From NCBI RefSeq assembly GCF_009930795.1, contig NZ_CP017146.1, forward strand, positions 558,001-622,000: DNA of 64,000 nucleotides, read 5' to 3'. Made by a program: the position numbers and the translations under genes. The DNA comes from Marisediminicola antarctica. GTDB lineage: Bacteria > Actinomycetota > Actinomycetes > Actinomycetales > Microbacteriaceae. Below are positions 1 to 64,000 of this stretch, piece by piece (the first letter of the stretch is position 1; the number at the start of each line of letters is the position of its first letter). The notes under the pieces are model-generated. The model was not told the origin of the DNA. It searched no databases and was given only the letters and a program-made list of their open reading frames with translations.

Positions 1-1476
1 GGGGTGCGCCCGGGCGACCGGGTGGCCCTCATTCTGCCGAACTGCCCGCAGCACGTGGTCGCGTTCTACGCCATCCTGCGCCTCGGCGCGGTCGTGGTCG
101 AGCACAACCCGCTGTACACCGCGCGAGAGCTGCGCCACCAGTTCGAAGACCACCAGGCCCGGATCGTGATCGCGTGGGACAAGGTCGCTGCCTCCCTCGC
201 CGGCCTCCCCGCTGACGTCGAGATCGACCACGTCGTCTCCGTCAACCTGCTCGAGGCGTTTCCGGCCCTCAAGCGCCTCGCTCTCCGGCTGCCGGTGCCG
301 CGCCTGCGCCAGTCCAGGGCGGCGCTCTCCGGTCCGGCGCCCGGCACGATCCCCTGGAAGAGGCTGCTCGGCCACGGGCGCATCGACCCCGCACATCCGC
401 GCCCCGCCGTGGGAGACCTCGCCGCGATCCAGTACACCTCCGGCACCACCGGCCGGCCGAAGGGGGCCATGCTGAGCCACCTCAACCTGTACGCCAATGC
501 GCTGCAGGGGGAGGCGTGGATGCACGGCGCCGAGTACCGCAAGGAGGTGTTCTATGCGATCCTGCCGATGTTCCACGCGTTCGGCATGACGCTGTACCTG
601 ACGTTCGGCATCCGCAAGCAGGGCCTGCTGGTGCTCTTCCCCAAGTTCGACGCCGACCTGGTGCTCGATGCCATGAAGAAGTCGCCGGCGACGGTGTACT
701 GCGCGGTGCCGCCGATCTACGAGCGCACCGCCATGGCCGCGAAGGAGCGGGGAATCTCGCTCCGCTCGTGCCGGTTCTGCATCTCCGGGGCGATGAACCT
801 GCCCAGCCACGTCGTCGAGCTGTGGGAATCGGTGTCGGGCGGGCTGCTCGTGGAGGGATACGGGATGACCGAGTCGTCTCCGGTCGCGCTGGGCAACCCC
901 TTCCACCCCACCCGCCGCACCGGCACCATCGGGGTGCCATTCCCCTCGACGTCGATGAAGGTGGCCGACCTTCTCGACCCCGCCGTCGAGGTTCCGCAGG
1001 GGGAGCCGGGCGAGCTGTTGATCGCGGGCCCGCAGGTGTTCCAGGGGTACTGGAACAACCCCGACGAGACCGCGAAAGTACTGCTGCCCGGCGGCTGGCT
1101 GCGCACGGGTGACATCGTGACGGTCGACACCGACGGCTTCACCACGATCGTGGACCGCGCGAAGGAGCTCATCATCACCGGGGGCTTCAACGTCTCGCCC
1201 TCCGAGGTGGAGTCGGTGCTGCGGCTGCACGACACCGTCTCCGATGCGACCGTGTTCGGCAAGCCGCTGGATCGTGGCGGCGAAATGGTCGTGGCGGCGG
1301 TCGAGTTGCGGCCGGGGTCCGCGCTCGACGAGGAGGCACTGCGCGCGCACTGCCGCGAACATCTCGCGGCGTACAAAGTTCCGCGCCGCATCGTGGCCAT
1401 CCAGGACACCCCACGCTCCCTCCTCGGCAAGCCCCTGCGCAAGCAGACCCGCGAACGGGTGCTCCCGACGCTCTGA
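1..1476 (+). CDS. AMP-dependent long-chain acyl-CoA ligase (FadD-like), 5' end missing
   Basis: Activates a carboxylic acid, probably a fatty acid, with ATP to an acyl-adenylate and then to the CoA thioester. The frame is open from the first base, so the gene begins upstream of the window; about 490 residues are present, and I estimate some 60-70 N-terminal residues are missing. Visible family motifs in order are the phosphate loop YTSGTTGRPKG (about residue 143), YGMTES, the GWLRTGD core motif, the hinge VDRAKELIITGGFNVSP and a C-terminal lysine in LLGKPLRK that would catalyse adenylation. Substrate chain length cannot be told from sequence. The next gene is convergent, 14 bp away. Confidence 0.9.
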   Translation, partial: GVRPGDRVALILPNCPQHVVAFYAILRLGAVVVEHNPLYTARELRHQFEDHQARIVIAWDKVAASLAGLPADVEIDHVVSVNLLEAFPALKRLALRLPVPRLRQSRAALSGPAPGTIPWKRLLGHGRIDPAHPRPAVGDLAAIQYTSGTTGRPKGAMLSHLNLYANALQGEAWMHGAEYRKEVFYAILPMFHAFGMTLYLTFGIRKQGLLVLFPKFDADLVLDAMKKSPATVYCAVPPIYERTAMAAKERGISLRSCRFCISGAMNLPSHVVELWESVSGGLLVEGYGMTESSPVALGNPFHPTRRTGTIGVPFPSTSMKVADLLDPAVEVPQGEPGELLIAGPQVFQGYWNNPDETAKVLLPGGWLRTGDIVTVDTDGFTTIVDRAKELIITGGFNVSPSEVESVLRLHDTVSDATVFGKPLDRGGEMVVAAVELRPGSALDEEALRAHCREHLAAYKVPRRIVAIQDTPRSLLGKPLRKQTRERVLPTL

Positions 1477-1490
1477 GCCGGGCGTTCGCG

Positions 1491-2288
1491 TCAGAACTTG
1501 AAGGCGAGCTCCGCCGGGTAGTCGCCGAGCGCCGTGAGCTGGGTCGCGGCCTTCTGCAGGTGCGCGAGGGTGAGGCCGATCGTGCCCGGCCCGAAGCTGA
1601 TGCGGGAGACGCCGAGCTCGGCGAGGCGCTTCAGCGGCACAGAGGTCGGGTTGGAGATGACCGAGATCATGCCGTCGATCTCGTCGAGGGCGCGTTTGAC
1701 CTTGTCTTCGGTGCCGAGCCCGAGCACGAAGGCGACGTCGGCGCCGGCGGCGAGGTAGGCGTTCGCGCGCACGATCGCGTCATTCCAGTCGTCGGGAGTG
1801 CCGGCGAGGGAGTCGACGCGCGCATTGATCACGAGCGGAACGCCCGACTTGTCGGCGGCCGCGCGGGCGGCGGCGACGCGCGAGACCGCGGTGTCGAGAT
1901 CGAACAGGGGTGCCTTCGGCTGGCCGATGCTGTCTTCGATATTGATTCCGGATGCCCCGGCCTCGATGAGCCGGGCGACGTTGGCCTCGACGCCCGCGGC
2001 ATCCGGGGAATAGCCCTTCTCGAAGTCGACGCTCACGGGCAGCTCGACGGAGCGGACGATGAGTGCTGCGACGGCGATCGCCTGGTCGACGCTGAGGCCC
2101 TCGCCGTCGGGCACGCCGTGCGCCTCGGACACCGAGTGGCTGGCCGTCGCGAGGGCCTTCACACCGGGGGCGGCGGCGACAATTCGGGCCGTGATCGAGT
2201 CCCAGACATTGGTGACGATCAGCGGGGTACCGGGCACGTGGAGCGAGCGGAGGAGTTCGGCCTTCTGGACGTTAGTTTCGTGAGTCAT
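1491..2288 (-). CDS. isocitrate lyase/phosphoenolpyruvate mutase family protein
   Basis: A 265-residue TIM-barrel enzyme of the PEP mutase/isocitrate lyase superfamily, which makes or breaks C-C or C-P bonds next to a carboxylate using Mg. Recognisable pieces are the N-terminal NVWDSITARI, the strand VSVDFEKGYSP, GINIEDS carrying the metal-binding acid, and VINARVDSL. The lyase signature KKCGH is absent, so it is not a canonical isocitrate lyase; the reaction is unknown. A longer reading frame exists to 2348, but the ATG at 2288 follows an AGGTGGA ribosome site at good spacing and starts the conserved protein. It is divergent from the TetR gene. Confidence 0.8.
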   Translation of the reverse strand: MTHETNVQKAELLRSLHVPGTPLIVTNVWDSITARIVAAAPGVKALATASHSVSEAHGVPDGEGLSVDQAIAVAALIVRSVELPVSVDFEKGYSPDAAGVEANVARLIEAGASGINIEDSIGQPKAPLFDLDTAVSRVAAARAAADKSGVPLVINARVDSLAGTPDDWNDAIVRANAYLAAGADVAFVLGLGTEDKVKRALDEIDGMISVISNPTSVPLKRLAELGVSRISFGPGTIGLTLAHLQKAATQLTALGDYPAELAFKF

Positions 2289-2380
2289 GCTTCCACCTAA
2301 CCGAGAGTGCGCTCGGATAGTTACCTGATGGAGGAGGTTCACAGGCAAGCAGAACTGTTCGGATAGCCATTGCGTGCCTG

Positions 2381-2399
2381 AATGTTAGCTACTAACATT
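2381..2399. promoter_or_regulatory. perfect inverted-repeat operator (8-3-8) over the tetR -10
   Basis: AATGTTAG-CTA-CTAACATT is a perfect 19-bp inverted repeat ending 6 bp before the TetR start. It contains TAACAT (2393-2398), a -10-like hexamer 7 nt from the ATG, so a dimer bound here would block its own promoter. It also lies in the divergent region shared with the PEP mutase-family gene. Autoregulation is inferred from TetR family habits. Confidence 0.7.
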
Positions 2400-2405
2400 T
2401 CTGCC

Positions 2406-2972
2406 ATGACCAAGGCCCAGCGCACCAGGGAGCGTCTCGAACGTGCTGCGATGGACCTCTTCGAGCAGCGCGGGTACGACGCTGTCACGGTCGGCGAGAT
2501 CGCCGCGGCCGCCGGGGTGACGGAGATGACCTTCTTCCGCAACTTCGCGGGCAAGGAGGCGGTGCTGCTCGACGACCCGTACGATCCGGCGATCGCCGAG
2601 GCGGTCGGCGCCCAGCCCCGTCACCTGCCACCGATCGTGCGGGTCAGCGCGGGAATCGCCGCGGCATGGCGCGGCCTCCCGGAGCCTGACTCCGAGTACA
2701 CCCGCCGTCGCATCCGCATTGCAGCCGGCAGTCCCGCCCTCCGCGCTGGAATGTGGCGCAACAACGCGCACACCGAGCGAGTGATCGTCGACCGGCTCAT
2801 CGCGGACGGCGTCGACCCGCTCGCGGCGAGCGTCGCGGCATCCGCCTGCCTCGCCGGTCTGCTCGCGGCCCTGCTCGACTGGGCCGGCTTCGAGGGCGAT
2901 GCGGGCGCGGGCGGCACCCTCGGTGCGAGGATCGAGCGGGCACTCGCAATCGTCGCCGGGAGCCCATCGTGA
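2406..2972 (+). CDS. TetR/AcrR family transcriptional regulator of an ABC exporter
   Basis: A 188-residue repressor. The N-terminal helix-turn-helix is clear (RERLERAAMDLFEQRGYDAVTVGEIAAAAGVTEMTFFRNF in the first 45 residues, with the recognition helix around TEMTFFRNF); the rest is a divergent ligand-binding all-helical domain. The ATG at 2406 is preferred over 2382 because the upstream codons form the palindromic operator and because TAACAT sits 7 nt before this ATG. Its stop overlaps the GTG of the ABC ATPase (GTGA), so repressor and exporter form one operon. The likely role is ligand-induced derepression of the exporter; the ligand is unknown. Confidence 0.85.
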   Translation: MTKAQRTRERLERAAMDLFEQRGYDAVTVGEIAAAAGVTEMTFFRNFAGKEAVLLDDPYDPAIAEAVGAQPRHLPPIVRVSAGIAAAWRGLPEPDSEYTRRRIRIAAGSPALRAGMWRNNAHTERVIVDRLIADGVDPLAASVAASACLAGLLAALLDWAGFEGDAGAGGTLGARIERALAIVAGSPS

Positions 2973-3763
2973 CTCCGCGGCTCGAACTGCGCGGCGTGCG
3001 CAAGATGTACGAGGGCGGCGACGGCGTGCTCGGCGTGGACCTCACCGTGATGCCGGGCGAGATCCACGCGATCGTCGGCCTCAACGGAGCGGGCAAGTCG
3101 ACGCTCATGCGACTCGCGTTGGGCATATCGACCGCGGATGCCGGCTGGGCCGGCATCGACGGAGTGCCGGTTCCCGCCGCGCGGTGGGACATCTGGGCAG
3201 GCGTCGGCCACCTGCTCGAGACGCCCCTCGCCTACCCGGAACTCACGGTGCGGCAGAACCTGCGGCTGTCGGCGCGACTGCACGGGCTGGGCGGACCCGC
3301 CGCGGATGCGGCGGTGTCGGCGATCATCGCCGAGCTCGGCCTCGAGAAGTACGCCTCCCGTCGGGCCGGGCGCCTGTCGCTCGGCAACCGCCAGCGGGTC
3401 GGCCTCGCGGCTGCCCTGCAGCACTTCCCGCGGCTCGTCGTTCTCGACGAGCCGAGCAACGCGCTCGACCCGGCCGGCGTCATCCTGCTGCGCGAGGCCA
3501 TCGCGTGCCGCGCTCGAGCCGGCGCAGGCGTGCTGATCTCGAGCCACCACCTCGACGAGGTCTCCCGCATCGCCGACCGGATCACGGTGATCAACGGCGG
3601 CCGCGTCGTGGGAGAGCTCGATCCGGCCGGCACCGATATCGAGCGCGCATTCTTCGCCATCGTGCGCGCGGACGACGAGCCTGGTTCCCGCGCGGACCAT
3701 GACGCCCTCGCCCCCGGCGGTCGCGAGCCCGGCGGCCGCGCCGATCGGGAGGCCGGGCGATGA
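2969..3763 (+). CDS. ABC transporter ATP-binding protein
   Basis: The 264-residue cytoplasmic ATPase of a two-gene ABC-2 exporter. It shows Walker A GLNGAGKST (about residue 36), signature LSLGNRQRVGL, Walker B LVVLDEPSNALDP and the switch histidine in ISSHHLDE. The GTG at 2969 overlaps the tetR stop; an upstream in-frame ATG (2753) would lie deep inside tetR and is rejected. The last 30 residues are Gly/Arg/Pro-rich and resemble low-complexity read-through rather than a domain. The permease starts inside its stop codon (ATGA), indicating translational coupling. The exported substrate is not evident. Confidence 0.88.
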   Translation: MTPRLELRGVRKMYEGGDGVLGVDLTVMPGEIHAIVGLNGAGKSTLMRLALGISTADAGWAGIDGVPVPAARWDIWAGVGHLLETPLAYPELTVRQNLRLSARLHGLGGPAADAAVSAIIAELGLEKYASRRAGRLSLGNRQRVGLAAALQHFPRLVVLDEPSNALDPAGVILLREAIACRARAGAGVLISSHHLDEVSRIADRITVINGGRVVGELDPAGTDIERAFFAIVRADDEPGSRADHDALAPGGREPGGRADREAGR

Positions 3764-4539
3764 CCCGCTCACGCCTGATCGGCGCCGCCCTCGAGGCAGA
3801 GTGGCTCAAGTTCCGGTCCGCGCTCGTGCCCCGGGTCGCGACTGCGGCGCTGGTGCTGGGAATCGCAGCGCTCTCCTCCTCGTTCGCCCTGGTCGCCGGC
3901 CAACCCGAGTCGCTCATGGCGGCGAAGCTCAACGCGCTTGTTGTCGGCACCGGATGGACCGCGCTGGTCTCGCTCGCCTCCCAGATCACCGCGGTCGGCG
4001 GTCTGCTGGGCTTCGGCGTCGTGCTCGCCTGGCTGTTCGGGCGCGAGTTCGCCGATGGGGTGATCGCTGGTCTCTTCGCCCTGCCGGTGCGTCGCGGAAC
4101 AACCGCTGCGGCGAAGCTGCTCGTCTACGCGGGCTGGGCCCTGGCCCTGTCGGCAGCACTCGTCGGCGTGATTCTCGGGATCGGTCTGGCGCTCGGGTTT
4201 GGCGCGCCAACGTCAGCGGATGCCGGGTCGATGGCGAGACTGTTCGTGATCGCGCTCCTCACCGCCGGGCTCGCGCTGCCTGCCGCCCTCGTCGCCACGA
4301 TCGCGCGCGGCTACCTCGCGCCCATTGGCTCCGTGATCGCGCTCGTCGCGATCGCGCAGATCGCCGTCGTGCTCGGCGCCGGCGGATGGTTCCCCTGGGC
4401 GGCGCCCGGGCTGTGGGCCGGGCTCAGCGGCGTCGACGCCACGAGTCGGGTGACGCTGCTGCAGCTGCTGCTCGTCGTTCCCGTCGCGGCAGCATCCGTC
4501 GCCCTCACGACGCGTGCATGGGCGCGGCTGCAGCTCTGA
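3760..4539 (+). CDS. ABC-2 type transporter permease
   Basis: A 259-residue integral membrane partner of the preceding ATPase. After a short basic N-terminus, about six hydrophobic segments can be read (around residues 22-44, 66-92, 118-146, 165-190, 195-215 and 230-250), as expected for an ABC-2 type permease. No extracellular domain or enzymatic motif is visible. The 4-bp overlap with the ATPase and the upstream TetR point to a regulated small-molecule or lipid efflux system; the substrate is unknown. Confidence 0.8.
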   Translation: MTRSRLIGAALEAEWLKFRSALVPRVATAALVLGIAALSSSFALVAGQPESLMAAKLNALVVGTGWTALVSLASQITAVGGLLGFGVVLAWLFGREFADGVIAGLFALPVRRGTTAAAKLLVYAGWALALSAALVGVILGIGLALGFGAPTSADAGSMARLFVIALLTAGLALPAALVATIARGYLAPIGSVIALVAIAQIAVVLGAGGWFPWAAPGLWAGLSGVDATSRVTLLQLLLVVPVAAASVALTTRAWARLQL

Positions 4540-4566
4540 GCGGCGGTCGGCCTGAGGAACCTGTGA

Positions 4567-4650
4567 GTTGAGCCGCGTCGACTCAAGTTTTCCGCCCCCG
4601 ACTTGACAGCCGCCAGAGCGCCCTGCAAACTTGACACAGCGAGGCTCAAG
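4567..4650 (+). promoter_or_regulatory. dnaK operon promoter with two HspR (HAIR) boxes
   Basis: The HAIR consensus is CTTGAGT-N7-ACTCAAG. Box 1 (4567-4587) has half sites GTTGAGC and ACTCAAG; box 2 (4630-4650) has CTTGACA and GCTCAAG, both with exact N7 spacing. Between them lie TTGACA (4603-4608) and CAAACT (4626-4631) at 17 bp, a plausible sigma-A promoter whose -10 runs into box 2. HspR repression relieved by heat shock is established for this operon type in actinobacteria. Confidence 0.85.
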
Positions 4651-4687
4651 TACCCCTCGCGACCGACCAAGAAGGAGCACTGAGCAC

Positions 4688-6544
<1,857 letters not shown>

Positions 6545-6547
6545 CCG

Positions 6548-7156
6548 ATGTCAGACAAGAAGAAGAACCCCCAGGACGGCGAGCCGGTCGAGCCCGAAAC
6601 GGCGCCGGAGCAGCAGTCGGAAGACGGCGACACCGCCGTCGTCGAGGGTGTCGACGACCTCATCCAGGCCGAGGATGCCGATGTCGAAACCTCGCTGAGC
6701 GAGGAGGACGTCGACCTTCTGGCCGAGGCCGAACGTGACCTCATCGCCGACATGCGGAACGACATGAAGCGGGCCCAGGCCGAGCTCGTGAACTTCCGGA
6801 TGCGCGTGGAGCGCGACCGGGCCGCCAACCGGGAGGCGGTGATCGCGGAGGTTCTCCGCTCGCTGCTTCCTGCGATGGACGACCTGGTTCGCGCTGAGAG
6901 CCACGGCGACCTCGTCGAGGGCACCCCGCTCGCCCTCGTCGCCCAGAAACTGCGCGGCGGGTTTGAGAAGTACGGGCTGCGTCAGGTGGGGGAGAAGGGC
7001 GAGCCCTTCGACCCCAACTTCCACGAGGCCCTCGTGCAGCTGCCGTCTGCCGACGTCACGGTGAACACCGTGGCCGACGTCATCGAACCGGGCTACGCCC
7101 TTGGCGACCGCCTCATCCGCGCCGCCAAGGTCGCCGTTCACGTTCCCGCCGAATAG
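6548..7156 (+). CDS. grpE: nucleotide exchange factor GrpE
   Basis: Releases ADP from DnaK. The 202-residue protein begins with a disordered acidic stretch (about residues 1-60), followed by the long coiled-coil helix (roughly 55-105, including AQAELVNFRMRVERDRA) and the C-terminal beta wing with GEPFDPNFHEALVQLPS and GYALGDRLIRAAKVAV, both GrpE hallmarks. It starts 3 bp after the dnaK stop and is co-transcribed with it. The family is unambiguous. Confidence 0.96.
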   Translation: MSDKKKNPQDGEPVEPETAPEQQSEDGDTAVVEGVDDLIQAEDADVETSLSEEDVDLLAEAERDLIADMRNDMKRAQAELVNFRMRVERDRAANREAVIAEVLRSLLPAMDDLVRAESHGDLVEGTPLALVAQKLRGGFEKYGLRQVGEKGEPFDPNFHEALVQLPSADVTVNTVADVIEPGYALGDRLIRAAKVAVHVPAE

Positions 7157-7163
7157 GAATCGA

Positions 7164-8156
7164 ATGGCTAGCCAGGACTGGTTCGACAAGGACTTCTACG
7201 CCACGCTCGGCGTCTCGAAGGATGTCTCGGCTGCCGATCTGAAGAAGGCCTACCGCAAGCTCGCGCGGCGGTATCACCCGGATGCGAATCCGGGCGATTC
7301 CGCCGCCGAGGCCAAGTTCAAGGAGATCAGCGAGGCCAACGCGGTGCTCGGCGATGCCGAGCAGCGGGCCGAGTACGACCAGATGCGCGCGATGGGACCC
7401 GGACGTCCCCGCTTCACAGCGGGTGGCGGCGGCCAGGGAGGCGGGTTCGACGACGTCTTCGGCGGCAGGTTCGGCGCGGGCCAGCGCCCCACCTATTCGA
7501 CGGCCGGGGCTGGTCCCGCCGGCTACGACGATCTGTTCGGCGGGCTGTTCGGCGGAGGCGGCTTCGGCCAGTCGACCGGCGGCTTCCGCGGAACCGGTGC
7601 GCCGACCAAGGGGCGCGACTACACGGCATCCACCGCTCTCGACTTCGCCACGGCGATCAAGGGCGACACGATCCGGTTGCAGCCCTCGGACGGCCGGCCG
7701 CTGAACGTCAAGGTGCCGGCGGGCGTCATGGACGGGCAGAAGATCCGCGTACGAGGCAAGGGCGAACCGAGCCCCGATGGCGGAGCGCCCGGCGACCTCG
7801 TGCTGACGGTATCGGTGCGTAAGCATCCGGTGTTCGAACGGGACGCGATGAACCTGCGGGTCGACGTTCCCGTGACGTTCGTCGAGGCGACCCTCGGTGC
7901 GACGATCGAAGTGCCGACCCTCGGGGGCGACCCCGTGCGATTGCGTGTTGCCCCAGGCACCCCGAGCGGGCGCGTGCTGCGAGTCAAGGGCCGCGGTGTC
8001 GAGACTGCCAAGGGAACGGGCGACCTGCTCGCGACCGTGCAGGTCGCAGTGCCATCGCACCTGAACGCCGCGGCGGAGAAGGCGCTCGCCGAGTTCGCCG
8101 CCGCGCTCCCGCAGGAGAACCCGCGTCTGGACCTGCTGGACCGCGCGAAGATCTGA
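7164..8156 (+). CDS. dnaJ: DnaJ-type J-domain co-chaperone without zinc finger
   Basis: Stimulates DnaK ATPase and delivers substrates. The 330-residue protein has an N-terminal J domain (residues about 9-72) with the HPD motif in RRYHPDANPG, a long Gly/Phe-rich linker (about 80-145, with GGGFDDVFGGRFG and DLFGGLFGGGGF) and two C-terminal beta domains. There is no cysteine in the whole protein, so the four CxxCxGxG zinc modules of classical DnaJ are absent and the layout is that of CbpA/DnaJ class II proteins. The ATG at 7164 follows a short GGAA site 7 bp after grpE. It is third gene of the chaperone operon. Confidence 0.92.
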   Translation: MASQDWFDKDFYATLGVSKDVSAADLKKAYRKLARRYHPDANPGDSAAEAKFKEISEANAVLGDAEQRAEYDQMRAMGPGRPRFTAGGGGQGGGFDDVFGGRFGAGQRPTYSTAGAGPAGYDDLFGGLFGGGGFGQSTGGFRGTGAPTKGRDYTASTALDFATAIKGDTIRLQPSDGRPLNVKVPAGVMDGQKIRVRGKGEPSPDGGAPGDLVLTVSVRKHPVFERDAMNLRVDVPVTFVEATLGATIEVPTLGGDPVRLRVAPGTPSGRVLRVKGRGVETAKGTGDLLATVQVAVPSHLNAAAEKALAEFAAALPQENPRLDLLDRAKI

Positions 8157-8164
8157 GGCCCGCG

Positions 8165-8581
8165 ATGGATGTGAATACCCCGATCTTTGCCATCGCGATG
8201 GCGGCCGAGCTCGCGGGGATGCACCCTCAGACCCTCCGCCAGTACGACCGGCTCGGGCTCGTGAGCCCGGACCGCACCGCCGGCAAGTCCCGCCGCTACT
8301 CGATGCGCGACGTCGAGCAGCTGCGGGAGGTCGGCCGGCTCACGGCGGAGGGTCTCAACCTCGAGGGCATCCGGCGCATTCTGACCCTCGAGGACCAGGT
8401 GGCGCAGCTCGCGGCACGGGTGCGCGAGCTCGAGTCTGCGCTTGCCGACGAGATGCTCCAGCGGCCGGGGCGGCGCGTGTTCGCCGCGAAGGAGTCCGGG
8501 TACGTGATCTCGCTCCCGGCCGGCACCCGGGCGCAGCGCAGCAACGAGCTCGTCGTCTGGCGGCCGGTGCTGTTCGACTGA
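8165..8581 (+). CDS. hspR: heat-shock repressor HspR (MerR family)
   Basis: An autoregulatory repressor of the heat-shock regulon that binds HAIR inverted repeats and uses DnaK as co-repressor in studied actinobacteria. The 138-residue protein has the MerR-type winged helix at its start (AAELAGMHPQTLRQYDRLGLVSPDRTAGKSRRYS, about residues 13-46), a helix ending in GLNLEGIRRIL, and a coiled coil around residues 78-98. It follows dnaJ by 8 bp. The HAIR boxes before dnaK and before clpB (25085-25105) define at least two target promoters in this window. Its stop codon lies in a 14-bp tandem repeat. Confidence 0.95.
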   Translation: MDVNTPIFAIAMAAELAGMHPQTLRQYDRLGLVSPDRTAGKSRRYSMRDVEQLREVGRLTAEGLNLEGIRRILTLEDQVAQLAARVRELESALADEMLQRPGRRVFAAKESGYVISLPAGTRAQRSNELVVWRPVLFD

Positions 8582-8635
8582 CCTGAGTCGACTGACCCGA
8601 GCGGATGGACCCGAGCGGATGGACCCGAGCGGATG
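8574..8635. repeat. 14-bp tandem repeat across the hspR stop codon
   Basis: The 14-bp period runs for about 4.4 units: two copies of TCGACTGACCYGAG (8574-8601), then two of CGGATGGACCCGAG and a partial one. The hspR TGA (8579-8581) is inside the first unit. It looks like stepwise slippage duplication from the gene end. Confidence 0.85.
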
Positions 8636-8669
8636 CTGGGTGGGCTCGCCCAGCGAATCCGGGGTCGTC

Positions 8670-8675
8670 TACGGT
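8670..8675 (+). promoter_or_regulatory. -10 hexamer TACGGT of the uvrA-like gene (leaderless)
   Basis: TACGGT is followed by exactly 6 nt and then ATG 8682. No Shine-Dalgarno sequence precedes that ATG, so transcription probably starts at the A of the start codon. Confidence 0.55.
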
Positions 8676-8681
8676 GGACTG

Positions 8682-11114
8682 ATGCTCGAATCGACTTCGT
8701 CCCCCGCCCGCGCCCACCAGCTGCCAGAGGGGTCCTCCGGCTGGGTGCGGGTGCGGGGCGCCCGGGAGCACAACCTGCGTGGCGTCGACGTCGACATTCC
8801 GCGTGACTGCCTCGTTGTCTTCACGGGCGTCTCGGGGTCGGGAAAGTCGTCGCTCGCGTTCGGCACGGTGTTCGCCGAGGCGCAGCGCCGCTACTTCGAG
8901 TCGGTCGCGCCCTACGCCCGCCGCCTCATCGACCAGGTCGGCGCGCCCGAGATCGACTCGCTCGACGGACTGCCGCCGGCGGTCGCCCTCAAGCAGTCCA
9001 GGGGCGGCACGAGCTCGAGGTCGTCGCTGGGCACCATCAGCTCCCTCTCCGACGTGCTGCGGCTGCTGTTCAGCCGGGCGGGGAGTTACCCGGCCGGGGC
9101 CGCCCACCTGCCGGCCGCCGCCTTCTCGCCGAACACGGTCGTGGGCGCCTGCCCGACCTGCCATGGCCTCGGCGTCGGGCGCAGCACGACCGAGGAGCTG
9201 CTCGTGCCGGACCCGACGCTCTCGATCAACGACGGCGCCATTGCCGTGTGGGCGAGCCGGGGCTGGCAGGGCGTCAATTTTCGGCGCATCGCGAGCGAGC
9301 TCGGCTACGACATCGACCTCCCGTTCCAGGAGTTCTCCCGGGAGGACCGCGACTGGCTGCTCTTCAGTGATGAGGAGCCGACAGTGCGCGTCAACGTGCG
9401 CGAGGGCGGTAACGACCGGCCGTACAACGGCACCTGGTACTCCGCCCGCAACTACCTGATGCGCAACTACGCGAAGACCGAGTCGGAGTCGCAGCGCCAG
9501 CGGCTCGAGCCGTACATCGTGGTCGGTGCATGCCCCACATGCAACGGCAAGCGGCTCGGTCAGGCGGCCCTCTCGGTCACCTTCGGCGGATTCGACATCT
9601 CCGAACTCGCCCGGATGCCGCTCTCCCGACTGTGCGAGGTGCTCGATGCCGGACTGGATGCGCAGTCCCACGGCGTCGACGAGCACGGCGCGCCCGCAGC
9701 ATCCGCCGCCCGCGCGCTCGTCAAGGACCTCGGCGTGCGGGTCGAGGCGATCGTGCGCCTCGGCCTCGGCTACCTGTCGATGGACCGGTCGAGCGTCAAC
9801 CTGTCGCCGGGCGAGCTTCAGCGCATCCGCCTCGCCAGCCAGCTGCGGTCCGGGCTCTTCGGGGTGCTCTACGTGATGGACGAGCCGTCGGCGGGACTGC
9901 ACCCGGCCGATGCCGCGGCGCTCTACGAGGCTCTGCAGCAGCTCATCTCCGCGGGCAACTCCCTCTTCGTGGTCGAGCACGACCTCGACATCGCCCGCCG
10001 CGCCGACTGGCTCGTCGACGTCGGCCCGCGGGCCGGCAGCGAGGGCGGGCGCGTGGTGCACAGCGGACCGCCGCACGCTCTCGAGCACGTGACGGACTCC
10101 GTCACCGCCGGGTTCATGTTCCCCGCCGACGGGCCCCGCCGGCACGAGGCGCGCACGGCCCAGTCGTGGCGGCACTTCGCCGACCTCTCCCGCAACAACC
10201 TGCAGAACGTCTCGGTCGACATCCCGATGGGCGTGATGACGACCATCACGGGGGTCTCCGGGTCGGGGAAGACGTCGATGCTGGCCGACATCATCGAGCG
10301 CGTCGACGCTCAGAACGACGTGGAGAACACCCCCCAGCGAATCATCTCGATCGACCAGAAGCCGATCGGGCGCTCGCCGCGGTCGAACCTCGCGACCTAC
10401 ACCGGGCTGTTCGACACCGTGCGCCAGCTGTTCGCGAAAACGGCTGAGGCCGAGCAGCGCGGCTTCACCGCCAGCCGCTTCTCGTTCAACGTCGACGGCG
10501 GGCGCTGCCCGACCTGCAAGGGCGAAGGGTTCATCAGCATCGAGCTCGTCTTCATGCCGGACAATTACTCGCCGTGCCCGACCTGCGAGGGATCCCGCTA
10601 CAACCCGGAGACCCTCGAGGTGCGGTTCGAGGGGGCAAACATCGCGGAGGTGCTCGGCATGACGGTCGAGGATGCGCGGGAGTTCTTCGCAGCGGTGCCC
10701 CCGGTGCGCCGCGCCCTCGACGCCCTGACCGACGTCGGTCTTGAGTACCTGACCCTCGGGCAGCCAGCCACCGAGCTGTCCGGGGGAGAGGCTCAGCGCA
10801 TCAAACTCGCAACCGAATTGCAACGACCGACCCGCACCGGCACGATCTTCGTGCTCGACGAGCCCACCGGCGGGCTGCATCCGGCCAATGTGCGCTACCT
10901 GGTCGAGGTGTTCGAGTCGCTCACGGCCACCGGCAACACCGTCATCGCGGTCGAGCACAACATGGACGTCGTCGCGGCCTCCGACTGGGTCATCGAGCTC
11001 GGGCCGGCCGGCGGCGACCGCGGGGGCAGGGTCGTCGCCGCGGCCACCCCTGCCGACCTCCTGCACCACCCGGACAGTGTGACCGCGCCCTACCTCGCGC
11101 GGGCCACCGGCTGA
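8682..11114 (+). CDS. UvrA-like excinuclease ABC subunit A paralogue (class II, short)
   Basis: A double ABC-ATPase DNA-damage protein of 810 residues, against about 950-1000 for housekeeping UvrA. Motifs in order are Walker A GVSGSGKSSLAF (about residue 50), zinc-type CPTCHG and CPTCNG, signature LSPGELQRIRLASQL, Walker B VMDEPSAGLHP, the second Walker A GVSGSGKTSM, CPTCKGEG and CPTCEGSRY, LSGGEAQRIKLATEL and VLDEPTGGLHP. The shortfall lies after the first Walker A, where UvrB binds in UvrA1, so this resembles UvrA2/DrrC-type paralogues linked to drug or DNA-adduct tolerance. The ATG at 8682 is chosen from family alignment and the -10 spacing. Both ATPase sites look intact. Confidence 0.85.
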   Translation: MLESTSSPARAHQLPEGSSGWVRVRGAREHNLRGVDVDIPRDCLVVFTGVSGSGKSSLAFGTVFAEAQRRYFESVAPYARRLIDQVGAPEIDSLDGLPPAVALKQSRGGTSSRSSLGTISSLSDVLRLLFSRAGSYPAGAAHLPAAAFSPNTVVGACPTCHGLGVGRSTTEELLVPDPTLSINDGAIAVWASRGWQGVNFRRIASELGYDIDLPFQEFSREDRDWLLFSDEEPTVRVNVREGGNDRPYNGTWYSARNYLMRNYAKTESESQRQRLEPYIVVGACPTCNGKRLGQAALSVTFGGFDISELARMPLSRLCEVLDAGLDAQSHGVDEHGAPAASAARALVKDLGVRVEAIVRLGLGYLSMDRSSVNLSPGELQRIRLASQLRSGLFGVLYVMDEPSAGLHPADAAALYEALQQLISAGNSLFVVEHDLDIARRADWLVDVGPRAGSEGGRVVHSGPPHALEHVTDSVTAGFMFPADGPRRHEARTAQSWRHFADLSRNNLQNVSVDIPMGVMTTITGVSGSGKTSMLADIIERVDAQNDVENTPQRIISIDQKPIGRSPRSNLATYTGLFDTVRQLFAKTAEAEQRGFTASRFSFNVDGGRCPTCKGEGFISIELVFMPDNYSPCPTCEGSRYNPETLEVRFEGANIAEVLGMTVEDAREFFAAVPPVRRALDALTDVGLEYLTLGQPATELSGGEAQRIKLATELQRPTRTGTIFVLDEPTGGLHPANVRYLVEVFESLTATGNTVIAVEHNMDVVAASDWVIELGPAGGDRGGRVVAAATPADLLHHPDSVTAPYLARATG

Positions 11115-11136
11115 CCGCCGCGCCTGCGCTCACCGC

Positions 11137-11440
11137 TGTCATTATTCAGGACCTACGGCCGGGGGTGGTTGTCATTATTCAGGAGTCTGGCCCGGGGGTG
11201 GCTGTCATTATTCAGGAGTCTGGCCCGGGGGTGGCTGTCATGATTCAGGAGTCTGGCGACAGAAGGCAGCCTTTTCAGCCCGGTAACTGCCACATTGGCC
11301 ACATCCGCCGCTTTGGCCCCGGCTGGTCCTGAACGATGAACCGAGCTGGCACCCAGAACTCCTGAATGATGGATGCCGTCTGCTGCACTTTCTCCTGAAT
11401 GATGGATGCTGTCTGCTGCAGTAACTCCTGAATGATGAAA
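11137..11440. repeat. TTTCATNATTCAGGAGT-family inverted element, locus 1
   Basis: Four direct copies of the core (11139, 11172, 11205 and 11238; the last three are full and exactly 33 bp apart, with a near-identical GC-rich spacer containing GGCCCGGGGGTGG) face four inverted copies (11327, 11358, 11392 and 11424). A unique 74-bp centre separates them. The gap lies between two convergent genes and holds no gene. Left copies carry CATTATT (one CATGATT) and right copies AATGATG, so the two sides differ at the variable base. The function is unknown. Confidence 0.85.
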
Positions 11441-11441
11441 G

Positions 11442-11470
11442 CAACCAGCAACCAGCAACCAGCAACCAGC
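11442..11470. repeat. 7-bp tandem repeat CAACCAG, four copies
   Basis: Four perfect CAACCAG units sit directly between the last inverted core of the preceding element and the 3' end of the minus-strand epimerase gene, whose stop codon is 7 bp further. Confidence 0.85.
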
Positions 11471-11476
11471 CACCGG

Positions 11477-12475
11477 CTACTGGCTGAAGGCGGCGTCGAA
11501 CGACGACGTCGGCGGCTCGAAGTCGAACGACTTCAGGAAGGCGAGAGCCTCCGGGGCGCCGCGCAGCCGGTCCATCCCGGCATCCTCCCACTCGACCGAG
11601 ATCGGTCCGGTGTAGCCGATCGCGGTGAGCGCGCGAAAGCTCTCCTCCCACGGCACATCGCCGCGACCGGCCGAGACGAAGTCCCAGCCGCGCCGCGGGT
11701 CGCCCCAGGGCAGGTGCGACGACAGGATGCCGTTGCGTCCGCCGCCTATCCGCATCTTCGTGTCCTTGCAGTCGACGTGGTAGATGCGGTCGGCGAAGTC
11801 GGAGATGAACGCTACCGGGTCGACCTGCTGCCACATGAAGTGGCTCGGGTCCCAGTTGAGCCCGAATGCCGGACGGTGCCCGATCGCCTCGAGTGTGCGC
11901 ACGGTGGACCAGTAGTCGTAGGCGATCTCCGAGGGGTGCACCTCGTGCGCGAACCGCACGCCGCACTCGTCGAAGACGTCGAGGATCGGGTTCCACCGGT
12001 CGGCGAAGTCCTGGTAGCCGGCCTCGATCATCGTCGCCGGTACGGGCGGGAACATCGCGACGTACTGCCAGATCGACGACCCGGTGAAGCCGACGACCGT
12101 GTCGACACCGAGCCGCTTCGCGAGCCTGGCGGTGAGCTTCATCTCCTCGGCCGCGCGCTCGCGCACGCCATCCGGGTTGCCGTCGCCCCAGACTCGCGGG
12201 CCGACGATCGACTGGTGGCGGAAGTCGATGGGGTCGTCGCAGACGGCCTGCCCGGTGAGGTGGTTCGAGATCGCCCACACCTTGAGGTTGTTGCGCTCGA
12301 GGATGTCGAGCTTGCCTTGGATGTAGTCGTCGTCGTCCCAGCGCGAGGCATCGAGGTGGTCGCCCGACACGGCGATCTCGAGCCCGTCGTAGCCCCACTG
12401 GCCAGCCAGCTCGGCGACCTTCTCGAACGGGAGGTCGGCCCATTGGCCGGTGAAGAGGGTGAAGTTGCGAGGCAT
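11477..12475 (-). CDS. sugar phosphate isomerase/epimerase (TIM barrel)
   Basis: A 332-residue xylose-isomerase-like TIM-barrel protein (AP_endonuc_2 fold), a group that isomerises or epimerises sugars and inosose derivatives with a divalent metal. Likely metal ligands are visible in FAHEVHPSE, GLNWDPSHF, HVDCKD and SVEWED, the usual Glu-Asp-His-Glu pattern. It is the last gene of a four-gene minus-strand operon with two Gfo/Idh/MocA dehydrogenases and a second TIM-barrel protein, 12 bp from the previous gene. The pairing suggests oxidation and epimerisation of a cyclitol or sugar; the true substrate is unknown. Confidence 0.8.
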   Translation of the reverse strand: MPRNFTLFTGQWADLPFEKVAELAGQWGYDGLEIAVSGDHLDASRWDDDDYIQGKLDILERNNLKVWAISNHLTGQAVCDDPIDFRHQSIVGPRVWGDGNPDGVRERAAEEMKLTARLAKRLGVDTVVGFTGSSIWQYVAMFPPVPATMIEAGYQDFADRWNPILDVFDECGVRFAHEVHPSEIAYDYWSTVRTLEAIGHRPAFGLNWDPSHFMWQQVDPVAFISDFADRIYHVDCKDTKMRIGGGRNGILSSHLPWGDPRRGWDFVSAGRGDVPWEESFRALTAIGYTGPISVEWEDAGMDRLRGAPEALAFLKSFDFEPPTSSFDAAFSQ

Positions 12476-12487
12476 GGAACGATTCTC

Positions 12488-13657
12488 CTAAATGGTGGTG
12501 GACGCGGCGAGGTCGACCCGGACACCGCGGGCGGCGGCGCTCTGTTCGACGGCGGCGAGCACCCGCTGCACAGTGAGGCCGTCGGCAAACGACGGCGAGG
12601 GCGCGGAGCCCTCCGCGATCGCCACGAGGAAGTCACGGATCTGATGGGTGTGGCTGTGCTCCCAGCCGAGCACGTGGCCGGCCGGCCACCAGGACCCGGC
12701 ATACGGATGCTCGGGCTCCGTGACGAGGATGCGCCGCCAGCCCTGCGTCTCGGCGCTGTCGCCCGCGTCGAAAAGATTCAGCTCGTTGAGCCGCTCGAGG
12801 TCGAAGGTGAGGCTGCCGCGGCTGCCGTACACCTCGATTCGCAGGGCATTCTTCGCGCCGAGCGCGACACGCGACACCTCCACGGAGGCGATCGCGCCGG
12901 CGCCCACGGGGCCGCCGGTCAGTCCGAGGGTGGCCCAGGCGGCGTCGTCCACCGTGACCGGTTCGTCGCCCGATGGCCCCGGCCGCGAGTCGACGAAGGT
13001 GTGCAGCCGGCCGGAGGCGTCGCTCACCGAGGCACCCTCGCCGAGCAGGAAGTGGATCTGGTCGATCGCGTGCGAGGCGATATCGCCGAGCGCGCCGGAA
13101 CCGGCCGTCTCGGCGCGCAGGCGCCAGGACATCGGGGCATCGGCATCCGCGAGCCAGTCCTGCAGGTAGCTCGCGCGCACCTGGCGCACCTCACCGAGCC
13201 GCCCGTCGGCGATGAGCTGGCGGGCGAGCGCGAGTGCGGGCACGCGGCGGTAGTTGAACCCGACCATCGAGCGGATGCCGCGCTCGGCGGCGGCGCTCGC
13301 CGCGGCGACCATCGCCTCGGCCTCGTCGAGGCTGTTCGACAGCGGCTTCTCGACCAGAACGTGCTTGCCGGCGGCGAGGGCCGCGACCGCGATCTCGGCA
13401 TGCAGAGCGCCGGGGGCGCAGATGTCGACGATGTCGATGTCGTCGCGTGCGATCACCGCACGCCAGTCGGTGGAGTGCTCCTGCCAACCGAGCCTCCCGG
13501 CCGCCGCGGCGACCTGCTGCTCGTTCCGTCCGACCAGCACGCGGCGCTCGACCGCAGGCACGTCGAAGATGGCCCCGACGTTGCGCCAGGCGTGCGAGTG
13601 CGCCTTGCCCATGAACTCGTAGCCGATGACGGCCACACCGAGCGGCGTGCTCGTCAC
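12488..13657 (-). CDS. Gfo/Idh/MocA family oxidoreductase (first of two)
   Basis: A 389-residue NAD(P)-dependent sugar or inositol dehydrogenase. The Rossmann fold starts at VAVIGYEFMGKAHSHAW, a Gly-poor variant of the usual GxGxxG, and the family motif EKPL follows at about residue 105 (HVLVEKPLSNS); GFNYRRVPA and GDIASHAIDQIHFL form the catalytic part of the C-terminal alpha/beta domain, with the histidine in ASHAIDQ. Its start overlaps the previous gene by 4 bp. Two paralogues in tandem suggest successive or reciprocal oxidation steps on one substrate. Confidence 0.85.
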   Translation of the reverse strand: MTSTPLGVAVIGYEFMGKAHSHAWRNVGAIFDVPAVERRVLVGRNEQQVAAAAGRLGWQEHSTDWRAVIARDDIDIVDICAPGALHAEIAVAALAAGKHVLVEKPLSNSLDEAEAMVAAASAAAERGIRSMVGFNYRRVPALALARQLIADGRLGEVRQVRASYLQDWLADADAPMSWRLRAETAGSGALGDIASHAIDQIHFLLGEGASVSDASGRLHTFVDSRPGPSGDEPVTVDDAAWATLGLTGGPVGAGAIASVEVSRVALGAKNALRIEVYGSRGSLTFDLERLNELNLFDAGDSAETQGWRRILVTEPEHPYAGSWWPAGHVLGWEHSHTHQIRDFLVAIAEGSAPSPSFADGLTVQRVLAAVEQSAAARGVRVDLAASTTI

Positions 13658-14784
13658 GCGACAGACCCGACGGCACCGGACAGCGTCGAGGCGGTGGGGT
13701 CCCAGTCCTCGGGCAGGGCAGGGACCGCGTCGATGCGGCTCGCGACGTCGACGAACGCGCCCGTCTCGATCGATTCGGACACGGCGAGCATGGTGTCGAG
13801 CACGTGGAAGGCGAGCTCGCCCTGTGCGCGGTGCGGGCGTCCCTCACGAATGGCGCGCGCCATCTCGAGCACGCCGACGCCGCGGCCGGCGGTCGACCCG
13901 GTGGCCGGGGCGGTCGTCCACTCTGCGTCGCCGGCCCGCCGGATGCGCAGGTCGCCGTCGAAGTGGTTCGGGTCGGGCAGCGAAAGGGTCGCCTCGGTGC
14001 CGGTGATCTCGACGAAACCCATCCGGGTCAGCGGCGACTCGAAGCTGAAGGTGCTCTGCGCGGACTGGCCACTCGCGAATTGCACGAGCGCGCCGACCGA
14101 GGTTGGCACGGTGACGTCGAAGTCCTCGCCGGACTTCGGCCCCGTCGCGATCGTGCGGGTGGACCGGGATTGCGAGCCGATCCCGGCGACGCGGCTGACC
14201 GAGCCGAACGTCTGGGCGAGGGCCGTGAAGTAGTACGGGCCCATATCGAACAGCGGTCCGGCGCCGTCCTGGTAGAGGAAGGCGGGGTTGGGATGCCACG
14301 CCTCCGGCCCGGACGCCTGGAACATCGTGATCCCGGTGAGCGGGGTGCCGATATCGCCGCGCTCGATCATCCGGCGGGCGGACTGCAGGCCGGCGCCGAG
14401 GAACGTGTCGGGCGCGCAGCCGAGGCGCAGGCCCGCGGCGGATGCTTCGGCGAGCAGCATCCGTCCACTCTCGCGGTCGAGCGAGAACGGCTTCTCGCTC
14501 CACACGTGCTTGCCGGCACGCACGGCGGCGAGGGCGACCTCGACGTGGGCGGACGGAATGGTGAGGTTGATGACGATCTCGACGTCGGGGTGGTCGAGGG
14601 CCGCGGCGATGCCGCCGTGCACCGGGATGCCGTACTCGGCGGCGCGGGTGGCCGCAGCCTGTTCGAAGAGGTCGGCGATGACGTGCACCGTGACATCGGG
14701 AAAGCTCGTGAGGTTGTCGAGGTACTGCGTGCTGATGACGCCGGCGCCGATGAGGGCGACGCCGACGGGCCCGGTGCGGCTCAT
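13654..14784 (-). CDS. Gfo/Idh/MocA family oxidoreductase (second of two)
   Basis: A 376-residue dehydrogenase of the same family as its neighbour but clearly divergent. It has the nucleotide site VALIGAGVISTQYLDN, the motif EKPF (HVWSEKPFSLDRE) and a C-terminal domain with LFDMGPYYFTAL, where the usual catalytic histidine of (D/H)xxxHxxD is not obvious (MGPYY), a difference worth noting for activity. It overlaps both neighbours by 4 bp, so all four genes of the operon are translationally coupled or nearly so. Confidence 0.83.
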   Translation of the reverse strand: MSRTGPVGVALIGAGVISTQYLDNLTSFPDVTVHVIADLFEQAAATRAAEYGIPVHGGIAAALDHPDVEIVINLTIPSAHVEVALAAVRAGKHVWSEKPFSLDRESGRMLLAEASAAGLRLGCAPDTFLGAGLQSARRMIERGDIGTPLTGITMFQASGPEAWHPNPAFLYQDGAGPLFDMGPYYFTALAQTFGSVSRVAGIGSQSRSTRTIATGPKSGEDFDVTVPTSVGALVQFASGQSAQSTFSFESPLTRMGFVEITGTEATLSLPDPNHFDGDLRIRRAGDAEWTTAPATGSTAGRGVGVLEMARAIREGRPHRAQGELAFHVLDTMLAVSESIETGAFVDVASRIDAVPALPEDWDPTASTLSGAVGSVA

Positions 14785-15554
14785 GCGCTGACCGCGCTGA
14801 CCGCGCTGGTGCCGCGCTCGGCCGTGAGGAACGCGAGGCTCTCGGCGAGCCCCTCGAAGATGTCGCCGGCGTAGGCGTCGAACTCGACGACTCCGACTTC
14901 GAGGGCGGATGCCGCGGCGATGACCTCGCAGATGGCGATGTTTCCCTGGCCGGCGGGCAGCTGGGCATCCTTGTCCATGCTCACCGGGCCGTCCTTGATG
15001 TGAATGAAGCGCACGCGGTCTCCGAGACGGGCGAGTAGCGCGACCGGGTCCTCGCCGCCCACGGCCGCCCAGTAGGTGTCGACCTCGAGCACGACGGCGG
15101 GGTCGAGGTGCTCGGCGAGTACTTCGAGGCCGGTGCGGCCGTCGAAGCGGGCCTCGATCTCGAACTGGTGGTTGTGGTAGCCGACCCGGATGCCGTACTC
15201 GGCCCCGACCTTGGCGGCGGCGCCCAGCGCGACGGCCGTCGCCGCGATGTCTTCGACGCTCGTCCAGTTCTCGGCCGGGTGGTGGGGGTCGATGACGGTG
15301 CCGATTCCGAGGTCGCGGGCGGCGGCGAAGATGGCGTGCTGGTCGCCGGTCAGCAGCGGCGCGTGACCGGAGGGAGCCGTGAGGTGGTTGGCGCGGAGCG
15401 CGGCTCCAAGCTCCGTCGCGGTGGCGACGAAGTTGTAGGGCTCGACCCGGGTGAATCCGATCGTTGCGATTCTCGCGATGGTGCCGGCGAGGTCGACCTC
15501 AAGCGCGTCGCGCACCGAGTAGAGCTGCACGGAATAAGCCTGGGGGTCTGACAC
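14781..15554 (-). CDS. sugar phosphate isomerase/epimerase (IolE/IolI-like TIM barrel)
   Basis: A 257-residue TIM-barrel epimerase or isomerase, first gene of the catabolic operon. Probable metal-binding strands are VGYHNHQFEIE, VLEVDTYW, RFIHIKDG and VVEFDAY. The start is GTG 15554, with an AAGGAG ribosome site 8 nt upstream, rather than the longer frame to 15608. The operon is divergent from a ROK regulator 148 bp away, the arrangement of a locally controlled sugar catabolic cluster; no transporter gene is present nearby. Confidence 0.8.
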   Translation of the reverse strand: MSDPQAYSVQLYSVRDALEVDLAGTIARIATIGFTRVEPYNFVATATELGAALRANHLTAPSGHAPLLTGDQHAIFAAARDLGIGTVIDPHHPAENWTSVEDIAATAVALGAAAKVGAEYGIRVGYHNHQFEIEARFDGRTGLEVLAEHLDPAVVLEVDTYWAAVGGEDPVALLARLGDRVRFIHIKDGPVSMDKDAQLPAGQGNIAICEVIAAASALEVGVVEFDAYAGDIFEGLAESLAFLTAERGTSAVSAVSA

Positions 15555-15570
15555 GGGGATTCTCCTTGAT

Positions 15571-15584
15571 GCACGTCGATGTGC
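15571..15584. promoter_or_regulatory. possible ROK operator, imperfect palindrome
   Basis: GCACGTCGATGTGC is a 12/14 palindrome just upstream of the ribosome site of the sugar operon, in the region divergent to the ROK regulator. Its position fits an operator, but a 14-bp imperfect palindrome is weak evidence in GC-rich DNA. Confidence 0.3.
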
Positions 15585-15690
15585 CCGACCGTCGCGGGGC
15601 AGCTGCAAGCCTGTGCCTACTTCTGTCGAATGTCAAACAAAAGTCGGGTGTGCTTCGGCATCGAGCCCTCAGTGAGCGCGCAAAAGATGC

Positions 15691-15696
15691 TAGAAC
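15691..15696 (+). promoter_or_regulatory. -10-like TAGAAC of the ROK gene (leaderless)
   Basis: TAGAAC then 6 nt then ATG 15703, with no Shine-Dalgarno sequence. It matches the spacing rule seen elsewhere, but the sixth base is C rather than T. Confidence 0.4.
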
Positions 15697-15702
15697 TGAG
15701 CC

Positions 15703-16896
15703 ATGTCGTCCTTCGCCGCGTCCCCGGCCGCCGTGGGCGGCTCCTCGCGCGCCGGCGACCTCTTCCAACTGCTTCGCGACGGTAGGCCGCGCACCCGCGC
15801 CGAGCTCGCGATCACCACCGGGCTCGCCCGCTCGACCGTCGCCGCGAGAGTGGACCTGTTGCTCGCCTCCGGCCTCGTCGCCGCCGTGGGCGAGGCCGCG
15901 TCGTCGGGTGGCCGGCCGCCGTCGCGCTTCGCGTTCAATCCGGGCGGCCGGGTCGTGGTTGCCGTCGACATCGGCGCCACCCACGGCGTCGTCGCCCTGA
16001 CCGACCTGGCCTGCACGGTCATCGACAGCCACCGCCGCGAGCTCGACATCGCCGCCGGGCCCCGGGTCGTCCTCGACTGGGTCGTCGCCCAGACGCGGGA
16101 GATCCTGTCGGCGAACAGTCGCGCCTTCGGTGATCTCGCGGGAATCGGCATCGGGCTCCCGGGTCCCGTCGAGCACACCTCCGGACGCCCGACGAGCCCG
16201 CCGATCATGCCCGGCTGGGATGGCTTCGACGTCGCCGGCTTCGTGCGCGAGCAGCTCGAGGTGCCGGTGCTCGTCGACAACGACGTGAACATCATGGCGC
16301 TCGGCGAGCAGGCGACTGAGTGGCCGGAGCACGACAACCTGCTGTTCGTGAAGGCCTCGACCGGAATCGGGGCCGGCATCATCAGCAGCGGCCGACTGCA
16401 GCGCGGCGCGGTCGGCGCGGCCGGCGACCTCGGCCACGTGCGGGTACCGCACGCCGAGGAGGTCGTGTGCCGCTGCGGCAACACCGGATGCCTCGAGGCC
16501 GTTGTCGGCGGCCCGGCGATCGCCGCCGGCCTTCGGGATCGCGGGGTGCCGGCATCCACCGTTCGTGATGTCGTCGAGCTCGTCCGCGCCGGTGACCCGG
16601 CGGCGATCGCGGCGGTGCGCCAGGCCGGGCGCGACATCGGCACGGTGCTGGCCACCTGCGTGAACCTGCTCAACCCCTCGATCATCGTGATCGGCGGTGG
16701 GCTGGCGACCGCGGGGGAGCACCTACTGGCCGGCATCCGCGAGGTCGTCTACCAGCGCTCCCTGCCGCTCTCGACGGCTCAGCTGCGGATCGTCGCATCG
16801 CGCGCGACGGATGCTGCGGGTGTGCTCGGCGCCGCGATGATGGTGATTCAGTCCGTGCTGAGTGCCGACGCGGTCGAGCGGCTGCTGTCCGCCTGA
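15703..16896 (+). CDS. ROK family transcriptional regulator
   Basis: A 397-residue sugar-responsive repressor. Residues about 18-75 form a winged helix (RAELAITTGLARSTVAARVDLLLASGLV), followed by a sugar-kinase-like ROK domain with VAVDIGATHGVVAL, GIGIGLPGPVE, VLVDNDVNIMALGE and the zinc motif CRCGNTGCLE. The DNA-binding domain separates it from plain ROK glucokinases. It is divergent from the sugar dehydrogenase/epimerase operon, its most likely target, with the sugar as inducer. Its 3' end is followed after 1 bp by the second TTTCATNATTCAGGAGT element. Confidence 0.9.
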   Translation: MSSFAASPAAVGGSSRAGDLFQLLRDGRPRTRAELAITTGLARSTVAARVDLLLASGLVAAVGEAASSGGRPPSRFAFNPGGRVVVAVDIGATHGVVALTDLACTVIDSHRRELDIAAGPRVVLDWVVAQTREILSANSRAFGDLAGIGIGLPGPVEHTSGRPTSPPIMPGWDGFDVAGFVREQLEVPVLVDNDVNIMALGEQATEWPEHDNLLFVKASTGIGAGIISSGRLQRGAVGAAGDLGHVRVPHAEEVVCRCGNTGCLEAVVGGPAIAAGLRDRGVPASTVRDVVELVRAGDPAAIAAVRQAGRDIGTVLATCVNLLNPSIIVIGGGLATAGEHLLAGIREVVYQRSLPLSTAQLRIVASRATDAAGVLGAAMMVIQSVLSADAVERLLSA

Positions 16897-16897
16897 C

Positions 16898-17103
16898 TTT
16901 CATAATTCAGGAGTGGCTGCTGATTGCGGCTTTCATAATTCAGGAGTCGGTGGCACCCAGAGGGACGGATGCTGCGCGCTCGGCAGCATCCCAGCCAGAA
17001 AAGGTGACTTTCGGCCGCTGACTCCTGAATAATGACAGTCGCCCGGGCCACCGCCTCCTGAATAATGACAGTCGCCCGGGCCGCTGACTCCTGAATAACG
17101 ACA
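16898..17103. repeat. TTTCATNATTCAGGAGT-family inverted element, locus 2
   Basis: Two direct copies (16898-16914 and 16931-16947, both CATAATT, 33 bp apart) and three inverted copies (17021, 17055 and 17087, cores exactly 33 bp apart, with spacer TCGCCCGGGCC) surround a 73-bp centre. Unlike the other loci the flanking genes run in the same direction (ROK and LLM oxidoreductase). The two sides mismatch at the variable base (CATAATT against AATAATG). Confidence 0.85.
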
Positions 17104-17177
17104 GCGGCGGGCCGGAGTGTGACGCCGTGTTGCGGCCGGCCGCACGCGAAACCGCGACGGGGCGCACCATGGAATGT

Positions 17178-18557
17178 ATGCCCCGACAGATTCGCTTCAA
17201 TGCCTTTGACATGAACTGCGTCGCTCACCAGTCCTCCGGGCTGTGGCGCCACCCAGAAGACCGGTCCGCGAGCTATACCGACCTCGCCTACTGGACCGAG
17301 CTAGCGAAACTGCTCGAGAAGGGCCGCTTCGACGGCATCTTCCTCGCCGACGTCCTCGGCACCTACGACGTCTACGGAGGCACGAACGAGGCAGCGATCC
17401 GCAACGGCGCGCAGATCCCCGTCGCCGATCCCCTGCTCGTGATTCCGGCGATGGCCTACGTGACCGAGCACCTCGGCTTCGGGGTCACCGCGGGCACCGC
17501 CTACGAGCATCCGTACCCCTTCGCGCGCCGCATGTCGACGCTCGACCACCTCACCAAGGGCCGTGTCGGCTGGAACGTCGTCACCGGCTACCTGCCGTCG
17601 GCCGCCCGCAACATGGGCAACGACGACCAGCTCGAGCACGACGACCGGTACGACCACGCCGACGAGTACCTCGAGGTGCTCTACAAGCTCTGGGAAGGCT
17701 CCTGGGAGGACGACGCCGTCGTGCGCGATCGCGAGACCGGCGTGTTCACCGACCCGAGCAAGGTTCACCACATCGGCCACGAGGGAAAGCACTTCAAGGT
17801 TCCGGGCATCCACCTCGCCGAGCCGAGCCCGCAGCGCTCTCCCGTGATCTATCAGGCCGGCGCATCCAGCCGTGGAATCGCGTTCGCGGCAGGCAACGCC
17901 GAGGCGATCTTCGTCGCCGCGTCGACCAAGTCCGTGCTCAAAGAGACCGTCACGAAGCTGCGGGATGCGCTCGAGGGAGCCGGTCGCGACCGCTACTCGG
18001 CGAAGATTTACACGCTCCTCACGATCATCACCGATGAGACGAGCGAGAAAGCCCAGGCCAAGTACCTCGATTACCTGAGCTACGCGAGCGAGGAGGGCGC
18101 CCTCGTCTTCATGTCGGGCTGGATGGGCGTCGACCTCTCGGCGTACGGTCTCGACGAGCCCATCGGCAATGTCAAGAGCAACGCGATCCAGTCGACGGTG
18201 GCGAACTTCCAGGCCGCGAACGACGACGGCAGCGAGTGGACCGTCGGCGACATCGCCCGCGCCGGTGCGATCGGCGGGCTCGGCCCGTTCATCGTCGGTT
18301 CGGCGAGCGAGATCGCGGACCAGCTCGAGGAGTGGGTCGAGGAGACGGATGTCGATGGCTTCAACCTCGCCTACGCGATCACCCCGGGCACCTTCGAGGA
18401 CGTCGTGAATTTCGTCGTCCCCGAGCTGCAGAAGCGCGGCTCCTATCCGACCGAGTACGAGGAGGGCACGCTGCGGCAGAAGCTGCACGGTCGCGGCGAC
18501 CGCCTGCCGGACGAGCACCGCGGCGCTAACTACCGGGTCGGTGTGGCGGCGGTCTGA
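17178..18557 (+). CDS. LLM-class flavin monooxygenase (NtaA/SnaA/DszA type), first copy
   Basis: A 459-residue FMNH2-dependent luciferase-like monooxygenase of the nitrilotriacetate/pristinamycin/dibenzothiophene-sulfone group, needing a separate flavin reductase. Typical blocks are RFNAFDMNC, GLWRHPED, FDGIFLADVLGTYDVYGG, LTKGRVGWNVVTGYLPSAARN and YLEVLYKLWEGSWEDDAV. The start is uncertain: ATG 17178 (MPRQIRF) begins the homology, while ATG 17169 is three codons upstream and neither has a strong ribosome site. A paralogue follows 156 bp downstream. The substrate is unknown; use of an organosulfur or chelating compound is a guess from the family. Confidence 0.85.
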   Translation: MPRQIRFNAFDMNCVAHQSSGLWRHPEDRSASYTDLAYWTELAKLLEKGRFDGIFLADVLGTYDVYGGTNEAAIRNGAQIPVADPLLVIPAMAYVTEHLGFGVTAGTAYEHPYPFARRMSTLDHLTKGRVGWNVVTGYLPSAARNMGNDDQLEHDDRYDHADEYLEVLYKLWEGSWEDDAVVRDRETGVFTDPSKVHHIGHEGKHFKVPGIHLAEPSPQRSPVIYQAGASSRGIAFAAGNAEAIFVAASTKSVLKETVTKLRDALEGAGRDRYSAKIYTLLTIITDETSEKAQAKYLDYLSYASEEGALVFMSGWMGVDLSAYGLDEPIGNVKSNAIQSTVANFQAANDDGSEWTVGDIARAGAIGGLGPFIVGSASEIADQLEEWVEETDVDGFNLAYAITPGTFEDVVNFVVPELQKRGSYPTEYEEGTLRQKLHGRGDRLPDEHRGANYRVGVAAV

Positions 18558-18713
18558 GTTGGGAGAGGGGCCGACCGCGCTGAGCGGATGCCGGAGCTTG
18601 GCTGACACTGAACCCGCCAGCTATCCGAGTTCCGGGGCATTCGTGCACCGGCGTGTGACTCTGGGAGACGTAACAGTTGAATCCGCGTCCGACGAGAGGC
18701 CCCCTCACTCACC

Positions 18714-20117
18714 ATGAGCAACGAGATCAGCTTCAACCTGTTCGAGATGAACACCGTCGGGCACATTTCACACGGGTTGTGGGTGCATCCCGCGAACAAC
18801 CGGCATCGCTTCAACGACCTCGACTTCTGGATCGAGCAGGCGAAGCTGCTCGAAGCGGGGTTGTTCGACTCGGTGTTTCTCGCCGACGTGATTGGCGCGT
18901 ACGACGGCTACCGCGACGGGCCGGAGACGGCGCTTCGCGAGGCCGTGCAGATCCCCAGCAACGACCCGCTGCTCGTGATCCCGGCGATGGCCGCGGTCAC
19001 GAAGCACCTCGCCTTCGCCGCGACCTTCTCGACCACCTACGAGCCGCCGTTCGCGTTCGCCCGCCGGTCGAGCACCCTCGACCACCTCACCAAGGGACGC
19101 TTCGGCTGGAACGTGGTTACCTCGTACCTGCCCAATGCCGCCCGCAACTTCGGCCTCGCCGACGAGGTCGGCCACGACGACCGGTACGAGCTCGCCGACG
19201 AGTACCTCGACGTGCTCTACAAGCTGTGGGAGGGCTCGTGGGATGACGACGCGGTCGTCATCGACCGGGAGCGCCGCGTCTACACAGACCCGGCCAAGGT
19301 GCGCGCGATCGATCACGTTGGCCGCCACTTCTCGGTCGCCGGTCCGCACCTCTCCCAGCCGTCGCCGCAGCGCACCCCGGTGATCTTCCAGGCTGGCAGC
19401 TCCGACCGGGGCCGCGCCTTTGCGGCCAAGCACGCCGAGGGTGTGTTCGTCGGCGGCCGCGACCTGGGCATCTACCGCGAGAACGTCGCCGACATCCGCC
19501 GCCTGGCTCAACTGCACGGGCGCGACCCGAGCCACATCAAGACATACGCCTCCGCCGTGATCATCGTCGGCAGGGACAGTGACGACGCCGAGCGCAAGGC
19601 CGAGAACTTCCGCGAGCTCTCCAGCGCCGAGGGCTACCTCGCGCACGCCGGCGGTGCGGGAATCGACCTCGCCGCCTACCCGAAGAACGCGGTGATCGCC
19701 GAGATACTGCGCGCCGAGGCGAAGGCCGGCCGCGACAACGCCCAGTCCGGGCGCCGGCAGTACACCGACACCACGACGGTCGGGCAGGCGCTCGAGGAGG
19801 TCACCCGGTTCGACCGCGGGCCTTTCTACGTGGCCGGGTCGCCGGTGCAGGTGGCGGATGCGATCGAGGGATGGGTGCGCGACACCGGCCTCGACGGGTT
19901 CAACCTGCGCCAGTTCCTCACGCCGGGCACCGCGGAGGACTTCATCGAATATGTCGTGCCCGAGCTGCAGCGCCGCGGTCTGTATCGCACCGCGTACGAG
20001 GAGTCGACCTTCCGTGAGCGGCTGTTCGGGGCTGGCCACACGCGCCTCTTCGATGAGCACCATGGGGCCAGATACCGCGGCGGGCGCAACCTGAGCGAGG
20101 GCGCGCCCGTAGGGTAG
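18714..20117 (+). CDS. LLM-class flavin monooxygenase (NtaA/SnaA/DszA type), second copy
   Basis: A 467-residue paralogue of the preceding gene with the same signatures (FNLFEMNTVGHISHGLW, FDSVFLADVIGAYDGY, LTKGRFGWNVVTSYLPNAARN, YLDVLYKLWEGSWDDDAV) and a shared ending (FDEHHGARYRGG against PDEHRGANYRVG). The pair probably arose by duplication and may act on related substrates. The ATG at 18714 begins the conserved sequence; only a weak purine run precedes it. Its last codons contain the -10 of the next gene. Confidence 0.87.
   Translation: MSNEISFNLFEMNTVGHISHGLWVHPANNRHRFNDLDFWIEQAKLLEAGLFDSVFLADVIGAYDGYRDGPETALREAVQIPSNDPLLVIPAMAAVTKHLAFAATFSTTYEPPFAFARRSSTLDHLTKGRFGWNVVTSYLPNAARNFGLADEVGHDDRYELADEYLDVLYKLWEGSWDDDAVVIDRERRVYTDPAKVRAIDHVGRHFSVAGPHLSQPSPQRTPVIFQAGSSDRGRAFAAKHAEGVFVGGRDLGIYRENVADIRRLAQLHGRDPSHIKTYASAVIIVGRDSDDAERKAENFRELSSAEGYLAHAGGAGIDLAAYPKNAVIAEILRAEAKAGRDNAQSGRRQYTDTTTVGQALEEVTRFDRGPFYVAGSPVQVADAIEGWVRDTGLDGFNLRQFLTPGTAEDFIEYVVPELQRRGLYRTAYEESTFRERLFGAGHTRLFDEHHGARYRGGRNLSEGAPVG
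20110..20115 (+). promoter_or_regulatory. -10 hexamer TAGGGT of the methyltransferase gene (leaderless)
   Basis: TAGGGT lies in the last codons of the upstream oxygenase, followed by exactly 6 nt and GTG 20122. It suggests the methyltransferase has its own promoter. Confidence 0.5.
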
Positions 20118-20121
20118 TGGG

Positions 20122-21234
20122 GTGCCAGAGTTCACTTTCGACGCCCTCCGGCGCTACCCCGATGTCGAGGCGGACAACCTCTTTGCCGTCGACGCGAGCG
20201 ATCGGCTGATCCTCGACGAGGCTGCGCCGCATCTTGCGTCGGCCGGCACCGGGGAGGTTGTGGTGATCGGCGATCACTACGGTGCCCTCACCCTCGGCGC
20301 AATCGCCCAGCACGGTGCGACCGCGGTGCGTGTGCACCAGGACCCGCTGAGCGGCGAGCTGGCGCTCGCCCACAACGCCACGTCAACCGGCCTCGAGGGC
20401 GAGCACACCAACCACGAGCTCGGCGAGGAGCTGCTTGCCGGCGCCCGCGTCGTGCTGATGCAGCTGCCACGCAGCCTCGCCGCCCTCGACGAGATCGCCG
20501 GAGCGATCGCGCGCTTCGCCGACCCCGAGGTCACCGTCGTCGGCGGCGGGCGCCTCAAGCACATGTCGATCGCGATGAACGAGATCTACGGCCGCCACTT
20601 CGCCGACGTGCGCGCGTCGCTCGGCCGCCAGAAATCCCGCGTCATCATCTCCCGGCTGCCCACGCCCGGCGACAGCATCTACCCGGTGCGCGAGTTCAAC
20701 GTCGACCTCGGCCTCTGGGTCTGCGCGCACGGCGCCGCGTTCGCCGGCACCAAGCTCGACATCGGCACGCGCTACCTCCTCGGTTTCCTGCGTGAGATGA
20801 ATCCGGATGCCGTGACCGCCGTCGACCTCGGCTGCGGCACCGGCATCCTTGCCTCCGCTCTCGCCCGCGCCCGGCCCGACCTCGCGATCCTCGCCACCGA
20901 CGAGTCCGCCGCAGCCGTTGCATCCGCCCGCGCGACCGCGCTCGCCAACGACCTGGCGTTCACCGTCGTGCGCGACGACGCTCTCTCCACCCAGCCGGAC
21001 GGATGCGCGGACCTCGTGCTGCTCAACCCGCCGTTCCACGTCGGGTCGGCGGTGCATCCGGGAGTCGCGCTCAAGCTGTTCGAAGAGGCCGCGCGGGTGC
21101 TCAAGCCCGGCGGCGAGCTCTGGACAGTGTTCAACTCGCACCTGTCCTACCGGGCCGCGCTCACCCGCGCGGTCGGCGCCACCCGGCAGGTCGGCCGAAA
21201 CGCCAAGTTCACGGTCACTGTCTCGACGCGCTGA
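20122..21234 (+). CDS. class I SAM methyltransferase, RsmC/RlmG-like (rRNA guanine-N2)
   Basis: A 370-residue protein with the two-domain layout of RsmC/RlmG: a degenerate N-terminal methyltransferase-like half and a catalytic C-terminal half with AdoMet motif VDLGCGTGILASAL (about residue 234) and the target-amine motif LVLLNPPFHVG (NPPFH) at about 297. NPPFH is diagnostic of enzymes methylating exocyclic amines in rRNA, so m2G in 16S or 23S rRNA is the likely product; which site cannot be told here. The GTG start is 4 bp after the oxygenase stop and fits the -10 spacing rule. Confidence 0.85.
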   Translation: MPEFTFDALRRYPDVEADNLFAVDASDRLILDEAAPHLASAGTGEVVVIGDHYGALTLGAIAQHGATAVRVHQDPLSGELALAHNATSTGLEGEHTNHELGEELLAGARVVLMQLPRSLAALDEIAGAIARFADPEVTVVGGGRLKHMSIAMNEIYGRHFADVRASLGRQKSRVIISRLPTPGDSIYPVREFNVDLGLWVCAHGAAFAGTKLDIGTRYLLGFLREMNPDAVTAVDLGCGTGILASALARARPDLAILATDESAAAVASARATALANDLAFTVVRDDALSTQPDGCADLVLLNPPFHVGSAVHPGVALKLFEEAARVLKPGGELWTVFNSHLSYRAALTRAVGATRQVGRNAKFTVTVSTR

Positions 21235-21540
21235 GCCGCGCCGTCGTTCGGGGTCGGCGAGGTGACTTTCTGGTCGACCGGCCGAGTGCCGGGGGCTGTC
21301 CGGGGTGCTGCACAACTTCCGGGCGTATCAGGACCTCGACCTCGACCTCGGGCACGCCGAGAGCTGACGCGACCAGCTGGTTGAGCAGCGGGCTCTGGCG
21401 CGCCTGTCGCCCCTACTTGGGTGCCTGCGTCTTCTCCTCCACAGGCCGTACTCCAGGAGGGTTGTCCACAGGCAATATCCCCGATCAGGGTGTGGTTTGG
21501 TGTCGGTTGGAATGTCGGTGGTGCCTGTCACTATGTGGGT
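21235..21540. other. non-coding interval with DUF222 promoter
   Basis: No gene is supported in these 306 bp. Around 21330-21350 CTCGAC occurs three times in a row. Around 21365-21395 a minus-strand fragment resembles the CTCAACCAG dispersed repeat found after the DUF222 gene. TTGGAA (21507-21512), 16 bp and CACTAT (21529-21534) end 6 nt before ATG 21541, a plausible leaderless promoter. Confidence 0.5.
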
Positions 21541-23052
21541 ATGTCCAAAGCAACCGATCCCCTCATTGACAGCGCTGACGCGTTCGCGTCGGTGTGGGCT
21601 GGTGCGCTCGCCGGGTTCGGCGCCCGGGTCGGCGAACACCCCGATGCCCGGCCGCCCGATGCGCCCGGTGCGCGTGGAGCGGCGCCCGGCGCAACCGCCG
21701 GTGGCGCGTTCGGACTCGTCTCGGTCGCTCCGTCCCAGCTGGATGTGGAGACCATGTCCGATGCGGGGCTGGTGCGGGCGATCCAGTCCGGCTACGACCT
21801 CAAACGACACGTCGACGCCCTGCTGGTGCGTGCGGCGGGGGAGCTGAGTGTGCGCTCGCGCCCCTCGCTCGGGCAGGGCGGCCTGGCGAAGTCTTCCGGG
21901 CATACCTCTCCCGCCTCCCTGATCACGGAACTGGGTCGGGTGACTCTGGCCGAGGCCGGCAGAACAGTCCGGCTGGGTGAGGCGACCACCGCACCGGTGT
22001 CCCTGCTCGGGGAGCGCCTCCCCGCCCCGTTCCCCCTGGTCGCGGATGCGGTGAACAGCGCGGTGGTGCAGGTGGATGCGGCCCAGTCGATCATCACCTC
22101 CCTGACCCAGGCCGCCCCCCGCGCCCTGCCGGTACACCTGGTCGCGGCGGAGGAGGAACTGGTCACCTTCGCCGCGTCTCATCCGGCGGACACGGTGCGG
22201 AAGCTGTCGATCTCCTGGCGGGACGCGCTCGATACCGATGGGATCGCACCGCGGGAGGAGGCGCTGATCGCGGCCCGGTCGCTGCGCTGGAGCAAACAGG
22301 GCAACGGTTTGGAGCGGTGCACGATCGACCTCGACCCCCTCGGCGCCGGATATGTGCGCACCATGATCGACGCGATGGTCGGCGACGCCCTCCGCGCCGT
22401 CCGCTTCGACACCGACCCGACAGCGACCGCGACCGGGGATCCAGACGCCTGCGGGGCAGATCATGTGGAGCTTCCCGATCCGCGGACGATCCCCAGGATC
22501 GCCGCCGACGCTCTGATCGATGTGGCCCGGCACATGATGGGCTGCACCACCGCACCCGGACCCCTCCCACACACCACCCTGATCATCCGGATGACGCTGG
22601 AACAGCTCCAATCCGGCCTCGGCGCAGCACACCTCGACGGAGTCGAGGACCCCATCACGGCTGGTGCCGCCCGCAGGCTTGCCGCGGACGCGGAACTGAT
22701 CCCCGCAGTCCTCGGCGGGAACAGCCAAATCCTCGACCTCGGCACCGGGAGACGACTATTCACCCGCGCCCAACGAATCGCATTCGCCGAACGCGACGGC
22801 GGCTGCGCCATCACCGGCTGCGGCAGACCACCCTCCTACACCGAAGCCCACCACATCCACTGGTGGTCCCACGGCGGCACAACAAACCTCAACAACGGAA
22901 TCCTTCTATGCACCGGACACCACCACATCATCCACAAAGGATGGACCGTACAAATCACCGACAACACCCCCTGGTTCACCCCACCCACACACATCGACCC
23001 CACACGAACACCCAAACGCGGCGGAAAACTCCCCACACCAGCACTGCCATGA
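21541..23052 (+). CDS. DUF222 / 13E12-repeat family HNH endonuclease-like protein
   Basis: A 503-residue protein with an alpha-helical DUF222 region (about residues 50-380) and a C-terminal HNH nuclease domain: ITGCGRPPSYTEAHHIHWW, then SHGGTTNLNNGILLCTGHHH, with the paired Cys, His-His and Asn-Asn residues expected of a metal-binding HNH fold. The family is multicopy in many actinobacteria and its biological role is not settled. The start at ATG 21541 fits the -10 spacing. The last 150 codons use noticeably more ACA/ACC/CCA than neighbouring genes. It sits at the left edge of the IS island, with degenerate repeats on both sides. Confidence 0.85.
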   Translation: MSKATDPLIDSADAFASVWAGALAGFGARVGEHPDARPPDAPGARGAAPGATAGGAFGLVSVAPSQLDVETMSDAGLVRAIQSGYDLKRHVDALLVRAAGELSVRSRPSLGQGGLAKSSGHTSPASLITELGRVTLAEAGRTVRLGEATTAPVSLLGERLPAPFPLVADAVNSAVVQVDAAQSIITSLTQAAPRALPVHLVAAEEELVTFAASHPADTVRKLSISWRDALDTDGIAPREEALIAARSLRWSKQGNGLERCTIDLDPLGAGYVRTMIDAMVGDALRAVRFDTDPTATATGDPDACGADHVELPDPRTIPRIAADALIDVARHMMGCTTAPGPLPHTTLIIRMTLEQLQSGLGAAHLDGVEDPITAGAARRLAADAELIPAVLGGNSQILDLGTGRRLFTRAQRIAFAERDGGCAITGCGRPPSYTEAHHIHWWSHGGTTNLNNGILLCTGHHHIIHKGWTVQITDNTPWFTPPTHIDPTRTPKRGGKLPTPALP

Positions 23053-23074
23053 CCACAGGCCGAGCACGGCCAAG

Positions 23075-23140
23075 TTTCGCCACAGTCGCTGCGCGACCTG
23101 CCCAACCAACAGAAACAGGTACGCGACCGACTCAACCAGC
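23075..23140. repeat. dispersed repeat, copy left of the IS element
   Basis: A degenerate roughly 66-bp sequence of the type TTTCGNCACNGTCNCTNCG-CGACSTGCYCAACCARC, followed by a second partial GCGACCGACTCAACCAG unit. It matches 24882-24947 over most of its length. The surrounding gap (23053-23310) has no gene. Confidence 0.65.
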
Positions 23141-23380
23141 CGAAACAACTACGCGACCCCAACCCATCGCAACCCATCACCAGCGGAGGCCGCGACCCGA
23201 CGCACGCGGCCGAACCACAGCATCCATCCCTGACGCCTTTTCCTCCCGCTACAACAGGCGCAACCCGCGCGCCCACCCAACCACCCCCTGGCCGCAAGCG
23301 GGTCCCTCTCTGTCAGGCTGGTGTGAGACATCCCGGGTTATGCGGGGTGTCTTGGGAGAGGGCGGGGAACGGACGTAATC

Positions 23381-23799
23381 ATGTTGGAAGAATCAGGGCC
23401 ACCGGCCCCGCATATTGACCCGGCTCAGAAGCCGGTCCGGAGGACTTACCCGGCCGAATACCGCGCTCGCGTGCTGGCAGAGTATGAGGCGGCCCCCGCG
23501 GGTCGAAGTCCGCGGTCCTTCGACGCGAGGGGATCTATCAGACCCTGGTAGCGGAGTGGGCGAAAGCCCGAGACGCGGAAGCGGCTGGGACCACGTATCG
23601 GCGGGATCGCGCCCCGCGATCGAAGGAGTCCTCGGCGGCTGCCCGGGCGGTGAAGTTGGAGGCCGAGAACGCTCGTCTGCATCGCCGGCTGGCGCAGACC
23701 GAGGCAGCGTTGGACGTGATGGGAAAAGCGCACAGGCTCTTGGAGCTGCTCTCGGACAGCAGCCCCTCGAGCCAGCCCGGGACGGGGCAGGACAAGTGA
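23381..23799 (+). pseudogene. IS3-family transposase OrfA, frameshifted
   Basis: The first frame (from ATG 23381) gives PVRRTYPAEYRARVLAEYEA and then drifts to a stop near 23552. Reading continues in the next frame from about 23506 with KSAVLRREGIYQTLVAEWAK and a C-terminal helix (AENARLHRRLAQTEAAL, then VMGKAHRLLELLSDS) to the TGA at 23797. Restoring one base after GGTCG would give the expected AGRKSAVLRREGIY, so this is a 1-nt deletion. No slippery A or T run is present, so programmed frameshifting is unlikely at this point. Confidence 0.8.
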
Positions 23800-24845
23800 C
23801 TGCGGGAACGGTCCTCGATGACGCGTTCACTGCGCTGATCGGATTGGCGGTCACGGTCGTGGCCGCGTGCGCGTTGACCGGCCGGTCGCGGGCGACCCAC
23901 TACCGGCGGATCTCCCCGCCGGTCCGGAAGATCGATCCGATCCCGCAGGCAGCACGGGCCAAGCCGCCATCGACCCTGTCCGAAACGGAACGCGGACAAG
24001 TCCTCGCGGTCATCAACTCTCCCGCCTACCAGGACCTGTCGATCTGTCAGATCTGGGCACGGGAGTTGGACGAGGACCGGTACCACTGCTCGATGTCGTC
24101 GATGTATCGCATCGCCAGGGCTGCCGGGCAGACGCGGGAACGGCGGCGTCTGGCGACGCATCCGGCGAAGGTCAAGCCCGAGCTGGTCGCTTTGGGCCCG
24201 TCGCAGGTGTGGTCGTGGGACATCACCAAGCTCCGCGGCCCGCGCAAGGGCGTCTGGTATCACCTCTACGCCCTGATCGATATCTACTCGAGGTACTCGC
24301 CCAGCCATGTCGTCTGCGCTGCCGAGGACTCGGTCGTCGCCCGCGACTTCATCGACGACGCGATCGGCCGCAACGGCACCGCCCCGCACACCGTCCACGC
24401 AGACCGGGGCACCTCGATGACCTCGAAACCCGTCTCCGCACTGCTGGCCGATCTCGGGATCACCCGCACGCACTCGCGCCCGAGGGTGTCCAACGACAAC
24501 CCGTACTCCGAGGCGCAATTCAAGACCCTGAAATACGTTCCCGACTTCCCGCACCACTTCTACTCGCTGGCCGAGGCGAAGCAATTCTGCGACGGATTCT
24601 TCACCGACTACAACCACATCCACCATCACTCCGGGATCGGCTGGCACACCCCAGCATCCGTGCATTTCGGCACCTACCAGGACATCGACCAGCAACGCTC
24701 GGTCACCCTGAACCGGGCCTTCAACGAGCACCCCGAACGCTTCACCCGACGACCCCGCCCGCCACAGATCCGCACCGAGGTCTGGATCAACGAACCCCAG
24801 AAAGAGGCCCTCCCGATCAACGACCAAACCACGCAAACAGTCTAG
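23796..24845 (+). CDS. IS3-family transposase OrfB (DDE integrase)
   Basis: A 349-residue rve-type transposase catalytic subunit, apparently intact. The acidic triad is visible as Asp in QVWSWDITKLRGP, Asp in VHADRGTSMTSKPV and Glu in NDNPYSEAQFKTLKY, with the normal last-D to E spacing. The GTG at 23796 overlaps the orfA stop (GTGA), as in the usual orfA-orfB arrangement where an OrfAB fusion arises by frameshift. Since orfA is broken upstream, OrfB alone is unlikely to move the element but might act on other copies. Confidence 0.87.
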   Translation: MTAGTVLDDAFTALIGLAVTVVAACALTGRSRATHYRRISPPVRKIDPIPQAARAKPPSTLSETERGQVLAVINSPAYQDLSICQIWARELDEDRYHCSMSSMYRIARAAGQTRERRRLATHPAKVKPELVALGPSQVWSWDITKLRGPRKGVWYHLYALIDIYSRYSPSHVVCAAEDSVVARDFIDDAIGRNGTAPHTVHADRGTSMTSKPVSALLADLGITRTHSRPRVSNDNPYSEAQFKTLKYVPDFPHHFYSLAEAKQFCDGFFTDYNHIHHHSGIGWHTPASVHFGTYQDIDQQRSVTLNRAFNEHPERFTRRPRPPQIRTEVWINEPQKEALPINDQTTQTV

Positions 24846-24881
24846 AAAGCACATGTCTCACTTGACTTGACAAATTCCGGG

Positions 24882-24947
24882 TTTCGACACGGTCCCTTCG
24901 CGACGTGCTCAACCAGCAGAACAGCCACGCGACCTGCTCAACTACCA
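24882..24947. repeat. dispersed repeat, copy right of the IS element
   Basis: The second copy of the TTTCG-ACACGGTCCCTTCGCG-ACGTGCTCAACCAGC repeat, starting 10 bp after the right IS end, with an added GCGACCTGCTCAAC unit. No gene lies between it and the clpB promoter. Confidence 0.65.
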
Positions 24948-25080
24948 GTGTTCGCGGGCGCTATTACCTCCCTCGTTGGGCGCGCGGGATCCAATCGTCA
25001 CGCGGGCGCAGAGCGGATGCTTCGGCAGCGCGTTCGCTGTAGGCGAGCGCAAGGGGGTCACTCTTCCGCGGAACCACCCC

Positions 25081-25105
25081 TAAACTTGAGTCGACACAAC
25101 TCAAC
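25081..25105 (+). promoter_or_regulatory. clpB promoter with HspR (HAIR) box
   Basis: CTTGAGT (25085-25091), 7 bp and ACTCAAC (25099-25105) match the HAIR consensus at 13 of 14 half-site positions. TAAACT (25081-25086) can serve as -10 and overlaps the first half site by two bases, the same AAACTTGA layout as at dnaK. HspR binding here would occlude the polymerase. Confidence 0.85.
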
Positions 25106-25122
25106 TTTGGGAGAGGCGATTC

Positions 25123-27315
<2,193 letters not shown>

Positions 27316-27545
27316 CGCGGCGGTGCTGGCGGGCGCGCGCCGGACGTCTGGCCGCCCCGCCCCTCTGGCCGCCGCGCCCCCCTGGCCGCCGCACCCCTCT
27401 CGCCGCCCCAATCCGCCCACCCCGCCCCTTCGGCCGCGACCGCCCGCATGCCCGCCCCCGTCCTGCCGCCTCGCGCACGTCGTCGACGGTCGGCGGATGC
27501 GGCGTGGTGAGCGCTGTCCGACCCTAGATCGCGCCACGCGGCTGG
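27316..27545. other. GC-rich non-coding spacer with tandem repeat
   Basis: No gene is supported. From about 27349 to 27400 CTGGCCGCCGCGCCCC-like units of 14-18 bp recur three or four times, starting some 35 bp after the clpB stop. TACCCT (27546-27551) lies 8 nt before the next ATG and may be its -10. Confidence 0.5.
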
Positions 27546-27559
27546 TACCCTGACGAGCG

Positions 27560-29629
27560 ATGTCTGACACACGAGTGGCCGAGCGCCCCGAGCCCCTCGT
27601 CGCCCCCAAGGCTCCGGCGCACTTCCAGCCGCACATCCAGGGACTACGCGCGATCGCGGTGCTCCTCGTGGTCCTCTACCACTTCTGGCCCGGCCGGCTG
27701 AGCGGCGGGTACATCGGCGTCGACATTTTCTTCGTCATCTCCGGATTCCTCATCACCGGCCAGCTCACCCGCGAGCTGAAGCGCACCGGAACGATCGCGC
27801 TCCCCGCGTTCTGGGCCAAGCGCGCCCGGCGCCTGCTGCCGGCGTCGATCACGGTGCTCATCTTCTCGACCCTCGCGACACTGTTCCTGCTACCGCTGTC
27901 GGGCATGGTCACCTCCCTCCGCGAGATCCTTGCGAGCACCTTCTACGTCGAGAACTGGGCTCTCGCCGCAGGGTCGGTGAACTACCTCGCGGCCAGCGAC
28001 GATTCGCTCGTGCAGCACTACTGGTCGCTCTCGCTCGAGGAGCAGTTCTACGTCTTCTGGCCGCTGATCCTGATCGGCGCGACCTGGCTGGGTGCCAAGT
28101 ACTTCGCGCGTAAGCAGTGGGGCTTCCTGTTCTCGGTCGTCGCCGCGGTCAGCTTGCTCTCGCTCGTCACCTCCGTGCTCTACACGGCGTCGAACCCGGC
28201 CGAGGCCTACTTCGTCACCTTCACCCGCGTCTGGGAGTTCGGCGTCGGCGCGCTCCTCGCCCTGTTGCCGAAGTTCCGCCCGCGCGGCGCGGTGCTGCCG
28301 AACGTCATCGGCTATGCCGGGCTCGCCGCGATCGTCTACGCCGGCTACTTCTATGACCGCGAGACCCCGTTTCCCGGCTACTACGCCCTGCTCCCGGTGC
28401 TCGGCACCGCCGCGATCATCGTCTCCGACCGGCAGGAGCGCTGGTTCGACATCGGACGGATGCTCGGCGGCCGCATCCAGCGATTCATCGGTGACATCTC
28501 GTACTCGCTCTACCTGTGGCACTGGCCGCTCATCGTCATCGCGCCATTCATCCCCGGTTGGGGCCTCGGCACCCTCAATCGCATCGCGCTCTTCCTCGCC
28601 TGTTTCCTGCTCGCCTGGCTCACCAAGAAGTACATCGAGGATCCCGCCCGGAGCTGGACCTACCTCACCACCCGCCGACCCCGGGTCACCTACGCCTGGT
28701 CGCTCGGCGCGATGGCGCTCGTGGCGCTCCTCGTCGCGGGGACGTTCGCGATCCAGAACCCCAGGTATCAGGCCTCCGCTACCCAGCTCGAGCAGATCGC
28801 CGAGAACCCCCCGGAGTGCTTCGGTGCGGCCAGCTCGACGGGGTGCGAGAACCCCGAGCTCGCGGCATCCGTGATCCCGAGCCCCGGCTTCGGCAACGCA
28901 GACAGCCCCTCCCGCGATGAATGCTTCGTGCAGCTCAATGACTCCGCCGTCGTCGGCTGCCAGTTCGGGGCGACGGATGCGGATGCTCCGCGCGTCGCCC
29001 TCATCGGCGACAGCCACGCGTACCAGTACATCGAAGCGATGATCGACCTCGCCGAGCAGAACGGCTGGGCGCTCACGACCTACCTCAAGGGCGCGTGCCC
29101 GTGGACGACCGCGCAGGTCGGCGGCCCGAGCGGCGCATTCACCTCCTCGTGCGCGGCGTTCCAGAACAACCTCGCTGCGGAGCTTGCCGAAGTCGAACCC
29201 TACGACGCGATCTTCACGGCCGCCCTTGCGGCCACCCCGATCGTCGGTGCCGACCCCGTGGTCGCGGCCGTCGACGGCTACGCCGACGCGTGGGCGACGC
29301 AGGCCAAGGGCGCCCCGATCGTGACGATCGTCGACAACCCCGACCTCGCCGACGACCCGAACAAGTGCCTGCAGCGCAACGACCCCGCCGCCTGTACCGT
29401 GCCGCGCGATGACGTGCTCGCCGAGGAGGACCCGCTCGCCATCGCGGCGGCGGCAACCCCCGGCGTCATCCTCCTCGACTTCACCGACACGTTCTGCGCG
29501 GCCGACGAGTGCTTCGTCGTGATCGCCGGCGCGAACGTCTACCGCGACCAGGATCACCTCACGGTGACCTTCGCGGGCACGATGGGCCCGTTCATCGGCG
29601 AGGCGATCACCGCGGCGTTCGCCCGGTAG
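27560..29629 (+). CDS. OafA-type membrane acyltransferase with SGNH domain
   Basis: A 689-residue protein that probably O-acetylates an envelope glycan. Residues about 25-375 form the acyltransferase-3 membrane domain with about ten hydrophobic segments; the conserved active region is HIQGLRAIAVLLVVLYHF (catalytic His of the RxxxH type) and GVDIFFVISGFLI. After one more membrane helix (about 380-402) an extracytoplasmic SGNH hydrolase-like domain follows, with VALIGDSHAYQY (nucleophile Ser) and YRDQDHLTVTFAG (Asp-x-x-His). Several cysteines in this part may form disulfides. It stands alone, with non-coding repeats on both sides; the glycan substrate is unknown. Confidence 0.9.
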   Translation: MSDTRVAERPEPLVAPKAPAHFQPHIQGLRAIAVLLVVLYHFWPGRLSGGYIGVDIFFVISGFLITGQLTRELKRTGTIALPAFWAKRARRLLPASITVLIFSTLATLFLLPLSGMVTSLREILASTFYVENWALAAGSVNYLAASDDSLVQHYWSLSLEEQFYVFWPLILIGATWLGAKYFARKQWGFLFSVVAAVSLLSLVTSVLYTASNPAEAYFVTFTRVWEFGVGALLALLPKFRPRGAVLPNVIGYAGLAAIVYAGYFYDRETPFPGYYALLPVLGTAAIIVSDRQERWFDIGRMLGGRIQRFIGDISYSLYLWHWPLIVIAPFIPGWGLGTLNRIALFLACFLLAWLTKKYIEDPARSWTYLTTRRPRVTYAWSLGAMALVALLVAGTFAIQNPRYQASATQLEQIAENPPECFGAASSTGCENPELAASVIPSPGFGNADSPSRDECFVQLNDSAVVGCQFGATDADAPRVALIGDSHAYQYIEAMIDLAEQNGWALTTYLKGACPWTTAQVGGPSGAFTSSCAAFQNNLAAELAEVEPYDAIFTAALAATPIVGADPVVAAVDGYADAWATQAKGAPIVTIVDNPDLADDPNKCLQRNDPAACTVPRDDVLAEEDPLAIAAAATPGVILLDFTDTFCAADECFVVIAGANVYRDQDHLTVTFAGTMGPFIGEAITAAFAR

Positions 29630-29702
29630 CTGCCCCGCTGCGCTGTGCCTGTGCCGGTGCCTGAGCTGTGAGCCTGCGGCTCTGCCCGCCGCCCGAGCGG
29701 GC

Positions 29703-29798
29703 GCGCTGTGACCGCGTTTGCCCGTTGCACCCGCGGTCACGCGTTGCTCCCGCGCCTGGGCTGGTGCGCTGTGACCGCGTTTGCCCGTTGCACCCGCG
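29703..29798. repeat. 33-bp direct repeat, 63 bp apart
   Basis: Two identical 33-bp copies (29703-29735 and 29766-29798) containing TGACCGCGTTTGCCCGTTGC lie downstream of the acyltransferase, in an interval (29630-30207) with no supportable gene. Confidence 0.85.
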
Positions 29799-29868
29799 TT
29801 AGCGCGCTGAGCCCGCGCAGCGACGTCTCCCTGAGCACCGTCTTGCGATGCGCGGGTGGTGCGCGTCC

Positions 29869-29892
29869 ACGCGGGTGGTGCACCACCCGCGT
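29869..29892. repeat. 24-bp perfect palindrome
   Basis: The half site ACGCGGGTGGTG is followed directly by its exact complement, with no loop. The related sequence GCGCGGGTGGTGCGCGTCC precedes it at 29850. It could be a dimeric protein site or cruciform; nothing around it suggests a gene. Confidence 0.8.
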
Positions 29893-30082
29893 CCGCGCGC
29901 GGCCCCGGCGCGACGTGAGTTCTCCCGCGCGTGCGCGTGACGCGCGCGCGACGGTCCGCCCGCGTCCGCGCGACGGTCCGCCCGCGTCCGCGCGACGGTC
30001 CGCCCGCGTCCGCGCGACGGTCCGCCCGCGTCCGCGCGCGGCCCCGGCGCGACGTGAGTTCTCCCGCGTGTGCGCGTGACGC
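29891..30082. repeat. 53-bp near-identical direct repeats flanking a 4 x 22-bp tandem array
   Basis: Copies at 29891-29943 and 30030-30082 are nearly identical (containing GGCGCGACGTGAGTTCTCCC). Between them four perfect 22-bp units containing GCGACGGTCCGCCCGC run from 29946 to 30033. GC content is extreme. No open frame here has family resemblance. Confidence 0.85.
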
Positions 30083-30207
30083 CCGCCCAACTGCCCACCC
30101 TCTGTGACCCCACCTCCCGGAGACACGACTCGACGATCCGGACAGGTGGCCGCGCCCAGGTGGCGCCGCCCGGGCGGGTCGCCAGGCCGGACGATCCCGG
30201 CGCAGCC

Positions 30208-31857
30208 CTACTCCGCGCTGACCGACTTCGCCTCGCGGAACCGGCGGATGGCCGCGTTCGTCGACGGGTCGTGGTCGAGGGCCGAGTCGTCCTCCGCGGC
30301 GAGGTCGTCAGCGATCCGCCCGGCGAGCACCTTGCCGAGCTCGACCCCCCACTGGTCGAACGAATTGATACCCCACACGGTGCCCTGGGTGAAGACCTTG
30401 TGCTCGTAGAGCGCGATGAGCTGACCGAGCACGAACGGCGTAAGCGTCGGGGCGAGGATGGTGTTGGTCGGGCGGTTGCCGGGGAACACCCGGTGCGGTG
30501 CGACACCAGCATCCACCCCCGACGCGAGCACCTCTTCGAGGGACTTGCCGAACGCAAGCGCCTCGGTCTGCGCGAACATGTTCGCCATGAGCAGCGCGTG
30601 GTGGTCGCCGACCCGGCGCACCGGGCGTAGGAAGCCGATGAAGTCGCACGGCACGAGCTTGGTGCCCTGGTGGATGAGCTGGAAGAAGGCGTGCTGCCCG
30701 TTCGTCCCGGGCTGGCCCCAGACGATCGGGCCGGTCTGCACCTCCACCGCCTCGCCGTCGAGGCCGACCGACTTGCCGTTGCTCTCCATGTCGAGCTGCT
30801 GCAGGTAGGCGGGGAAGCGGGCCAGATACTGGCTGTAGGGCAGTACAGCATGGGTCTCGGTGCCCCAGAAGTTGTTGTACCAGATCCCGATCAGGCCCAT
30901 CAGCACCGGGAGGTTCTGTTCGAGGGGCGCGCTGCGAAAGTGCTGGTCCATCGCCCGAAACCCGGCGAGCAGGTCGGCGAACCCGTCGCGGCCGATCGCA
31001 ATGAGCAACGAGAGGCCGACGGCGGAGTCCATCGAGTAGCGGCCGCCCACCCAGTCCCAGAAGCCGAACATGTTCGCGGTGTCGATGCCGAACGCGGCGA
31101 CCTCGGTGGCATTGGTAGACACGGCGACGAAGTGCTTCTCGACCGCCGCGGGGTCACCGAGACCCTCGAGCAGCCAGTCGCGGGCGGTGCGCGCGTTGGT
31201 GAGCGTCTCGAGGGTCGTGAAGGTCTTCGAGCAGACGATGAACAGCGTCTCCTCGGCGTCCAGATGCAGCAGCGCCTCGTCAATGTCGCCGCCGTCGACA
31301 TTCGACACGAATTTCAGCGTGAGGTTGCGGTCGCTGTAGGCGGCGAGGGCGTCGTAGGCCATGGCCGGACCGAGGTCCGATCCGCCGATGCCGATGTTCA
31401 CGATCGCGCGGATGCGCTTGCCGGTGTGTCCACGGAAGTCCCCCTGGCGGATGCTGTCGGCGAAGTCGCCCATCGCGTCGAGCACTGCGTGCACGGGCGC
31501 GACGACATCCTCGCCCTCGACGATGATCCTCTCCCCGCGAGCCGCGCGCAGTGCCACGTGCAGCACCGACCGGTTCTCGGTGACGTTGATGCGCTCGCCC
31601 GCGAACATCTGCTCGATGCGCTCGGGAACTCCGGTCGCCCGGGCCAGATCGCAGAGCAGACCGATGGTCCCGGTCGTGAGCAGATTCTTCGAGGCGTCGA
31701 GCACAAGCCCGCCGGACTCGAAGGTGAGATCGTCGTTGCGCGTGGGATCGGCGTCGAAGAGGGAGCGGATGCTGTCTCCCGCGACCTGCTCGTGATGGCG
31801 CGACAGCGCCTCCCACTCGGGTCGCAGTTGAACCGCGGTCGTCTCTGGCTTCGACAT
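30208..31857 (-). CDS. pgi: glucose-6-phosphate isomerase
   Basis: Interconverts glucose 6-phosphate and fructose 6-phosphate in the cytoplasm (glycolysis and gluconeogenesis). The protein has 549 residues, normal for the bacterial enzyme. Signatures visible are [59 protein letters not shown], the catalytic Glu region [19 protein letters not shown] and [14 protein letters not shown]. The reading frame stays open 130 codons further, but ATG 31857 has an AGGTG site and starts the homology. It is a single gene, with the HAD gene divergent upstream. Confidence 0.97.
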
Positions 31858-32062
31858 CGCTGTCACCTTTCCCGTGCCCGTCGCTGTTGCCGCTGGCATC
31901 CGATTCGCGCCCGCGGCCGTTGGGCGGACGTCATTCACCAGCTTGCCAGTCATCGGCGTCGAGCGCGCGGGCTGGCCGGGCATCTCTCGTCTGCATGGGG
32001 GAGGATGGAGTGGCCGGGGGTCGTCCGGGCCCCGACCGCGTTGCCGACTATCGGAGACCACC

Positions 32063-32734
32063 ATGCCCTCACGCCCCGCCGTTATCGTGTTCGACGTCAA
32101 CGAGACCCTGAGCGACATGGCGCCGCTCGCACAGCGGTTCGACGACGTTGGGGCGCCGCCGCAGCTCGCGGGCGAGTGGTTTGCCGCGCTCCTCCGCGAC
32201 GGGTTCGCGCTCGCCGCCGTGGGCTCGAGTGCCCCGTTCGCGACCATCGCCGCCGAGCTGCTGCGCGCGCGCCTCGCCGGTTTCTCGCTCGACCGCGAAC
32301 CCGGCGATGCCGTGAGCTACATCCTCGGCGGGTTCCGCGAGCTCGGGCTGCACGCCGATGTCGCCCCCGGCGTCCGCGCGCTCGGGGCGGTCGGGCACCG
32401 GCTCGTGACCCTCACCAACGGTTCGGCGCAGATCGCCCAGAAGCTCCTCGGCGATGCGGGGCTCGTAGACCAGTTCGAGGCAATGCTCACGGTCGAAAAC
32501 GCCCCGGTCTGGAAGCCAGCGCGCGCGGCCTACCTTCACGCCGTCGTGCGCTGCGGGGCCGCCCCGGCCGACATGCTGCTCGTCGCGGTACACCCGTGGG
32601 ACATCCACGGCGCATCCCTCGCCGGCCTCCGCACCGCGTGGGTGAACCGCAGTGGGGCGACCTACCCGAGCTACTTCGCCGCCCCGGACCACGTCGTGAC
32701 GGGCATCGACGCTCTGCCGGCGCTGGTCGGCTGA
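32063..32734 (+). CDS. HAD-family hydrolase, haloacid dehalogenase type II-like
   Basis: A 223-residue HAD hydrolase with the nucleophile motif [13 protein letters not shown], motif [11 protein letters not shown], a lysine in [13 protein letters not shown] and motif [25 protein letters not shown]. These match haloacid dehalogenase type II more than phosphatases, though FDVNETL with Asn at the second position is typical of dehalogenase-like members. In motif IV the usual D/SxxxxD appears as HPWDIHG. The ATG at 32063 has GGAG 6 nt upstream. The substrate is unknown. Its stop lies in a tandem duplication. Confidence 0.8.
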
Positions 32735-32815
32735 CGGATGCGGCGGGGATGCGTGGTGCCGGGTGCCGCGCGGGTCGGCTGACGGATGCGGCGAGGTCGT
32801 GTGGTGCCGGGTGCG
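32725..32815. repeat. about 48-bp tandem duplication over the HAD stop codon
   Basis: GGTCGGCTGACGGATGCGGC occurs at 32725 and again at 32773, followed in both by a GTGGTGCCGGGTGC block. The first copy includes the real stop codon of the HAD gene. Confidence 0.85.
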
Positions 32816-32844
32816 GCGGAACGGGTGCTTCCGGATACCGCGGC

Positions 32845-33132
32845 TCAGCGCGACTCTGACCGCGGCCGGCGCGGCTCGGGTGCCGGCGGAACCGCCTTGG
32901 CCAGAGCGATGTCGGCGAGCGCGATCTCGACCGGACCCCGCTTCGTCTCGACGACACAGTTCGTGTCGTCGACGGAGGAGAGAAGGCCGAGCGCATCCGT
33001 CATCATGCCCTCAATGCGGTAGCGCACGACGATGCGGGCACCGGGGGTGGTGCCGGACACGAACCGTGCGGCATTTGCGCTCGCCGGACCGCTCGCCTGG
33101 CCACTCACGGGACCGCTCGCCTGACCAGTCAC
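32845..33132 (-). CDS. small SH3-like domain protein (Rv0428c N-domain type)
   Basis: A 95-residue hypothetical. After a Ser/Gly/Ala repeat (SGPVSGQASGP) it has a single beta-barrel-like segment, GARIVVRYRIEGMMTDALGL and CVVETKRGPVEIALADIALAK, resembling the SH3-like N-terminal domain of the Rv0428c acetyltransferase group, here without any acetyltransferase domain. The GTG start at 33132 is uncertain; an internal GTG would shorten the repeat part. Function is unknown; binding of nucleotide or protein ligands by such domains is only inferred. It is 37 bp after ltaE on the same strand, so possibly co-transcribed. Confidence 0.6.
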   Translation of the reverse strand: MTGQASGPVSGQASGPASANAARFVSGTTPGARIVVRYRIEGMMTDALGLLSSVDDTNCVVETKRGPVEIALADIALAKAVPPAPEPRRPRSESR

Positions 33133-33169
33133 CGTACCGACCCGACTGCCCCGACTGCCCCGGCCGCCG

Positions 33170-34219
33170 CTACGACGCGAGTTCGCGCGTCAGCGCAGCG
33201 GCGAAGGCGTCGATGTCGGCCTCGGTGGTGTCGAAGGCGCACATCCAGCGCACCTCGCGGGTGGCCGGGTTCCAGTCGTAGAACCGGAAGGACTCGCGCA
33301 CCCGGTCGGCGACTCCGGCCGGCAGGATCGCGAAGACCGCGTTCGCCTGCGTCTGCTGGGTGAGCGTGACTCCGTCGATGCCTTCGACGGCGGTGCGCAG
33401 CCGCTGCGCCATCGCGTTCGCGTGTGACGCGGACCTCAGCCACAGGTCCCCCTCGAGCAGCGCGATGAGCTGCGCCGAGACGAACCGCATCTTCGAGGCG
33501 AGCTGCATGTTCATCTTGCGCAGGTAAATCAAGCCCTGCGAGACATCCGGATTCAGCACCACGATCGCCTCGCCGAACAGCAGCCCGTTCTTGGTGCCAC
33601 CGAAGCTCAGGATGTCGACCCCGGCATCGGTCGTGAACTCCCGGAACGGCACCCCGAGCGACGCGGCGGCGTTCGAGAGCCTGGCGCCGTCCATGTGCAG
33701 CGTCATGCCGCGCTCGTGCACGTGGTCGGCGATCGCGCGCACCTCGGCCGGTGTGTACGCGGTGCCGAGCTCGGTCGATTGGGTGATGCTCACGGCGAGC
33801 GGCTGCGCGCGGTGCTCGTCGCCCCAGCCCCACGCCTCGGTGTCGATGAGTTCGGGGGTGAGCTTGCCGTCGGGAACGGGCACGGTCAGCAGCTTGAGTC
33901 CCGCGATGCGCTCCGGCGCGGCGTTCTCGTCGGTATGGATGTGCGCGTTGCCGGTGCAGACGACGGCGCCCCACCGCGGCAGGATCGACTCGAGGCTGAG
34001 CACGTTCGCGCCGGTGCCGTTGAACACCGGGAATGCCTCGACCTGCTCGCCGAAGTGCTGCTGCATGACCTCCTGCAGCCTGGCCGTGTAGACGTCCTCG
34101 CCGTAGGCGACCTGGTGGCCGCCGTTCGCAGCGCCGATAGCGGCGATGACCTCCGGATGCGCGCCGGCGTAGTTGTCGGAGGCGAAGCCGCGGTAGGTCG
34201 TGTCGTGAAGCTGGGTCAT
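33170..34219 (-). CDS. ltaE: low-specificity L-threonine aldolase
   Basis: A 349-residue PLP-dependent fold-type I enzyme cleaving L-threonine or allo-threonine to glycine and acetaldehyde. It shows ASDNYAGAHPEV at the N-terminus, YGEDVYTARLQE, the PLP Asp region MTLHMDGARLSNAA and the Schiff-base lysine in ILSFGGTKNGLLFG; these order and motifs are typical. CACACT (34226-34231) lies 6 nt upstream of the ATG and may be the -10 of a leaderless mRNA. Confidence 0.9.
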   Translation of the reverse strand: MTQLHDTTYRGFASDNYAGAHPEVIAAIGAANGGHQVAYGEDVYTARLQEVMQQHFGEQVEAFPVFNGTGANVLSLESILPRWGAVVCTGNAHIHTDENAAPERIAGLKLLTVPVPDGKLTPELIDTEAWGWGDEHRAQPLAVSITQSTELGTAYTPAEVRAIADHVHERGMTLHMDGARLSNAAASLGVPFREFTTDAGVDILSFGGTKNGLLFGEAIVVLNPDVSQGLIYLRKMNMQLASKMRFVSAQLIALLEGDLWLRSASHANAMAQRLRTAVEGIDGVTLTQQTQANAVFAILPAGVADRVRESFRFYDWNPATREVRWMCAFDTTEADIDAFAAALTRELAS

Positions 34220-34474
34220 GACACCAGTGTGCCATTCGCCGCTGGGCTGCTGCTGCCGTGCCCGTGCGTGCGGCGATTCGCGGATGCTGCGGTCGTGGCG
34301 CGCGCCGGCACTCGCCGTGTCGCGGCGCCCAACGCAGGAGTTTCTGCGCCACGCCGTCTCGTTTGGCGCGATGAGTCGGAGTGTTGCAGATTCTCCTGCC
34401 GAAGCGCGCCATCAGCGCGAAACTCAGCTGCCGAATGGCGCCACACCCCGCTACCGGCGCAGCGCTTCCCCCCG
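34220..34474. other. non-coding gap with a duplicated gene 3' end
   Basis: No gene is supported. At 34451-34469 the sequence CTACCGGCGCAGCGCTTCC repeats the last codons and stop of the adjacent permease (CTACCCGCGCAGCGCCTCG at 34475), 24 bp away. Confidence 0.6.
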
Positions 34475-35599
34475 CTACCCGCGCAGCGCCTCGCGGAGCT
34501 TCACCCTCGTGCCGGTGCGCAGCAGCGCGTTCGAGTAGATCCGCGCACCGACCACAATGACGAACCCTGTGGTGACTGCGAGCACGAGGAGCGACACGAG
34601 CGGCTCCCACCACAGCGCCTCGCCGAGGAACAGCCGCATCGGCATCCCGACCGGTGCCGAGAATGGGATGTACGACATGACCGTCAGCACCGTGGGGTTG
34701 TCATTGAAGAAGATCACCGCGAGGTAGGGGAGCATTACGAGCGTCGTGACGGGGGAGATCACGGCGCCAAGATCCTCCTGGCGCGACACGAGCGAGGCCG
34801 CCGCCGCGAACATGGAGGCGAGCAGCACGAACCCGAACACGAAGAACACCACGAACCACGTCGCCGACGGGCCCACTTCGGCGAGCACGGAGCTCTGCCG
34901 CGTGATGAGCAGTCCGATCGACCCGAACAGCGCAATCAGCAGAGTCTGCCCGAACGAGAGGATGCTGTTGCCGACCACCTTGCCAGCGAGCAGCAGCCGG
35001 GCGGAGATCGTCGCGAGCAGCAGCTCGACGATGCGAGTCTGCTTTTCCTCCACGACGCTCTGCGCGATCGTCGAGCCGAAGGTGATTGTGGAGAGGAAGA
35101 AGACGAGGCCGAAGCCGAGCGCGACAAGGTAGGCGAAAAACGGATCCTGCTCTGCCGGATCGAGGATCCGCACGTCGGGCGCGATACTGAGCTGGGCAAT
35201 GAGGCCGCCGGGCGCCGCGTCGAGGCCGATCACGGTGATCCCGAGCGGGGAGACCTCCGAGTTGGAGACGATTCCGGCGTCCACCTCGCCCGCGCGCACG
35301 AGCTCCTCCACCTCGGACACCTCGCTTACGAGGGTTTGGGCATATCCCGACATGTCGGGCAGCGCGTTGATGACCGAGCGCTGGATCGCGACTTTCGGCA
35401 GCTCGGCGTTCGCGCTCGCGATGCCGCCCACGACGATCGAGCCGAGCACAATGGCGAGCAGGATGCCGGTCGACACGAGAAAGCTCCGGCTGCGCAGCCG
35501 CGCAATGACCTCCCGGGCGGCGACGAGGCGGATGACGTTCGCCGCCGACAGCTTCGGCCGCGGGGCGTCGACGGGGCTGGGCGTGGCGTGCGCAGTCAT
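34475..35599 (-). CDS. ABC-2 transporter permease (NatB-like)
   Basis: A 374-residue membrane protein: an N-terminal helix (about residues 43-62), an extracytoplasmic domain of some 110 residues, then five or six helices in the second half (LVALGFGLVFFLSTITFG, SFGQTLLIALFGSIGLLI, FVVFFVFGFVLLASMFAAA and others), the layout of NatB/YhaP sodium or drug export permeases. VEEKQTRIVELLLATIS is the characteristic cytoplasmic motif before helix 3. It overlaps the ATPase gene by 4 bp and is translated after it. Confidence 0.85.
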   Translation of the reverse strand: MTAHATPSPVDAPRPKLSAANVIRLVAAREVIARLRSRSFLVSTGILLAIVLGSIVVGGIASANAELPKVAIQRSVINALPDMSGYAQTLVSEVSEVEELVRAGEVDAGIVSNSEVSPLGITVIGLDAAPGGLIAQLSIAPDVRILDPAEQDPFFAYLVALGFGLVFFLSTITFGSTIAQSVVEEKQTRIVELLLATISARLLLAGKVVGNSILSFGQTLLIALFGSIGLLITRQSSVLAEVGPSATWFVVFFVFGFVLLASMFAAAASLVSRQEDLGAVISPVTTLVMLPYLAVIFFNDNPTVLTVMSYIPFSAPVGMPMRLFLGEALWWEPLVSLLVLAVTTGFVIVVGARIYSNALLRTGTRVKLREALRG

Positions 35600-36480
35600 T
35601 GGATGACCTCCCGGAAGATCTGGGCGAGCGACGGCCGCTTCCGTACGAAGCCCCTGACGGTGTCGGCGGCGATCGCCCGGCGGAGCACATCCTGGGCGAA
35701 CGGCGGGGCAGCCACGTCAAACAGGGCACGACCGCTGGCGAGCTCGACGACGCGCACCCCGGGCACCTCGCGCACCCAGCTGGCGTCGCCGGCCACGAGA
35801 AGCTCGTAGCGCTGCCCGGAGTGCTCCTCGCGCAGGCCCTCCCTCGACCCGGTCGCGCGGATGCTGCCGTCGGCGATCACGACGAGGTCGTCGCAGAGTC
35901 GCTCGACGATGTCGAGCTGGTGCGAGGAGAACAGCACCGGGGCACCGGCATCCGCTCGGGACTTGAGCACCGTGAGCACGGTCTCGACGGCGATCGGGTC
36001 GAGGCCGGAGAACGGCTCATCGAGCACGAGCACTTCGGGATCGTGCACGAGGGCTGCGGCGATCTGAGCACGCTGCTGGTTGCCGAGCGACAGGCTCTGC
36101 ACCGTGTCGCCTGCTCGCTCGCCGAGGCCGAGTTGGTCGAGCAGATCCGCGGTGTTGCGCTTCGCTGTGGCCCTGTCGAGCCCGTGCAGCCGGGCCAGGT
36201 AGACGAGCTGCTCGGCGACGCGCATCTTCGGGTACAGGCCGCGTTCCTCCGGCATGTAGCCGAACCGGCGTCGGTCCTCCGGGAGCAGGTCGTCGCCGTC
36301 GAGACGCACGGTTCCGGTATCCGCGCTCAGCACGCCGAGGATGATCCGCATCGTCGTGGTCTTGCCCGCGCCGTTGCTGCCGACGAATCCGGTCATGCGT
36401 CCCGGCAGCACATCGAAGGTAACGTCGTGCAGCACCTGCCGGTCGCCGAAGGACCGGCCGACCCCGCGTAGCTCGAGCAT
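35596..36480 (-). CDS. ABC transporter ATP-binding protein (NatA-like)
   Basis: A 294-residue ATPase of the NatA type, with Walker A GSNGAGKTTTMRII, Q-loop region YMPEERGLYPKM, signature LSLGNQQRAQIAAAL, Walker B VLVLDEPFSGLDP and H-loop LFSSHQLDIVERLCD. The MPEERGLYPKM block is characteristic of ATPases paired with NatB/YhaP permeases. The C-terminal extension of about 80 residues is usual for this subgroup. It is the first gene of a two-gene exporter operon; the substrate (Na+, drug or peptide) is not evident. Confidence 0.88.
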   Translation of the reverse strand: MLELRGVGRSFGDRQVLHDVTFDVLPGRMTGFVGSNGAGKTTTMRIILGVLSADTGTVRLDGDDLLPEDRRRFGYMPEERGLYPKMRVAEQLVYLARLHGLDRATAKRNTADLLDQLGLGERAGDTVQSLSLGNQQRAQIAAALVHDPEVLVLDEPFSGLDPIAVETVLTVLKSRADAGAPVLFSSHQLDIVERLCDDLVVIADGSIRATGSREGLREEHSGQRYELLVAGDASWVREVPGVRVVELASGRALFDVAAPPFAQDVLRRAIAADTVRGFVRKRPSLAQIFREVIQ

Positions 36481-36554
36481 CCACGCCTCCTAGCGTTCCC
36501 TCAACTTTAGGTGGAGGAGGGTGTCGTGACGATCAACGCTCAGGCGCAGGTGTC

Positions 36555-36560
36555 TAGGCT
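36555..36560 (+). promoter_or_regulatory. -10 hexamer TAGGCT of the alcohol dehydrogenase gene (leaderless)
   Basis: TAGGCT, 6 nt, then ATG 36567. There is no ribosome site before the ATG. Confidence 0.5.
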
Positions 36561-36566
36561 CGCAGC

Positions 36567-37616
36567 ATGAAAGCAACTGTGATCCATGGCGCCCGCGATG
36601 TCCGACTCGAGGAGGTGGCGAGCCCGGTCTTGAGCACCGGGGGAGACGCGATCGTGCGTGTGGTCGCGGCGTGCGTCTGCGGCTCTGACCTGTCGCCCTA
36701 TCGCGGCGTGACCCCCGTCGAGGAGCCGACCCGCATCGGTCACGAGTTCGTCGGCATCGTCGAGGAGGTTGGGCCGGATGTCGCGCGCATCAAGGTCGGC
36801 GACTTCGTCATTGCCCCGTTCTACGACTGCGACATGACCTGCGCGAACTGCCTCAACGGAGTCAGTGCGTCGTGCCTGCACGGCGGCTGGTGGGGCAACG
36901 GCGACCGGATGGGAGGCTTCGCCGACGGAGCCCAGGGCGAATTCGTGAGGGTGCCGCACGCCGACGGCACGCTCGTTGCGACGCCGGAACAGCCGGACGC
37001 CGCGCTCGTACCGAGCCTGCTGGCGCTCTCCGACGTGATGGGCACCGGCCACCACGCGGCCGTGTCGGCCGGAGTGGGCGCCGAAAGCACCGTGGTCGTG
37101 GTCGGTGACGGCGCGGTCGGACTCTGCGCGATCCTTGCCGCGCGTCGCCTCGGAGCCTCGCGCATCGTCGCGATGTCCCGTCACGCCGACCGCCAGGCGC
37201 TCGCCCGCGAGTTCGGCGCGACCGACGTGATCGAGGAGCGCGGTGACGAGGGCGTCGAGCAGGTGAAGGCGCTCTTTGACGGGCTCGGCGCCGACTGCGT
37301 GCTCGAGTGCGTTGGCACCAAGGAGTCGATGGACCAGGCGATCCGCTCGGCCCGTCCCGGTGGCATGATCGGCTATGTCGGTGTGCCGAACGGCGGCGCG
37401 GAGCTGCCCATCCGTCGCCTCTTCGGCACCAACGTCGGAGTGAACGGCGGGGTCGCGCCGGTGCGCAACTACATCGAGGAGCTGCTGACGGAGGTGCTCG
37501 CGGGCACCCTCAACCCCGGCCCGGTTTTCGACCTCGAGCTCCCGCTGTCCGAGGTTGCGGAGGCCTACGCCGCGATGGACGAGCGCCGCGCGACGAAGGT
37601 GCTGCTGCGGCCGTAG
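36567..37616 (+). CDS. zinc-dependent alcohol dehydrogenase (MDR family)
   Basis: A 349-residue medium-chain dehydrogenase. The catalytic zinc site is Cys in ACVCGSDLSPYRG and the GHEFVGIVEEVG region; three spaced cysteines in YDCDMTCANCLNG, plus Cys in ASCLHGG, make the structural zinc lobe. The coenzyme site is VVVVGDGAVGLCAI (GxGxxG), followed by SRHADRQ, suggesting NADP preference at the beta-2 turn (inferred). The closest general type is glutathione-independent or sorbitol/threonine-like ADH; the substrate is unknown. It is a single gene ending 198 bp before the convergent SDR gene. Confidence 0.88.
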   Translation: MKATVIHGARDVRLEEVASPVLSTGGDAIVRVVAACVCGSDLSPYRGVTPVEEPTRIGHEFVGIVEEVGPDVARIKVGDFVIAPFYDCDMTCANCLNGVSASCLHGGWWGNGDRMGGFADGAQGEFVRVPHADGTLVATPEQPDAALVPSLLALSDVMGTGHHAAVSAGVGAESTVVVVGDGAVGLCAILAARRLGASRIVAMSRHADRQALAREFGATDVIEERGDEGVEQVKALFDGLGADCVLECVGTKESMDQAIRSARPGGMIGYVGVPNGGAELPIRRLFGTNVGVNGGVAPVRNYIEELLTEVLAGTLNPGPVFDLELPLSEVAEAYAAMDERRATKVLLRP

Positions 37617-37640
37617 CGCACTATGCGCCCCGCATCCGCC

Positions 37641-37680
37641 CGCATCGCCCCTCATCGCCCCTCATCGCCCCTCATCGCCC
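37641..37680. repeat. 10-bp tandem repeat CATCGCCCCT
   Basis: Four nearly perfect CATCGCCCCT units lie about 25 bp after the alcohol dehydrogenase stop. Confidence 0.8.
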
Positions 37681-37700
37681 AGCAGCGCCTCTCAAATGCG

Positions 37701-37761
37701 GTGAGAGTACGTGAAATGGTGCCTGCGGATGCTGAGGAGCAGCCGTTTCGCGTACTCTCAC
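37701..37761. terminator. long inverted repeat between convergent genes
   Basis: GTGAGAGTACGTGAAA (37701-37716) and TTTCGCGTACTCTCAC (37746-37761) pair over 15 of 16 bp with a 29-nt loop. It lies between the converging ADH and SDR genes and can act in both directions, but no T-run follows, so termination is inferred from place and shape only. Confidence 0.55.
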
Positions 37762-37814
37762 GATGCTGCGGGCGGCTGGGTCCTCACTGCCGGATGCGTG
37801 AGGCCGGCCAGCGG

Positions 37815-38480
37815 CTACAGCCGGATGCGCTGCCCGTTGAGCACGAAGGCTGGCGCATCCCAGAGCGAAACGACCCGCTCGGCGAGCATCTCGACGGGGG
37901 TGAAGCCCTCCTCGTCACCGAGCGCCTTGACCACGAAGGACACCGCAGCCGAGTTGCCCGGCTTCGCCCACGCGCTCGCGATCGACGCGACCCAGGTCTC
38001 CGCGGCGCCCTTCAGGGTCGCGTAATTCGCGTTGCCCCAGGTCGGCTTGTCGACGGCGGTCGAACTGACGATCGCGAGCCGACCGGCCTCCGACGCCCCG
38101 AGGTCGTTGCGCAGTGCGGCGGAGGTGTGCCGCAGGGTGGTCATGACCCGCTCCTCGAGCCAGACCCAGTCACGGTCGGCGTGCCCGGAGCGCCAGCCGC
38201 CAACGAGGTGGATGAGACCGTCGACCGAGCCGACCTCGTGGTGGACGGCGCGCACCAACTCCTCGACCGCGCCCCCATCGGCGAGGTCGCAGACGAATCG
38301 GTGCTCGGCGCGCACGCCGGCGAGCTTGTCCATCTTCGATCCCACGGCGACCACATTGGCCCCGGCGTCGGCCAGCGCCGCGCACACCGCGTGACCGGCC
38401 TCACCCGTCGCGCCCGCGACCATGACCGTGCGGCCGAAGACACCGCGAACGGCGGCATCCGTTTCTGTAACGTTCGACAT
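37815..38480 (-). CDS. SDR-family NAD(P)-dependent oxidoreductase
   Basis: A 221-residue short-chain dehydrogenase. The cofactor motif is VMVAGATGEAGHAVC (TGxxxGxG-like with Ala for the first Gly), the catalytic Ser lies in LAIVSSTAV and the Tyr/Lys pair in NYATLKGAAE. The usual NNAG is replaced by HLVGG. The ATG at 38480 has a GGTGGAG site; the longer frame to 38528 is rejected. The substrate cannot be inferred. It is monocistronic, with the DUF6421 gene upstream on the same strand. Confidence 0.82.
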   Translation of the reverse strand: MSNVTETDAAVRGVFGRTVMVAGATGEAGHAVCAALADAGANVVAVGSKMDKLAGVRAEHRFVCDLADGGAVEELVRAVHHEVGSVDGLIHLVGGWRSGHADRDWVWLEERVMTTLRHTSAALRNDLGASEAGRLAIVSSTAVDKPTWGNANYATLKGAAETWVASIASAWAKPGNSAAVSFVVKALGDEEGFTPVEMLAERVVSLWDAPAFVLNGQRIRL

Positions 38481-38578
38481 GTTCTCCACCTTCGATTCAG
38501 AAGTGCCTGATCCGAGCGTAGCCACCACGCGGGGGTGTGGGAGGGGCCTTCGGACCTCAGGTCGACGGCCCCCGCCCG

Positions 38579-39985
38579 CTACGCGCTTTCCGCCGTGATC
38601 CCCGCGGTCGACTCGATGACCGCGGCCATCTTCTTCGAGAGGGCCTCATAGAACATCGAGAGCGGGAATTCGTCATCGAGCACGGCATCCGTCAGTCCCT
38701 TGGCCGGACCGTCGAGCGGCAGCTCGCGGGTTGCCCACTTCGAGGCCGGATGCGGCGTCAGCGTCGCCGCGACGAGGTCGTACGCCGCGAGCCAGTGCGC
38801 CACCTTGGGACGGTCAATCGAACGCCAGTACAGCTCGTCGATCTGGGCACCGAGGGCCACAATTACGTCGGGCACGTCGGCCCAGTCGATCGTGAGGCGC
38901 GTGTCGGTCCAGTGCAGCACGTGGTGCTGGTGCAGCCACGCGAACAGCAGCTGCCCGCCGACGCCGTCGTAGTTGCGCACCCGGCTGCCCGTGAGGGCGA
39001 ACCGGAAGATGCGGTCGAACAGCACCGCGTACTGCACGAGCTTCGCGTGCTCGCGCGTCACATCGTCGGTGTCCTCCGCGCGGGACATCCGCACCGCCTC
39101 CCGGTACGCGGTGAGGTCGCAGCGCAGTTCCTCGAGCGAGTAGAGGAAGTACGGCATCCGCTGCTTGATCATGAACGGGTCGAACGGCAGGTCGCCGCGC
39201 ATGTGCGTGCGGTCGTGGATGAGATCCCACATCACGAAGGTCTCTTCGGTGAGGTGCTGGTCGTCGAGCAGCGCCGCCGCGTCCTCCGGCAGTTCGAGCC
39301 GGGTGATGGATGCCGCCTGGCGCACGACCCGGCGGAACCGGGCGGCCTCACGGTCGGCGAAGATCGCGCCCCAGCTGAAGGTGGGGATCTCGCGCATCGC
39401 CACCGTCTCGGGAAACAGCACCGCCGAATTCGTCTCGTAGCCGGGGGTGAAGTCGAGGAACCGGATCGGCACGAACAGCTTGTTCGAGTACTCGCCGGCT
39501 TCAAGCTCGGCGACGAACTCGGGCCAGATGACCTCGATCAGAACCGCTTCGACGAGGCGGCTGCTGCTGCCGTTCTGGGTCACCATCGGGAACACGACGA
39601 GGTGCCGCATCCCGTTCACGCGGGTGTGTTGCGGCTGGAACTCGGTGAGTGCATTGAGGAAGTCGGGAACCCCGAACCCGCTCGCCTCCCACCTGCCGAA
39701 GTCGTCGTCGAGCGCCGCGAGGTAGGCGGCATCGTGCGCGAAGAGCGGCGCCAGATGAATCACGCTGCGGCGGATCGTCGCGACGAGTGCGCGGACCTGT
39801 GGGTGGGCGGCCTCGTCGGGGATGCTCCCGTCTTTCAGCTGGTGCGCCTGCAGGGCGGTCGCTGCCGCCTTGAGCTCCTGCCAGGCGGGGTGCGCGATGA
39901 GCTCGGATGCCGAGGCGCCGGCCTCGTCTTCGAGAACCTCGGGTTCCCCGACGACTGCTGTGCTGGTGCTGATGCGTTCTGACAT
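38579..39985 (-). CDS. DUF6421-type conserved actinobacterial protein
   Basis: A 468-residue soluble protein without a signal peptide or membrane segment. It matches my memory of the DUF6421 family of actinobacteria (GFGVPDFLNALTEFQPQ, HLVVFPMVTQNGSSSR, NKLFVPIRFLDFTPGYETNS). A histidine-rich stretch near residues 365-380 (AWLHQHHVLHW) and WDLIHDRTHMRGDLPFDPF could bind metal, but this is speculation. No function is known to me. The start is ATG 39985 with GGAGG upstream; the frame extends another 63 codons but those are Arg-rich and lack a ribosome site. Confidence 0.75.
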   Translation of the reverse strand: MSERISTSTAVVGEPEVLEDEAGASASELIAHPAWQELKAAATALQAHQLKDGSIPDEAAHPQVRALVATIRRSVIHLAPLFAHDAAYLAALDDDFGRWEASGFGVPDFLNALTEFQPQHTRVNGMRHLVVFPMVTQNGSSSRLVEAVLIEVIWPEFVAELEAGEYSNKLFVPIRFLDFTPGYETNSAVLFPETVAMREIPTFSWGAIFADREAARFRRVVRQAASITRLELPEDAAALLDDQHLTEETFVMWDLIHDRTHMRGDLPFDPFMIKQRMPYFLYSLEELRCDLTAYREAVRMSRAEDTDDVTREHAKLVQYAVLFDRIFRFALTGSRVRNYDGVGGQLLFAWLHQHHVLHWTDTRLTIDWADVPDVIVALGAQIDELYWRSIDRPKVAHWLAAYDLVAATLTPHPASKWATRELPLDGPAKGLTDAVLDDEFPLSMFYEALSKKMAAVIESTAGITAESA

Positions 39986-40149
39986 GGGTGGACCTCCGAT
40001 CCTCGTGAGTTGTGGCCCGGGCGCAACAAAAACGCCCTTCGTTCCGAGCCTAACGAGCAATCCGCGCTTTTTGCTTGCGATCGGCGCTCGAAACACGCGT
40101 CGGAGGAGGTCTCGGCGGCCGTGCGCGCGCGCCGTCAGAGCCCGTGAAG

Positions 40150-40965
40150 TCAGAGACCGTGCAGCGCGAGCCATCCGCCGAGCACCCGGTTGAACGCCTC
40201 GGGGCTCTCGACACTGGGCAGGTGGGCGGCGTCGGCGAAGCGCGCGCTCGTCACCCCCGGGATCGTGGCGGCGAGAAATTCGAAGGCCGCGAGCTGCTCG
40301 GTGACGTCGCTCTCACCGACAGTGACGAGCGCCGGCATCCGCAGGTCGAGCAGCCGGTCGAACGCCGGCGGATCGAGGTGCTCGGGCCGGGGCCGCTCGC
40401 CGACCCTGGCGAGGTTGGTGCGGTTGAGCGAGTAGGCCAGGTCGACGAATTCGGGGTCGAGCCGGGTCTGGTCCCTCGTCGGGCCGATCGACCAGAGTCG
40501 CACTTCGAGCTCGTTGAGCGCCGCCCAGTCCTCCGCGGCGAAGGCGCGGTCCATCGCGTCGAGAATCTCGTGCTCACGGGCGGACGGCTCCAGGTCGGGG
40601 AAGCCGCTCGGGCCCGAGCCGACCGTGGCGAGGCCCGCGACCCGGTCGGGGCTCTCGAGGGCGAGGTCGATCGCGATTCCGCCGCCTCTCGAGCATCCGA
40701 CCACGGTCGCCCTGGCGATGCCGAGGTGATCGAGGAGGTCGCGCGCGTCCTCCCGGTCGGAGAAATCGACATTCCGCGTCGAGGTATTGCCGAACCCCCT
40801 CGTGTCGTACCGGATGACGAAGTGGTCGCGGTCGAGCATCGGCACGAGGCCGTCCCACATGCGCAGGTTGGCGACTCCCGCGTGGATGAGCAGAACGGCG
40901 GGGTCGGATATGTGGCCGGCGGTCTCGTAGTGGAGGACGGCTCCGTTGACGTCGAGTTGTGGCAC
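40150..40965 (-). CDS. alpha/beta-fold hydrolase
   Basis: A 271-residue serine hydrolase. The oxyanion region is LLIHAGVANLRMWDG; the nucleophile elbow is VVGCSRGGGIAI (Gly-Cys-Ser-Arg-Gly), an acid is expected near LVTVGESDVTE, and the histidine is in FADAAHLPSVESPEAF near the C-terminus. These fit esterases, dehalogenase-like or aromatic meta-cleavage hydrolases, without a specific substrate. GTG 40965 lies 6 nt after TAACCT (40972-40977), indicating a leaderless transcript divergent from the AEC transporter. Confidence 0.85.
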   Translation of the reverse strand: MPQLDVNGAVLHYETAGHISDPAVLLIHAGVANLRMWDGLVPMLDRDHFVIRYDTRGFGNTSTRNVDFSDREDARDLLDHLGIARATVVGCSRGGGIAIDLALESPDRVAGLATVGSGPSGFPDLEPSAREHEILDAMDRAFAAEDWAALNELEVRLWSIGPTRDQTRLDPEFVDLAYSLNRTNLARVGERPRPEHLDPPAFDRLLDLRMPALVTVGESDVTEQLAAFEFLAATIPGVTSARFADAAHLPSVESPEAFNRVLGGWLALHGL

Positions 40966-40971
40966 GTATCG

Positions 40972-40977
40972 AGGTTA
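40972..40977 (-). promoter_or_regulatory. -10 hexamer TAACCT of the hydrolase gene (leaderless)
   Basis: On the minus strand TAACCT, 6 nt, then GTG 40965. It has the same spacing as other start sites in the window. Confidence 0.5.
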
Positions 40978-41104
40978 TCGCGGCGGGTGGGAGGTGCGCG
41001 AGGAAGTCTTGCGCGGCAGCGCAGGCCGGCAGTGCGGCTGCGGCAGACTGGAGCCAGCGCGCGTGCAGCCGACGCATCGTGAGCCAACACGTCGAAGGGG
41101 GAGC

Positions 41105-42025
41105 ATGCAGGGGATACTCACCGGGTTCGGCATCATCGGGTCGGTCATCGCCGTCGGCTACATCGTTGGCCGTACCGGGATCCTTGGCCCGCACGCGCGC
41201 TTCGTGCTCAGCCGGATCGTGTTCTTCGTGCTCTCCCCGTCGCTGCTCTTCACCGTGCTCGCGGATGCCGACGTGAAGGTGCTCTTCTCGTCGCTGCTTG
41301 TCGTGGCGGCGATCACGGCGGTCGCGTCGTTCGTCATCTACGGAGTGGCCGCGTTCGCGATCTGGCGCCGCCCGCTGCCGGAGGGGGCGATCGGTGTCGC
41401 GGCGTCCGGCTGGGTCAACGCGAACAACATCGGTATTCCCGTGGCGGTGTACGTAATCGGCGACGCGGCAAGCGTCGCTCCGGTGATCATGCTCCAACTC
41501 ATCGTCTTCACCCCGATCCTGCTGACGATCCTCGACGTCGCCACGAGCGGTCGCACCTCGGTTGCGCGTGTGCTGTCGCAGCCGCTGCGCAATCCGATCA
41601 TCATCGGCTCGGTGCTCGGCGCGATTCTCTCCGTGACGCAGGTGGAACTTCCGGATGCCGTCATGGAGCCGTTCCGGCTGGTCGGCGCCGCCGCGGTGCC
41701 GGTGGTGCTGATCGCGTTCGGGATGTCGCTGCACGGGCAGCGCGCGCTCGCCGCGGGCACGCAACGCCGCGACGTGATTCTCGCCTCCTCGATCAAGCTC
41801 GCGGTCATGCCGCTCCTGGCCTGGATGCTCGGCCGGTTCGTGTTCGGCCTCGACGACGACCAGCTCTTCGCGATCGTCGTGATGGCTGCGCTGCCGACCG
41901 CGCAGAACGTGTTCAACTACTCCCAGCGGTACGACCGCGGCGAGATCATCGCGCGCGACACGGTGCTCATCACGACGATCGGCTCGGTTCCCGTTCTGCT
42001 CGTGGTCGCGCTGCTGCTCAACTGA
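41105..42025 (+). CDS. AEC-family (auxin efflux carrier-like) permease
   Basis: A 306-residue membrane transporter with about ten hydrophobic helices in two halves. The N-terminus ILTGFGIIGSVIAVGYIVGR and the helix VNANNIGIPVAVYVIGD with its conserved Asn-Asn/Gly-x-Pro are hallmarks, repeated near the end in LPTAQNVFNYSQRY. Bacterial members export or import malate, malonate or other organic acids; the substrate here is unknown. The ATG at 41105 follows AAGGGGGAGC. It is convergent with exonuclease III, the two stops being 1 bp apart. Confidence 0.87.
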   Translation: MQGILTGFGIIGSVIAVGYIVGRTGILGPHARFVLSRIVFFVLSPSLLFTVLADADVKVLFSSLLVVAAITAVASFVIYGVAAFAIWRRPLPEGAIGVAASGWVNANNIGIPVAVYVIGDAASVAPVIMLQLIVFTPILLTILDVATSGRTSVARVLSQPLRNPIIIGSVLGAILSVTQVELPDAVMEPFRLVGAAAVPVVLIAFGMSLHGQRALAAGTQRRDVILASSIKLAVMPLLAWMLGRFVFGLDDDQLFAIVVMAALPTAQNVFNYSQRYDRGEIIARDTVLITTIGSVPVLLVVALLLN

Positions 42026-42026
42026 G

Positions 42027-42863
42027 CTAGAAGATCATCGGGCGGTCGTCGTCTTCGAGGCTGCCGAGATCCACGTCGACGACGACGGGAACGTGGTCGC
42101 TGGGCGCGTCGCCCTTGCGCTCGTCGCGGTCGATCCGCCCCGCGGTGACAAGCTCGTCGAAGCCGTGGGAGCCGAGGATGAAGTCGATCCGCATGCCCTC
42201 GTTGCGCGGGAACCGCAGCTGCTGGTAGTCCCAGTAGGTGTATCCCTCGACCCCGCGCGTGCGCAGCGCATCGATGAGTCCGGCCTTCTCGAACGCCGCA
42301 AAGGCGTCCCGTTCGGGCTGGCTCACGTGGGTGTGCGCCTCGAACAGCGCAATGTCCCAGACATCGGTGTCGAGCGGGGCGATGTTGAAGTCGCCCATGA
42401 GGGCGAGAGGCTGGTCCGGATGCTCGGCGAGCCAGCCCGAGGTCTCCGCGGCGAGCTTCGCGAGCCAGTCGAGCTTGTAGGGGTAGTGCGGATCGGTGAG
42501 CCCACGCCCGTTCGGCACGTACAGGCTCCAGAGCCGCACCCCGTTTACCGTCACTCCAAGCGAACGCGCCTCCTGCGGTAACGCGCCGCTCTCGTCGGGC
42601 TTGCCGAAGCCGGGGGCGGAGTCGAATCCGCGCGTCACGTCCTCGATCGGCAGCCGACTCGCGAAGGCGACGCCGTTCCACTGGTTGAGACCATGCAGCA
42701 CGACGTCGTAGCCGGCTTCGTCGAACGGCGCAAAGGGAAACTGGCTCTCCTTGCACTTGATCTCCTGCATCGCGAGCACGTCGATGTCTTCGCGCACGAG
42801 CCAGTCGACGACGCGACCGACTCTCGTTCGAATCGAATTGACGTTCCAGGTCGCTACTCGCAT
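42027..42863 (-). CDS. xth: exodeoxyribonuclease III (AP endonuclease, ExoIII type)
   Basis: A 278-residue EEP-fold repair nuclease that cleaves at abasic sites and removes 3' blocks. Family residues are visible in order: ATWNVNSIRTR (metal Asn), LAMQEIKC (catalytic Glu), SLYVPNGRG (Tyr/Asn), LMGDFNIAP (Asp/Asn), RIDFILGS and the C-terminal SDHVPVVVDV with the catalytic Asp-His. The length is normal. ATG 42863 follows TAGCGT (42870-42875) by 6 nt and has no ribosome site. Confidence 0.95.
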   Translation of the reverse strand: MRVATWNVNSIRTRVGRVVDWLVREDIDVLAMQEIKCKESQFPFAPFDEAGYDVVLHGLNQWNGVAFASRLPIEDVTRGFDSAPGFGKPDESGALPQEARSLGVTVNGVRLWSLYVPNGRGLTDPHYPYKLDWLAKLAAETSGWLAEHPDQPLALMGDFNIAPLDTDVWDIALFEAHTHVSQPERDAFAAFEKAGLIDALRTRGVEGYTYWDYQQLRFPRNEGMRIDFILGSHGFDELVTAGRIDRDERKGDAPSDHVPVVVDVDLGSLEDDDRPMIF

Positions 42864-42869
42864 GCGTTA

Positions 42870-42875
42870 ACGCTA
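42870..42875 (-). promoter_or_regulatory. -10 hexamer TAGCGT of the exonuclease III gene (leaderless)
   Basis: On the minus strand TAGCGT, 6 nt, then ATG 42863. It shares a 93-bp divergent region with the next plus-strand promoter. Confidence 0.5.
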
Positions 42876-42944
42876 CCGGCGACGCGCTGACTACCCGCAC
42901 CGCACCCCTTTGTCAATCGGCCTGCGCCGGGCGGCGCACCGATC

Positions 42945-42950
42945 TACGGT
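42945..42950 (+). promoter_or_regulatory. -10 hexamer TACGGT (leaderless)
   Basis: TACGGT, 6 nt, then ATG 42957 of the Pro/Ala-rich protein gene. It is the same hexamer and spacing as at the uvrA-like gene. Confidence 0.5.
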
Positions 42951-42956
42951 CGAGTC

Positions 42957-43961
42957 ATGGTGCGCCGCAATCGGTCCGAGAATCACTACTCCACAACGGA
43001 TGCGCTGGAGTGGTTCCTCTCGTCGGAGGCGGCCACGGAACTTCACCGGCCCGTTGATTCCCTCCCGGACCCCGCGCCGGACCCGCACCCGGACCCGGCG
43101 CCACCACGCCACCGGACACCGGCAGCACGCCACCCGGCTCCGCGGCCACCAGCATCCTTCGACCCGCACCTTGTCGCGTTGTCAGTTCCGGCCCGTCCCA
43201 GGGCAACCTCCGGCAAACGCCACCCGACGCTGCGGATGGCGGAGGTGATCGTCGCGACCGCGCTCGTGTTTCCCCTGTCGGTCGGCGCCGTGGCGGCCAT
43301 TGTCGACAAGGGAATGGACGCGGAGTACGTGAGCCTGCCCGAGGGTGTGACGGCACCTCGTTCGGAATCGCGTGAGCCACTCGACAGCAGGGCCAGCGAG
43401 AATGCGGCGGGCGACTCCGTGGCCGACGGAGAGGCCGTGATCGACGATCCCGTCGCGGCCGTTCCGCCAGCCGAGGCTGCGCGCCAGTATCCGGCCCTCC
43501 TGCCGTTGTGGCCCCAGCCCTCCGTGACGATAAGCCCGGCCGCATCGACGGATGCTCCAGGCGCGGCGCCCGAACCCGCGGCGCCCGGCCCCGTCACTCC
43601 GGGCCCTGCCGCGCCCGGCCCTGCCGCGCCGGGCCCTGCCGCGCCGGGCCCTGCCGCGCCGGGCCCTGCCGCGCCCGGCCCTGCCGCTCCAGCCCCTGCC
43701 GCGCCCGGCCCCGTCGCGCCCGGCCCCGCCGGTCCGGGGCCCGCGACGCCCGACCCCGCCGTGCCGGGCGCGCCGACGGCCCCTGTGACTCCGCCAGCGG
43801 ATCCGGCAACTACCCCGCCGCCGGACCGTGTGCCGGACCCACCGGCCGCCCCGATCCCCGCGGCCGACCCCGCCACGACCCCGACCAGCCCGTCTGGGAC
43901 AGTTCCCAAAGACGAAAAAGTGAAGAAAGAACCCAAAGGCACCGGGGCGGAAGCCGCCTAG
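42957..43961 (+). CDS. membrane-anchored protein with Pro-Gly-Pro-Ala-Ala repeat tail
   Basis: A 334-residue protein of unknown function. Residues 1-90 are cytosolic and proline-rich, 93-116 form one membrane helix (MAEVIVATALVFPLSVGAVAAI), and the outside part begins acidic and then becomes eleven five-residue PGPAA-like repeats (about residues 210-265), ending in a lysine-rich KDEKVKKEPKGTGAEAA. The repeats come from 15-bp tandem DNA units (43586-43750). A wall-spanning spacer is the simplest idea. No enzymatic domain is seen. It stands 116 bp before pyrE. Confidence 0.75.
   Translation: MVRRNRSENHYSTTDALEWFLSSEAATELHRPVDSLPDPAPDPHPDPAPPRHRTPAARHPAPRPPASFDPHLVALSVPARPRATSGKRHPTLRMAEVIVATALVFPLSVGAVAAIVDKGMDAEYVSLPEGVTAPRSESREPLDSRASENAAGDSVADGEAVIDDPVAAVPPAEAARQYPALLPLWPQPSVTISPAASTDAPGAAPEPAAPGPVTPGPAAPGPAAPGPAAPGPAAPGPAAPGPAAPAPAAPGPVAPGPAGPGPATPDPAVPGAPTAPVTPPADPATTPPPDRVPDPPAAPIPAADPATTPTSPSGTVPKDEKVKKEPKGTGAEAA
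43586..43750. repeat. 15-bp tandem repeat coding (PGPAA)n
   Basis: About eleven 15-bp units of type GGGCCCTGCCGCGCC, the central five or six nearly identical and the outer ones degenerate. They encode an in-frame Pro-Gly-Pro-Ala-Ala repeat, so copy-number change would not break the frame. Confidence 0.9.
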
Positions 43962-44064
43962 GCGGAGCTCACCGGCGAAACCTGACCTGGCCAGCGACCC
44001 GGCGGGTGGAGCGCCCAACCGTCGCGCGGGCGAGGAGGTTCGAGCGCACCTCCACTCTCTCGTC

Positions 44065-44070
44065 TAATGT
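44065..44070 (+). promoter_or_regulatory. -10 hexamer TAATGT of pyrE (leaderless)
   Basis: TAATGT, 7 nt, then GTG 44078. It supports GTG 44078 over the in-frame GTG at 44069, which overlaps the hexamer. Confidence 0.5.
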
Positions 44071-44077
44071 GAGTGTC

Positions 44078-44629
44078 GTGACAGACGCGCGCGCCAAACT
44101 CATCGACGCAATTTCAGCGGAGGCCGTGTTCCACGGCGACTTCACGCTGACAAGTGGCAAGAAGGCCACGTACTACGTCGACCTCCGCAAGGTGAGCCTC
44201 GATCACCGCGTCGCGCCGCTCATCGGCCAGGTCATGATCGACCTGATCTCCGAGATCCCCGACGTCACCGCTGTCGGCGGAATGACGATGGGGGCAGACC
44301 CTGTCGCCGCAGCCATCCTTCATCAGGGAGCCGCTCGAGGGCTGGCCTACGACGCGTTCGTCGTGCGCAAGGAGCCCAAGGACCACGGCCGGGGCAAGCA
44401 GGTCGAGGGCCCGGACCTCAAGGGCAAGCGCGTCATCGTGCTCGAGGACACCTCCACCACCGGCGGCTCCCCGCTCGCCGCGATCGCCGCGCTCAACAAA
44501 GTCGGCGCGATCGTCGTCGCCGTTGCCGTCGTCGTCGACCGCAACACCGGAGCCAAGGAGATCATTGAGGCCGCAGGCTATCCGTACTACTCCGCGATCG
44601 GCCTCGCAGACCTGGGGCTCGACGGATGA
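44078..44629 (+). CDS. pyrE: orotate phosphoribosyltransferase
   Basis: Adds PRPP-derived ribose phosphate to orotate, giving OMP in pyrimidine synthesis. The 183-residue protein shows DFTLTSGKKATYYVDLRKV (orotate and PRPP loop), FVVRKEPKDHGRGKQVEG (catalytic flexible loop) and the PRPP-binding VIVLEDTSTTGGS. The usual VEDT/VDDV acid pair is present as EDTSTT. The start is GTG; two in-frame GTGs lie 9 bp apart and 44078 fits the promoter spacing. The following hypothetical gene overlaps its stop (ATGA). Confidence 0.95.
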   Translation: MTDARAKLIDAISAEAVFHGDFTLTSGKKATYYVDLRKVSLDHRVAPLIGQVMIDLISEIPDVTAVGGMTMGADPVAAAILHQGAARGLAYDAFVVRKEPKDHGRGKQVEGPDLKGKRVIVLEDTSTTGGSPLAAIAALNKVGAIVVAVAVVVDRNTGAKEIIEAAGYPYYSAIGLADLGLDG

Positions 44630-45657
44630 ACCGGCAGGACCAAGACCCCCACGATTGGCTGACCGCCCAGTTCGACGACGACCTGGACGACGAGAACGCG
44701 GGAACGGATGCTGCGGATGCCGACGCCGTCGACTCGACCGCGGCGACCGGGGCATCCTTCAGCTGGGGGTTGCGACCGACCGCCAGCCCGCTCGAGCGTG
44801 AGCCCGACGTGGTGGTGCCCGAGTCGTTTTTTCCCGCACTGAAGGCGGAGCTACCCGCAGTCGAGCCGAACGATGTCGCCGCACAGACCGTCGCCGCGGC
44901 GCCCGTGTCCGCTGCGGCGCCCGTGTCCGCTGCGACGGCGGCCGCGCCTCCGCAGCCTGACCGCCCGTTCTATCCGCCGCCGCCCGCAATCTCGCCCGCA
45001 ATCTCGCCCGCGACGCAGCGCGGGAGTGAGCCGTTCGCCGAGCCGTTCGCCGACCCCGTATCCGCACTCGCGTTCTCCGCCGACCCAATCCAGCCAGCTG
45101 GTGTGACGGGGGCCACTATATCGATTGCGGAGGTCCTCGATGCCCCGTCGCCGCGTCGCGCAGCGCGCGAGGCGGCGGCCCGCGACGAGGCCGCACGCGA
45201 GGAGGCGACCCGCGATGACATCCCTGCCGCCCAGGCGGGAGCGGACGAACCCGACGAGGACGGGATCGACGACCCTGTCGACCCCCACGCGCCGTTCACC
45301 CCGCGGGCACAGGCGCCGCTCACCCCGACCGTCCCCGTCGTGCCGCCGACGGTTCAGGTCGCAGCCAATCCCGTTGCTGCCACCGGCGCGGCGCGCTTCG
45401 ATGTGCCGATAGTGCCGACGGCCGAGGGCCCCGCTATCGCCGGTCGCGCGCAGTCGGTCGCGAGTCGCGAAGCCGGTACGAAGGCTGCGCCGTCTCGCAC
45501 GCGGAAGATCCTGCTGCTCGTCGGCATCGTGCTGCTCGTCGCACTGGCGATCGTGCTCACGTTCGTACTCGCCCAGCCTGCGGATGCCGCGCACGTCACC
45601 GGCGCGCTCGACGTTGCCGTCGTCCGCGCGGAGTCCGTGGGGCTCGCCAGCTTCTGA
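44626..45657 (+). CDS. low-complexity acidic/proline-rich protein with C-terminal membrane helix
   Basis: A 343-residue protein of unknown function, translationally coupled to pyrE by an ATGA overlap. Residues 1-290 are disordered, rich in Asp/Glu, Ala and Pro, with DWLTAQFDDDLDDE near the start and Ala-Arg-Glu repeats around 180-195 (REAAARDEAAREEATRD). One hydrophobic helix (KILLLVGIVLLVALAIVLTF, about 297-316) precedes a short outside tail of about 25 residues, so it is a tail-anchored type protein. No domain is recognised. Confidence 0.7.
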   Translation: MNRQDQDPHDWLTAQFDDDLDDENAGTDAADADAVDSTAATGASFSWGLRPTASPLEREPDVVVPESFFPALKAELPAVEPNDVAAQTVAAAPVSAAAPVSAATAAAPPQPDRPFYPPPPAISPAISPATQRGSEPFAEPFADPVSALAFSADPIQPAGVTGATISIAEVLDAPSPRRAAREAAARDEAAREEATRDDIPAAQAGADEPDEDGIDDPVDPHAPFTPRAQAPLTPTVPVVPPTVQVAANPVAATGAARFDVPIVPTAEGPAIAGRAQSVASREAGTKAAPSRTRKILLLVGIVLLVALAIVLTFVLAQPADAAHVTGALDVAVVRAESVGLASF

Positions 45658-45724
45658 CCGCGCGGTCCACACGCCCGAACGGGGGGCTCACGTGACTAGA
45701 CAGGTTCGTCTATTCTGAAAAAAA

Positions 45725-45741
45725 TCTCGCGAAAAGCGAGA
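45725..45741 (+). promoter_or_regulatory. 5' leader hairpin before the metallopeptidase gene
   Basis: TCTCGC-GAAAA-GCGAGA is a perfect 6-bp stem with GAAAA loop, preceded by A7 (45718-45724) and TATTCT (45711-45716), a possible -10. GAGGA stands before ATG 45761. The hairpin would lie in the 5' untranslated RNA. Confidence 0.5.
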
Positions 45742-45760
45742 GTGCCCCGCAGTTCGAGGA

Positions 45761-48487
45761 ATGGATTCTGTCGTTTTGGCCACTCAGTCTGTTCCACACA
45801 TCCGGCGCGCGGCACCCACTTGGCGCAGGTTCGGCGGGTTCGTCACCTCGCTCACGGTGCTCCTCACGGTGCTCGTGCCGGCGGCCGGCTCGGCGGCCAG
45901 CGATTTCGTCATCGACGAGGGCACCCTGGTCGAGGTCGAGGGCACGCTGTTGGTGCTGGCCGGACAGGAGTCAGCCGAGGACCACGCCGCACACGATGTG
46001 CACGGGCCGCGTGAGCTGACGACGCTGCTGCCCGATGAGATTCGCCTGGTCACCGACGACGGGACCTCGATCCCGCTGGGCGGTGGGCTGCCCGAGAACG
46101 TCGAAACCGGCGACCGCTTGCGCGGAACCCTGTCGGTTCCCGCGGACTCGATCGGCGCAATCAACAACTCCATCGCCGAGGCGATCGCAGGGGAGACGCG
46201 GCAGGGGATCGTCGACCACGACTCCGTGGTCGGGCAGGAGATCATCGACGCGAGTGAGGCGCTCGACACCCCGCTCGTCGTCGACGACGCGATGATCACC
46301 CCGGAGACCAGCGCGGCCATCTCGGCCGTCGCTCACACCCTTGAGGTCATCGTCGTCACGCTTCCCGCCGACCCTGCCAACATCGTCGCGTCCGACGGCG
46401 CCCTGCAGACGCTCACAAGCAGGCTCAGCGGGTTCTGGAACTCGCAGACCAACGGGCAGGTCGCCAGCTTCTCGATCACCGGTTCCGTGCGACGCGTCGT
46501 CTCCGCCAACGCCTGCAATCCTCAGGCGATGTGGGATGAGGGCGCGGAGCTCTTCAACGCACCGACCACAACGTGGTGGATGTCCGCCGGCCGGCACATG
46601 CTGGTCGTCGCACCGAACGAGTGCGGCGGCGGCACGGGCAAAGGCACCGTCGGGTCCGTGCCCAGCGGCGGGCTGGCGTATGCCGCCTACTCTGCGCCCA
46701 CCTTCGAGCAGACGGTGGGTCACGAGCTCGGCCACAACCTGAGCCTTCGCCACTCGAACGCCATGCAGTGCGACGAGGTGACCGCGTGCGCCGACACGGA
46801 GTACGCCGACTTCTACGACGTGATGGCCGCGGGATATGCCTTCAACGGCGTGGGTAACGCGCAGCTCCCGGCCCTCAACGTCACGCAGAAGAAGCGCGTC
46901 AACGGCCTGGGCAACGATCTCGTCACTGTGTCCCTGCCCTCGACCGTGGCAGCTGCCTCGACCGCCTTCACGCTGAACCCGGCCTCGGCGACATCCGGGA
47001 TTCGCGGACTCGAGGTCGTCGACCCGACCACCGGAGCCGTCTACTACGTGGAGTACCGCTCCGGCACGGGCATCGACGCCAACTCGATCTATTCCCGTGC
47101 CGTGGTGCCGGGCTACGCGCCGGGGCTCCGGATACTCAGAATCCGCGACAACAACACCTCGGCCGCGCTCACCCTGGCGAACTCCACCTATCGCAACCAC
47201 TACCTCAAGCCGGGGCAGTCCCTCACGTCGCTCGGAGACGGCGCCAACATCCTTTTCACGTCGAGCGGGGCGACTGCACAGGTCGTCGTCACCCTCGGGA
47301 TAGCGCCGAAGGCCATGAACACCGCCACGCCGACCATCTCCGGAACAGTCAAGGTCGGCGCGCGACTCACCGCGAACGCGGGAACCTGGTCGCCGGCACC
47401 GGTGTACCTCTCCTACCAGTGGCTCCGCAACGGGACCGCCATCAGCGGAGCGACATCCAACACCTACGTCCCGACCCTCGCCGATGTGCGCAGCAAGATC
47501 AGCGTGAAAGTCACCGGCACCAAGTCTGGCTACGCGTCCGTCAGCCGGTGGTCGGCATCCACCGTCACGGTCCCGCTTGCCGTGCAACGATTCGGGGGAG
47601 CCGACCGCTACGCAACCGCGATCACCATGTCGCGCACCTTCGCTCCCGGCGTCGGCGTGCTCTACGTCGCGCGGGGAAGCGACTACCCCGACGCGCTGAG
47701 CGCGGCTCCGGCCGCCGCCGCTGCCGGCGGAGCGCTGCTGCTCGTCACCACCACCGAAATTCCAGCAGCCGTGAAGGCCGAGATCGAGCGGCTGAAGCCG
47801 AAGAAGATCATCGTGGTCGGCAGCACCGGTTCGATCAACGCCGCCGTCTACACCCAGCTGGCAAAACTTACCCAGTCAATCACCCGGCACGGCGGCGCCG
47901 ACAGGTACGCGTCGTCGCGGGTCATCGTCGACGCCGCGTTCGGAGTCACCGGCGTCGACCGGGTCTACCTGGCGACCGGACGGAACTTCCCCGACGCTCT
48001 CTCCGCGAGCGCCGCCGCCGGGGCTAACAACGGTGCCGTCATCCTCGTCGACGGTTCCACCGGCACGCTGGATGCGGCGACCATCGACCTGATCCGCAAG
48101 TTGAACCCGACGGACATCGTGCTGGCTGGAGGGCCGGCCGTGCTCTCGACCGGCATCGAGAACTCGGCCAAGGCGCTGAAGCTGCCGGGCGGAACACTCC
48201 GCCTGATGGGCCCCGACCGGTTCTCGACCTCCCTCGCGCTCAATGACAACGCTTTCACGACGGCGAGCACCGTTTACATCGCCACCGGGTACAACTTCCC
48301 CGATGCCCTCGCGGGAGCGCCTCTCGCCGGAACGAACAACGCCCCTCTCTACGTCGTGCCGGGCGGCTGCGTCCCGAAGGCCACGGTCGCGGCAATCAAC
48401 GAATACGGGGCGACGAAACTCGTGCTTCTGGGCGGCACCTCGACAGTGTCGACCGCAGTCGAGCGACTCGCCCCCTGCGCCGTCTAG
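45761..48487 (+). CDS. secreted M11/reprolysin-like metallopeptidase with three cell-wall-binding repeats
   Basis: A 908-residue exported protein. Residues 1-47 form a signal peptide (long positively charged start, LTVLLTVLVPAAGSAAS). The zinc site HELGHNLSLRHS begins at His321 (HExxHxxxxxH, gametolysin/reprolysin type); the Met-turn candidate DVMAAGY follows about 30 residues on. Residues about 520-600 hold an Ig-like domain (YQWLRNGTAISGATSNTYVP). The C-terminal third has three cell-wall-binding-2 repeats, each with FGGADRYATA-like and YPDALSAAPAA-like motifs (GGADRYASSR; GPDRFSTSLA). It probably cleaves an extracellular protein while held on the wall. The substrate is unknown. Confidence 0.88.
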   Translation: MDSVVLATQSVPHIRRAAPTWRRFGGFVTSLTVLLTVLVPAAGSAASDFVIDEGTLVEVEGTLLVLAGQESAEDHAAHDVHGPRELTTLLPDEIRLVTDDGTSIPLGGGLPENVETGDRLRGTLSVPADSIGAINNSIAEAIAGETRQGIVDHDSVVGQEIIDASEALDTPLVVDDAMITPETSAAISAVAHTLEVIVVTLPADPANIVASDGALQTLTSRLSGFWNSQTNGQVASFSITGSVRRVVSANACNPQAMWDEGAELFNAPTTTWWMSAGRHMLVVAPNECGGGTGKGTVGSVPSGGLAYAAYSAPTFEQTVGHELGHNLSLRHSNAMQCDEVTACADTEYADFYDVMAAGYAFNGVGNAQLPALNVTQKKRVNGLGNDLVTVSLPSTVAAASTAFTLNPASATSGIRGLEVVDPTTGAVYYVEYRSGTGIDANSIYSRAVVPGYAPGLRILRIRDNNTSAALTLANSTYRNHYLKPGQSLTSLGDGANILFTSSGATAQVVVTLGIAPKAMNTATPTISGTVKVGARLTANAGTWSPAPVYLSYQWLRNGTAISGATSNTYVPTLADVRSKISVKVTGTKSGYASVSRWSASTVTVPLAVQRFGGADRYATAITMSRTFAPGVGVLYVARGSDYPDALSAAPAAAAAGGALLLVTTTEIPAAVKAEIERLKPKKIIVVGSTGSINAAVYTQLAKLTQSITRHGGADRYASSRVIVDAAFGVTGVDRVYLATGRNFPDALSASAAAGANNGAVILVDGSTGTLDAATIDLIRKLNPTDIVLAGGPAVLSTGIENSAKALKLPGGTLRLMGPDRFSTSLALNDNAFTTASTVYIATGYNFPDALAGAPLAGTNNAPLYVVPGGCVPKATVAAINEYGATKLVLLGGTSTVSTAVERLAPCAV

Positions 48488-48517
48488 CCAGCGGGAGACG
48501 AGCGCGGCCCTCCGACG

Positions 48518-49348
48518 CTAGACGACAGGCTCTTCCGGCATCAGATTGTCGTCGATCCCAACCGCGAACGGTTCGCCGTCGACCAGGTCGATGACTCCGT
48601 TCAGGATCTCGTCTGGGCGGAACGGATAGCGGTCGATCTCGGCCTGGTCGCTGATTCCGGTGAGCACGAGGATGGTGTGCAGCCCGGCCTCGATGCCCGC
48701 CACGATGTCGGTGTCCATGCGGTCGCCGATCATGCCGGTGTTCTCCGAGTGCGCGCCGATCTTGTTCATCGCCGAGCGGAACATCATCGGGTTCGGCTTG
48801 CCCACGACGTAGGGCTCCATGCCGGTCGCCTTGGTGATGAGGGCCGCGACGGCACCCGTCGCGGGCATCGGCCCCTCGGCCGACGGTCCCGTCGCATCCG
48901 GATTCGTCACGATGAACCGGGCGCCCGCGAGGATGAGCCTGATTGCGCGGGTGATCGCCTCGAACGAGTAGTTGCGCGTCTCGCCGATGACGACGTAGTC
49001 GGGGGAGGTATCGGTCATCACGAAGCCGGCTTCGTGCAGCGCCGTGGTGATTCCCGCCTCGCCGATCACGAACGCGGAGCCGCCCGGGCTCTGCGACGCC
49101 AGGAAGTCCGCCGTCGCGAGGGCGGACGTCCAGAGAAACTCCTCGGGAACGTCGAGGCCGGATGCCTTGAGCCGGGCGCTCAGGTCGCGCGGCGTGAAAA
49201 TTGAGTTGTTGGTGAGCACGAGGAAGGGCTTGCCCTGGTCTCGCCACTGCTGGAGGAGTTGTGAAGCGCCGGGCAGGGGTTTGTTCTCGTGTACGAGCAC
49301 ACCGTCCATGTCGGTGAGCCAGCATTCGATTTCGTCGCGTTTTGCCAT
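48518..49348 (-). CDS. HAD-IIA family phosphatase (NagD-like)
   Basis: A 276-residue HAD hydrolase with a C2 cap. Motif I is WLTDMDGVLVHEN, motif II VLTNNS, the lysine is in VVGKPNPMMF and motif IV is GMIGDRMDTDIVAG; these match NagD/NMP phosphatase-like proteins. The short loop YSFEAITRAIRLI is in the cap. The start is ATG 49348: TACGAT (49355-49360) lies 6 nt upstream, while the longer frame to 49453 lacks any signal. It converges on the metallopeptidase gene and diverges from the TerC gene. The substrate is unknown. Confidence 0.87.
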   Translation of the reverse strand: MAKRDEIECWLTDMDGVLVHENKPLPGASQLLQQWRDQGKPFLVLTNNSIFTPRDLSARLKASGLDVPEEFLWTSALATADFLASQSPGGSAFVIGEAGITTALHEAGFVMTDTSPDYVVIGETRNYSFEAITRAIRLILAGARFIVTNPDATGPSAEGPMPATGAVAALITKATGMEPYVVGKPNPMMFRSAMNKIGAHSENTGMIGDRMDTDIVAGIEAGLHTILVLTGISDQAEIDRYPFRPDEILNGVIDLVDGEPFAVGIDDNLMPEEPVV

Positions 49349-49354
49349 GGCCAC

Positions 49355-49360
49355 ATCGTA
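49355..49360 (-). promoter_or_regulatory. -10 hexamer TACGAT of the HAD gene (leaderless)
   Basis: On the minus strand TACGAT, 6 nt, then ATG 49348. Confidence 0.5.
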
Positions 49361-49428
49361 GCGACCGCGTGTTTCGAGCGGGTGGCGAGCTCGCATCCAA
49401 GCGCGGCCGCGGCAGCATCCACTTCGTC

Positions 49429-49434
49429 TAGGAT
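49429..49434 (+). promoter_or_regulatory. -10 hexamer TAGGAT of the TerC gene (leaderless)
   Basis: TAGGAT, 6 nt, then GTG 49441. No ribosome site; the GTG opens the conserved protein. Confidence 0.5.
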
Positions 49435-49440
49435 CGTCGG

Positions 49441-50340
49441 GTGGATCTCTCATTTGAACTGACCCCCGACCTCGCCATCGCCTTCGTGACCCTCTTCGTT
49501 CTCGAAATCGTGCTTGGCGTCGACAACGTGATTTTCATCTCGATCCTCGCGAGCAAGCTCCCGGTCGAGCAGCAGGCGAAGGCCCGTAATCTCGGTCTCA
49601 CCCTCGCGATGATCATTCGGATCGGGCTGCTGTTCGGTGCAACCTGGATCATCACCCTCACCGACGACGTCTTCACCGCGTTCGGCAGGGGCTTCTCGGG
49701 CCGAGATCTCATCCTCATCGCGGGCGGGCTGTTCCTCGTCTACAAGGCGGTCACCGAGATCCACGAGAAGCTCGAGGGCGCGGAGTCGCACGGCAGCGGC
49801 CGCATCAAAACCGTCACCTTCGGTGCGGTCATCGCCCAGATTCTCGTGCTCGACATCGTCTTCTCCTTCGACTCGGTCATCACCGCCGTCGGCATGGTCG
49901 ACAACCTGCTCGTCATCATCGTCGCGGTCGTCTCGTCGTTCACCGTGATGCTCTTCTCGGCGAAGTACATCTTCACCTTCGTCAACCGGCACCCCACCGT
50001 GAAGATGCTCGCGCTCGCGTTCCTCGTGCTCATCGGCGTCTTCCTCATTGCCGACGGCTTCGAGGTCAAGATCGACAAGGCGCTGATCTACGGCCCGATG
50101 GCCTTCGCGATCCTCGTCGAGGCCCTCAACCTCGTTGCCAAGGCCCGCCAGGAGAAGCGCCGCGGCGCGATCGAGCCGGTGCACCTGCGCCACGCATACT
50201 CCAAGGCCGACGACCACGCCGCGGTCGCGGCCGCAACCTCGTCGGGTCCGGATGCCGGTGCCGTCGGCCTCTCGCGCAAGCCGGTCTTGGGCACGATCAC
50301 CCAGACCGATGGGCATCAGGAGCCAGCCGGGCTCGGCTGA
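49441..50340 (+). CDS. TerC-family integral membrane protein
   Basis: A 299-residue membrane protein of the TerC/Alx group, linked to metal ion (manganese) export and tellurite resistance in other bacteria. It has about seven helices; the conserved acidic helices are FVLEIVLGVDNVIFISILA and ILVLDIVFSFDSVITAVGM (D-x-V-x-x-x-D-S type). The C-terminal 60 residues are soluble and variable. The GTG start and the absence of a ribosome site suggest leaderless translation. Its stop begins a 21-bp tandem repeat. A manganese role is inferred from family members. Confidence 0.88.
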   Translation: MDLSFELTPDLAIAFVTLFVLEIVLGVDNVIFISILASKLPVEQQAKARNLGLTLAMIIRIGLLFGATWIITLTDDVFTAFGRGFSGRDLILIAGGLFLVYKAVTEIHEKLEGAESHGSGRIKTVTFGAVIAQILVLDIVFSFDSVITAVGMVDNLLVIIVAVVSSFTVMLFSAKYIFTFVNRHPTVKMLALAFLVLIGVFLIADGFEVKIDKALIYGPMAFAILVEALNLVAKARQEKRRGAIEPVHLRHAYSKADDHAAVAAATSSGPDAGAVGLSRKPVLGTITQTDGHQEPAGLG

Positions 50341-50399
50341 TCCGCCCGCGCGCGGGTCTGATCCGGCCGCGCGCGGGGCTGATCCGGCCGCGCGTGGGT
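50337..50399. repeat. three 21-bp tandem repeats starting on the terC stop codon
   Basis: CTGATCCGSCCGCGCGCGGG plus one base occurs three times at 50337, 50358 and 50379. The TGA of the TerC gene is bases 2-4 of the first unit. Each unit contains an internal CCGCGCGCGG palindrome. Confidence 0.9.
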
Positions 50400-50416
50400 C
50401 GCGTGCGAAAGACGCA

Positions 50417-50422
50417 TACGCT
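50417..50422 (+). promoter_or_regulatory. -10 hexamer TACGCT of the RNA methyltransferase gene (leaderless)
   Basis: TACGCT, 6 nt, then GTG 50429. Confidence 0.5.
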
Positions 50423-50428
50423 TCCCCT

Positions 50429-51070
50429 GTGACACTCGACAAGCCCGCACCCTCCATCGAACTGACCACGCAGGGCGTCGGCCCATGGGTCGGCGAGCTG
50501 CCCGACGACCCGCGCTACGACCCGGAGCTGATCGCCCGCGGCGACTCCCGCAACGTCGTCGACCGATACCGGTACTGGAGCATGGAGGCCATCGTCGCCG
50601 ACCTCGACGAGCACCGGAACCCGTTTCATGTCGCCATTGAGAATTGGCAGCACGACATGAACATCGGCTCGATCGTGCGCAGCGCGAACGCCTTCGGCGC
50701 CGAGACCGTGCACATCATCGGCCGCAAGCGCTGGAACAAGCGCGGCGCGATGGTGACCGACCGCTACCAGCACGTGATGCACCACGACACCGTCGAGACG
50801 TTCGCCGAGTGGGCCGCGTCTGCCGGGCTGCCGGTCGTGGCGATCGACAACGTACCCGGCTCGGTCATCATCGAGACCTTCCCCTTCCCCGCCGCGTGCG
50901 TGCTGCTGTTCGGGCAGGAGGGGCCGGGGCTCTCGGATGCTGCCCTCGCGGCATCCGCGGACATCGTCGAGATCAGCCAGTTCGGTTCCACCCGCAGCAT
51001 CAACGCCTCCGCGGCGGCCGCGGTCGCGATGCACGCCTGGGTGCTGCAGCACGTGCGCTTTCCGCGCTGA
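50429..51070 (+). CDS. SpoU/TrmH-family RNA 2'-O-methyltransferase
   Basis: A 213-residue SPOUT enzyme that 2'-O-methylates a tRNA or rRNA ribose using AdoMet. The three knot motifs are intact: HDMNIGSIVRSANAFGAE (motif 1, catalytic Asn/Arg), VLLFGQEGPGLS (motif 2) and ISQFGSTRSINASAAAAVAM (motif 3, with Ser-x-Asn-x-Ser). There is no obvious separate RNA-binding domain apart from about 55 N-terminal residues. Its substrate base is unknown. It is followed 16 bp later by the DUF3151 gene, which has its own -10. Confidence 0.9.
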   Translation: MTLDKPAPSIELTTQGVGPWVGELPDDPRYDPELIARGDSRNVVDRYRYWSMEAIVADLDEHRNPFHVAIENWQHDMNIGSIVRSANAFGAETVHIIGRKRWNKRGAMVTDRYQHVMHHDTVETFAEWAASAGLPVVAIDNVPGSVIIETFPFPAACVLLFGQEGPGLSDAALAASADIVEISQFGSTRSINASAAAAVAMHAWVLQHVRFPR

Positions 51071-51074
51071 GCGG

Positions 51075-51080
51075 TACCGT
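51075..51080 (+). promoter_or_regulatory. -10 hexamer TACCGT of the DUF3151 gene (leaderless)
   Basis: TACCGT, 6 nt, then ATG 51087, overlapping the short gap after the methyltransferase. Confidence 0.5.
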
Positions 51081-51086
51081 GGCAAC

Positions 51087-51512
51087 ATGACGACCAACCT
51101 GCTCGGCCCCGCCGACACGCTCCTGCCGGAAGAGCCCGATGTGCTCGCCTCGATCGCCAACACCGGGCTGGATGCGGCCGACGTCGTCGTCGCGCACCCC
51201 GCCTCGCCGCTCGCCTGGGCGCTCCTGTCGAACAACGCCTACAACGCCGAGAAGATGATCGAGTCGTACGCGTTCGCGCGGGTCGGCTACCACCGTGGCC
51301 TCGATGCACTGCGAAAGGGCGGCTGGAAGGGCCACGGCCCCGTGCCGTGGTCGCACGCGCCCAACCGCGGCGTGCTGCGCGCGTTCTATGCGCTGCAGCG
51401 AGCCGCGGATGCGATCGGCGAAGAGGATGAGGTGGAGCGCCTCGGTGCCCTGCTGACTGACTCCGACCCGACGGCAGCCGCCGCGATCGAGGCGGAGCAC
51501 CCCGGGCACTGA
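51087..51512 (+). CDS. DUF3151 family protein
   Basis: A 141-residue conserved actinobacterial protein of unknown function, recognised by the DUF3151 core AHPASPLAWALLSNNAY, ESYAFARVGYHRGLDALRKGGWKGHGPVPWSHAPNRGVLRA and IGEEDEVERLGALLTDSDP. It has no signal, membrane segment or enzymatic motif; it is mainly helical. It is commonly near purA and adenylosuccinate genes in actinobacteria, as here (purA 2.4 kb away), but no role in purine synthesis is shown. Its TGA is part of the first unit of the third TTTCATNATTCAGGAGT element. Confidence 0.85.
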   Translation: MTTNLLGPADTLLPEEPDVLASIANTGLDAADVVVAHPASPLAWALLSNNAYNAEKMIESYAFARVGYHRGLDALRKGGWKGHGPVPWSHAPNRGVLRAFYALQRAADAIGEEDEVERLGALLTDSDPTAAAAIEAEHPGH

Positions 51513-51831
51513 CGCTTTCATCATTCAGGAGTGGGGGTCGGGCACTGACGCTTTCATCATTCAGGAGTGGGGGCCGGGCAACAGTTTTCATCATTCAGGA
51601 GTGGGGGTCGGGCAACAGTTTTCATCATTCAGGAGTGACAGGGGGGCCGGCGGGCGGATGCTGGGATTTCGAGCATCCGGCCCCTCTCCCCGCACTATTC
51701 CCGCGAGAAGTGGAGCATTCCTGCGGCCGCTCGGCGGTGAGCAGCAGATCACTCCTGAATGATGAAAGCGGTGGCCGGCCGAAAGCCCGGGTTATCCGGT
51801 CGCTGTCACCTCCAACTCCTGAATGATGAAA
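51504..51831. repeat. TTTCATNATTCAGGAGT-family inverted element, locus 3 (best-conserved)
   Basis: Four perfect direct copies of TTTCATCATTCAGGAGT (51516, 51552, 51586 and 51620; spacing 36, 34 and 34) and two perfect inverted copies (51751 and 51815) surround a 114-bp unique centre. All six cores are identical, so left and right can pair over 17 bp. The first 36-bp unit contains the DUF3151 stop codon, and the last core ends 6 bp before the stop of the small minus-strand gene. It lies between convergent genes. Confidence 0.9.
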
Positions 51832-51837
51832 GGAGTG

Positions 51838-52062
51838 TTACCGGCGGGAGCGGCGCTCCGCGACGATCGTGTAGATGCTGCCCGCCGCGGCGATGGCGAA
51901 GCAGGCAAACCCGAACCACGAGACCGCCTCAGACGGGTCGCGGGCGAGCCGGATCGCGTAGAAGAGGGCGAGCACGCTCGCCGCGCCCCCGACGATCCAG
52001 GGGGCGACGATGCGCAATCGGCTGGGCTGGTTCTGGCTCGAGGTCACGCCCGATTCTCTCAT
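51838..52062 (-). CDS. small two-helix membrane protein
   Basis: A 74-residue hypothetical with two hydrophobic helices, IVAPWIVGGAASVLALFYAI and WFGFACFAIAAAGSIYTIV, joined by a short loop, ending in basic ERRSRR. The ATG overlaps the stop of the TetR gene (ATGA), so it is probably translated by coupling and shares the TetR promoter; AGGAGA stands too close to serve alone. An alternative GTG start is at 52047. No family is recognised. It may be a partner of the TetR/oxidoreductase locus, but nothing demonstrates this. Confidence 0.65.
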   Translation of the reverse strand: MRESGVTSSQNQPSRLRIVAPWIVGGAASVLALFYAIRLARDPSEAVSWFGFACFAIAAAGSIYTIVAERRSRR

Positions 52063-52706
52063 TCTCCTCGGCGGGGCGGACCCCCGGGCAGGGGAGCGCC
52101 GACGTAGCGCGCGGCATCCTCCCACCCGAGTCCGGCGCACGACAGCGTCGTGATCACGACCAGCCGGTCGCCCTCCGCAGAGTTGAGCCCGAGGCGGCTC
52201 GCCTCGTCGAGCACGTTGAGTGCCGTGCCCTCGATGAGCCGCGCGAGGATCGGCGCCGGCACGTCCTGGCGGAAGGATCCGGATGCGACACCTACCGTCA
52301 CGACGCGCTCCAGCACCTCGCGCAACGGCCGCAACACCTCGGCGATTCGCGCGCTATACGGGCCGCGCACCGCCAGCACTGCGGTGGCACGCACGTGCGA
52401 GACCTCGCCCCACAGGCGCGAGCCGATCGTGGCGATCGCCGCGCGTGGATCGGTGTCGTCGAGGGGCAGCAGGCTTGCCGCGATGCGGGCCGCGCCGGTG
52501 GCCAGTATCTCCTCGATGAGGTGGTCGCGAGTTGGGAAGTGGCCGTAGACGGCGCGGCGGGTCAGGCCCGCTCGGGCGGCGATCGCATCCATCCCGGCGT
52601 CGGGATCGACGCACAGCACGCTCACGGCCGCCTGCAGGATGGACAGCCGGTTGAGCAGCGCGTCGCGTCGAACCTGTCGAGGAGCGGGGCGGGAAACGGA
52701 TGTCAT
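52059..52706 (-). CDS. TetR/AcrR family transcriptional regulator
   Basis: A 215-residue repressor with the N-terminal helix-turn-helix ILQAAVSVLCVDPDAGMDAIAARAGLTRRAVYGHF (about residues 23-57) and a helical ligand domain. It is divergent from an NADP-dependent oxidoreductase gene, with a perfect 24-bp operator between them, so it very probably controls both. Its ATG 52706 follows TAGGCT by 6 nt. The ligand is unknown; quinones or enones reduced by the neighbouring enzyme are natural candidates. Confidence 0.87.
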   Translation of the reverse strand: MTSVSRPAPRQVRRDALLNRLSILQAAVSVLCVDPDAGMDAIAARAGLTRRAVYGHFPTRDHLIEEILATGAARIAASLLPLDDTDPRAAIATIGSRLWGEVSHVRATAVLAVRGPYSARIAEVLRPLREVLERVVTVGVASGSFRQDVPAPILARLIEGTALNVLDEASRLGLNSAEGDRLVVITTLSCAGLGWEDAARYVGAPLPGGPPRRGE

Positions 52707-52712
52707 GGTCGT

Positions 52713-52753
52713 AGCCTAACGATCTTGCACATCGGTGTGCAAGATAATAGGCT
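52713..52753. promoter_or_regulatory. divergent promoter pair sharing one TetR operator
   Basis: The operator is ATCTTGCACA-TCGG-TGTGCAAGAT (52722-52745), a perfect 10-4-10 inverted repeat. Each arm contains a TTGCAC -35: plus strand 52725-52730 with TAGGCT 52748-52753 (17 bp spacer), and minus strand 52737-52742 with TAGGCT 52713-52718 (18 bp spacer). Both -10s lie 6 nt before their start codons. One bound dimer would block both promoters. Confidence 0.85.
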
Positions 52754-52759
52754 CGCGGC

Positions 52760-53809
52760 ATGACCACCACGAACCAGCAAGCTCCCGTCTCGTCCGCCCC
52801 GACCATCAGCCGCCAGTGGCAGCTGATCCGGCGCCCCTCCGGCTGGCCGGTCGCCGACGACTTCCGCCTCGCGGAGATCGAGCTGCCCCCGCTCGCCGAT
52901 GGCGAGGTGCGGGTGCGCAACGAGTTCGTCTCGGTCGACCCCTACATGCGCGGACGCATGAACGACGTCAAGTCGTACACCCCGCCTTACGTGCTGGGCG
53001 AGACGATGACCGGCGGCGCGGTCGGCCGGGTCGTCGAGTCCCGCTCCGACTCGCTCGCCGTCGGCGACCTCGTGCGCCACTTCCTCGGCTGGCGCGATCT
53101 GGCCCAAGCCGACGCCGCGGCGTTCGCCCCGACCGCGGAGGTGCCCGGAGTGTCGTCGTCCGCCTTCCTCGGGGCGCTCGGCATGACGAGCCTGACCGCG
53201 TGGGTCGGATTGCTGGTGATCGCGAACATGAAGCCCGGCGACACCGTGTTCGTCTCCGGCGCTGCCGGCGCGGTCGGGTCGGCCGTTGGCCAGCTGGCCC
53301 GACTGCGCGGAGCGAAGCGTGTAATCGGCAGCGCGGGCTCCGACGAGAAGGTGGCGCTGTTGACGGGCAAGTACGGCTTCGATGCGGCGTTCAACTACAA
53401 GAACGGCCACCTCGCCAGACAGCTCGCGGATGCCGCACCCGACGGCATCGACGTCTACTTCGACAACGTCGGCGGCGAGCACCTCGAGGCGGCCCTCTAT
53501 TCGTTCAACGACGGCGGCCGCGCGGCTCTGTGCGGCGCGATCTCGGTCTACAACGAGACGGCAGCTCCGTCCGGCCCACGCAACCTGCCGATGATCACAA
53601 CGAAGGGGCTGCGGCTCGAGGGCTTCACGATCGGCAATTACCAGCAGCACGCGACCGCGTTCGCCGCAGAGGTCGGCCCGCTGCTCGCATCCGGACAGAT
53701 GGTCTCCGACGAGACCGTCATCGACGGCATCGACAACGCGCTCGAGGCCTTCTTCGGCCTGCTGCGCGGCGAGAACACCGGAAAAATGGTCGTGCACACC
53801 GGCGCGTGA
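52760..53809 (+). CDS. NADP-dependent oxidoreductase (MDR, leukotriene B4 dehydrogenase/CurA-like)
   Basis: A 349-residue zinc-free medium-chain reductase, probably reducing the double bond of alpha,beta-unsaturated carbonyls with NADPH. Family blocks are RQWQLIRRPSGWPVADDF, SVDPYMRGRMND, the nucleotide site VFVSGAAGAVGSAVGQLA and YFDNVGGEHLEAAL. No catalytic-zinc cysteines are present, as expected. It is regulated with the divergent TetR gene through the shared operator; such pairs commonly answer electrophile or quinone stress (inference). Confidence 0.9.
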   Translation: MTTTNQQAPVSSAPTISRQWQLIRRPSGWPVADDFRLAEIELPPLADGEVRVRNEFVSVDPYMRGRMNDVKSYTPPYVLGETMTGGAVGRVVESRSDSLAVGDLVRHFLGWRDLAQADAAAFAPTAEVPGVSSSAFLGALGMTSLTAWVGLLVIANMKPGDTVFVSGAAGAVGSAVGQLARLRGAKRVIGSAGSDEKVALLTGKYGFDAAFNYKNGHLARQLADAAPDGIDVYFDNVGGEHLEAALYSFNDGGRAALCGAISVYNETAAPSGPRNLPMITTKGLRLEGFTIGNYQQHATAFAAEVGPLLASGQMVSDETVIDGIDNALEAFFGLLRGENTGKMVVHTGA

Positions 53810-53824
53810 CCCCCGCGCATGCCT

Positions 53825-53851
53825 CCGGCGGGGCACGAGTGGCCCCGCCGG
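53825..53851 (+). terminator. hairpin terminator after the oxidoreductase gene
   Basis: CCGGCGGGGC-ACGAGTG-GCCCCGCCGG is a perfect 10-bp stem 15 bp after the stop. No T-run follows; instead TAGACT (53852-53857), a likely -10 for purA, directly abuts the stem. Confidence 0.7.
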
Positions 53852-53898
53852 TAGACTGAGGTGCAATCCCCAACTCATCTCTTCGAAAGGGATCCCTC

Positions 53899-55185
53899 GT
53901 GCCAGCAATCGTGATCATCGGAGCCCAGTGGGGCGACGAGGGCAAGGGCAAGGCCACCGACCTGCTCGGTAGTCGCATCGACTACGTCGTCAAGTTCAAC
54001 GGCGGCAACAATGCCGGCCACACGGTCGTGATCGGCAACCAGAAATACGCGCTGCACCTGCTGCCGTCCGGCATCCTCACCGACGGGGTCATCCCGGTCA
54101 TCTCGAACGGCGTCGTCATCGACATCGAGGTGCTCTTCGACGAGCTTGAGGCGCTGACCGCACGCGGGGTGGATGTCTCGAAGCTGCGGGTGAGCGCCAA
54201 CGCGCACATCATCACGCAGTACCACCGCACCCTCGACAAGGTCACCGAGCGCTTCCTCGGCAAGAAGCAGATCGGCACGACCGGCCGGGGCATCGGACCC
54301 GCCTACGCCGACAAGATCAACCGCGTCGGCCTGCGCATCCAGGACCTGTTCGACGAGAACATCCTGCGGCAGAAGGTCGAGGCGGCCCTCGACCAGAAGA
54401 ACCACCTCCTCGTGAAGGTCTACAACCGCCGCGCGATCATGGTCGACGAGATCGTCGAGAACCTGCTCTCCTATGCGGAGCGGCTGCGCCCAATGGTCGG
54501 CGATACCGCCCTCGAGCTCAATCGCGCCCTCGACGATGGAAAGATCGTGCTGTTCGAGGGCGGCCAGGCCACGATGCTCGACGTCGACCACGGCACCTAC
54601 CCCTTCGTCACCTCGAGCAACTCGACCGCGGGCGGCGCCTCGACCGGGTCGGGCATCGGCCCCGGCCGCATCGAGCGCGTCATCGGCATCGTCAAGGCGT
54701 ACACGACGCGGGTCGGCGCCGGACCCTTCCCGACGGAGCTGTTCGACGAGTCGGGGGAGTTCCTGCGCTCGCGCGGTTTCGAGTTCGGCACCACGACCGG
54801 ACGACCTCGCCGCACGGGCTGGTACGACGCCCCTATTGCGCGCTACTCGGCCCGCATCAACGGCGTGACCGACTTCGTGATGACGAAGCTCGACGTGCTC
54901 ACGGGACTCGCAACTATCCCCGTCTGCGTCGCGTACGACGTCGACGGCGTACGCGTCGAGGAGGTGCCGGTGTCACAGTCGGACTTCCACCACGCCGTGC
55001 CGATCTACGAGGAGTTCCCCGGCTGGACCGAGGACCTCACCGGCGTGCGCGAGTTCAGCGACCTGCCCCCGAACGCGCAGGCCTACGTGCTCGCGATCGA
55101 GGCCATGAGCGGGTCGCGCATCTCGGCGATCGGCGTCGGCCCCGGCCGCGACGCCATAATCGCGCGGCACGACCTGCTCGATTGA
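53899..55185 (+). CDS. purA: adenylosuccinate synthase
   Basis: GTP-dependent ligation of IMP and aspartate to adenylosuccinate, the first committed AMP step. The protein has 428 residues, normal length. Signatures are [18 protein letters not shown] (P-loop with catalytic Asp), [12 protein letters not shown] (His), [48 protein letters not shown] and [11 protein letters not shown]. The GTG start is preceded by AAAGGGA. It converges with the sortase gene; a hairpin spans both stops. Confidence 0.98.
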
Positions 55186-55203
55186 GCCAGCCGCCGGCTG
55201 GCT
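55185..55203. terminator. bidirectional hairpin between purA and the sortase gene
   Basis: AGCCAGCC-GCC-GGCTGGCT, a perfect 8-bp stem beginning at the last base of the purA stop and reaching into the sortase stop codon. Confidence 0.6.
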
Positions 55204-55888
55204 ATGCGCTGTCGTCGGTGAGGGTGGCGTAGACGACGATGTTGTCGAGGTGGGAGCCGGCGGTGTTGTCGAAGATGCCGCCGCAGGTGATCAGGCGTAG
55301 GGCGGCGTGGTCGGTGTTGCCGTAGACCCTTTGGGTGGGGAAGTCGGCTTTCGGGTATTGCTCGACCGCGTCGACGGTGAAGGTGGCTGTGGTTGCGTCG
55401 GCGCGGGTGATGGTGATTTCGTCGCCGGGGCGCATGTCGCCGAGGCGGTAGAAGACGGCGTGTCCGGCGTTGCTGGTGACGTGTCCGAGGATGATCGATG
55501 GTCCGAGCTCTCCCGGGGTGGGTGAGCCGCGGTACCAGCCTGCTGGGGCGGCCGGGTCGAGTGGGGGGACTTCGGCGGTGCCGTCGGTGTTGAGTCCGAG
55601 TTGCATCAGCGTTGAATCGACACCGATGGCGGGGATGCTGACCTGGGTGGGGCTCGAGGCGGGCATGATCGGGCCGGTGGTCTGTGTAGCGGCGACCGGT
55701 GGCGTCGGGGGCGGGGGTGTCGCGGTGGTGCCCGGGGGGGGGGGGCTGGCAGCGGATGCCGGTGGTTGTGGCGGCGAGTCGTTTGTGGTCAGTGCGAGGG
55801 CGATGGCGGTGCCGCCGCCGAGGAGGAGAAGCACCGCCGCGGTAGCCCAGAGGCTGCCGCGGCGGGACTTGCTAGGTTGCGCAGTCAC
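55202..55888 (-). CDS. class F sortase with a C12 homopolymer in its linker
   Basis: A 228-residue membrane-anchored transpeptidase: one N-terminal helix (LWATAAVLLLLGGGTAIALAL, about residues 13-33), a Pro/Thr-rich linker (about 38-75) and the sortase barrel with VSIPAIGVDSTLMQLGLN, His in SIILGHVTS and the catalytic Cys in ALRLITCGG. The expected arginine near HLDNIVVYA is not obvious. The linker contains a run of 12 C (55734-55745) read as four prolines; a slip of one base would stop the protein. It is 22 bp downstream of the CHRD gene on the same strand, its probable substrate. Confidence 0.85.
   Translation of the reverse strand: MTAQPSKSRRGSLWATAAVLLLLGGGTAIALALTTNDSPPQPPASAASPPPPGTTATPPPPTPPVAATQTTGPIMPASSPTQVSIPAIGVDSTLMQLGLNTDGTAEVPPLDPAAPAGWYRGSPTPGELGPSIILGHVTSNAGHAVFYRLGDMRPGDEITITRADATTATFTVDAVEQYPKADFPTQRVYGNTDHAALRLITCGGIFDNTAGSHLDNIVVYATLTDDSA
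55734..55745 (-). repeat. C12 homopolymer inside the sortase gene
   Basis: Twelve C in a row on the coding strand (G12 on the plus strand), codons about 48-52. It is by far the longest homopolymer in the window. It could be a contingency (phase-variation) tract. Confidence 0.9.
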
Positions 55889-55910
55889 TGATTCTCGATC
55901 GTGTCGATCC

Positions 55911-56681
55911 TCAGTTGCGTGCGGCGACGCGGCGACGAACGGCCACGACACCGCCGGCGGCGAGCAGGAGTCCGCCGCCGAGGGCGAGCATGCCCAGATC
56001 GGGGCCGGAGGTGTTCACGCCACCGGTCTGCACGCCACCTTCAGGCATTTCTTCCATCTGGGAGACGGCGAGCGCTCCGCAGAGGGCGGGTGCGGTGGCG
56101 GCCAGGGGCAGCTCGGGAACCAGGGAGCTCATCGCGTCCTGGGCTGCCTGGCTCAGTCCGGCCGGGTCGAGACCGTGCACGACGATGACGCCGGTGCCGG
56201 CCTTGAGGGAGGCGATGGTGGCGGCGTTCATGGTGAAGGTGCGCTCGAAGGTGAACGAGCTGCCACTCGGGGCGACGGTGAGGTCGGTTGCCGTGGACGC
56301 GTCGGTTGCGCCGTCCAGCGACAGGGTGGTTCCGATCTCGCCGTAGAAGGGCTGCCCCTCTGGGGTGTCGATGACGCCATCGCCATTCGCGTCAGCATCC
56401 GCCGGGGGACATACGCCCTGGGCGGCGATGTGGATGTGCTGCACGTGCGGGTACGGGGCATCGTTGAACGTCTCGGCGAGACCGCTCACCTCGCCGGTGA
56501 CCGTGGCTTCGTCGCCGACGAGCTTGACCGTGTACGAACCACTGGCGCCACTGCCATTGATCGCGTCAAGCGTCGTCTGATACGTGACATCCTCTGTTGC
56601 TGCGAACGCGGGGCCAGCGGCGGCGACCGCCACCCCCAGCGCCAACGCGGGAACCAGCAGGAGTTTCGTCGTGTGCTTCAT
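55911..56681 (-). CDS. CHRD-domain surface protein with sortase-type C-terminus
   Basis: A 256-residue exported protein: a signal peptide (MKHTTKLLLVPALALGVAVAAAG, cut near AFA-AT), a CHRD domain (about 30-200, with HVQHIHIAAQGVCPP and GTGVIVVHGLDP), and a C-terminus made of GGVQTGGVNTSG, a hydrophobic helix (LGMLALGGGLLLAAGGVVAV) and RRRVAARN. The tail looks like a sorting signal with the atypical motif VQTGG instead of LPxTG. The class F sortase gene follows 22 bp downstream on the same strand. The CHRD function is unknown; wall attachment is inferred. Confidence 0.85.
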   Translation of the reverse strand: MKHTTKLLLVPALALGVAVAAAGPAFAATEDVTYQTTLDAINGSGASGSYTVKLVGDEATVTGEVSGLAETFNDAPYPHVQHIHIAAQGVCPPADADANGDGVIDTPEGQPFYGEIGTTLSLDGATDASTATDLTVAPSGSSFTFERTFTMNAATIASLKAGTGVIVVHGLDPAGLSQAAQDAMSSLVPELPLAATAPALCGALAVSQMEEMPEGGVQTGGVNTSGPDLGMLALGGGLLLAAGGVVAVRRRVAARN

Positions 56682-57025
56682 CGGGATTCGTCCTCTCTGA
56701 CGAGTTGTGCGGTGCCCGTTTTCGGGCCACCTATGTGTCTGTTCGACACGGAACGCGATTCCGTTTGGCCTGTCCGGCACACGCGCCGGCAACTGCCGTC
56801 AACGAAAAGTTGACCTCAGACAATTCAGAATCGCAATCCACGCTACGTGGGCTGCAGACGCACGACAAGCAATCGGCGCAGCGATGCAGCATTCATTGAA
56901 AAATGAAAACTTTGTAACGATTACCCCCCGTTTGGGCGCCGGGCGACGTAAATTTACCTCGGGGACACATTCGTTGTCTTGAGTGAAATTTCACGCGTCC
57001 GTATGTCCGATGGAGGAACCTCTAC
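56682..57025. promoter_or_regulatory. AT-richer divergent control region with five short inverted repeats
   Basis: No gene in 344 bp between the CHRD and nuclease genes. Inverted repeats: GTCAAC-GAAAA-GTTGAC (56798-56814), TTCATT-GAAA-AATGAA (56892-56907), GTAA-CGA-TTAC (56914-56924), GTAAATTTAC (56948-56957) and GTGAAATTTCAC (56983-56994, perfect). The last four lie within about 100 bp. This region is the most AT-rich of the window. Confidence 0.7.
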
Positions 57026-59629
57026 ATGCCTGTTCACAAGCGATCGAGAATGGGCCTGGCCGCCCTCCTCGGACTTGCCCTCGTAGCCACACCCCTGGCT
57101 ACAGCCCCCGCCATCGCCAACACAGCCGGCACCGGCGTCGTCATCAACGAGGCGTACGTCAATGGCGGCAGCAGCGGTGCGACCTACCTCAACAAGTTCG
57201 TCGAGCTGTACAACCCGACGAACGCCGCGATCGACCTTGCGGGAACGAGCCTGCAGTACCGCTCGGCAACCGGCACCGTGAACCCCTCCAACGTCGTGAC
57301 GCTCACCGGCTCGATCGCCGCCGGCGGGTACTACCTTGTGCAGGGCAGCAGCAACGCGACGAATGGCCAGACACTTCCCGCAGCGGATGCCTCGACCGGC
57401 GCGTCCTGGGCCGGGGGCGGCGGCACTTTCTTCCTCGCGAACCAGGCGACGGCGCTCACTGCGCCCCCGGTCGGCTCCCTCGTGGGCGACCCGGCGGTCA
57501 TCGACCTGCTCGGCTTCGGCAGCTCCAACACCTTCGAGACGGCCCGCGCGAGCGCGGCATCCGTGATCCTGTCGCTCAACCGCACGGCCGGCGTCGACAC
57601 CGACGTCAACGCCGCCGACTTCACCACCGCGGCGCCGACCCCGACGAACGCGGTCGGAACCGGCCCGGCACCCGACCCCGAACCCGAACCGCCGGTGCGC
57701 ACTGACCCCATCGCCATCGCCACGATCCAGGGCACCGGCTTCGCCACCCCCATCGCCGGAACGACGGTGACGACGCGCGGCGTCGTGACCGCAAGCTTCC
57801 CGACCGGCGGCTACAACGGGTACTACATCCAGACACCGGGAACCGGAGTCGAGCTCGACGCCGCCTCCGACGGCATCTTCGTTTACTCCAGCGCGACAGT
57901 CGCCCAGGCGACGGTCGGCACCTACGTCGAGGTGACCGGACTCGTGTCCGAGTTCTACGGACTCACCCAGCTCGAGGTCGCGGCCGGCGGCCTGACCATC
58001 GTCGATGAGGTCGTCGCCGCTCCGGTTGCGGCCGACGTCGCGGTCACCTCGGATGTCGCACAGCGCGAGTCGCTTGAGGGCATGCTGCTCGCTCCGGCTG
58101 GCGCGTACACGGTCACCGACAACTACGACACGAACTACTACGGTTCACTCGAGCTCACGGCGGGAACCAGCCCGCTGGTTCAGCCGACGACCGTCGTCGA
58201 GCCGGGAAGCCCCGAGTACTTCACGATGCTCGCCGCCAACCAAGCCGCGGTCATCACTCTCGACGACGGTGCCACGACGAACTTCAACAGCACCGCCAAC
58301 AAGGGGATCCCGATCCCGTACCTCTCGACAGAGAACCCGGTGCGCATCGGCGCGGCGGTGAACTTCGAGACCGCGGTGGTGCTCGACTACCGCTTCGGCG
58401 CGTGGGCCTTCCAGCCGACCGAGCAGCTCACGACCGCGAATGCCGCAACGGTTCAGCCGGCGACCTTTGAGAACACGCGCACCGCGGCCCCGGAGAACGT
58501 GGGCGGCGACGCCACCCTCGCAACCTTCAACGTGCTCAACTACTTCTCAACGACCGGTGACGAGCTCGGCACGTGCAGCTACTACAACGATCGCGTGGGC
58601 GACCCCGTGACCGTGCGGGGCGGATGCGGCGCGCGAGGCGCCGCCGAGCAGGAGGACCTCGACCGCCAGCAGGCAAAGATCGTGTCGGCGATTGGCGCGC
58701 TCGACGCGGATGTCGTCGGCCTCGAGGAGATCGAGAACTCGGCCGCGTTCGGCTTCGACCGTGACGTGGCGCTCGCCGAGCTCACCGCGGCACTCAACGC
58801 CGACGCTGGAGCGGGGACCTGGTCGTTCGTGCCCTCGCCCGCACTGGTGCCGGCCGATGAGGATGTCATTCGCACAGCCTTCATCTACAAGTCGGCCGTG
58901 ATCGAGCCCGTCGGCGAGTCCGTCATCCTCGATGACCAGGTCGCGTTCGTCAACGCTCGCGAGCCGCTCGCCCAGGTCTTCCGCCTCGCGGGTGGAGACA
59001 CGGAGAGTGAGTTCCTCGCGATCGTGAACCACTTCAAGTCGAAGGGCTCCGGCTCCGGCGTCGGCGACGTCGATGCCGGCGACGGCCAGGGGTCGTCGAA
59101 CGGATCACGCACGCGCCAGGCGGTCTCGCTCGTCGCGTTCGCCGAGACGCTGAAGACCTCGTCCGAGGTGGAGCGCGTGTTCCTCCTCGGCGACTTCAAC
59201 GCCTACCTCAAGGAGGACCCGATCGACGTTCTGGTGAACGCCGGATACGTCGACCTCGGAGCCACGACGGGCGAGGAGACGTACGCCTTCGGCGGCGCGA
59301 TCGGCTCGCTCGACCACATTCTGGGCAACGCTGCGGCGGTCGCGGACGTCACGGATGTCGACATCTGGAACATCAACTCGGTCGAGTCGATCGCGCTGGA
59401 GTACAGCCGGTTCAACTACAACGTGACGAACTTCTACGAGGCGAACCCCTACCGGTCCTCCGACCACGACCCGATCCTCGTCGGGCTCGACATCGCAAGC
59501 GAGCCGGTCGAACCGCCAGCGCCGGTCAAGGGGAATCCGTTCGGTGCAAATGGTCCGGACAAGCCAGGCAAGCCGGCGGTGCCCGGCAAGCCACTGTTCC
59601 CGGGTAAGCCGGCGCATCCGTTCAAGTAA
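57026..59629 (+). CDS. secreted ExeM/NucH-type extracellular endonuclease
   Basis: An 867-residue exported DNase. After the signal peptide (LAALLGLALVATPLATAPAIA, cut about residue 32) comes a lamin-tail domain (about 35-205: VVINEAYVNGG, KFVELYNPTNAAIDLAG), a linker rich in Pro/Glu, an OB-fold-like segment (about 225-330), and the endonuclease/exonuclease/phosphatase domain (about 495-835) with LATFNVLNYF, VVGLEEIEN, LLGDFNAYLKEDP and SSDHDPILVGL, giving all catalytic residues. The tail has PGKP repeats but no anchor. It probably degrades external DNA for nutrients or matrix. GGAGG precedes the ATG. Confidence 0.93.
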   Translation: MPVHKRSRMGLAALLGLALVATPLATAPAIANTAGTGVVINEAYVNGGSSGATYLNKFVELYNPTNAAIDLAGTSLQYRSATGTVNPSNVVTLTGSIAAGGYYLVQGSSNATNGQTLPAADASTGASWAGGGGTFFLANQATALTAPPVGSLVGDPAVIDLLGFGSSNTFETARASAASVILSLNRTAGVDTDVNAADFTTAAPTPTNAVGTGPAPDPEPEPPVRTDPIAIATIQGTGFATPIAGTTVTTRGVVTASFPTGGYNGYYIQTPGTGVELDAASDGIFVYSSATVAQATVGTYVEVTGLVSEFYGLTQLEVAAGGLTIVDEVVAAPVAADVAVTSDVAQRESLEGMLLAPAGAYTVTDNYDTNYYGSLELTAGTSPLVQPTTVVEPGSPEYFTMLAANQAAVITLDDGATTNFNSTANKGIPIPYLSTENPVRIGAAVNFETAVVLDYRFGAWAFQPTEQLTTANAATVQPATFENTRTAAPENVGGDATLATFNVLNYFSTTGDELGTCSYYNDRVGDPVTVRGGCGARGAAEQEDLDRQQAKIVSAIGALDADVVGLEEIENSAAFGFDRDVALAELTAALNADAGAGTWSFVPSPALVPADEDVIRTAFIYKSAVIEPVGESVILDDQVAFVNAREPLAQVFRLAGGDTESEFLAIVNHFKSKGSGSGVGDVDAGDGQGSSNGSRTRQAVSLVAFAETLKTSSEVERVFLLGDFNAYLKEDPIDVLVNAGYVDLGATTGEETYAFGGAIGSLDHILGNAAAVADVTDVDIWNINSVESIALEYSRFNYNVTNFYEANPYRSSDHDPILVGLDIASEPVEPPAPVKGNPFGANGPDKPGKPAVPGKPLFPGKPAHPFK

Positions 59630-59641
59630 CGCGTGAGGCAG

Positions 59642-59676
59642 CAGAGGGGGCGGGCCGTTCTGGCCCGCCCCCTCTG
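59642..59676 (+). terminator. strong hairpin after the nuclease gene
   Basis: CAGAGGGGGCGGGCC-GTTCT-GGCCCGCCCCCTCTG, a perfect 15-bp stem 12 bp after the stop, the longest perfect hairpin seen. A direct repeat of CCGCCCCCTCTGTCATCC follows, then two GGTCAGGCTGTCGTG copies. Confidence 0.85.
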
Positions 59677-59816
59677 TCATCCGCCCCCTCTGTCATCCGG
59701 TCAGGCTGTCGTGCGGTCAGGCTGTCGTGCCGTCGGGGTGCCCCGCCAGGGTGTGCCGTCGCGTGCTGCAGCGCAGGGTGTGCAGTGCGCGGCCGCTCGG
59801 ATGGCAGACTTCTAGG

Positions 59817-60479
59817 GTGACTGCGACAAGGCCCGCCCGAGATGTGCTTGAGGGGCGATTCATCCGCCTCGAGCCGATGACCCGCGCGCACCTGCCCGCC
59901 CTCTTCGCGGCTATCGGGCATCCGATCGTCTTCGAGAGCGGCTATGGCGGCGGACCGGCGGGTTACCGCGATACCGAGGCCGGGTTCCTCGCGTGGGCGG
60001 AGACCTATTACGACTGGGACAACGGCAACGTCTACGGGGTCTCCGTCGTGGGCGGGCCTCACGAGGGCGAGCTCGTCGGCACGACGACCCTGTCGGATTT
60101 CGCGCCGGAGCGGGAGTTCGCGCACATCGGCTGGACCGCGTACGACCCGCGTGTCTGGGGCACCGCGGTCAACGCCGAGGCGAAGTATCTGCTGCTCGGG
60201 CTCGCGTTCGGGCACGGCTTCGGGCGCATCCAGATTCTCGCCGACGCCATCAACGAGCGCTCCCGCGCCGCGATCTCGCGACTCGGCGCGACTTTCGAGG
60301 GCATCGCGCGCCGGCACCTCCCGCGCGCGGACGGGTCCTGGCGCGACAGCGCGGTGTTCTCGATCATCGTCGACGACTGGCCGCAGGTGCGTGCGCAGCT
60401 TGAGGAGCGGCTCGCCGCGCACGAGGGCCGTCCGGTGCTGTATCGGAGCATGCCGACCGCGGCACCCCAGCATCCGTAA
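59817..60479 (+). CDS. GNAT-family N-acetyltransferase (RimJ/RimL type)
   Basis: A 220-residue acetyltransferase of the group that modifies protein N-termini or small amines. It has EGRFIRLEPMTRAHLPALF at the start, IGWTAYDPRVWGTAVNAEAKYLLLGLAFG (acetyl-CoA region; the Q/RxxGxG is not exact: VWGTAVNAEA), a typical AINERSRAAISRLGATFEG and ending WPQVRAQLEERL. The GTG at 59817 lies 6 nt after CAGACT (59805-59810), a weaker -10. It is monocistronic; the substrate is unknown. Confidence 0.85.
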   Translation: MTATRPARDVLEGRFIRLEPMTRAHLPALFAAIGHPIVFESGYGGGPAGYRDTEAGFLAWAETYYDWDNGNVYGVSVVGGPHEGELVGTTTLSDFAPEREFAHIGWTAYDPRVWGTAVNAEAKYLLLGLAFGHGFGRIQILADAINERSRAAISRLGATFEGIARRHLPRADGSWRDSAVFSIIVDDWPQVRAQLEERLAAHEGRPVLYRSMPTAAPQHP

Positions 60480-60548
60480 CACGACGACATATTCGGTCAC
60501 GCGCGGACGACGGTGGAATACCGGGCAGTGCCCGCGGTTACAGCCCTA

Positions 60549-61388
60549 GTGACCATTCAACGATTCCCCCTGCGCAAGAAGCTCCTCTCCACCGTCGGTG
60601 CCGCCGCCATCGCCGTCTCCCTCGCCGCCTGCTCGGCCGGCGCGAGCGACGCACCGGATGCCGGTGCGGAGGCATCCGACGGACTCACGCTCGCCGAGGT
60701 GCAGGAGAGCGGCGAACTCGTCGTCGGCACCGAGGGAACCTATCGTCCCTTCAGCTACCACGAGGGCGGATCCGGCGCGCTGACGGGTTACGACATCGAG
60801 GTCGTCACGGCCGTCGCCGAGAAGCTCGGCGTCGAGGTCACCTTCGAAGAGACCCAGTGGGACGCGATTTTCGCGGGCCTGCAGTCCGGACGCTTTGACA
60901 TCATCGCCAACCAGGTCTCCATCAATGACGAGCGCGAGGCCGCCTACACGATGAGCGATCCGTACACGGTGTCGCCGGGCGTGCTGATTGTCGCGGACTC
61001 GAACACCGAGATCGCCTCCTTCGATGACCTCAGCGGATTCTCGAGCGCCCAATCGCTCACGAGCAACTGGTACGAGGTTGCCGTGGGCTACGGCGCCACC
61101 GTCGAGGCGGTCGAGGGCTGGGCGCAGGCCGCCGAGCTGTTGACCCAGGGCCGCGTCGACGCGACCGTGAACGACGAGCTCACCTTCCTCGACTTCGAGA
61201 AGACCGAGGGCGACACCGGGCTGAAGATCGTCGATGAGACCGACGACGCGTCCCTCAACGCCTTCGCGCTGCCCAAGGGCAGCGACGACCTCGCCGCCGC
61301 GATCAACGAGGCGCTCGCCGAGCTGCGGGCCGACGGCACGCTCGCCGCGATCTCCGAGAGCTACTTCGGCTCGGACGTCAGCGAGTAG
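60549..61388 (+). CDS. amino-acid ABC transporter substrate-binding lipoprotein
   Basis: A 279-residue periplasmic-type binding lipoprotein. The lipobox is AVSLAAC (Cys at about residue 28), followed by a short linker and a type II SBP fold: ELVVGTEGTYRPFSYHEG, GALTGYDIEVVTAVAEKLG, WDAIFAGLQSGRFDIIANQVSIN and DLAAAINEALAELRADGTLAAISESYFG. These fit the polar amino acid/cystine group. GTG 60549 is chosen because it gives a normal signal peptide; the longer GTG start at 60513 is possible. It is the first gene of a three-gene uptake operon with the permease and ATPase. Confidence 0.92.
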   Translation: MTIQRFPLRKKLLSTVGAAAIAVSLAACSAGASDAPDAGAEASDGLTLAEVQESGELVVGTEGTYRPFSYHEGGSGALTGYDIEVVTAVAEKLGVEVTFEETQWDAIFAGLQSGRFDIIANQVSINDEREAAYTMSDPYTVSPGVLIVADSNTEIASFDDLSGFSSAQSLTSNWYEVAVGYGATVEAVEGWAQAAELLTQGRVDATVNDELTFLDFEKTEGDTGLKIVDETDDASLNAFALPKGSDDLAAAINEALAELRADGTLAAISESYFGSDVSE

Positions 61389-61437
61389 GTTGGGGGTCCG
61401 CGGCGACGCGCGGAACGATCGCGAGAGAAGCCGCTGA

Positions 61438-62097
61438 ATGGATTGGGAACTGTTTTGGGTCTCACTGTGGCCCATCGTGCGTGGCGGTCTGGTCGGCACG
61501 ATTCCACTGTCGATCGCGTCCTTCGCGATCGGCCTCGTGATCGCGCTCCTCGTCGCGCTCGCCCGCATCTCCGGCATCCGCGTGCTGTCGGGGATCGCCC
61601 GGTTCTACGTCTCGGTCATTCGCGGCACCCCGCTGCTTGTGCAGCTGTTCGTGATCTTCTATTGGCTGCCGTCGCTCGGGCTGCTGATCGACCCGTGGCC
61701 GAGCGCTGTCATCGCCTTCTCCCTCAACGTGGGCGGCTACGCGGCCGAGGTGATCCGGGCCGCGATCCTGTCGGTGCCGAAGGGGCAGTGGGAGGCCGGG
61801 CACACGATCGGAATGTCCCGCACGACCACGCTGCGGAGAATCATCCTGCCGCAGGCCGCGCGGGTGTCGGTGCCGCCGCTGTCGAACACCTTCATCAGCC
61901 TGGTCAAGGACACCTCGCTCGCGTCGCTCATCCTCGTGACCGAGCTCTTCCGTGAGGCGCAGAAGATTGCCGCGTTCAGCCAGGAGTTCGTCATGATCTA
62001 TATGGAGGCGGCACTGGTCTACTGGGTGTTCAGTCTGGTGTTGTCGACCGCGCAGTCCCGAATCGAGAAGAGGCTCGACCGCTATGTCGCCCACTGA
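61438..62097 (+). CDS. amino-acid ABC transporter permease
   Basis: A 219-residue membrane protein of the HisMQ type, with about five helices. Conserved blocks are [67 protein letters not shown] (EAA loop), and [17 protein letters not shown]. It probably takes up cystine or another polar amino acid together with its neighbours. It starts 49 bp after the binding protein and overlaps the ATPase by 14 bp. Confidence 0.92.
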
Positions 62098-62884
62098 ATC
62101 GCCGTCGCGCGCATCCACACCGGGTTCGACCCCGCTGCTCGAGGTGCGCGGGCTCGCCAAGTCGTTCGGCGACCACGAGGTGCTGCGCTCGATCGACTTC
62201 ACTCTTGATACCGGCAAGGTGCTCGTGCTGATCGGTCCGTCGGGATCCGGCAAGACGACGGTGCTGCGCTCGCTCAACGGCCTCGAGCAGCCCGACGCCG
62301 GAACCGTCTCGGTTGCCGGCGGCGAAGTCGCGATCGACTTCGCCGGGCCGGTGTCGGCGGCGACACGGCTCGCCCTCCGCGACCGCTCCGCGATGGTGTT
62401 CCAGCACTACAACCTCTTCCCGCACCTGACGGTGCTGCAGAACGTCACCGAGGGTCCGATCGTGGTGCAGAAGCGGGCGCGGGCGGATGCCGAGGCGGAG
62501 GCCATGGCGCTGCTCGAGCGAGTGGGCCTCGCCGACAAGCGCGATGCGTTTCCGTTCGAGTTGTCCGGCGGCCAGCAGCAGCGGGTCGGCATCGTGCGCG
62601 CCGTCGCGCTGCGCCCGCAGCTCCTGCTGTTCGACGAGCCCACCTCGTCGCTCGACCCCGAGCTCGTCGGCGAGGTGCTCACCGTCATGAAGGAGCTCGC
62701 CGAGGAGGGCTGGACGATGGTGGTCGTGACGCACGAGCTCGTGTTCGCCCGTGAGGTCGCAGACGAGGTGCTCTTCCTCGACGGCGGAGTGATCGTCGAG
62801 CGCGGTGCTCCCGAGCGGCTGTTCACGGCACCGACCCAGGAGCGCACAAAGCAGTTCCTCAATCGGTTGCTCTTCCCATTCTGA
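62084..62884 (+). CDS. amino-acid ABC transporter ATP-binding protein
   Basis: A 266-residue ATPase of the polar amino-acid importer. It has Walker [20 protein letters not shown], the Q-loop [22 protein letters not shown] characteristic of this family, signature [17 protein letters not shown], Walker [21 protein letters not shown] and His in [19 protein letters not shown]. The start overlaps the permease by 14 bp. Together with the two preceding genes it forms a complete importer; cystine is the best guess from the TcyN-like ATPase. Confidence 0.93.
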
Positions 62885-62895
62885 GTCGCGCGAGG

Positions 62896-62926
62896 CGGCC
62901 CCGCCGTTCGCGGCGGCTCGGGGCCG
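62896..62926 (+). terminator. hairpin after the amino-acid ABC operon
   Basis: CGGCCCC (62896-62902) pairs with GGGGCCG (62920-62926); inside are GCCG-TTCG-CGGC and an unpaired bulge GGCTC. It begins 12 bp after the ATPase stop. Confidence 0.6.
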
Positions 62927-62931
62927 TGCCC

Positions 62932-62937
62932 TAGATT
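62932..62937 (+). promoter_or_regulatory. -10 hexamer TAGATT of the chorismate mutase gene (leaderless)
   Basis: TAGATT, 6 nt, then ATG 62944. No ribosome site. Confidence 0.5.
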
Positions 62938-62943
62938 TGACCC

Positions 62944-63270
62944 ATGACGGATCCGGGAACCTTCGACAGCGCCGAGAAGCTCCAGAGCCTGCGCCGCAGC
63001 ATCGACAACATCGACGCGGCCCTCGTGCACTTACTCGCGGAGCGGTTCAAGTTCACCCAGGACGTCGGCTGGCTCAAGGCGACCTCCGGGCTGCCAGCAT
63101 CCGACCCCGCCCGCGAAGCGGTGCAGATCGCGAGGCTGCGGGCGCTCGCCGAGGAGTCGCGGCTCGACCCTGCCTTCGCGGAGAAGTTTCTGAACTTCAT
63201 CGTCGCGGAGGTCATCCACCACCACGAGGAGATCGCCGGAACCGGCTCGATCGACACCCACCGCACCTAG
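62944..63270 (+). CDS. chorismate mutase (AroQ type)
   Basis: A 108-residue all-helical enzyme converting chorismate to prephenate (Phe/Tyr branch). The AroQ pattern is visible: LQSLRRSIDNIDAALVHLLAERFKFTQDVGWLKA (Arg11-type and Lys39-type catalytic positions as R..., K in WLKA), then AREAVQIARLRALAEE and FLNFIVAEVIHHHEE. No fused domain, so a stand-alone monofunctional enzyme; the lack of a signal peptide indicates the cytoplasmic type. Its stop is 8 bp before the fourth repeat element. Confidence 0.9.
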   Translation: MTDPGTFDSAEKLQSLRRSIDNIDAALVHLLAERFKFTQDVGWLKATSGLPASDPAREAVQIARLRALAEESRLDPAFAEKFLNFIVAEVIHHHEEIAGTGSIDTHRT

Positions 63271-63278
63271 CACGTCTC

Positions 63279-63406
63279 TTTTATTATTCAGGAGTAGTTG
63301 GGTGCTGCGGCAACCGACCCGTGAGGTTAGCCGCAAATGCGGCAGATTCTGACTCAGAATGCCGCAAATGCGGAATGACCGCCCCACCGCTCCTGAATAA
63401 TGAAAG
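63279..63406. repeat. TTTCATNATTCAGGAGT-family inverted element, locus 4
   Basis: One direct copy (63279-63295, TTTTATTATTCAGGAGT) and one inverted copy (63390-63406, CTCCTGAATAATGAAAG) enclose a 94-bp centre. The centre holds a direct repeat GCCGCAAATGCGG (63330-63342 and 63361-63373) around a perfect palindrome ATTCTGA-C-TCAGAAT (63346-63360). It lies between converging chorismate mutase and purL genes. Confidence 0.85.
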
Positions 63407-63423
63407 TCAACCGGGGGGATTGG

Positions 63424-64000
63424 CTACAGCAGCGCCCCGAAGTGCTCCGCCATCGTCGCGGTGTGCACCGCGCGCAGCTCCTCGATCGACACGGTGAAGT
63501 GATCCTGCACCTCGAGCTCGCCCGACTTGTCGGTCACGCCGATGCGCAGCACCGGGTAGCCGCGGCCCTCGCACAGCCCCTGGAACTTCACGTCGTCCTC
63601 ACGCGGCACCGACACGATCACCCGTCCGGTCGACTCACTGAACAGCGCAGTGGCGGCATCCACGCCGTCGCGTGACTCGATCTCGGTGAGCCACACGCGG
63701 GCACCCACGCCGAAGCGCATCACGGCCTCGGCGAGGGCCTGGCCGAGACCGCCGTCAGCGAGGTCGTGCGCGGCCGCGATGAGGCTTCCCGTGCCGCCGG
63801 CCTGGATCAGCGCGGCGAGGTTCATCTCCGCGGCGAGGTCGACCGCGGGCGGGCGTCCGCCGAGGTGGTCGTGGATGACGCCGGCCCAGGCCGAGCCGTC
63901 AAGCTCGAGCGAGGTGGTGCCGAGCAGATAGATGTTGTCGCCCTCGTCCTGCCAGCCCGACGGGATGCGCCGGCCCACGTCGTCGATCACGCCGAGTACC
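63424..64000 (-). CDS. purL: phosphoribosylformylglycinamidine synthase PurL (C-terminal part)
   Basis: The end of the FGAM synthase large subunit, which converts FGAR to FGAM with ATP and glutamine-derived ammonia. About 192 residues are visible and the frame is open to the window edge, so the N-terminal part lies beyond it. The visible part is the C-terminal AIRS-like domain: IYLLGTTSLELDGSAW, IAAAHDLADGGLGQALAE and ALFSESTGRVIVSVP. It ends just beside the fourth repeat element. Confidence 0.95.
   Translation of the reverse strand, partial: VLGVIDDVGRRIPSGWQDEGDNIYLLGTTSLELDGSAWAGVIHDHLGGRPPAVDLAAEMNLAALIQAGGTGSLIAAAHDLADGGLGQALAEAVMRFGVGARVWLTEIESRDGVDAATALFSESTGRVIVSVPREDDVKFQGLCEGRGYPVLRIGVTDKSGELEVQDHFTVSIEELRAVHTATMAEHFGALL

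Follow-up and report, generated by a model that had tools for sequence, protein, structure and literature searches.

How does one 17-nucleotide sequence come to stand in two opposing sets in the gap between neighbouring genes? The question is raised by locus 3 of the window (the whole 64,000-base stretch analysed, bases 558001–622000 of the single 3,352,609-base contig of genome G000), where four identical copies on the left face two inverted copies on the right. A preliminary description of the window had reported four such loci and proposed three possible roles: an array for a DNA-binding protein, an RNA duplex processed by RNase III, or a mobile element. Our analysis supports a new intergenic family with a fixed polarity and a placement at gene 3′ ends, and the array of protein-binding sites is the best supported of the three roles.

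The core motif and its genomic copies

Allowing two mismatches, the 17-mer gives 18 matches in the window versus 0 expected from 100 dinucleotide shuffles, and a weight matrix applied to the four loci recovers 20 cores (7 + 5 + 6 + 2). Both tests uphold the recurrence of the 17-mer and the coordinates reported for it; of the 21 cores counted earlier, the one that the matrix leaves out is probably a degenerate copy near 11325. The AGGAGT end faces the centre at all four loci, and the reported centre lengths of 73–114 bp hold (Table 1). The 33–36 bp period was found in the window arrays but not on the right side of locus 3, and the centres, described as unique, are only partly so, that of locus 3 being alike to two other G000 elements over 78–90 bp. 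Three loci lie between convergent genes, as reported, and locus 2 lies between tandem genes (own gene calls). At locus 3, 3 bp separate the first core from the called stop codon of the gene upstream, and left and right cores are perfectly complementary over 17 bp. The centre of locus 4 (63296–63388) holds two GCCGCAAATGCGG copies 31 bp apart, about three helix turns.

Table 1. Arrays and centres of the four loci, in window coordinates
Feature	Position	Strand	Details
Locus 1 left array	11137..11252	+	cores 11137, 11170, 11203, 11236; period 33
Locus 1 centre	11253..11357	.	105 bp; core-to-core start distance 122
Locus 1 right array	11358..11440	-	cores 11358, 11391, 11424; period 33
Locus 2 left array	16898..16947	+	cores 16898, 16931
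Locus 2 centre	16948..17020	.	73 bp; distance 90; inverted pair GGATGCTG...CAGCATCC
Locus 2 right array	17021..17103	-	cores 17021, 17054, 17087
Locus 3 left array	51516..51636	+	four identical cores 51516, 51552, 51586, 51620; spacings 36, 34, 34
Locus 3 centre	51637..51750	.	114 bp; distance 131; ~80% similar to centres at genome positions 649530, 656545
Locus 3 right array	51751..51831	-	two identical cores 51751, 51815; spacing 64, about six turns
Locus 4 left core	63279..63295	+	single core
Locus 4 centre	63296..63388	.	93 bp; distance 110
Locus 4 right core	63389..63405	-	single core

The genome-wide search that the preliminary description called for returned 134 matches in G000 at one mismatch or fewer (69 forward and 65 reverse), versus 0 for the same 17-mer read backward. 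The core alignment and the clusters rest on 127 of these 134 matches, the other 7 lying outside the analysed stretches; the 127 copies form 44 clusters, and the genome holds about 45 elements. Clusters 335858 and 337457 are probably two halves of a single element, split by an insertion sequence, and three further interrupted elements lie at about 316, 1801, and 3020 kb. Sampling 10% of G000 systematically, in 17 stretches of 20 kb, gave five elements, all of them already counted, which agrees with a genome total of about 45–50. The aligned core reads C-TTTCAT-N-ATTCAGGAGT; within it, ATTCAGG is invariant across the 127 copies, partly as an effect of selection at one mismatch or fewer.

Polarity and helical phasing

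The order of cores within a cluster is strict: in none of the 44 G000 clusters does a right-pointing core follow a left-pointing one, and 39 of the 44 are two-sided. Four of the five one-sided clusters adjoin an insertion sequence, and the fifth (726682) has a left side that is lost or missing in G000 and present in G005.

The cores are helically phased both within and across arrays. Within arrays they lie 20–24, 30–36, 43–45, 54–55, or 64–66 bp apart (n = 97; R 0.90 at 10.58 bp), spacings that count for little by themselves because the copies share a history of tandem duplication. The strong evidence for phasing is the periodicity of the distance between the inner left and the inner right core, which in G000 (n = 39) falls into classes of 81, 89–90, 101, 110–113, 119–124, 130–133, 141–145, and 152–156 bp, around centres of 64–139 bp. 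Its best period is 10.50 bp (R 0.708, equalled by 0 of 2000 random sets), which corresponds to a turn of B-DNA. Relatives give R 0.67 and a best period of 10.4 bp (n = 89). With the phase fixed from G000, the p values are 1e-6 for G005 (n = 29), 5e-9 for G001 (n = 22), 8e-5 for G003 (n = 20), 0.015 for G080, which belongs to another genus (n = 10), and 0.034 for ACT6 (n = 6); G085 and ACT7, with a single distance each, give 0.08 and 0.39. When each non-homologous centre contributes one distance (n = 70), R is 0.66 at a period of 10.66 bp (bootstrap 95% 10.42–10.86), and R in 2000 jittered sets is at most 0.38. Six further G005 elements, left out of these statistics (112, 142, 102, 145, 133, and 123 bp) fall into the same classes. 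At the observed phase of 6.3 bp, our own arithmetic places points near the middle of both ATTCAGGA octamers on the same helix face; points offset from these by 5.25 bp would fit just as well.

Placement relative to genes

Genes were called by our own codon-score scripts or a simple gene finder, and insertion-sequence genes were counted as neighbours in several clusters. On this basis, 26 of the 44 G000 clusters lie between convergent genes, 17 between tandem genes, and 1 between divergent genes. In the systematic sample, by comparison, 48 of 285 pairs of neighbouring genes are convergent (binomial p 3e-10). Among the two-sided elements of relatives, with stretch edges left out, the convergent/tandem/divergent counts are 14/9/3 in G005, 11/7/4 in G001, 10/6/2 in G003, and 4/6/0 in G080. 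Divergent junctions also hold elements (1/44 in G000, 3/26 in G005, 4/22 in G001, 2/18 in G003, and 0/10 in G080). Outer cores often start 1–40 bp from a stop codon. Between tandem genes, too, the element is usually two-sided, so that we take it as a single unit, not as a device working in one direction. The preliminary description had named three outcomes that would speak against such a family, namely absence of the motif elsewhere, lack of a convergent preference, and lack of polarity, and none of them was found.

Many of the flanking genes, judged by their sequences, seem to have housekeeping roles (IMP dehydrogenase, enolase, aldolase, malate dehydrogenase, purF, nucS, and HU), and a Pfam match adds RF3 to them. 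The divergent locus 681764 was considered as the promoter of the regulator's own gene and rejected, as its flanks encode a GNAT acetyltransferase and a PNPOx-like protein. Along the chromosome, 26 of the 44 clusters lie at 12–766 kb, around dnaA (407 kb), and the region of the presumed terminus, at about 2.1 Mb, has few; this concentration may reflect just the stability of core genes around the origin. A restriction of elements to one replichore was dropped once dnaA had been placed at 407 kb.

In G080 and ACT7, single cores stand before genes. One lies 38 bp before the gene of a regulator that we take, by eye, to be ArsR-like (L238 near 3058, L352 near 2558, and L122 near 2183), where it overlaps the likely operator. 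Further one-sided cores in these genomes are aimed at gene starts 31–44 bp away (L246 near 2979, L123 near 2133, L234 near 2983, and L247 near 2951). Such one-sided cores are possibly promoter sites of the same putative protein.

Distribution in relatives

At one mismatch, the 17-mer is carried by four of the six genomes of the genus, G000 included, and G002 and G004 of the same genus gave no match; any match at all was found in 13 of 299 genomes of the family Microbacteriaceae. A looser core has high counts in other genera too, and some same-genus genomes stand near background. The stretches of relatives analysed (20 + 9 from G005, 20 + 1 from G001, 20 from G003, 18 + 1 from G080, plus MAG contigs) were picked for carrying cores. 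Their two-sided elements have the polarity seen in G000, with a single ‘><><’ exception (L182). Array period and core sequence vary between genomes: G001 has a period of 31 bp and the core variant ..GGAAC, G003 a period of 33/43 bp and the variant GGTCAT.., G085 a period of 21 bp, and G080 single sites ending ..GGAGGTGGTGTGRC; ..GGAGG is also among the genome-specific variants. Core differences of this kind, genome by genome, are expected if the sites track one protein.

A related-looking scaffold of inverted ATTCAGGA pairs occurs in G114 (genus g36, L292–L321). Among 100 listed places, 28 pairs are exactly 89 bp apart and 7 are 49 bp apart, and at the 15 loci inspected the inner sites read TCCTGA...GTGCAC...TCAGGA, with the rest of the sequence variable.

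Conservation in place

The comparison of the same intergenic regions in relatives, also suggested earlier, found shared elements whose invariant core letters are kept in place. Junctions were taken as orthologous when both elements lay at the corresponding end of the flanking gene. By this rule, and among the core-bearing loci analysed, the number of G000 clusters with a counterpart is 22 in G005, 4 in G003, 1 in G001, and 3 in G080 (nucS-HAD at 358916, 68744, and 1033723); as the loci of relatives were chosen by their cores, these counts describe shared elements and not a loss rate. Three candidates (L042, L113, and L229) were dropped as orthologues since in each of them the element borders the opposite end of the shared gene. 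Loci 1 and 2 of the window (569137 and 574898) have one G005 counterpart in common, L178, whose left neighbour is that of locus 1 and whose right neighbour is that of locus 2. The arrangement looks like a loss or gain, between two elements, of the five genes that separate these loci.

In 18 G000–G005 pairs, core positions 3 and 7–14 carry the same letter in 320 of 324 comparisons, a count that omits L178, whose flanks match two G000 elements, and L107, which shares its junction with L175, and that is biased toward conservation in that cores needed to pass a score cut-off. Identity is lower in the centres of the same pairs (76% of 1769 aligned bases) and at 4-fold third positions in the flanking genes (80% of 6104 sites, 20 pairs), which indicates that selection acts on the invariant letters in place. 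Between the two genomes, identity is only 50–53% at the variable base and at the last base of the core. At the nucS junction, an element is present in G000 and G005, with a distance of 133 in both, and in G080 (61); none was found there in G001, G002, G003, or G004, and G004 has kept a ATTCAGGA fragment. Among 24 same-junction comparisons, the centre length changed by more than 5 bp in 12. Ten of these changes lie within 0.15 of whole 10.5-bp turns (+22, -21, +9, -43, -22, -72, -30, +10, -32, and -54), and the other two are half a turn off (+16 and -16).

A putative protein-binding array

Motif specificity, polarity, phasing, conservation in place, and the bias toward gene 3′ ends and convergent genes are features of the DNA itself, from which we infer a protein, a loop, and a function. 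Judged from the sequence, there is about an even chance that the elements are inward-facing arrays of asymmetric sites for one putative sequence-specific DNA-binding protein, with a centre of whole helix turns that would form a compact loop at gene 3′ ends. The proteins bound to one array would sit on one face of the helix. Because the centre is kept at whole turns, bending it would bring the left and right arrays into contact, and the product would be a compact looped nucleoprotein complex. The arrays probably grow by tandem duplication of a unit, which is 33 bp here and 31, 43, or 21 bp in some relatives. The whole-turn rule, holding over 126 elements from several genera with mostly unrelated centres, amounts to genomic evidence for such a putative complex.

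As to function, we think a two-way barrier at gene 3′ ends the likeliest, one that would stop RNA polymerase and/or hold supercoils and would separate neighbouring, often housekeeping, genes. A simple one-way terminator does not explain the element, given its two-sidedness at tandem genes. The fuller proposal is a gene-end insulator, in which the putative protein, bound to inward helix-phased arrays at housekeeping 3′ ends, would loop the centre and block both transcription and supercoils in both directions, with site and array period co-evolving with the protein in each Microbacteriaceae lineage; we advance it tentatively, at well below even likelihood. If such a barrier exists, it would be a new bacterial way to separate neighbouring transcription units.

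Alternative explanations

The elements might instead be MITE-like and non-autonomous, with the cores serving as transposase sites at the two ends, the phasing imposed by the joining of the ends of a very short element, and the arrays added by later tandem growth. We consider this rather unlikely, although copying has left traces. Three G000 elements (609516, i.e., locus 3, 649530, and 656545) have centres ~80% alike, most other centres being unrelated; the homology between 609516 and 649530 stops within 2–3 bp of the inner cores; and 10 of 20 G003 elements have like centres, in two groups at 70–85%. Like centres at different loci indicate that elements were copied to new junctions, and the mobile role proposed earlier gains from this, as it does from the strictly inverted ends and the patchy spread within the family. 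It loses by the lack of any target duplication of at least 3 bp above chance (126 elements, k 2–9, six offsets), the 2-bp excess (42 vs 34.6) being, as we read it, the GC next to the core. In addition, a search for the Y1 (RAYT) transposase type (PF01797) found it in 0 of 11 genomes (the control rang in 5/14), the invariant core letters evolve in place far more slowly than the centres, and three junctions are occupied both in G000 and in G080, another genus. A candidate transposon bounded by cores 4.6 kb apart (G005 C266) proved to be two ordinary elements. The phasing could stem from a constraint on transposition instead of from a protein complex, and a mobile origin is compatible with a present binding function. 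A mobile element would make the family less of a novelty and, at the same time, an unusual case of transposon geometry legible from genomes alone.

Pairing of opposite arrays into long transcript stems, which would end or protect mRNA or be cut by RNase III, appears very improbable to us. The 3′-end position, the inward polarity, and the perfect complementarity at locus 3 would suit it, and the centres fold better relative to shuffles than coding stretches do (mean z -1.17 vs -0.35), but less well than 13 element-free convergent gaps (-1.78). Pairing would also make left and right cores agree better within an element than between elements. Over the variable core positions, the left–right match is not clearly above shuffled in G000 (p 0.09), G005 (0.92), G001 (0.49), or G003 (0.98); weak matching was seen for the variable base alone in G000 (p 0.034) and for all variable positions in the pooled G080 and ACT data (p 0.001), which mix two genomes with different last letters. 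There is, in short, little or no left–right complementarity beyond the motif. Neither an intrinsic terminator (a GC hairpin followed by a T run) around locus 3 (51400–51950) nor an Rfam match at the gathering threshold within the window was found, and a 10.5 bp period, proper to double-stranded DNA, has no place in RNA. The scarcity of covariation and the spacing rule tell against an RNA stem, and the RNase III role put forward earlier is disfavoured. Also improbable, though less so than the stem, is a general regulator that acts mainly at promoters, with the arrays at gene ends as its sink or decoy store. The one-sided cores of G080 and ACT7, mostly 31–44 bp before gene starts, fit a regulator better than a barrier; however, just 1 of 44 G000 clusters is divergent, and the phased two-sided build exceeds what a sink needs.

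A centre hairpin, GGGCGGATGCTG...CAGCATCCGCCC, was considered as a key part of the element and set aside. As CGGATGCTG is frequent in genes and the folding of the centres is ordinary, the hairpin is treated as optional. The 9-mer CGGATGCTG/CAGCATCCG occurs 48 times in 282 kb of coding sequence and 20 times in 9 kb of elements (G000 stretches), and GCATCC is present in 27 of 39 centres.

Comparison with known systems

According to PMC3733652, REP/BIME sequences lie mainly at convergent and tandem gene ends, and REPs are described as targets of IS110/IS1111-family elements in PMC1525189 and PMC11187229. The present elements resemble them in having many intergenic copies per genome, convergent or tandem positions, opposite unit orientations, and IS110/IS1111 insertions. 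They differ in that the REP/BIME unit is an imperfect palindrome of 20–40 bp, whereas the core is asymmetric (consensus of 127 copies), its units stand head to tail on each side, no Y1/RAYT was found, and the spacing is helix-phased.

Correia elements (NEMIS/CREE) and other MITEs have short inverted ends around a centre of ~100 bp and lie between genes, as our elements do. The latter depart from them in showing no target duplication, mostly unrelated centres, and several phased cores per end. MITE copies are homologous throughout; here, 3 of 39 G000 and 10 of 20 G003 centres are alike, and most others are not. Phased operator pairs that form DNA loops (lambda, Lac, and Ara) also keep whole turns between protein sites; the present elements, whose protein is putative, number about 45 per genome at gene ends, and their sites are asymmetric and point inward. 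Multi-site transposon ends (Tn7 and Mu) likewise carry sites that are direct within an end and inverted between ends, whereas the present elements are very short, have no gene between the ends in those inspected, and are conserved in place. The Sal-box/TTF-I terminator arrays of rDNA also consist of polar protein sites repeated immediately downstream of genes; ours, with a putative protein, are bacterial, two-sided, and phased. We call the class new because it fails the tested defining features of the REP/BIME, MITE/Correia, and intrinsic-terminator families. A literature search, with most subscription journals outside its reach, found no paper describing it.

An insertion sequence that uses the core

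The insertion sequence found in several elements encodes a 424-aa transposase (PF01548, PF02371) and belongs to the IS110 family. Searching for its left end with two mismatches or fewer, which misses copies without that end, located ten left ends near 15.1, 279.7, 318.0, 335.9, 346.8, 641.1, 1803.0, 2860.5, 2878.3, and 3021.4 kb. The G005 orthologues L174 and L181, of the G000 elements at 642613 and 348485 respectively, are uninterrupted. IS110-family elements target REPs and other sites by means of an RNA guide, as described in PMC1525189 and PMC11187229. The insertion sequence is a guest of the elements and leaves the arrays themselves unexplained. At all ten left junctions, ..TCATTATTCAG is followed directly by the IS110-family element, i.e., the junction is half a core whose variable base is T; right junctions were observed at fewer copies. 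Ten copies in the same half core offer a natural system for a guide-directed recombinase.
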